From a virus, in IMG/VR virus record IMGVR_UViG_3300009149_000228, positions 1 to 26,867 of that record: a stretch of 26,867 bases of DNA; one strand, written 5' to 3'. Shown here piece by piece: positions 1 to 26,867 of this stretch. Position 1 is the stretch's first letter. Each line of letters begins with the position of its first letter. The position numbers and the translations under genes were made by a program. Below the pieces are notes generated by a model. That model made no database searches and was not told the origin of the DNA. It saw only the letters and a program-made list of their open reading frames with translations.

Positions 1-3000
1 GTCACGATAGACTTGAGTCATAGCGTCGTCCCCAATAGCTTCACGGGCTTCTAGGTGCTGCTTCAAGTCTATTATAAGTCTATCGATCTCAGCTTGAGTC
101 AGTCCTTGAGAAGTCAAGTCGTAGTCTCTGCTTGTGCCTCTTGCGTAGGCATCTGCTCCTAGGATATTACCACTCTGCAACAGAGTATTTACTGAGGCCG
201 AGAAGTTTGGAAGTGTGATTTTTGAACGTAAGTTTACATCCTTGACAACACCTAACTTACGGCTCAGGTCTTCCTGTGCTTTACGTAACTCGTTCACAAC
301 TTTACGTTGGACGATCTTCCCAGCTTCTGCCCTCTCCCTATTCCTAGTAGCTTTCTTCTCGTCTTTGGCGAACTCTTTTAATTTCTTTTCAGAGGTCCGC
401 AATTCAGAAGTAGCTTTTTTCTTTTCTACGTCGGTAGAATTAGCTGAGTTTAAGATCCTCTCAGCGTCTGCCTTACGGTCAGCCCATTGTATCTGTTTAG
501 AAATAGCCTTAGCCTCTTCCTCGGTAGACTTCTTTATTTGTTTCTCGATAGCCCCCAGCTTATCTGAAGTCCTATTAAGCACATCAGAGATTTCAGAGAA
601 AGCATTCTTTAAAGCTTTACCTCTACTGTCCTGCCAAGGTAGCCCTTGAATCGTAGCATTCTGGTCGATAGCTAGTCCCGGAGGTGGGTTGAAATCGTTA
701 TCTAAGTAATCTTGTAACGAGTTATAAGACTTCTCTAAATTACTTAGTCCCAACTTACGGAAAGTTGTGAAGAGGTTTGAACCAGTCAAACCTAAACGAG
801 TAAGAGTATTTTGGAAACCTTGAGAGTTCCCTATGTCGTTAATAATACCCCTAACGATATCTTGAACATAATTCTTTTCCGCAATGTCCGTCTCGATATC
901 AAGTTTCTGATTGTCCCTTTTCCGTTTACGGATTGCGTTGATCGCCGCAACGTTTTGTGAGTAAGTCTCACTCCGCCCTATGCCTAGGTCGGCATTGATC
1001 TCAGTGTCTGACCAAACCATTTCGGGAGAGACGAAAGATTCTGTAGGAGCTTTTACTTTGAAGGCTTTGAAGAAACTCCCCATTACCTTGTTAGCTTCAG
1101 CTTCCCCTGCCGAGTAGGTGTATAGAGTATAGGCTGCGGATTCTGCAAAACCTCTGGCTATCAACTCCCCAGCTTTATTTTTAGGAGCAACCCCTGAAGT
1201 TATAGCTTGTAGCTGGTCAACAGCATTCAGCCCTCTGCGTAAAATTTCTGCATCAAGTGCAAGTTTTTTAGCTAATTTGCGCTCATTACCCCCTCTTTGT
1301 GTAAGTTCTCCGGCTCTTTTCTCTAGAGAATCGATGAACTCTTCAACCCAAGAGCGCCTTTCCATCATCAACCTTCTTGCGGTTTGGTGGTTGTTACCCC
1401 CTTCAAAACCTTCTATGAATTGGATTGCGTGCTGAACCTCGTGTAACAAGGTAGCGTGATCTAGTAAAGGATCTCCTGTGAAGTTCACACTCATTAGGTT
1501 CAGTCCGAACTGAGCGGCTTGCTTTGCTGCCTCTCTGCGGATAGTATCGGCTGGAAGCTCTCCGTCTACCCCAAACTGGAGGGCTTGTCTTGCTGATTCT
1601 GAAAAGAGTTCTAGGTCACCTGTCGCAAAGAAACCACCGGTCTTGTTACTCTCTACGATAGTGAGAGTCATTTCAGCTAGTTCTGGGTATGCTTTGTACA
1701 AGGTTGGGTGATCTAACAAGTTTTTGAGCTTGAAAGGAACTGTACGGTTTCCGTCTTCGTCGAGCTCAGCAGCTAGGTCCAACATCTGTTTGACTAAGTC
1801 TACGTTATATACCGAGCTACTATCATCGACTTCATACCTAAGGAGTCCGTCTACCTCCCCGTTGTAGACAGCTTTCTTACGAAGCCCCTTTACAGCTGAG
1901 AAGCCAGACTCTCCAAAGATCAAGAAGGATTCTGTATCGTTTGTAAGAGGGGACTGAGTTGTACCTGTCTTAAGTGCTTGATCTCGATACGCATCCAAGA
2001 TCTCGCCATACAGGTCCAAGCCCATCATTCTTTTGATCGCTTTAAGGAAACCTTGAAGAATTCTCTTTAGGTGAGCAATGAAACCTTTTGTTTCCTTGTT
2101 AGGATTAAAGTCTTTCAAAGTCCTCTTTGACATGTTCTCAGCGAACCACTCAGCTAAGTTCGACAAACGATAAGTCTCCCTGTCGTAAATAAAGGCATAG
2201 CTACCATCCTCTTGTCTTTTGAAGAAAGTCTTTTGGTACTCGTTTAAATTATCGAAACGTTCTTTGGTTATGTTCGGATCTGCAAAAACAAAACCTAGAC
2301 CCGTATCCTTAGAGAACTTGGCACGAGCTTTATCAAAATCTTCCTGTAACCTACGGACGTAACTAGGCGGGAGCATAGGCTCAAGACTGTGCCAAAGTTC
2401 GTGTAACAAGGTATCTACTAAAGTATCTGGGTTCCGTGCTGTGTTTATCCCCAACTCAACGAGTCGTTTAGCGTAGGTAAAAACCCCACCTTTGATACGG
2501 TTGCCGATCAAAAGAGATACGTCGTCAAACAAAGAGGGGCCTATAAAGTTCAAAAGTTCCTCGATATACGAGAGTGTATCCTGCGACAGGTTCATCCCAT
2601 CTCTTCTCAACTCCCTTAAGATCTGGTCAGCTCCCACACCATCAGGGACTCTTGCTGAGGTATCTTGTCCTTGAGTCTGAGCATCTTCCCTAAGTTCTTT
2701 CTCCGTTCTCTGGGCCTCGTCGTTAAACTCAGGCATTTGAGAAGTCACTGTATCTGGGTCGTCTTGTAGTTTTTTCTCGTCCTTCAGGACACTAGCAATA
2801 TCATTAGCAAGGAGGAGGTGAGCTATCGAGTTGTCAACGGTATACGCAGCTGATGCGTTCTTCAAGGCCTTGTAATTTTCGAAGAAAGCCTTTGCGTCAG
2901 GGACTGAGGCTATAAGCCCTTTGACTATGTTGGTTAACCCTTTTACAGTACTCAAGCTCTCGAAATCCTCCGCCCTTGTAGCTACATCCTTTACCGCTGC

Positions 3001-6000
3001 CACAAAAGAGTTTAGGTCTTTATACTTCGTGTCTTGGAGGTCTATCTCTGGTTCGGGTTCCGCTTCTTGTTCAACTTCGGGTTCCGCTTCTTGTTCGACT
3101 ACGACGTCACCGAGTTTACTCTCAGCTATTTTCTCGGCTATCGTGTCCTTAATATCTGAAATCTTGAGCGAAGTACCTTCTGCTGTTGCTCTCTTTAGCT
3201 CTTCGTCGACTAGAGTGTCTACGGCTGGAAAGTCTTCGTGGTTGTCTAACCAGTTACGTACCTCGTTAGCATTCTTGGGATCAAACCCTGATTGAAACAT
3301 CTCGACACGCACACTACGTAGGCCGTTCGTCACAAAGGTCTCATTAACTCCGTCTGTTGAAATTTCTTTCTCTAGGAGGGTAGATTCGTTTATATCCCCA
3401 AACAAAGAAGCTTCTTGATTGATTCCTTGAGGGGCGGAAGGGTCACGGGAAATCTCACCTACATCACTCTCAACGCCTTCTCTGGACTTAGAGATTTTTG
3501 GTTTGGTGGCCACCTTAGCTACTCCTTGAGTGGAAGTTCTACTGCTTGTGGCGTCTATAAACCCTCCGAGAGGAGCTTTCAAATCTTTATAACTGAGTTC
3601 TCTATCAGTCCCAATAACCCCGATCACTCTTGAATCTTTGGGTAAAGACCCTCGATCCCTCATAGTTTTAAGACTCTCGGGTTTTCCTAGTTCTTTACCT
3701 TGCTTGTTAGCACGCTTAAGTACTGGGGCTATGTACTGTTTAGAGTCTCTCCTAGCGGCGTTCTCTACATCAATTATTCTGTTATTAGCATCGAGGTCTT
3801 CCTTCAATGTGTCTAGGATAAAGGTGTTAGGGTCAGCCTTCCCTATAGTAGCCTTTCGTATTTGAGTGTGGTTCCTCTGTTGTATGGGAACAAACCTTAC
3901 GCTCTCTGAACCCTCATTGAGCACTACGGCATACATGTGAGGTTTCTCCTCATCCCCAAAAACCGGGTTCGTGAGACCCTCTTTCTTATTCCCCAGTACA
4001 GAGAGAGGAGTTACTTTTAGATCTTTTTTGGAAAGAGATTCTACGTTAGTTGGGTTGAGAGGTCTATAAACAGGAGCATAGTTCCTTAACTTTGTCGGAG
4101 CTGATTTAGCTGTCAGTACCGAACCTCTAGGGACTGTAATGGTAGTGTCTTCATCTACTTGCACTTGCACAGTGCCTTGTAAATCCCTCACTACTGTCCC
4201 CGTAACAGGCAAATTAGTTCTAGGGTCTAAGGCTCTTACCTCTGTTCCTTCAGGTATTAGGGAGGCCGAAGTATCTTTATCCTCCCGTAAATCTGAAATA
4301 GGAACGTTGTATGTAGATATCTTATCCCTAGTCTGAACAACCGCCCTGTCGCCGGTTTTTGAAATTATGTTACCTTGTATTAAAAACGAAGCTTCCCCTT
4401 TCTCGTTTCTAGACGGGAATATGATCGGATCTCCTACCTCGAACTTCTTTGGAGCTTTAGCCTCTGGCGTGTCTACTTTGGCTCTTTCTTCCTCAGTAGG
4501 TTTAAGGGCTTCTTCTACATCTGCTGTGGGTTGGGTTTTCCTCTCCGTATTCGTCGGCGTATTCGTCGGCGTATTCGTCGGCGTATCAACCTGTACTTCT
4601 TCCACTTTCTTAGGTTCAACCAGTCCATCTTCCGAGGTCTTCTCAGTAGGGATGTCAGCTATATTTTGGAAAGTCTCAAAGGCAGTTAACAAGTTAGTAA
4701 CCGCCTGTGCTGGGAGGATAGGCTCATATTTGAGTATAACTTCAACAGCGGCGTCTAAATCTTTTTCATCAGAAGCAGCTATGAAAGCCTTCTTAAAAAC
4801 TTCTACTATATCTTTACGTACCTCGGTAGGTGTATTGTTGGCGATACCGGCTGCGATAGGCCTAAATACTTCTTGGTCGACCTCAGCTATATTGTTTACC
4901 AGATGTATTGACCTGAACATTTTTTCAAGCCTCGCTTGAAAGGCCGTCCTTGCAACAGCTTCGTTTGCGTCCTTTTGGATCTTTTCAGCAGCTCTCCTGT
5001 CCGCTCGAATTTCCTCCCTGAGAGCCTCAATTTTCTCAGCTTCTGCTTCTACAGCAGCTTCTGCTTGTACTCTTTCCCTCTCAGACTGTATCCGAGCTAC
5101 GCCCTCAGCTACTCTGTTATTAAGTTCCTCTCTCCTCGCTAAGACGGCAAAGTCTTCTACAAATTTAGCTTCTCGAGCCGCTGCCTGTTCAGCCTGTATC
5201 TCAGGAAGCACAGCGTTTTGCATAGGGACTATTAAATTTTCATTTACCCCTTTAAGGTCAGCCCCCGTGAGGATTGCATTAACTATCTCGTACAGGGCTC
5301 CTTTCCTTCTAGTCAAAGCTTTATCGTTAAGTACGCTTTGTAGAAGTTTAGCTCTACGTCCCGACTCTGAAGTAACAAGTAAACCTCCTTTGGATAGTTC
5401 CTCACGTATAAAACTTTCAGCCCTCCCAATTATGGAAACGTCCTTTGCTACGTCCAAAGCCTCTGCTATAACAGCTTCATTAATCGTCTCCGGCTGGGCT
5501 GAGATTAACTCGTGAAACCCTTGCAGAGCGAGAGAGTCATTTTCCAATTCTTCTAAAGCTAGAGCGACAAGCTGTTTTTGGTCTCCTTGTAACTGGTCGT
5601 GTAGGAGGCGTAACTGAACCAGTGGGTTTTTGTTCTCTCTCAAATTTCGGAACAAGTTAGTCTGAACCCGTTGAAAGTCTTGGTATCTCTCAAAACCACT
5701 TTTAGTTCCTCTAGGTGGGAGTACGATCGTAGCTCTTGAAGCTGAAGGTTTCCTAGGGCCTTTAGGCTGTTTAGGTGGAATTATTGTTGGCCCTGTAGAC
5801 GAGGATCTAGCCTCAAGTCCTAAAGGTGTTTGAGGTTCTGGAGCTTCTTGGTCTGGCACTGAAGTTTCTTCCCCCGCCTCAATAGTGAATACATAATCAC
5901 TAGGTTTTTCCGGGTTCTGCTCTCTACGACGATCGTTGAAAAACTCTAAAGCCCCAGCACCTCCTCCTAACGTGCTACCTACCAAACCTCCAGCAGCAAA

Positions 6001-7518
6001 GGCGTTAATCAATCTCTTGTTCAAAGACGCTGCATCAAATTCTCTATTAGGGTCTGCGGCTACTACTGCGATCTCTTGCATTATTTCTTGCAAGACTTCG
6101 GTGGTTCCTTCTGCAAATCCCACAGTGGCAGCTTTTTCGCCAAAGGCTCTCAGGAAGCTTCTTGTTGAGGGTGTGAGAGCTAGGTCTACTTTCTGAGCCC
6201 CTGCCTTCAGTTGTTGGATGGTAGGTACTTCGTCTCCAACGGTTGTAACCTCAGCGTCAATCCTCTTAGCCGAATCAATAGGGTCTGTCTCTTTTCGAAC
6301 TCGGGTCGATAGAGGGCCTACGGGTTCCCCAACAGGCCCTACAGAGTTAACTTCTACTCGCCCTCCTAGTTGCTGAGGAGCTTGTCTAGTAGGCCTTACC
6401 CCCGGTTGAACAAACCCACCTACTTGAAAAGTGTCAACTGGAGTTGTAGGAACGACACCTCTTTGGTTAGGAATCCCTGTGATGTCGACAGGCCTTTCGA
6501 AAGCGGTACCTTCTTTAAACCTAGGGCCTTTGCCTCTCTCGAGACTTCTGAAAATAGATTTACCAAGACCAACCTCAACAAGGGAATCAAGGAAACCCGA
6601 AACAAGACCATTACTTAAAGAGGCTGCAACTCGGTTAAAGGAGTCTACACCTTCGTTGTTAAGTTCGTTGAAAGTTTGTCCTGAAGCTTGAACAACCCCA
6701 TCAGCAAAGGCAGCTCCTTGGGCTGACAGTTTAGATAACTCGTTAAGGTATCTAGGAGAGGTCGCTTCAAAAGCTCCCTTAGGGAGATTTTGGCCTTTTT
6801 CTTTTCGCAACATACGAGTTGCTTTTATTCTAAAAGTATCGGGGGACTGTCTTAGTATTCCCTCTAGTTTGTTCTTTTGAGCTTTATCGATAAGCCCATC
6901 TTTGAACATGTCTTTGATGTCGTCTTTGAAAATCTTTTTCTTAAGGGAGCTCTTTACTTTAGATTTTACACCTTCGGAAACAAGTTTCTGAACTCCAGCT
7001 TTTGCAGCTAGTCCGGGAATACCACCACCGACTACAGCAGCGCCTACTGTTGAAACTAAATCTGGACCCTGTTGAGCAAGTCCTCCTACGGCGAAGTCAG
7101 CAATATCTCGTAGCGTGTTACCAGTCCTACCAATATCTGTAAATCCACTGATCGTGGTTTGGTTACGGCCCGCCTCCTCCATGTTAGCGATAGCACTCTC
7201 CTCAAGAGACTTCCTAACACCCCCTAAGATCGGAGTATCTTTTTGAACACCAAAGGTTTCTAAACCTAAAGCCCCAGCCCCTTGCAAGTTTGCTTGGAGC
7301 ATATCGACCCCAGAACTTAGGTTCTTGGAAGCGACTTGTGTAATAGGTTCACGAGTTGCGTTTAGGTAATCCTTGTACTCGGTCTCAAGACCTTCGACAT
7401 CATCAAACCCCGTCCCGTTCTGTTCTCGGGAAGCCCCTAAAGAAGAAACAACCTCTGCACGGGTTAGTTTAGGATTGAATAATCTACGGGCTTCAAGGAT
7501 TTGATCTACAGAACTCAT
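1..7518 (-). CDS. Giant polyvalent, ejection-position protein with two HExxH motifs (C-terminus beyond the window)
   Basis: One uninterrupted frame of 2506 codons runs from ATG at 7518 to base 1, where it is still open. Visible parts: hydrophobic glycine/alanine-rich stretches near residues 150-180 and 445-530; a coiled coil near 750-870; acidic and TPTN repeat linkers near 980 and 1475-1490; HELWH at 1706-1710 followed by NLAEWFAEN at 1787-1795; HEVQH at 2026-2030 followed by SAGEAEA at 2136-2142; and a lysine/glutamate-rich coiled coil near 2300-2420. HExxH with a downstream glutamate motif is the zinc site of gluzincin-type metallopeptidases, and similar modules occur in phage large polyvalent proteins. 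It follows two internal-virion-like genes after a 36-base gap with no clear ribosome-binding site. I infer a cargo protein injected with the DNA. The substrates are unknown and catalysis is not shown. Confidence 0.88.
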   Translation of the reverse strand, partial: MSSVDQILEARRLFNPKLTRAEVVSSLGASREQNGTGFDDVEGLETEYKDYLNATREPITQVASKNLSSGVDMLQANLQGAGALGLETFGVQKDTPILGGVRKSLEESAIANMEEAGRNQTTISGFTDIGRTGNTLRDIADFAVGGLAQQGPDLVSTVGAAVVGGGIPGLAAKAGVQKLVSEGVKSKVKSSLKKKIFKDDIKDMFKDGLIDKAQKNKLEGILRQSPDTFRIKATRMLRKEKGQNLPKGAFEATSPRYLNELSKLSAQGAAFADGVVQASGQTFNELNNEGVDSFNRVAASLSNGLVSGFLDSLVEVGLGKSIFRSLERGKGPRFKEGTAFERPVDITGIPNQRGVVPTTPVDTFQVGGFVQPGVRPTRQAPQQLGGRVEVNSVGPVGEPVGPLSTRVRKETDPIDSAKRIDAEVTTVGDEVPTIQQLKAGAQKVDLALTPSTRSFLRAFGEKAATVGFAEGTTEVLQEIMQEIAVVAADPNREFDAASLNKRLINAFAAGGLVGSTLGGGAGALEFFNDRRREQNPEKPSDYVFTIEAGEETSVPDQEAPEPQTPLGLEARSSSTGPTIIPPKQPKGPRKPSASRATIVLPPRGTKSGFERYQDFQRVQTNLFRNLRENKNPLVQLRLLHDQLQGDQKQLVALALEELENDSLALQGFHELISAQPETINEAVIAEALDVAKDVSIIGRAESFIREELSKGGLLVTSESGRRAKLLQSVLNDKALTRRKGALYEIVNAILTGADLKGVNENLIVPMQNAVLPEIQAEQAAAREAKFVEDFAVLARREELNNRVAEGVARIQSERERVQAEAAVEAEAEKIEALREEIRADRRAAEKIQKDANEAVARTAFQARLEKMFRSIHLVNNIAEVDQEVFRPIAAGIANNTPTEVRKDIVEVFKKAFIAASDEKDLDAAVEVILKYEPILPAQAVTNLLTAFETFQNIADIPTEKTSEDGLVEPKKVEEVQVDTPTNTPTNTPTNTERKTQPTADVEEALKPTEEERAKVDTPEAKAPKKFEVGDPIIFPSRNEKGEASFLIQGNIISKTGDRAVVQTRDKISTYNVPISDLREDKDTSASLIPEGTEVRALDPRTNLPVTGTVVRDLQGTVQVQVDEDTTITVPRGSVLTAKSAPTKLRNYAPVYRPLNPTNVESLSKKDLKVTPLSVLGNKKEGLTNPVFGDEEKPHMYAVVLNEGSESVRFVPIQQRNHTQIRKATIGKADPNTFILDTLKEDLDANNRIIDVENAARRDSKQYIAPVLKRANKQGKELGKPESLKTMRDRGSLPKDSRVIGVIGTDRELSYKDLKAPLGGFIDATSSRTSTQGVAKVATKPKISKSREGVESDVGEISRDPSAPQGINQEASLFGDINESTLLEKEISTDGVNETFVTNGLRSVRVEMFQSGFDPKNANEVRNWLDNHEDFPAVDTLVDEELKRATAEGTSLKISDIKDTIAEKIAESKLGDVVVEQEAEPEVEQEAEPEPEIDLQDTKYKDLNSFVAAVKDVATRAEDFESLSTVKGLTNIVKGLIASVPDAKAFFENYKALKNASAAYTVDNSIAHLLLANDIASVLKDEKKLQDDPDTVTSQMPEFNDEAQRTEKELREDAQTQGQDTSARVPDGVGADQILRELRRDGMNLSQDTLSYIEELLNFIGPSLFDDVSLLIGNRIKGGVFTYAKRLVELGINTARNPDTLVDTLLHELWHSLEPMLPPSYVRRLQEDFDKARAKFSKDTGLGFVFADPNITKERFDNLNEYQKTFFKRQEDGSYAFIYDRETYRLSNLAEWFAENMSKRTLKDFNPNKETKGFIAHLKRILQGFLKAIKRMMGLDLYGEILDAYRDQALKTGTTQSPLTNDTESFLIFGESGFSAVKGLRKKAVYNGEVDGLLRYEVDDSSSVYNVDLVKQMLDLAAELDEDGNRTVPFKLKNLLDHPTLYKAYPELAEMTLTIVESNKTGGFFATGDLELFSESARQALQFGVDGELPADTIRREAAKQAAQFGLNLMSVNFTGDPLLDHATLLHEVQHAIQFIEGFEGGNNHQTARRLMMERRSWVEEFIDSLEKRAGELTQRGGNERKLAKKLALDAEILRRGLNAVDQLQAITSGVAPKNKAGELIARGFAESAAYTLYTYSAGEAEANKVMGSFFKAFKVKAPTESFVSPEMVWSDTEINADLGIGRSETYSQNVAAINAIRKRKRDNQKLDIETDIAEKNYVQDIVRGIINDIGNSQGFQNTLTRLGLTGSNLFTTFRKLGLSNLEKSYNSLQDYLDNDFNPPPGLAIDQNATIQGLPWQDSRGKALKNAFSEISDVLNRTSDKLGAIEKQIKKSTEEEAKAISKQIQWADRKADAERILNSANSTDVEKKKATSELRTSEKKLKEFAKDEKKATRNRERAEAGKIVQRKVVNELRKAQEDLSRKLGVVKDVNLRSKITLPNFSASVNTLLQSGNILGADAYARGTSRDYDLTSQGLTQAEIDRLIIDLKQHLEAREAIGDDAMTQVYRD
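3052..3099 (-). repeat. Two 24-bp copies coding for an acidic repeat in the giant gene
   Basis: Two near-identical 24-base units give the acidic repeat VEQEAEPE-type sequence at residues about 1474-1489 of the giant protein. It lies in a disordered linker ahead of the metallopeptidase-like region. Confidence 0.75.
4546..4584 (-). repeat. 12-bp minisatellite (3.25 copies) coding for TPTN
   Basis: The unit CGTATTCGTCGG is repeated without error three times plus a partial copy, encoding TPTNTPTNTPTNT at residues 979-991 of the giant protein. The perfect DNA identity suggests a recent expansion within a linker. Confidence 0.85.
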
Positions 7519-7554
7519 AGAAACAATCTACGTACTCCCCACCAGTTTGCAAGC

Positions 7555-9291
7555 TTATCTATTGCGTAAAGCGTCGTAAGCGGCCCGAGCCCGCTGTCCT
7601 ACCTCAAAAGCGCCCTCGTTATAGTCTCGGAGACCAGTACCTAAAAGCCCCTGCCCTTCTGCTGGGAAGTTAGTCAAACCCTCTAGGCTCGTAGAACCTG
7701 GCATTACAGCCCCTATAGCGTTCGGGGCATATAACAAAGTTCTATCCGCAAGGTCAATAGCCTGCCCCCCACCCTGCACTAAATTTGCTAAAGCTCTCTG
7801 GAGCATGGTAGAATCTTCAACGGGAGTTATCGTTGGGATGAAAGGACTAGGGGAGCCTATTGGGTTCGCCACAGCTTTAGCTTCGGGAGTTTTACCCCCC
7901 TCTGTACTCCCACCAAGTAACTTAGTCAAAGCTTCAGCTACGTCAGTTCTCCCTTGTTGGGTGGCAGAAGTAATAGCCGCTTGGATTTCGTCAGCTGGTA
8001 AGCCTTTAAATTTTGTTACAAAATCCTCGACGCTAGGGCCTGTGGTCTCTTGGCTGCGCCCTAACAAAGAAGCGACTTCTGGGTTTTCAGCTAAGAACTT
8101 GTTTTTCTGCTCCCGTACTTCTCCTAATTGACGAAGCATTGCTTTCTGAATCTCAGCTGAAGGCTGGGCTTCGATAGTTGCAGCGGCGACCACGGCATCA
8201 AAAGTCTCTCGATCAGTGCCTTCATAGTTCCCATTCTTTCGAAGGAAAAATTCTAATTCATCGAGACTCCCCGCTTTACTTAGTGCCTCTTTAAAATCCT
8301 CATAATCGCCGGAATCGATTCCTAAAACCTCTAAGCCTAAGGGGTCTAGCGTAGAGGCTTTGGAAGCGACCGCCTCAGGGCTGACTGCGGTAGCCTGAGC
8401 CCAAACGTCTTTCTCCTGCTGGTCGAAGTTTAAGTAAGTAGCGAGGTTTCTGTTGTTCTGTAAAGTCTGTTGAGCAAAACCAATTTCACTAGCTGAAGCA
8501 GTAGAAGGATCAACACCCTGCTCTATTAACAAGGATTCTATGTTTGTTCCACGTATTGAGGCTTGAGCTTGTTGGTCAGCGGCTTGTGTTTGCCTCTGGA
8601 GTTGGATCTGTGGTTCAAGCTTCTGGTTTCTGAAAGCTATCTCGTTCTGAACTTGAGCGATAGCATTACGATCTCCTGTAGCAATAGCCTGTTGTAGGGC
8701 TCGGTCTAATGCAACTTGTTCTGCGTTATTCTGAGGGATCCCTGCTGGACCTTGCATAAATTCTGGAAGTACTGCTCCTTGTCCTTGGATAAAAGGACTC
8801 AAAGGAGCTCCTATTTCGGGGTTACCCACTATAGGTCCTTTTTGCTGAAGTTCGTCCACGACGCCTCCGCCTAGTCCTAAAGCTGCTTGAGCATCGGAGG
8901 TAGCTCCTCGGAGGAGGGATTGCTGATTAACGTTCGCTACGAGGTTGGCAATACTCCTAACGTCAGGAGCTGAACCGATTTGAGCTAAGGCGTTCTGCTG
9001 CTCTTCTGGTGACAGGTTAAGAGAGCCTATCGTCTGAGCTGCTTCGGAAAGAGCCCTGTCTCTACGAGCTTGGTCAGCGAGAGCCTTGTTGTTCTCAAAA
9101 GCAAGTTTCTGATTTTGTAAAGAGTACTCGTTTTCCTTTGCGAGCTCTCTAAACTTCTGCTGCTCCTTCTCCCTGTCCAATACTTGGCCGAGGGCTAACT
9201 GGTTCTCAAACGCCTGAGCTTGTTGCATGGGAGCAAAGTTATTAGCAATACGATCGGCGATTGCAAATTGTTGTTCTAGTGCCGTGGCCAT
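7555..9291 (-). CDS. Glutamine/alanine-rich internal virion-like protein
   Basis: The protein has 578 residues. ATG 9291 is preceded by AGGA at a 6-base spacing, the clearest Shine-Dalgarno-like site in this part of the window, and lies 3 bases after the TAA of the gene before it. Residues 1-95 form a charged, glutamine-rich helical region likely to be a coiled coil. The middle (about 95-330) is rich in Q, A and N, and the C-terminal third is richer in glycine and proline. There is no signal peptide and no enzyme motif. Composition, size and position between the tail-tube-like gene and the giant protein resemble podovirus internal core/ejection proteins, but I recognise no family. The virion role is inferred from context. 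Confidence 0.82.
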   Translation of the reverse strand: MATALEQQFAIADRIANNFAPMQQAQAFENQLALGQVLDREKEQQKFRELAKENEYSLQNQKLAFENNKALADQARRDRALSEAAQTIGSLNLSPEEQQNALAQIGSAPDVRSIANLVANVNQQSLLRGATSDAQAALGLGGGVVDELQQKGPIVGNPEIGAPLSPFIQGQGAVLPEFMQGPAGIPQNNAEQVALDRALQQAIATGDRNAIAQVQNEIAFRNQKLEPQIQLQRQTQAADQQAQASIRGTNIESLLIEQGVDPSTASASEIGFAQQTLQNNRNLATYLNFDQQEKDVWAQATAVSPEAVASKASTLDPLGLEVLGIDSGDYEDFKEALSKAGSLDELEFFLRKNGNYEGTDRETFDAVVAAATIEAQPSAEIQKAMLRQLGEVREQKNKFLAENPEVASLLGRSQETTGPSVEDFVTKFKGLPADEIQAAITSATQQGRTDVAEALTKLLGGSTEGGKTPEAKAVANPIGSPSPFIPTITPVEDSTMLQRALANLVQGGGQAIDLADRTLLYAPNAIGAVMPGSTSLEGLTNFPAEGQGLLGTGLRDYNEGAFEVGQRARAAYDALRNR

Positions 9292-9294
9292 GTT

Positions 9295-10680
9295 TTATCC
9301 TACAAGCTGAGGGTTATTAAAATAGTTGTATCCAGTAGTCCCTGCGTTAAACTGAGCTTGGCCGGAATTAAAAGAGGTGTTAGTAGGTACTTGATACCCT
9401 CCTGTTGTAACTCCTTGTTGGTTGTTACGGTTCTCTCGGTCCCTTATAGCATTAGCCATCTGCTGGTTTGCAAGATACTGAGACCCGGCTTGTCCTAGTC
9501 CAGATAACACGTTCCCAATTCCCGGCTCAACGATAGGTTGGTTAAAAATACTTGCCCCTGAGGTGCCCCCGAAAGGATTCCCCGGATTAATATTACCAGC
9601 CCTCAGAGTATCAAAAACGGTGCCTCGTGTAGCAATATTTCTGGCTACAATGTTACGGGCTTGCTCGTCTGGGAAGGTCTCAAACTGGAATTGGTTAAGG
9701 GCTAATTGCCCCGGAAGCATGACACTCGCAAGACGGCGGTTATAGTCGTCTTCTTTGATACTTTGTAGAAGTTGTTGTCCCTGTAGGCTTGCTCCGGCTA
9801 CGGCTTGGTTAGCTTGTGCTCGATTACCTACTGTGGCCCTAGCCAACTGTCCTTGTTGAGCCGAACTAGTACCTGTGTACCCCCTAGCAGCATTTTGAGC
9901 TGCAAGCCTTGCGTAAGTTTGTTGTAAACTCGTATCAAGAGCTCTGGATTCTGCTGCACCTTGATTTACAGTAGCGTCTACTACAGGCTGGGCATTCGTT
10001 AATCTCTCTTGTAAACCTTGTCCACCAAACAAGTTATTTACTATCTGAGCAGCTTGAGTAACAGCCGGTCTATACTGAGCTTGGAGACCTCTTCCTATAG
10101 CCTGTAAAGCTTGGAAACTAGGAGAATTGCTTCTTAAATTTCTGAAGTTTCCTACGGCATCAGCTGTTACCTCACTTTCGATACCTCCGAAGTTACGGGC
10201 GAGGGCTTCATCCTCCCTCTTAATCCGAGTCGCTTCTTTCTGCTTCTCAAAATTGAGAATGTCCTGCTGTCTCTTGTCTTCGGCTTTAGCTGCCTTGTTA
10301 CCCATAAAAAGATCCCCTATCCCCCCAGCAAGATTTCCTAAAAGTTGACCCCCACCCCCCATGAAGAGTTTTGTCCAGTCTATTCCCCCCAGACCTTTCC
10401 TCGAAGTACCTCCTGATTTGTTCGCAGAAGACCCTCCGCCCCCAGAACTAGAACTAGAACTAGAACTCGGTGTTGCGTAGGGATTTAAGTTATAGTCACT
10501 CTCCCTAAACGCCGGTTGGTTCGTGTCGTAGCCAGCCTTGAACGTCGTATCATAACCGCTGTCTAGGTCGTAGTTACTAGACTGGAGGGAAGACGAGTTC
10601 CCAAGGTAGTCAGAGTCGTTAGTGTACCCTCCAATATTGTAGTCAGGAGAATTGTGGGAGTCGACGAATATATCACTCAT
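9295..10680 (-). CDS. Internal virion-like protein with Ser/Gly linker and hydrophobic helix
   Basis: The protein has 461 residues. Residues 1-70 are rich in S, N, D and Y. A run of serines then glycines follows (about residues 72-86), encoded in part by four AGAACT hexamers. Next comes the segment GGGGQLLGNLAGGIGDLFMG, which could be a membrane-inserting amphipathic helix. The rest is charged helix followed by a long Q/A/N-rich region with many RNAARG- and QAQL-like stretches. Podovirus internal virion proteins that form the ejection channel have a similar make-up: a short hydrophobic part followed by long Q/A-rich helices. The assignment rests on composition and gene order, not a recognised domain. 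No Shine-Dalgarno match is seen before ATG 10680. Confidence 0.82.
   Translation of the reverse strand: MSDIFVDSHNSPDYNIGGYTNDSDYLGNSSSLQSSNYDLDSGYDTTFKAGYDTNQPAFRESDYNLNPYATPSSSSSSSSGGGGSSANKSGGTSRKGLGGIDWTKLFMGGGGQLLGNLAGGIGDLFMGNKAAKAEDKRQQDILNFEKQKEATRIKREDEALARNFGGIESEVTADAVGNFRNLRSNSPSFQALQAIGRGLQAQYRPAVTQAAQIVNNLFGGQGLQERLTNAQPVVDATVNQGAAESRALDTSLQQTYARLAAQNAARGYTGTSSAQQGQLARATVGNRAQANQAVAGASLQGQQLLQSIKEDDYNRRLASVMLPGQLALNQFQFETFPDEQARNIVARNIATRGTVFDTLRAGNINPGNPFGGTSGASIFNQPIVEPGIGNVLSGLGQAGSQYLANQQMANAIRDRENRNNQQGVTTGGYQVPTNTSFNSGQAQFNAGTTGYNYFNNPQLVG
10444..10467 (-). repeat. Four tandem AGAACT hexamers coding for serine
   Basis: AGAACT occurs four times without interruption on the plus strand, read as alternating AGT and TCT serine codons in the minus-strand gene. 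Copy-number change by slippage would lengthen or shorten the serine linker without breaking the frame. Confidence 0.85.
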
Positions 10681-10696
10681 AATATGTTACCAGTAT

Positions 10697-10924
10697 TTAC
10701 TTTTTCCTCTTGGCTGTCGAGGTTCTTTTGAATGAGCGGTTAGCTGAAGGTGATTGCTTGTAGATACGACCTCTAGCCCCGGGCTTTGAATGTGCCACGT
10801 CTTTCCCGTCCCCGTTGCCGTAGGTTCCCATGTCTCGGTTTGCTTTGTTGTTCCTCGCTCTTTGTTTTTTGGCCTTTGGTTTTGAATGGTAACAATCATA
10901 TTCTTTTTTGTAATTTCTTTTCAT
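10697..10924 (-). CDS. Small basic HNH-like phage protein
   Basis: The protein has 75 residues from ATG 10924. A TTG at 10933 would add three residues, but ATG is preferred because the conserved-looking part begins at MKRNYKKEY. It is strongly basic. The core pattern, RARNNKANRD then GDGKDVAHSKPG, then SANRSF and a K/R-rich end, resembles small phage HNH-type proteins in which GDGKDVHHK is followed by an N-containing loop. Here the second histidine of the usual HH pair is replaced (AHS), so nuclease activity is doubtful. Another minus frame over the same DNA (10687-10899) is rejected because it has no family-like pattern. The gene sits between tail and internal-virion genes. No Shine-Dalgarno match is visible. 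Confidence 0.6.
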   Translation of the reverse strand: MKRNYKKEYDCYHSKPKAKKQRARNNKANRDMGTYGNGDGKDVAHSKPGARGRIYKQSPSANRSFKRTSTAKRKK

Positions 10925-10978
10925 AATTAACAAGTTACTTGGTTTGCGGGGTTTTTCAATTATTAAATTATGCGTCCT

Positions 10979-11209
10979 CTAACCAAGGGTTTCAATCTTT
11001 GCTTCGAGTTCCTCTACTCTCCTCAGTAGATCGTTTAAGGTGGTGTTGTCTTCCGTCCCATACAAGTCTTGTAATAAATTCTTTCGCACGTCAAACCACC
11101 AACGTTGCAGCTCGGGTATTGGGACCTCTGGCAGATTATCGGGATTTGTAGCAGCAAGAGCCTCAGACGAGCTTCGGGTTACTTTAGGTGTTTTTCTAGA
11201 TATAGGCAT
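10979..11209 (-). CDS. Small coiled-coil protein coupled to the tail-tube-like gene
   Basis: The protein has 76 residues. Its ATG overlaps the TAA of the 948-residue gene before it (TAATG), so its translation is probably coupled. It has a basic, serine-rich N-terminus (MPISRKTPKVTRSSS), a proline-containing middle with a WW pair (residues 38-39), and a C-terminal amphipathic helix with heptad spacing (LNDLLRRVEELEAKIETLG) that predicts a short coiled coil. No known family is recognised. Position suggests a minor tail or assembly protein. Confidence 0.72.
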   Translation of the reverse strand: MPISRKTPKVTRSSSEALAATNPDNLPEVPIPELQRWWFDVRKNLLQDLYGTEDNTTLNDLLRRVEELEAKIETLG

Positions 11210-14055
11210 TAAGCGTCTGTATCTCTAGGGGCTGACTCAGAATCTACAATATCAACATCGTAAATACGGGTGGCAATCCCAGCGTTTCGGAAATCATTTT
11301 CTATAAGGATCTCATCCCTGTAGTAGTTTTCCTTGAAATAAGTTTCGATAGAATTCTCAGTGTCTGGTTCTGGGAGTTGGACGTCCGCAAGAAGCTTTTG
11401 AGTTTTGGAAGGGTTCAAAGTTCCATATAACTTGATACGTACCTCTGGGTTGTCCGACTGAGAAGACAAAATAAGAACATATCTCTTGAGTATTTTCTCG
11501 TTAAACTCATCGTTAACAATACCCCAACCTGATAATAGAACCGGAGTATACGCAACTCGATCAATCCAGTTCGCAGGGATGATATCGTAATAACCTTCTC
11601 GACTATACATGGAAGTCTCTCCAGCAAATTGATCTCTTTTGAGGTTTGCTCTGCCGTAGGTATACATCGTTACGTCGGGCCCTCCCATTACGAACAAATG
11701 CTCCGAAGGACCTGAGAACTGACCTTCTGTAGGGGATTCAATAGACTCGGAAGCTGAGTAGTACTTGTCAACTGTACTACAAGTATTAAATTTGTAATCC
11801 CAACACAAAGCTTTGTCAGTAACCCCGTTAGGGAAGTTCCACCAGATCTCAGAGGTTATCGTGTTGACTGAACCATAGACTCGTTCCATGTCGGCACGCT
11901 CAACATTGCTGTAGAAGATGTCGTCACATAGGGAGAGTTTCTCCATAGGGACTGGGTTTGCAGTGATTACATCAAACCTAAAGAACTTGTTACGTCCGGG
12001 ATAAACAAGGTAGTCCCCGTTGACTCTCACAAGCCCCCATCTCCAAAAGATTGTATCCTCACCTCGGTAAACAATACGGAAGGTGAAAGGATCGTCGACA
12101 TCTCCTGTGTACCTTCCTAGGAAGATCGTAGTGTCTTTGAAAACAACTAGAGTCCCTTGGACATCTTCCATACGGAGTATGCCACTACTATCATCATCGA
12201 GATCATAGGAAAACGGTTGGGGTCCCAGTTCCAATATATCGTTTCTTTGAACAATCTCATCAGTAATTGTGGCTCCTGCATTGTCTACTACTCCATATTC
12301 TACGTGGCGGACAATCTCCGCACCAGATAACACATTAACATCGATGCCGTAAACTCCGGGGGACTTCCCACTACTTGCGGGAGTTATAACTATCTCATCT
12401 GTGCTCCTGCCAGCAAAGCTATAAGCGGCTTGTAGCTCAACAAAATCAGGCGAGGGGTCAGTAGAAAGTTTGGTGACTATGGCATCCCTTAGTTGGGTTG
12501 TTGTTGTTGCCCCTGTGAAGCCTACCCCTTCTGTTAACGTAACCTCTACGCCTGCTAAGAAAAAAGTGAAATGAGAACCGGGAACTCCTGAAGGAGCGGT
12601 TCCAATATCTACAGTTAAAACAGTTTTTGGACCAGAAGTCAAGGTCGTAATCAGATCTTGATTATAATCAGTGCCTTGTGAAATCCAGTTAATTGTTGTT
12701 TCCGCTTCTGGGGTTGCAGCAAGTCCACTCCCAGTCCCGGCATTGTCGGATTTATAAAGAGTGCCTCCGTAAGAAACTGTAACTCCCGCCCCCCAAATAG
12801 AGGTGTCGTTAGGAGCCCAAGGAGCATAAGTCAAAGAAGCTCCAGCTCTAGGAATCAATAACTCGTCCCCCGAGGTCCAAGAGAACATTGGGAACTTTGT
12901 CCGTAACACGTTTGTACCGACATCCATAGAACCCTCAACAATAGAACCCCAACGTTTAGGGTTTGCTACAGGAGAGCCTATCATTCGGTATTGTGTCCGA
13001 GTAGATTTTGTTATGTCAAGAAAAGGTTGGATTGCAGCGTTTTGTCCATTAATACCAGTGATGTCACTCGTATTCATTATTTCTTCAAGGTCATTGGTAC
13101 TAATCTCAGACACATCCGCTGCAATCAAAAGACCGTTGGTCTCGTCGATATTATCAACAAACCCATACCCGTTTTCTCGCAGCTCAAAAAGAAACTCTAC
13201 GGAGAGGTCGTCGATATTGTAAGCAATAGGTAAATCATACCCATTGTTAAAAACTAAAGTCCCACTAATGTTCTCAACTTCCCAGCGGTGGCCGAGTTTG
13301 GAAAACTTGTATTTAGAGGATTGAGAATCTGTAGGGTCGTGAGGCGGGTTAATCTCTAACCACTGGTCACTTGCGTCGGTAGAATACACGGGGTAGATCG
13401 TATCCGGGCCAATCAAAGTATCTCCGGGAAGTATGCCTAGGCCTGTTATATTTTCTGCTACCGTAAAAGTTGTTTCTCGGTCTTGGGGAAGTACTGCGTT
13501 GTTGTAAGAAATCCCAACAACCGTAAGAGTGTGGGTCGTCACAGTGCCGTCTAGGATATCAATAGTTTGTCCCAAAGACATCCCGTTCGGGTTTGTCGGA
13601 CTATATTCTGTCCACTTACCTTTGATTGTAATCTGTTGGTGCGTGGTTTGGACGGCCGAAACCTCAGCTCCAAAAACAGGGTAGTTCCCTACAACTGCGT
13701 CAGGCCCTGTAGCTCCGAGAAAGGGTTCTTCAAAATAAGTTGCTACGTCGTCAATTCCCAGATACCTGAAAATTGTAGTAGGCGTCGCAATGACAAGAGC
13801 GAGAGTCCCTCTAGGAGACCTCCCAGAGTAAATCAAATTAATCTCTTCGTCTGAGGGTAAAGGAGGATACGCTTGTATATCAAGAGGTAAGTCTTTATTA
13901 GGCCGAAACAAAACATCACCCTCTCGTCTAACTTCCTGATCGTATTCCCTACGGAAATTACGTTTCGTGGTGTAGTTAGCAAGACCTATTGTAGCAGCAG
14001 AGGACTTAGTGACTAAGTCCCCGCCTTTGGTGGGTTTGAATTGTATCGCTGGCAT
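11209..14055 (-). CDS. Nozzle / tail-tube-B-like protein with inserted binding-type domains
   Basis: The protein has 948 residues. The C-terminal half (about residues 610-800) has repeated beta-strand segments such as GTLVVFKDTTIFLGRY, NGDYLVYPGRNKFFRF and SEIWWNFPNG, then a 'DKALCWDYKFNTCS' line. Podovirus nozzle or stabilisation-type proteins read like this, where beta-propeller blades end in 'W.fp....d..lvyd...n.W'. The assignment is by pattern, not by search. Residues about 409-462 look like a CBM5/12-type carbohydrate-binding module (aromatic, GxxVSYGGTLYKS, then NWISQG), and about 480-575 reads as a further inserted domain. It starts by TAATG overlap with the collar-domain gene and ends by TAATG overlap with the next gene. 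Likely position in the virion: the end of the short tail. Confidence 0.75.
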   Translation of the reverse strand: MPAIQFKPTKGGDLVTKSSAATIGLANYTTKRNFRREYDQEVRREGDVLFRPNKDLPLDIQAYPPLPSDEEINLIYSGRSPRGTLALVIATPTTIFRYLGIDDVATYFEEPFLGATGPDAVVGNYPVFGAEVSAVQTTHQQITIKGKWTEYSPTNPNGMSLGQTIDILDGTVTTHTLTVVGISYNNAVLPQDRETTFTVAENITGLGILPGDTLIGPDTIYPVYSTDASDQWLEINPPHDPTDSQSSKYKFSKLGHRWEVENISGTLVFNNGYDLPIAYNIDDLSVEFLFELRENGYGFVDNIDETNGLLIAADVSEISTNDLEEIMNTSDITGINGQNAAIQPFLDITKSTRTQYRMIGSPVANPKRWGSIVEGSMDVGTNVLRTKFPMFSWTSGDELLIPRAGASLTYAPWAPNDTSIWGAGVTVSYGGTLYKSDNAGTGSGLAATPEAETTINWISQGTDYNQDLITTLTSGPKTVLTVDIGTAPSGVPGSHFTFFLAGVEVTLTEGVGFTGATTTTQLRDAIVTKLSTDPSPDFVELQAAYSFAGRSTDEIVITPASSGKSPGVYGIDVNVLSGAEIVRHVEYGVVDNAGATITDEIVQRNDILELGPQPFSYDLDDDSSGILRMEDVQGTLVVFKDTTIFLGRYTGDVDDPFTFRIVYRGEDTIFWRWGLVRVNGDYLVYPGRNKFFRFDVITANPVPMEKLSLCDDIFYSNVERADMERVYGSVNTITSEIWWNFPNGVTDKALCWDYKFNTCSTVDKYYSASESIESPTEGQFSGPSEHLFVMGGPDVTMYTYGRANLKRDQFAGETSMYSREGYYDIIPANWIDRVAYTPVLLSGWGIVNDEFNEKILKRYVLILSSQSDNPEVRIKLYGTLNPSKTQKLLADVQLPEPDTENSIETYFKENYYRDEILIENDFRNAGIATRIYDVDIVDSESAPRDTDA

Positions 14056-14678
14056 TATGCAGGTTGAGTAAAGTCTACGAACATGATATAAGCAAGAGCA
14101 TAAAACTTAGGACGGTTGTCGTGAGCCCCAGCTCCTCCTGTGTTTCCTTGAGCGTGGACGTGTCCCTGTCCCGCTAACCCGCTAGAAGACCCATCGTCAG
14201 TAGTTGATGTTGTCAGAGCGAACCGCTCTGCATTTGGGTTCTTGGATCCTATTTCGTTACCCCCGCTGGCAATGTTGCTGGCAAGCTGGTGCGTATGAGG
14301 AGGTATTTCAGATACAACAAGAGGGTGTGCGTTAGTATTCGGGTTCGTGTGGGCATGGTTCCCGATAGCGTCCGACCCTCCTGTCTGGCCATCCGTATAC
14401 CCAGAACCGGAACCTGCACCAACAACAAACCTTGCCCGCAGGTCTGGAGTCTGTTGTCCGTTATAAGTTCCCCCATTGCAAAGAACCCAACCTGTCGGAA
14501 TCGCAGCACTTGAGCCACTCCACAAGTTTATAACCCCTACTGGAGTACGTAAATCAAACTCAGCTTGGATACGAGTGTTGGTCGTGTCGATAGCTTCGAG
14601 ATTCTCGTCATGCTCTTTAGGAGTTAGAGGTCTCCCAGTTGGGATCCTCTTTATAGTAGTTGCTTGTGTGTAACTCAT
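14055..14678 (-). CDS. Phage tail-collar-domain fiber protein
   Basis: The protein has 207 residues. After a short helical N-terminus (1-45) it has the classic tail-collar pattern: PVGVINLWSGSSAAIPTGWV, LCNGGTYNGQQTPDLRARFV, then a glycine-rich stretch. Histidine pairs follow (HAH, HTH, HVH), of the kind that bind metal ions in trimeric fiber tips. It ends in DNRPKFYALAYIMFV, the usual C-terminal strand of this family. Such domains form the tip or collar of receptor-binding fibers. The gene overlaps its neighbours on both sides by TAATG. At about 200 residues it lacks the long shaft of a typical fiber, so it may be a tip that attaches to another tail protein. Confidence 0.88.
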   Translation of the reverse strand: MSYTQATTIKRIPTGRPLTPKEHDENLEAIDTTNTRIQAEFDLRTPVGVINLWSGSSAAIPTGWVLCNGGTYNGQQTPDLRARFVVGAGSGSGYTDGQTGGSDAIGNHAHTNPNTNAHPLVVSEIPPHTHQLASNIASGGNEIGSKNPNAERFALTTSTTDDGSSSGLAGQGHVHAQGNTGGAGAHDNRPKFYALAYIMFVDFTQPA

Positions 14679-17317
14679 TATGCGGTGAGGGTTGCAGAAG
14701 TTGTATTAACAGAACCAAACTCGTTCGAGATTACGCATCTGTATAGGTAGCCTATTTTTGGTCCTGTGTTCGTGACGGTCAGAGTCATAGAGTCTTCCCC
14801 GGAGTAATCTACTCCCGAAGGGATTGCTACGAAACCAGCTCCGGTATTCTCTTCCCAAGTATAGTCAAGAGTTTCTCCTTCAGTGGCCGTTCCCGTGCAA
14901 GAGAAGATCACAGGAGGGGAGGCGTCAGACTGGTTAGTTGGATTTGCTGAAACTGACGGAGCTGCCGTAAGGACAGTTAACGCAAAGGTATCACTGTCAG
15001 AACCTCCGGTATTCGTAACTGTTATACGGTATTCGAACTCGTCTCCGTTTTGAAGGTTGCTTATTTGCAGTCGAGAAGATCCCGCCGCATCCGTGATAGT
15101 GACGGTTCCAGAAGCGGAAGGACTTGGGTCAGCGTCATTTAGAGTAACCCAAACACCTCCGCCAGTAGAGTCGTATTCCCACACAACACTAGGCGCAGGA
15201 GCCCCTGTAAAGAAGTAGCTAACATCGAGTCCGTCCGTCTGTGCTAGAAACTGAGCACTATTTGAAGTGGTTAGGGCCGCTGCGGATTCATTAACTGTAA
15301 CCTGGGCACTAGATGAGATAACAGAACCAGCCCCATTACTGACCGTGCAACGGTAGTATTGTTGGTGGTCAGCTTGCGTGATCGCAGTGAAAGACAAATT
15401 AGCTGTCCCTTGTCCAGAGTCTCCGGGGAGGGCTGTTACGTCTGCCCAACCTGTAGCTCCGTCAGCGGAGTATTCCCACAAGTAAGTCAGTGGAGAAGAC
15501 CCAGTCACTGCCACGGAAAGGTTAAGGGTTAACCCTGCGTCTAGGGTTTGGGTCAAGGGATCCGAGGTTATGTATGGAGCTGATAACACGTCAAGAGTTA
15601 CAACATCTGACTGAACTTCCCCAGCAGCATTGATTACTTGACAGAAGTAGTCAGAACCATCTATCGCAGGATCCGCTCCTGTAATGGTGTAGGTATTCAA
15701 AGTTTCTCCACCGATCAAAGAACTCAAGGCCGAAGCAACTCCAGTCGGAGAGGTTGTAAAGTCAACAGCACTACCCCCTCGAGAGGTACTCAGTTGGAAG
15801 GTATTTGTCCCACCGCCATAAGAGTTGTTTATGACAAAGTATTGAGTTGCAGCACTAAACTCTCCGGGCTGTCCCGCAGTGAAAACAAAAATGTCTCCGT
15901 CGGTAAGCTGGTCTCCCGTTAGAGTTACCTCATCTGTAGGACTACTAAAATCAAGATTTACGCTGCCCGCTTCTACATACCATTGATATGTCGGTAAAGG
16001 AGAGCCTGTCGCATTGATTAAGAACGTTACATCATCGTAAGCGTCAATAGACTCGTTGATAGGCTGTAACGTGATAACGGGTAAGCTATCTACAAAAAGA
16101 GGAACTGTCGTAGAATCGACTGACCCTGCTGCGTTCGCTACGGTGCATAAGTAATCGTCAACGTCTGAGACGTCTATGTTACTTATAGTAAGAGTAGATC
16201 TTTGATGTCCAGAGACGGTGTCGTCTACAATACCAATATCTCCTCCTGCGGATAGAGGAGTTCCTCCTTTTTTCCAAGTGAAAGTCACGTCCGGTTCTCC
16301 AGCGGCTTCAATAACAAATATTGCAGTGCCTCCAGTAGTTGCTGATTGTAAAACAGGTTGCACGAGTATTGAAGGCGCTTGAGTTCCAATAGACAACACG
16401 GCCACGGCACTCTCTGTAGTAGCTACTGCGTTAGTAACTTTACAAGTATAAGCTCCTTGGTCAGCGACTTGAACATTTGTCAAACTCAAAGATATCGTAG
16501 CTCCTGAAGTTGTCGAACCGGATTCTCCTCCAATAGCCACAGCTGTTTTATACCATTGGTAAGTCATAGGTTCAGCTCCAGCTGCAACACACTCAAAGAG
16601 AACATTATCTCCGACAGAGGCAACATCCGTATCGGGTTGATCGGTAAAGAAAGGAGCGTCTGCAATGATTGCAAGGGTCGCTGCGTTTGATTCTGTGGAG
16701 CCTTTAGTGTTGGTAGCTACGCAAGTATAAGCTCCTCCGTCGGCTATTTGTACATTTGACAAAGTCAAAGTAGAAGCTGTTTCACCCCCTATAGGAGTTC
16801 CGTCAAGTTCCCATTGGTAAGTAGCGGCAGGGATTGCGTCCACAGTAACGAAGTAAGAGAGTCCTCCTCCTACGTTTGCAGCTTGTGAAGTCGGAAGTGG
16901 ATGGGCTGTAAATTCTGGTGCATACTCAATAGTTGCGGAAACAGTATCACTTGTAACGCTCCCAGCAATATTAGAAACTATACATTTGTAATCAGCAGCA
17001 TCGGTCTTTACGCTCGCAGCGATAGTTAGGGTAGAAGAAGTCTCCCCCGCAATATCTACGCCATCTTTTTGCCACTGGTACGAAGGGTCTGGTAGTCCAG
17101 TCGCCGTAACCGAGAAAGTTAAAACAGCTCCAAGGTCGACAGTTTGTGCAATGGGTTGTACAGAAATTACAGGGATTGTAGCCAGCTGAACTGTCACATG
17201 AGTAGTCTCTACCGAGCCCTCGTCGTTAGTAATTACGCAGTAATAGTCTCCCGCATCCGCAGCTTGAAAGTTTTCTATAACAAGTTCGCTGTTAGTCTCG
17301 TCTGTAATCTCTGCCAT
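14678..17317 (-). CDS. Ig-like repeat protein, probably the frameshift extension of the adaptor
   Basis: The protein has 879 residues built of Ig-like (I-set type) repeats with the signature W in strand C and D.G.Y.C in strand F. Units lie at about 1-45 (second half only), 47-131, 132-218, 219-310, 312-409, 410-577 (with a foreign insert at 452-531), 578-676, 677-782 and 783-879. Only the fourth and last show both disulfide cysteines. The missing first half of unit 1 is found at the C-terminus of the 430-residue gene just before it, in a different frame. Phage Ig domains are often added to structural proteins by programmed frameshift, and are thought to aid surface or carbohydrate contact. 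TAAGG, 6 bases before ATG 17317, would also allow separate initiation. The last codon overlaps the next ATG (TAATG). Confidence 0.9.
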   Translation of the reverse strand: MAEITDETNSELVIENFQAADAGDYYCVITNDEGSVETTHVTVQLATIPVISVQPIAQTVDLGAVLTFSVTATGLPDPSYQWQKDGVDIAGETSSTLTIAASVKTDAADYKCIVSNIAGSVTSDTVSATIEYAPEFTAHPLPTSQAANVGGGLSYFVTVDAIPAATYQWELDGTPIGGETASTLTLSNVQIADGGAYTCVATNTKGSTESNAATLAIIADAPFFTDQPDTDVASVGDNVLFECVAAGAEPMTYQWYKTAVAIGGESGSTTSGATISLSLTNVQVADQGAYTCKVTNAVATTESAVAVLSIGTQAPSILVQPVLQSATTGGTAIFVIEAAGEPDVTFTWKKGGTPLSAGGDIGIVDDTVSGHQRSTLTISNIDVSDVDDYLCTVANAAGSVDSTTVPLFVDSLPVITLQPINESIDAYDDVTFLINATGSPLPTYQWYVEAGSVNLDFSSPTDEVTLTGDQLTDGDIFVFTAGQPGEFSAATQYFVINNSYGGGTNTFQLSTSRGGSAVDFTTSPTGVASALSSLIGGETLNTYTITGADPAIDGSDYFCQVINAAGEVQSDVVTLDVLSAPYITSDPLTQTLDAGLTLNLSVAVTGSSPLTYLWEYSADGATGWADVTALPGDSGQGTANLSFTAITQADHQQYYRCTVSNGAGSVISSSAQVTVNESAAALTTSNSAQFLAQTDGLDVSYFFTGAPAPSVVWEYDSTGGGVWVTLNDADPSPSASGTVTITDAAGSSRLQISNLQNGDEFEYRITVTNTGGSDSDTFALTVLTAAPSVSANPTNQSDASPPVIFSCTGTATEGETLDYTWEENTGAGFVAIPSGVDYSGEDSMTLTVTNTGPKIGYLYRCVISNEFGSVNTTSATLTA
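15725..15964 (-). other. Foreign domain nested inside the sixth Ig unit
   Basis: Residues 452-531 interrupt an Ig domain between its strand-C tryptophan (QWYVEAG) and strand F (DGSDYFC). The insert reads DEVTLTGDQLTDGDIFVFT, then TQYFVINNSYGG, then NTFQLSTSRGGSAVDFTT. This is a recurrent phage structural module of the form 'hGL.dGD.v.Ft ... YyVvn ... tFqLS.tpGG'. Its function is not known to me. Confidence 0.6.
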
Positions 17318-17341
17318 ATTAAACCTTAAACCATTGGTAAG
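17315..17341 (-). promoter_or_regulatory. Putative +1 recoding site joining the adaptor to the Ig protein
   Basis: In the adaptor frame the end reads TGG TTT AAG GTT TAA. The Ig frame is one base forward and is closed upstream by TAA at 17344-17342, so any shift must occur within about 20 bases. Skipping one T at GTT TAA gives YQWFKVNMAEITDET, which restores an Ig domain with only one extra residue relative to its sister repeats. A mutation or sequence error losing the frame is the alternative. Confidence 0.55.
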
Positions 17342-18611
17342 TTATTCCGGGATTGCCTATAGCTCCCACGCCTAAAGTGAGTGTTCCGCCTTGAGCGATT
17401 ACTTGACCTTGTGGTTGTGTCAAAATAATAGGGCTAAAAGGTTCCGCTCCCCTACAAGTAGCGGGGCCTCTATCGACATTGAGTCTGCGTTCTCTCTTCT
17501 TAGCTGAGGCAAGCCTGCGTCGATATTCTTTGAAAGCTGCTGAAGCGGGTTGCGCTTTTGTCCCTGCTTCCTCTACATACCCGTAAATCTGAACTAGGAC
17601 AAAGTAGGAAATAGCTTTAGCGGCTGTTTCATTGAAAACTACTGTATCCCCGTCTGAGTAATCTAGTTTAGTACCTTCCCAAGTGATCTCTAATTCTACC
17701 ACATCCCCAAGTAATTGAGGATATACTAGGAACTTAGAACCTCTCGGGTCAAAGGTTATAACAGGTTCACAGTTACAGGAATTACAGATAACTTGATCTT
17801 TTAAGTTCCAAGGGACGAACCGTACTTGGCAACCACAAATATCCTCAAGTCCGGGATATCTTAAAGTAGCCGTGAGGGGTACCGCTCCTTCTGGTAAAGT
17901 TCCCTCAGAGGCGTTCCCTACAGGGAACATGTCAGAAGCGACGTATAGATTAGAATTTTCTAATCGGTATTCGGGTATAAAGTGTTGCAGGTCAAGGAGT
18001 CCTTGTCGGATCTGTTGGTCGATAAATACATCAAAACCTTCAATATCAAGTAGGGATTTTTCAATCTGTTCATCCATCCACTCGCCGAGGGCTTTAATAT
18101 CCTGCTTCCCTTCTTCGATCATAGCATCGACGTAATCGATCGTATTCTGACGGTCTTTATCGACTGGGAGGTAAACTCTTACCTTGTTACGTAAGTCAAT
18201 ATCCGAAAGGGCTGTTTCATACCCAACAAGGCGAAAACGATCTTTTTCATAAGAAGACCGTACAACCATTGCAAGTTCTTGATTCTGCTCTATTTCTGAA
18301 AGAATATTAGACTTAACAAATTTAGAGATTGTGGAAATAAACAAGGACTCTGAGTGGGCGTCAGATAGAAAATCCTTTACTTGGGTTTGTACGTCAGAAA
18401 GACTCAATGAAGTTTTATACCCCACCAAGTCGTTTCTCGCACTGTCGTAACTCCCTTTGTGGGAGCCATAGGAAGTAAGATCTCTTAGGAACTCTCGGGA
18501 ATAATTAGCTCGTACAAAGGTGGCTACGGTGCGGATCAACTGATCGTCGGTCCGGTCTTTGCCTCCTGTTGCGTTGTCTTTTACTAATTCCTTGAACTCC
18601 AAATAGGTCAT
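17319..18611 (-). CDS. Head-tail adaptor-like protein ending in half an Ig domain
   Basis: The protein has 430 residues. ATG 18611 has AGGA 5 bases upstream. Residues 26-91 and 92-157 are an ungapped tandem duplication (both copies have LVGY at the same offset). A cysteine cluster CGC...CNSCNC lies near 255-281. Residues about 335-385 (AAKAISYFVLVQIYGYVEEA and following helix with EYRRRL) resemble the C-terminal helix of podovirus tail-tube-A or adaptor proteins, which join portal to nozzle. The last 36 residues are strands A to C of an Ig domain (ILTQPQGQVIAQGGTLTLGV ... YQWFK), cut by TAA; the other half starts the next gene in another frame. Placement two genes after the capsid and decoration genes and before the tail genes fits an adaptor. 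The function is inferred. Confidence 0.85.
   Translation of the reverse strand: MTYLEFKELVKDNATGGKDRTDDQLIRTVATFVRANYSREFLRDLTSYGSHKGSYDSARNDLVGYKTSLSLSDVQTQVKDFLSDAHSESLFISTISKFVKSNILSEIEQNQELAMVVRSSYEKDRFRLVGYETALSDIDLRNKVRVYLPVDKDRQNTIDYVDAMIEEGKQDIKALGEWMDEQIEKSLLDIEGFDVFIDQQIRQGLLDLQHFIPEYRLENSNLYVASDMFPVGNASEGTLPEGAVPLTATLRYPGLEDICGCQVRFVPWNLKDQVICNSCNCEPVITFDPRGSKFLVYPQLLGDVVELEITWEGTKLDYSDGDTVVFNETAAKAISYFVLVQIYGYVEEAGTKAQPASAAFKEYRRRLASAKKRERRLNVDRGPATCRGAEPFSPIILTQPQGQVIAQGGTLTLGVGAIGNPGITYQWFKV
18141..18536 (-). repeat. Tandem 66-residue duplication inside the adaptor-like gene
   Basis: Residues 26-91 and 92-157 align without gaps. Shared positions include I1, T3, FV at 7-8, N11, E15, SY at 29-30, R34, LVGY at 37-40, T42, L44 and a later V-x(3)-L. 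The DNA copies have diverged, so this is an old duplication of a helical unit rather than a recent repeat. Confidence 0.65.
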
Positions 18612-18612
18612 T

Positions 18613-19200
18613 TTAATCCTTTAAGTATGCGACCCAAGCGTCGACGTTGTGTCCTTTTTTAGGGTCTCTCTTAGGAGCTCCCTCCTCTTTTGCAAGGTCT
18701 TTAAGCTTGTCCTCCGATTCTCCTGTGAACTCTGCGAGTTGTCGGTAAGATGTAGCAAATTCTGAAACAGCTTCTGAAGCTTCTTCTCCGATATCCTCCG
18801 AAAGAGCTGATACCTCGCTAAGTTCTTCCTTCGTGAAAAGACTTTCTTTTTCTTCACCATCTTCCTGTCCCACATGTTCTACAACCGGAGCCTCTTGAGG
18901 AGGACCCGCTAGAATAACTTGTTGGAGATTTGTTGGCTGCTCCAAGGTTGTTAGAGAGGAGTGTAAGGGCTTTTTTTTTCCGACCATCTGATTGTATTCG
19001 GCTTTATCAATTTCCGTAATTCCAGATTTAGGATTAGAGATAATAGGTTTCAAAGCCTCTATAATCTCTGCATCGTCAGTTGAAAATACTCCTAGATACA
19101 TCCCAGCGGATACGGAGCAAAGTTCAAAGTTAATAGTAGTCCCTTGGGAGAGATTTACAGGGTGTTTAGCCCTCTCAGTCAAATAGTATTTAGTTATCAT
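18613..19200 (-). CDS. Head protein of unknown function with Nu1-like HTH C-terminus
   Basis: ATG 19200 gives 195 residues; a TTG directly before it could also start. Residues 1-75 read as a small beta domain ending in a GITEIDKAEYNQM motif and KKK, seen in many small phage head proteins. A low-complexity, proline- and glutamate-rich linker follows (about 75-145). The last 45 residues, RQLAEFTGESEDKLKDLAKE then GAPKR and NVDAWVAYLK, match the pattern of Nu1/terminase-small-type winged helix-turn-helix domains, where 'LA...G.s...v..l.keGaP' leads to 'D...WV.yL'. This could mean DNA contact inside the head or a packaging role, but it is pattern-based. It follows a terminator hairpin and ends 1 base before the adaptor start. 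Confidence 0.78.
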   Translation of the reverse strand: MITKYYLTERAKHPVNLSQGTTINFELCSVSAGMYLGVFSTDDAEIIEALKPIISNPKSGITEIDKAEYNQMVGKKKPLHSSLTTLEQPTNLQQVILAGPPQEAPVVEHVGQEDGEEKESLFTKEELSEVSALSEDIGEEASEAVSEFATSYRQLAEFTGESEDKLKDLAKEEGAPKRDPKKGHNVDAWVAYLKD

Positions 19201-19204
19201 CAAT

Positions 19205-19249
19205 AATATAAAGTAAAGAACCCTCGGACTTTGTCAAGCACGAGGGTTC
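19205..19249 (-). terminator. Hairpin terminator after the decoration-like gene
   Basis: A perfect 9-bp inverted repeat (GAACCCTCG at 19218-19226, CGAGGGTTC at 19241-19249) with a 14-base loop is followed on the minus strand by TTTACTTTATATT. It lies between the decoration-like gene and the next gene. TTGACA within its loop could belong to a promoter for the next gene, but the spacing to an A/T-rich -10 is poor. Confidence 0.7.
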
Positions 19250-19277
19250 GAAGGTTTGTATTTTTACACGTTATACA

Positions 19278-19877
19278 CTACACGGGAATGTCGGTAAACT
19301 GCTCAACTTCCAAAACTCCTTCGAAGATTGTATCGGCTGCCGCAGGGGTAGCCTTAACCTCTAGTGTTTTGAGAGTGTCGTTCGCAGTTACAGTTACTGT
19401 GTAAGCAGCGTCTTCAAACTTGACAGCGTCGTTAGTTCCTACAATGGATGTAGAAGTTAAGTCAGCTGCAACAAGTCGGTAGATAGCGTCACCATTACCT
19501 CCAGAGATTGTAATAACATCTCCGGGCTCATAGCCAACCCCACCAGCGTTGACGGTAAAACTTGTAATCACTCCACCAGAAGTAGTCGTATCGACCGTAA
19601 GGCCTGTTCCACTCCCACCAGTAGTAGCTACAGCTGTGTTATTTGAATAACCTGAACCTCCGTTAGAAGGAGCGATCCCAGAGCCGGCTACGGCAGCGGG
19701 AGCGTTCTTAATAACACCAGAGATAAAGTGTAACCCGTTTTCCTCAGTTGTAACGTCTTTGATTCTAAGCTTGACCTTGAAGTACAACATTTGACCAAAA
19801 GGGATAGCTTTTGAAGCAATAACTTCAGCCGCTCCCCCGCCAGTCAATGTGACTTTTGGTATCTTGAAATTTTTCAT
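19278..19877 (-). CDS. Capsid decoration-like protein with a glycine-rich insert
   Basis: The protein has 199 residues and lies directly after the major capsid gene, the common site for decoration or head-fiber proteins. Residues 1-64 and 143-199 are beta-rich and appear to form one domain. They are separated at about 65-142 by an insert with SGYSNNTAVATTGGSGTGL, GGVITSFTVNAGGVGY and PGDVITISGG. That GGxGY...GDVITI module is a recurrent insert in phage virion proteins. A weak AAGGA lies 12 bases before ATG 19877 in an A/T-rich leader. The gene is bracketed by two hairpin terminators, so its dosage may be set separately. It could also be a head-closure protein. Confidence 0.8.
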   Translation of the reverse strand: MKNFKIPKVTLTGGGAAEVIASKAIPFGQMLYFKVKLRIKDVTTEENGLHFISGVIKNAPAAVAGSGIAPSNGGSGYSNNTAVATTGGSGTGLTVDTTTSGGVITSFTVNAGGVGYEPGDVITISGGNGDAIYRLVAADLTSTSIVGTNDAVKFEDAAYTVTVTANDTLKTLEVKATPAAADTIFEGVLEVEQFTDIPV

Positions 19878-19894
19878 ACTTATAAATTTTCCTT

Positions 19895-19929
19895 AAATAA
19901 AAAGGAAGGCGAGGAGTTTAACCCTCGCC
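19895..19929 (-). terminator. Hairpin terminator after the major capsid gene
   Basis: A 7-bp GC-rich stem (GGCGAGG at 19908-19914, CCTCGCC at 19923-19929) with an 8-base loop is followed on the minus strand by TTCCTTTTTATTT. It starts 10 bases after the capsid stop codon. Partial readthrough would lower expression of the genes downstream relative to capsid. Confidence 0.75.
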
Positions 19930-19938
19930 CCCGTTAGG

Positions 19939-21630
19939 TTAAGAAGTTGCAGCGCAATCCTCGTAAGTATACACTGGGCACTCGTCTGAGAAATTCTCAA
20001 GAATGAAGTGACGTTTAGTGTCTCCGAGTATCGGAGTCATCTTAGTGGATTCCATCTCTGTGTGAGTGATGTTCGCTTCGATGATACATTTGAAGTCTGG
20101 ATCAGACTCAATGTCAGGAGTGTGGCTCTTACGGCTATTAACACCAGCTACACCCATAGACAAATCGCTCCAGTCAACGGCCACTAACATATTACCACGA
20201 GAAGCAAGGTTCCCTGTGAAATGTGATTTGTGATCTGCGAAGAAAGGATCTACGATTACATTCAACATGATCTGTGCTTCATCCAACTCGTAAGAGTTAA
20301 CATTCCACATAGTTTGTTGACCGAAGGTGATCTTCTGTCCAAGGTTAGCGTTACGAGTCAAGTCCATGCCGTAACGTTTCTTGTAGTAATCATTGAAGAG
20401 AGTCTTCAAACGATTAGCTGTAGACTTGTCAGTCATGATATCGATACTGTCTACGGAACCTCCATCAACTTCACGGTAACGCTTCAAGCTGTATAGTTGT
20501 TCTTCAAGATAGTTGATGTCAAGTTTTTGACCGAGGTTGTCAACAAGACGGTTACATCCACGTAACTGCTCACGTACACCGATTGCGTTTGACTTATATT
20601 CAATCAAACCGTTGTTCCCACGAGGGTCTCTTACCTGAGGCAAGTTCTTGTAGTCTTCAACTGTTTGGTGTTCGTCAATCTGCTGACCGTACCAGAACGT
20701 GTTCATCATCTTACGCTGATACAAAGCATACATACGCTTGTTCTGCTCAGACATTGGGAGTTCTTTGAAACGCTCAAGGTATGGATTTACTTGACCAGCG
20801 AAAATACGCTTCAAGAAATCTTCATACAAATCGTCGTAACAACGAGTGTAACGCATTGTCTGAGGCCAGAAAGCAATAAGACGCTTGCTGAGATCAGAAG
20901 GCTGATTGTAGCACCAAGACTCATAGTCTGATACTGAGTTAGCTCCCATTTGAACAACCCCAGCTTGTGCTTGGTAAGGAAGTCTTTCAGCAGCTGTCAT
21001 ACTAGCCCACTTAGCGTCAGTAACGTTAGGAGCAAGGATAATGTCTGCCTTTTCAATACCACCAGCGTTCGCATTAACGGAAGTAATTACCTTGTAATAA
21101 GGTTCTGTTACAGTTCCAGAAGCTGAGAGATTAAGAACAACAACGTACTCACCCGGAAGAGCATAACGCTCGAGGTTTGAAATCGTAGAAGTCCAAGGAG
21201 AAGCAGAAGCTTTAATGGTAATTTTCCAAGCACCGATTGGGTGGTAAACTCCATTAACAGTAGTTCCTGCGTCTGGGTCAACGACACCAGCTTCGATCTG
21301 AAAAGCATTTGCATTAACAAGATCCTCTTGCTCTCTCAAGATATAAGGGAGGAAAAATGATTTGTTAGGACCGAGGTTCTGCTTGCTGATCTCGCCCTTA
21401 ACGTTGGAGATACGTGACATCATAAGATCCCACATAGAATTCTCACGAACACCACTCATACGAGCCATGGTTGTTTGACGGTACAAGAAGAATTCCATGA
21501 AAGCTGTATCTTTCAATTCCTCCATCTTGGCGGGGGTTAACCCTGTAATGTCCGCTTTCGTAAGAGATCCGTCACAAGAGTTTGAGACGTCTATGATACG
21601 GGGACCGCATTGACTGAATATATCTGACAT
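19939..21630 (-). CDS. Major capsid protein
   Basis: The protein has 563 residues. It sits between a scaffold-like gene and a decoration-like gene, the standard capsid position. The sequence has no membrane or enzyme motif and is an even alpha/beta mix. The segment near residues 390-450 (SIDIMTDKSTANRLKTLFND, later KITFGQQTMWNVNSYEL) reads like the core of HK97-fold capsid proteins. In the stretches I checked, arginine is almost always CGT, unlike the mixed arginine codons of the giant gene, which fits very high expression. The start at 21630 has no Shine-Dalgarno match but lies in an A-rich leader. Its own hairpin leader and terminator suggest a separately controlled transcript. Confidence 0.88.
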   Translation of the reverse strand: MSDIFSQCGPRIIDVSNSCDGSLTKADITGLTPAKMEELKDTAFMEFFLYRQTTMARMSGVRENSMWDLMMSRISNVKGEISKQNLGPNKSFFLPYILREQEDLVNANAFQIEAGVVDPDAGTTVNGVYHPIGAWKITIKASASPWTSTISNLERYALPGEYVVVLNLSASGTVTEPYYKVITSVNANAGGIEKADIILAPNVTDAKWASMTAAERLPYQAQAGVVQMGANSVSDYESWCYNQPSDLSKRLIAFWPQTMRYTRCYDDLYEDFLKRIFAGQVNPYLERFKELPMSEQNKRMYALYQRKMMNTFWYGQQIDEHQTVEDYKNLPQVRDPRGNNGLIEYKSNAIGVREQLRGCNRLVDNLGQKLDINYLEEQLYSLKRYREVDGGSVDSIDIMTDKSTANRLKTLFNDYYKKRYGMDLTRNANLGQKITFGQQTMWNVNSYELDEAQIMLNVIVDPFFADHKSHFTGNLASRGNMLVAVDWSDLSMGVAGVNSRKSHTPDIESDPDFKCIIEANITHTEMESTKMTPILGDTKRHFILENFSDECPVYTYEDCAATS

Positions 21631-21755
21631 AATTTTAGTGTTTCATATTTTGTTTTTAGATAAGTTAATTCTATAACAAGTTAAGCCTCTAAAAAGTATT
21701 TTGCAAGCTGTTTCTTATTAGAGACTTAAAAAATTAACGTGTTAGGTTATCCTTG
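21631..21755 (-). promoter_or_regulatory. Capsid-gene leader, A/T-rich
   Basis: This 125-base gap is the longest in the window. It holds a 12-bp inverted repeat (see the next entry) and an A-rich stretch just before the capsid ATG. TATAGAAT lies about 50 bases before the ATG, but no good -35 stands at the right distance, so a promoter is likely from context but not demonstrated. Confidence 0.45.
21681..21729 (-). repeat. 12-bp inverted repeat in the capsid mRNA leader
   Basis: Arms at 21681-21692 and 21718-21729 pair over 12 bases around a 25-base loop. The single imperfect position is a U-G wobble in minus-strand RNA but an A-C mismatch in plus-strand RNA, so the structure suits the capsid transcript. 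No T-run follows, so it is not a typical terminator. Confidence 0.65.
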
Positions 21756-23315
21756 TTAAACGTCGTCGGGAAACTCTGGATCCAACATAGCGTCATACAA
21801 AGAGTTACCTGTCGGTTTATTCTTAGACACTTGGTTCCCGGGCTCTCTAGAAGGACGTTTAGACTTAGGCTTTATGTCCTCATCAGATTCTTTAGTTTTT
21901 GGTTTTTCCTTAGCATTTGCCCCTCTAAGTATCCTATCAATCTCTGCATCTGATAAACCTCGGGACTTTAAAGAGCGAGTAAGCATAGTTTCTTGTGAAG
22001 AAACCTCGTCTTTAATCCCGTTTTCAATACGTATTTTCATGTCAACCGCAAGGAGTTCTAACAGGTCTTGATCTGAGAAAGTCCAGTGTTTCGCTTGCTC
22101 TTCTCTGGATAGAGAAAAGAACTTCTCTCTAGGCATAAAGAACTTGTCACCCTGCTTCAAAACCTTCTCTCCTTCGGGGTGTGCTACCATGTCTTTCCCG
22201 AACTGAATAATCTTGTTACTGAGTTCTGCTTGAACTGGATTGTCCTTATCATACTCAGCAAGACCTAGACGCAACTCCATAAGAGACTTGCCCATTTCTT
22301 GAGTTTCCTGAAATTCTCTTCCTGCCACAGCGGTTTCTATAGGTAGTGATTCTGCTACTTTTTTAACACCCTCGTCGTCAAACCCGTTCTCTTGGTAAGC
22401 CTTTTTCAAACTGTCCGGTAGATAGTCCACTAAGTTGCTAACGTATTTTTGAACGGTTTTTTCCAACTTAGGTTTGTTCTCAGAATCCCGGATCTTGTCC
22501 TTGAGGGGTTTATACTTTTCCTCGATGTTTTTCTCAGCTCTTTTGGTAGCCTGATCGATCAAGTAATCCTGACCCAGCATCTGGAATTCTTCGGGATCTA
22601 CTTTGGGTTTATGCTGGGATACCCAATCTTCAAAGTCTGGGTTATCAGAAAGAGGGGTATCTGGATCCTCGGCTAATAATTCTTTGGCCTTAGCCTTCAA
22701 CCCCTTCAGATATTCAAGATGTTTTGCGGCTCTACCTTTGTAGGCTGGATCTTTAGACTCTGCGTGTTTCCAGACGTCGAGAGATTGTTTTTCGGAAAGT
22801 GTCAACGTAGATATAAACTCGGCATCCTCTTTTGAAACTTCCTCCTCGGCTTGGGTTTTCTCTTTAGAATCAAAACCCTCGAAGTCGGGTTTAAAATCAT
22901 CGTCGGTAAAAGCTTCTTTAATGGAAGGTTTTCTATCAACGACTTCCTCGTCAGCCTCATCAGACTCATCGTCAGAGACCTTGGTGGAATTATCCTCCTT
23001 GTTCTTTTTATCCTTCTTTTCCTTAGAAGTTTTGTCTTTCGGAGTGTCGGCTTCCTCATCAACCTCTTCGGGAGGATTAGAGTCTAGATTCTTATTGCCC
23101 TCAATACGACGTAGGGTTTCAGCAACACTCCGCCCTTTGTGGCTAAATACAGAAAGTTCCTCTTCTTCTTGGTCAATACCTAAAAGTCTAGCCTCTTCAG
23201 GGCTGTACCTTTTCGTAGGTGGTTCTGGAGTGTCTAACATAAAAGACATATCAACCGGGTTGATATATTCTTCGTTCTCTACCTCTTCGTTTTCAGTCTC
23301 TTGGGTTTTGCTCAT
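21756..23315 (-). CDS. Scaffold-like acidic protein
   Basis: The protein has 519 residues and is highly charged. Residues 1-175 are rich in E, D and K with almost no hydrophobic core, the middle is helical (about 185-330), and the C-terminus (about 455-519) is a basic, disordered tail ending in SLYDAMLDPEFPDDV. Phage scaffolding proteins are acidic, helical and lie between portal and capsid genes, as here. No protease motif is seen, so it is probably not a fused maturation protease. The start at 23315 has no Shine-Dalgarno match and lies 11 bases after the portal stop. Confidence 0.8.
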   Translation of the reverse strand: MSKTQETENEEVENEEYINPVDMSFMLDTPEPPTKRYSPEEARLLGIDQEEEELSVFSHKGRSVAETLRRIEGNKNLDSNPPEEVDEEADTPKDKTSKEKKDKKNKEDNSTKVSDDESDEADEEVVDRKPSIKEAFTDDDFKPDFEGFDSKEKTQAEEEVSKEDAEFISTLTLSEKQSLDVWKHAESKDPAYKGRAAKHLEYLKGLKAKAKELLAEDPDTPLSDNPDFEDWVSQHKPKVDPEEFQMLGQDYLIDQATKRAEKNIEEKYKPLKDKIRDSENKPKLEKTVQKYVSNLVDYLPDSLKKAYQENGFDDEGVKKVAESLPIETAVAGREFQETQEMGKSLMELRLGLAEYDKDNPVQAELSNKIIQFGKDMVAHPEGEKVLKQGDKFFMPREKFFSLSREEQAKHWTFSDQDLLELLAVDMKIRIENGIKDEVSSQETMLTRSLKSRGLSDAEIDRILRGANAKEKPKTKESDEDIKPKSKRPSREPGNQVSKNKPTGNSLYDAMLDPEFPDDV

Positions 23316-23326
23316 AATGTATGTTG

Positions 23327-25825
23327 TTATATGTTAGGAGGGCCTATGGCCGATTGCGGAGTAGGACTTTGGTCCTGTATCGCTTGTTGTTGTGCAAGTT
23401 CTTGTTGTTGTGCTGCGTCTACTGGGTTCTGAGGAGCTGGTGGTTGAGTCCCTAGTTGTAGTTGCAGCTGTTGGGCTATCTGAGTAACTGCTCCATCGAG
23501 TTCTTGGACTCCTTGTGCATTCTGCTGGATAACTTGTAAAATCTCTTCCATAGAAGGAGCTCCCTCAGGAGTTTGTTGGTCTCCTTCACTCTCAGGATTT
23601 AGTTTAAGAGTTATGGTAGTTCCAGAAAGCCTAAAGGCCTCGGTTATCATCTCGAACAGTTGTTTTTGACCAACAGCTTTAACCATAGCCTCATTGCCTG
23701 TTATTGTTCCTAGGAACTGGAATATAGCTTGAGCCGCCTCTACAGACTGCGTACGTACCGCACCATCCCTAGAGTTGAAGATGTAGTCGTGAACAAGAGA
23801 GTTCTTTGAACCCGTAATGGTCTGTTGTACCTCAAGGAGGTTAGATTGAACGTCATAGTTTTCGATCTCCTCGGGGTTTGTAACTTTAAAACCAGCAGCT
23901 CGGATAACGTCGTCTGGGTAGGTATCTACAATAGGGACGTAAACTTCGTTCTTCCCAGAAGCCATCAAGGATTCGTACAGGATACGTTTCATAGCGGCTC
24001 TGAACTCATCGGGGCCTTGAGACGTAAAGTTGAAAAGAGCCGTTGTAGTGTTGGCTACTTCTACAACCTCTGAAGCGGATACCTCCCGCTCAACAAACTG
24101 TCCAAGTTCCTGAGGGCTAAACATCTGAGTCTTCTCAAGAAGGCCGATAATGTTAGTGATACCTCTGAAAGTCTCTGCTATTTGAGCATGTAGGTCTGAC
24201 GTCTGGAACTTAAAAGGAGAATCCCTCACTGGGTTTTTACCTCGTAGCTCTTCCTCATCCCCAGAACTATATTCAGCAATAAGGGCCTCGGAATGGAAAC
24301 GTCCAGTCTTAACAAACTTTTTGATGTACTCTCGGGCATCATCTTCTAAACTGTCTACGTCAATGGCAAGAATCATGAAAGACTCTAAACGCATTAAGTA
24401 GACAAGCTGACTCATAAGGTTGTCCGCCTGATCCTGATATGGTAGGATCTCATGAGCCATTCCCGCATTGAGAAGTCTGCCATCATCTTCATTGTAGCCC
24501 ATATAAGCTGCCGGAGTAGACGGAAGAATTTCTGCATGGACCACTGTATCGTCATTAGCAATAACGAGCTTAACCCAAACAGGGTGCGGGTAGTCCCCAA
24601 ACCCTTTATCTTTAGGAATAACCTTTTCATAGTAAGTAGCTAGGAAAACCGCTTGGTCGTCCTCAGCGTCAGTAAGTAATCCGGTATTAGTCTTGCGCTC
24701 GTTCTTAAGAGCTATTTGAGTAGCAGACTCTGTAGGTGCTGGAAACTTGATTACTGTATCTGGGTAGTACGCATCAAAGAAAGATTGATAGGATGTGTAA
24801 AGATCGTCAAGGGCGCTGGCTGTTTTTATCTCGTTACGATTAAAATACCCAGAATCTCTCTGGATATCCTTAGCTTGAACCACATCCCAAAAACCTAGGT
24901 ATTCAACCCCGTTGTCGTAATTGACAGAGGATAGAGGGGATGCCATATCATAGAAAACTCTAGACGGGTGAGGTGTAACGAACTTAACCCCCTCTTTTGT
25001 AATGACTTCCTCAAGTTCCCAAGCATCTGAAGTGCTTTCTAAAAAATTCTTTCGGTATTGTTTTTCTCGATCCCAAGCAGATTCAACAAAAGCTACCGTG
25101 TGCCCGTGAAGGAAACATTTCCTAAGCCACTGAGTAAATTCTGGACGGTATCCGTATTGGTCAGTTATAACCTCTACTCGCTGAGAAACAGCATCTGACC
25201 GTAAATTACCAACGTGGGTTTTGGCTCTCGGTTCGTATTTGAAAAAAGGATAGAGGTTGGCAAATCGGTTAGTTTGAGCCGCTACTCTGCGAGTTACGAA
25301 GGGGCGTATCAAGTTAAGAGCTGACTCAGAAAAACGACCTAAATCAATAGAAGTTTTTCCTCCAGATTCCTTTATGATGTACTCTTTCGCTTCGTCCTCT
25401 CCTAAAACTTCCTCTAGTTGTTTGGCACACTCTTGGACGTTTAACTTGTTCTGAGCGTACAAAGTAAGGGGGATTGTCTCGTTCACTACAGGACGTCCAT
25501 CAAAAGCTAAGTCGGCAGCGAAGTAAAACCGATAGTTGTTAAGGTTCCATAGACGGCCCTCATCTAAACGATCGTGTATGTTTTGGATCCACTTGTCTTT
25601 TTTTGCAACAAGTTTACGGAGGTACTCTTTACGGACCTGTTTTTCAGCTTTCTCGCTGAGGGGTTCATCCTCGCCTTCATCCTCTCGTAAGGATTCTAGA
25701 CGGGCAATCTCCCGTTCAACCAAACTTTCGGCCTCAGGAGGGTTGTCCTTTTCTCTAGCTAGAAAAAAGGCTTTTAAAGACTTATTGGTCGTCTTAAACT
25801 TCTTGAGAACTTCGTAATCTATCAT
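23327..25825 (-). CDS. Portal protein
   Basis: The protein has 832 residues. Portal-like features in order: a long charged N-terminal helix region; YRFYFAADLAF near 100; a core with PHPSRVFYDMASPLSSVNYD near 290-310 and a following 'DNGVEYLGFWDVVQAKDIQR' strand; ILPYQDQADNLMSQLVYLMR near 465, which fits the helix lining the channel; and a glutamine/proline-rich C-terminal helix (about 745-832) that could form a barrel as in P22-type portals. Portals are dodecameric rings at the capsid vertex through which DNA passes. The length is at the upper end for podoviruses. ATG 25825 lies inside the end of the preceding gene (32-base overlap). Confidence 0.88.
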   Translation of the reverse strand: MIDYEVLKKFKTTNKSLKAFFLAREKDNPPEAESLVEREIARLESLREDEGEDEPLSEKAEKQVRKEYLRKLVAKKDKWIQNIHDRLDEGRLWNLNNYRFYFAADLAFDGRPVVNETIPLTLYAQNKLNVQECAKQLEEVLGEDEAKEYIIKESGGKTSIDLGRFSESALNLIRPFVTRRVAAQTNRFANLYPFFKYEPRAKTHVGNLRSDAVSQRVEVITDQYGYRPEFTQWLRKCFLHGHTVAFVESAWDREKQYRKNFLESTSDAWELEEVITKEGVKFVTPHPSRVFYDMASPLSSVNYDNGVEYLGFWDVVQAKDIQRDSGYFNRNEIKTASALDDLYTSYQSFFDAYYPDTVIKFPAPTESATQIALKNERKTNTGLLTDAEDDQAVFLATYYEKVIPKDKGFGDYPHPVWVKLVIANDDTVVHAEILPSTPAAYMGYNEDDGRLLNAGMAHEILPYQDQADNLMSQLVYLMRLESFMILAIDVDSLEDDAREYIKKFVKTGRFHSEALIAEYSSGDEEELRGKNPVRDSPFKFQTSDLHAQIAETFRGITNIIGLLEKTQMFSPQELGQFVEREVSASEVVEVANTTTALFNFTSQGPDEFRAAMKRILYESLMASGKNEVYVPIVDTYPDDVIRAAGFKVTNPEEIENYDVQSNLLEVQQTITGSKNSLVHDYIFNSRDGAVRTQSVEAAQAIFQFLGTITGNEAMVKAVGQKQLFEMITEAFRLSGTTITLKLNPESEGDQQTPEGAPSMEEILQVIQQNAQGVQELDGAVTQIAQQLQLQLGTQPPAPQNPVDAAQQQELAQQQAIQDQSPTPQSAIGPPNI

Positions 25826-26096
25826 GTTGAACCGGAGATGGGTAATCCTTTAACTCTTCGTTTAAGGTAATATGTTTATAGTAATTTTCCCAAAGGTCAA
25901 GGAGAACGCAGGCAGGCCCCGGAAGTTTATTATCTTTCAAACAGTTCTTGAAAGTCCAAGGTTTCATGTTTAGGTAGGCGGCTAACTCATCATACTCTAT
26001 AACAAGCAGTTTGCAAAAAGTATCTACCTGAACCCGATCCCATTTGTGGACAAGGCCTTTATTGAAAGATTGGATGAGTTTTACGTTAGCTAACAC
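25794..26096 (-). CDS. Small helix-turn-helix-like protein upstream of portal
   Basis: The protein has 100 residues with a GTG start at 26096; the frame is closed just upstream by TAA. Residues about 36-72 read ELAAYLNMKPWTFKNCLKDN followed by KLPGPACVLLDLWENY. This is the pattern of Cro/C1-type or related helix-turn-helix domains that end in 'iPGPA..LL.l.E'. It overlaps the portal gene by 32 bases, and portal translation may depend on it. It could be a regulator or a small terminase-like DNA-recognition protein; size and place allow both. No enzyme motif is present. Confidence 0.68.
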   Translation of the reverse strand: MLANVKLIQSFNKGLVHKWDRVQVDTFCKLLVIEYDELAAYLNMKPWTFKNCLKDNKLPGPACVLLDLWENYYKHITLNEELKDYPSPVQHDRLRSSQEV

Positions 26097-26104
26097 GTTT
26101 ACGG

Positions 26105-26446
26105 TTACTTAATCAGTTTGGTCAAAGTTTCCATGACCTCTTTATGTTGGTTATCCATCTTCTTCTCAAGTTCTTTGAGTTCCACTTTAAGCTCTCGGAT
26201 CTCTTCCTTTTTAGAATACTGGTCACTAACCTGAAGTTCAAACTTATGAAAATGAGCTTCTAACCGCTCAATCCTAGCACCTAAACCATTACTGTCCTCT
26301 TCGTCTTGCTTGAAGTTTCGCCCTATTGCTTTATCGAGTTGGTCAACCCTAGCCATAACTACGTTATTAAGTATCCAAGCTGCACCTGAACAAATTGCGG
26401 CGAATATTACAGCGATAACGCCAAGGTCTGCGATAGTTAAACTCAT
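26105..26446 (-). CDS. Membrane-anchored coiled-coil protein, spanin- or holin-like
   Basis: The protein has 113 residues. A single N-terminal membrane segment (about residues 5-27, LGVIAVIFAAICSGAAWIL) is followed by a charged helical region with coiled-coil spacing (about 55-110, for example EEIRELKVELKELEKKMDNQ). This topology resembles inner-membrane spanin subunits of phage lysis cassettes, and also some holin-like or tail-membrane proteins. It lies next to a holin-like frame, which favours lysis. ATG 26446 is 1 base after the stop of the overlapping serine-rich frame and 29 bases after the stop of the hydrophobic frame. No Shine-Dalgarno match is seen. Confidence 0.75.
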   Translation of the reverse strand: MSLTIADLGVIAVIFAAICSGAAWILNNVVMARVDQLDKAIGRNFKQDEEDSNGLGARIERLEAHFHKFELQVSDQYSKKEEIRELKVELKELEKKMDNQHKEVMETLTKLIK

Positions 26447-26475
26447 GTTACTTAGTCTCTATAATAGGTGCTTCT

Positions 26476-26789
26476 TTACTTTCTGAATACTGTGCCTGTA
26501 AGGACGTATTGGACGATGGCAATGACTGGGTGGAGGAGGATGAATGCGAGTCCGCCTGTAGAAAGGACTGCCGCTTCCTTCGGAGAGATTGCAATATCAA
26601 CGATCCCCCAGAGGAGTTTAACCCCTGTCCCATCTTATCCGGGGACGAATGTTTGTACCATAACGTCTGGGATGTCTGCCCAGATGAGGATTGGGAAGGT
26701 GATTGCGAGTGTGAGCATGAACAATGCCCCATTGTGAGCAAGACTAGCAAGCCCATATACCAACTTCTCTTTTTTCGATTGTGTCTCAT
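26476..26789 (-). pseudogene. Holin-like membrane protein frame, needing a frame change and cut by one TAA
   Basis: One minus frame reads as a natural membrane protein: EKLVYGLASLAHN, then ALFMLTLAITFPILIW, then an in-frame TAA at 26637-26635, then DGTGVKLLWGIVDIAISPKE, then STGGLAFILLHPVIAIVQYV and LTGTVFRK. It has two clear membrane segments and ends at TAA 26478-26476. There is no ATG in this frame. The ATG at 26789 is in the neighbouring frame and reaches it by a -1 shift at A AAA AAG (26775-26769), or if one A is missing from the run of six. The gene may be broken, mis-sequenced or recoded. Size and place beside a spanin-like gene suggest a holin. Confidence 0.6.
26769..26775 (-). promoter_or_regulatory. 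Slippery heptamer A AAA AAG
   Basis: Twelve bases after ATG 26789 the codons run CGA AAA AAG, giving the canonical -1 frameshift heptamer in the correct phase. A -1 shift here leads into the hydrophobic holin-like frame. No strong downstream stem is obvious by eye. Confidence 0.4.
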
Positions 26790-26799
26790 AAGCGTATTT

Positions 26800-26867
26800 C
26801 TAATTCCCTAATTGTATTGAGGTTTTCTTTCCAGAATCAAGTTCTACTTCCAGAGGCGGTGCATTAA
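26800..26867 (-). CDS. C-terminal end of an unidentified gene (starts beyond the window)
   Basis: An open minus frame enters at the right edge and ends at TAG 26802-26800, giving 21 residues: NAPPLEVELDSGKKTSIQ then LGN. The composition is that of an ordinary soluble protein end. The TAG is 10 bases before ATG 26789, normal operon spacing. Too little is present to name it. Confidence 0.55.
   Translation of the reverse strand, partial: NAPPLEVELDSGKKTSIQLGN

Follow-up and report, generated by a model that had tools for sequence, protein, structure and literature searches.

A giant phage protein with two zincin-like domains, a probable member of the polyvalent internal virion proteins

The source record is a virus fragment of 26,867 bases (the window, meaning the whole stretch of DNA analysed), the main genes of which all lie on the minus strand. 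A very long open reading frame at its left end carries two HExxH motifs, and the question is what such a protein would do for the phage. A sequence-only reading had noted that it lies where podoviruses encode proteins injected with the DNA and that it seems to have two different zinc sites, and had suggested that such a protein could attack host proteins or the cell envelope as soon as infection begins.

The giant open reading frame and its neighbours

The frame starts with an ATG and runs for 2506 codons with zero stops until the left contig end truncates the gene; given the G+C content, a stop-free frame of such length has a chance of ~10^-61. Its features are listed below, the codon coordinates of the motifs having been confirmed by translation.

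1..7518, minus strand: giant ORF, candidate polyvalent virion protein (2506 codons, C-terminus missing; domains homologous to other giant phage proteins)
5839..7518, minus strand: N-terminal region, residues 1-560, without clear homologue
1924..2634, minus strand: domain A, residues 1629-1865, lethal-factor/PPEP-type zincin-like, from relatives, conservation and predicted fold
2389..2403, minus strand: HELWH, residues 1706-1710, predicted zinc ligands H1706 and H1710 and general base E1707
2149..2172, minus strand: YRLSNLAE, invariant tyrosine Y1783 and predicted third zinc ligand E1790 of domain A (73/73 sequences)
1069..1884, minus strand: domain B, residues 1879-2150, HExQH zincin-like, of the kind adjoining LPD23
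1429..1443, minus strand: HEVQH, residues 2026-2030, predicted zinc ligands H2026 and H2030 and general base E2027
1102..1122, minus strand: YTYSAGE, conserved tyrosine Y2133 and predicted third zinc ligand E2139 of domain B (Y and E in 50/57 aligned relatives)

The motifs noted before, of which HELWH and HEVQH are the sole HExxH of the chain, begin at residues 1706 (HELWH), 1787 (NLAEWFAEN), 2026 (HEVQH) and 2136 (SAGEAEA, of which E2139 is part). Both the length of at least 2506 codons and the spacings of about 80 and 110 residues given in the sequence-only reading agree with our measurements, the latter being 81 from HELWH to NLAEWFAEN and 110 from HEVQH to SAGEAEA.

Whole-protein searches against phages and viral contigs returned no full-length homologue, the N-terminal 560 residues gave zero matches to viral contigs, and scans with Pfam, NCBIfam and PHROGs found no confident family for the giant protein. 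The weak Pfam matches to ThsB_TIR (0.08), SprT-like (0.095) and DUF6782 (0.047) were judged to be chance, except that the last two fall on HExxH. Residues 463-536 present a weak match to the DarB-like phrog_10089 (E 0.0027), and a glycine-rich, mildly hydrophobic stretch occurs near residue 153. By eye only, two tandem KOW/Tudor-like beta segments, EVGDPIIFPSRN... and PEGTEVRALDPRT..., may be recognized at residues ~1030-1132 (about 4122-4431, minus strand). An extension of the contig to the left had been suggested as the way to the C-terminus, which was not recovered because the sole near-identical contig (L172) stops before the giant gene and a probe made by back-translating a domain B peptide gave zero matches.

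The gene order begins with a small coiled-coil protein, proteins of 832 aa (portal position), 519 aa (acidic, scaffold-like) and 563 aa (major-capsid position), and proteins of 199, 196 and 430 aa, the last of which stops midway through an Ig domain. An Ig-repeat protein of 879 aa, a collar-fibre protein and a virion structural protein of 948 aa (phrog_3287) follow, and after proteins of 461 and 578 aa comes the giant gene. The matches to collar fibre, Ig-domain tail and virion structural proteins share the strand of the giant gene, a late/virion context. Portal-, capsid- and scaffold-position proteins had zero matches in PHROGs or Pfam, those in the portal and capsid positions had no relatives in GenBank phages, and T7-like MCP and tail profiles gave no alignment with the structural proteins of the window. 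The names portal, capsid and scaffold therefore denote order and size only, and the podovirus nature is likewise read from gene order alone, since the structural genes lack clear T7-like or GenBank phage homologues. For the same reasons the phage is assigned to a poorly sampled lineage.

Some other characteristics of this region were observed. The portal-, capsid- and tail-position proteins lack detectable relatives in GenBank phages, and a single near-identical IMG/VR contig (L172) was found for the window. The 879-aa protein (14678-17317, minus strand) is built from some eight Ig-like domains, with matches to Pfam Ig_3 and to tail/Hoc-like families of PHROG. At 17310-17330 (minus strand), between the ORFs 17319-18611 and 14678-17317, an Ig domain is split across two frames: the first half forms the end of the 430-aa protein (...GITYQWFKV and a stop), and the second half opens the following ORF (MAEITDETNSELVIENFQAADAGDYYC...), which is in the +1 frame. 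This suggests either a +1 frameshift yielding a many-Ig fusion or a sequence error. A strong hairpin of 11 pairs followed by a T-run (19905-19932, minus strand) lies just 3' of the 563-aa capsid-position gene and is likely a terminator.

The two HExxH domains

Domain A belongs to a family that the Pfam, PHROGs and NCBIfam models did not recognize in the giant protein. The HELWH region as sole query found five relatives, and the domain A alignment as query found at least 133 confirmed relatives in IMG/VR viral contigs. HELWH, Y1783, E1790 and G1660 are invariant in the 73 sequences aligned, and F1664 and D1666 are near-invariant. Because HELWHSL and the E-motif had served as search probes, a bias check was run: Y and E are kept in all 58 sequences retrieved without the E-motif probe, and HELWH in six of six retrieved without HELWHSL. 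A scan of bacteria and archaea, with one genome per species and 84,980 species, returned a single relative; domain A is found almost only in phages.

The position of domain A in its relatives is that of a virion gene. In 45 loci the domain A gene is preceded by 6.5 kb or more of DNA. In 39 of these a homologue of the tail protein phrog_457 lies upstream in the same orientation, and phrog_446, the internal virion protein phrog_805 and a major head protein are usually there too. The order is head, tail, tail, internal virion protein, (large protein), domain A protein, and this is the position of gp15 and gp16 in T7. Three of the six exceptions without phrog_457 are copies of one sequence (L003, L006, L016), and L013, the closest relative of the domain A of the window, is also among them. 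The C-terminal part of one relative (L026) matches phrog_6651, an internal virion protein, with an E value of 2e-67. Another locus has, directly upstream of its domain A gene, a protein of 1068 aa (L053:5202-8405) the C-terminus of which is lysozyme/transglycosylase/peptidase-like (phrog_196, 21656, 13449).

The search of domain A against the sequences of solved structures in PDB gave chance matches only. Its AlphaFold2 model (pLDDT 71.9, core about 80-95, pTM 0.68) presents a helix and three strands, then the helix with HExxH and, further on, another at the E motif; the last ~40 residues, of low confidence, were excluded from the reading. In VIA-align the best rows were nearly all zincins, with anthrax lethal factor at the top (Z 6.7, 139 residues aligned, 4.5 A) and PPEP-3 close to it (Z 6.4, 129 residues, 3.9 A), scores that are moderate, as Z below 8 can reflect a common arrangement. 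Further matches included IrrE, aminopeptidases and Wss1/SPRTN, and the Foldseek list, although weak, agreed. The predicted fold of domain A is thus that of a zincin and is best matched by the lethal-factor/PPEP type, in line with the zinc site proposed in the sequence-only reading. In the lethal factor/PPEP clan the third-ligand Glu follows the active-site Tyr, as in domain A.

Domain B has homologues in the Pseudomonas phages AF (gp16), F116, H66 (gp60), LKA5 and others, and in EBPR podovirus 3 (tblastn). The family motifs are HPxLFxAYPxL, HExQHAIQxxEGF-xGG and Y-x3-[AG]GE-x-EAR. HExQH or HEINH is present in all 86 family members fetched, and 50 of the 57 aligned relatives have both residues corresponding to Y2133 and E2139. 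In domain B, as in domain A, an HExxH and a downstream predicted Glu ligand are therefore conserved among homologues, so the motif residues singled out in the sequence-only reading recur in both families. A first MAFFT alignment had pointed to AGELIAR (about 2116-2122) as the third-ligand motif; this was rejected, as SAGEAEA agrees better with the larger alignment and with the Y-x3-AGE spacing. At least two HExxH occur in 29 of the 86 domain B frames, and one locus (L125) has a 3641-aa open frame with two HEVQH (2005, 2438), in which domain B is possibly duplicated.

The H66 gp60 record describes a virion component verified by mass spectrometry. Together with the T7-like cassettes of the domain A relatives, this homologue supports the ejection position assigned earlier to the giant gene. 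A link to large-polyvalent-protein domains, also anticipated, appeared in the relatives: in H66 and AF, LPD23 begins just before domain B and overlaps its start, and the Foldseek matches of domain B among predicted viral proteins are named as large polyvalent protein associated domain proteins. LPD23 itself (PF18838) had no match above the curated Pfam cut-off in the window protein.

The model of domain B is good (pLDDT 77.6) and places HExxH on a helix with strands before it, but the fold search against PDB matched no solved zincin, and the domain B sequence gave chance matches only. The fold matches obtained follow long helical hairpins and were discarded as uninformative on the zincin fold. 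Because no solved zincin was matched, the assignment of domain B as zincin-like rests on motifs, secondary structure and homologues.

By profile comparison, A and B share 47 aligned columns, covering the strand and HExxH only, and each has its own conserved predicted third ligand. The two sites are thus distinct, as had been proposed, and by sequence they are assigned to different families with a small common core. Among all fetched loci the pairing of A and B occurs in the window only, apart from one marginal match (0.016) on the HExxH of L147.

Possible roles of the domains

The reading that we consider probable is that of a polyvalent internal virion protein, like H66 gp60, the DarB-like proteins and the N4 virion RNA polymerase (vRNAP), with two tandem zincins. 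Its relatives suggest that it would probably be packaged inside the capsid and leave it together with the DNA at ejection. From the conserved residues we infer zinc binding and peptidase activity for both domains: in domain A, zinc would be held by H1706, H1710 and E1790, with E1707 as base and Y1783 as active-site tyrosine, and in domain B by H2026, H2030 and E2139, with E2027 as base. The two zincins may then process their own chain, virion partners or a host protein around entry. The most likely substrate, although at somewhat less than even chances, is the protein itself or its virion partners, with parts released at maturation or post entry; a host protein comes next, as a possible target, followed by a non-proteolytic or assembly role. 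Self-processing has been proposed for polyvalent zincins, including P1 DdrB, beside host targets (Iyer et al., PMC5512222).

A tentative alternative is that host proteins are the targets, one or both domains being effectors that are injected and cut them straight after entry. The likeness of domain A to endopeptidases that act on other proteins (lethal factor, PPEP), its near restriction to phages and the strict conservation of the site residues are consistent with this, but fold likeness gives no substrate and the proposal of self-processing covers the same kind of domain. Somewhat less probable, in our judgement, is that the domains are structural relics that serve packaging or the building of an ejection tunnel, with no proteolysis. 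A precedent is found in N4 vRNAP, of which the HExxH-containing region is needed for encapsidation and the chain is packaged uncut (PMC5512222), and of which the C1 HExxH domain is described, with no activity reported, in the available text of PMC12633501. The His pair, base Glu and third ligand of the window protein, however, are near-invariant at 20-30% identity, which is hard to explain across such diverged relatives otherwise than by a bound metal. Both outcomes exist among proteins of the polyvalent kind, since P1 DdrB is processed and N4 vRNAP remains intact (PMC5512222, PMC12633501). More speculative still is the idea that a virion protein of an orphan lineage delivers two unrelated endopeptidases, the lethal-factor-like one cutting a specific host protein within the first minutes.

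An action on the envelope, raised in the sequence-only reading, would consist of the cleavage of peptidoglycan cross-links or membrane proteins. The position beside internal virion proteins, that of L053 having a lysozyme/transglycosylase/peptidase-like end, is compatible with it, but the same neighbour indicates that wall cutting there may belong to the protein next to the zincin protein. Neither domain resembles a known cell-wall peptidase, and this action, which found no support of its own, is regarded as very improbable. Finally, chance HExxH matches, conceivable for short motifs in a long chain, can be dismissed, with 0.009 expected for the two found in 2506 residues (16 His, 216 Glu) and with homologues that conserve the motifs and their third ligands.

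Comparison with known systems

Like the polyvalent proteins (Iyer et al. 2017, PMC5512222), the candidate polyvalent virion protein is very large (2506+ residues), multidomain, with more than one MPTase domain from two zincin-like families, and lies in a late virion context, both in the window and in the T7-like cassettes of relatives. Among polyvalent proteins, 36% carry one to five MPTase domains, about 8% carry more than one, and these domains fall in 12 clades (PMC5512222). Unlike them, the sequenced part has no nucleic-acid enzyme or LPD domain above Pfam cut-offs; the two zincin-like domains are the only ones recognized, the middle and N-terminal parts being orphan.

H66 gp60 and F116 gp59-60 (PLxRFG protein, LPD23, LPD3 and methyltransferase) share domain B at 26% identity, have a second HExxH about 200 residues downstream and are encoded by the last virion-block gene before the holin. 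Their second HExxH domain, unlike that of the window, is not domain A, and the PLxRFG and methyltransferase regions are not seen in the window; the PLxRFG of H66 lies ~800 residues past domain B, a place beyond the contig end here. AF gp16 (2213 aa, LPD22 and LPD23) also has the domain B homologue, with YRRLAGEVEAR as third-ligand motif, and two HExxH sites (HEVQH 807, HELGH 1007), the second of which is not homologous to domain A by profile. A distant domain A is present in the giant late protein gp27 of Erwinia phage Pavtok (DarB-like, 5007 aa; HEILH and YQLTNASE, profile E 4e-10), which differs in being annotated as a methylase/helicase/transglycosylase fusion and in that domain B was not found there.

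N4 vRNAP is a giant ejected protein with a zincin-like C1 HExxH subdomain, which others have linked to lethal factor (PMC5512222, PMC12633501); scans of the sequenced part of the window protein with Pfam, PHROGs and NCBIfam showed no RNA polymerase region. The best solved fold matches of domain A, the PPEP endopeptidases and the peptidase domain of anthrax lethal factor, have no detectable sequence similarity to it and belong to other organisms with another delivery.

The role of zincin domains in injected phage proteins is a question left open by the 2017 description of polyvalent proteins. Exact residues are now available for testing it (H1706, E1707, H1710, Y1783 and E1790; H2026, E2027, H2030, Y2133 and E2139), and functional tests could draw on the domain A family, which is tractable and counts at least 133 viral loci, in a position like that of T7 gp16. 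The domains are real and well conserved, and the protein conforms to the polyvalent type of injected phage protein as described before. Several zincin domains per phage protein were already described (PMC5512222), whereas the pairing of A and B, so far unique, and the orphan phage lineage are new.
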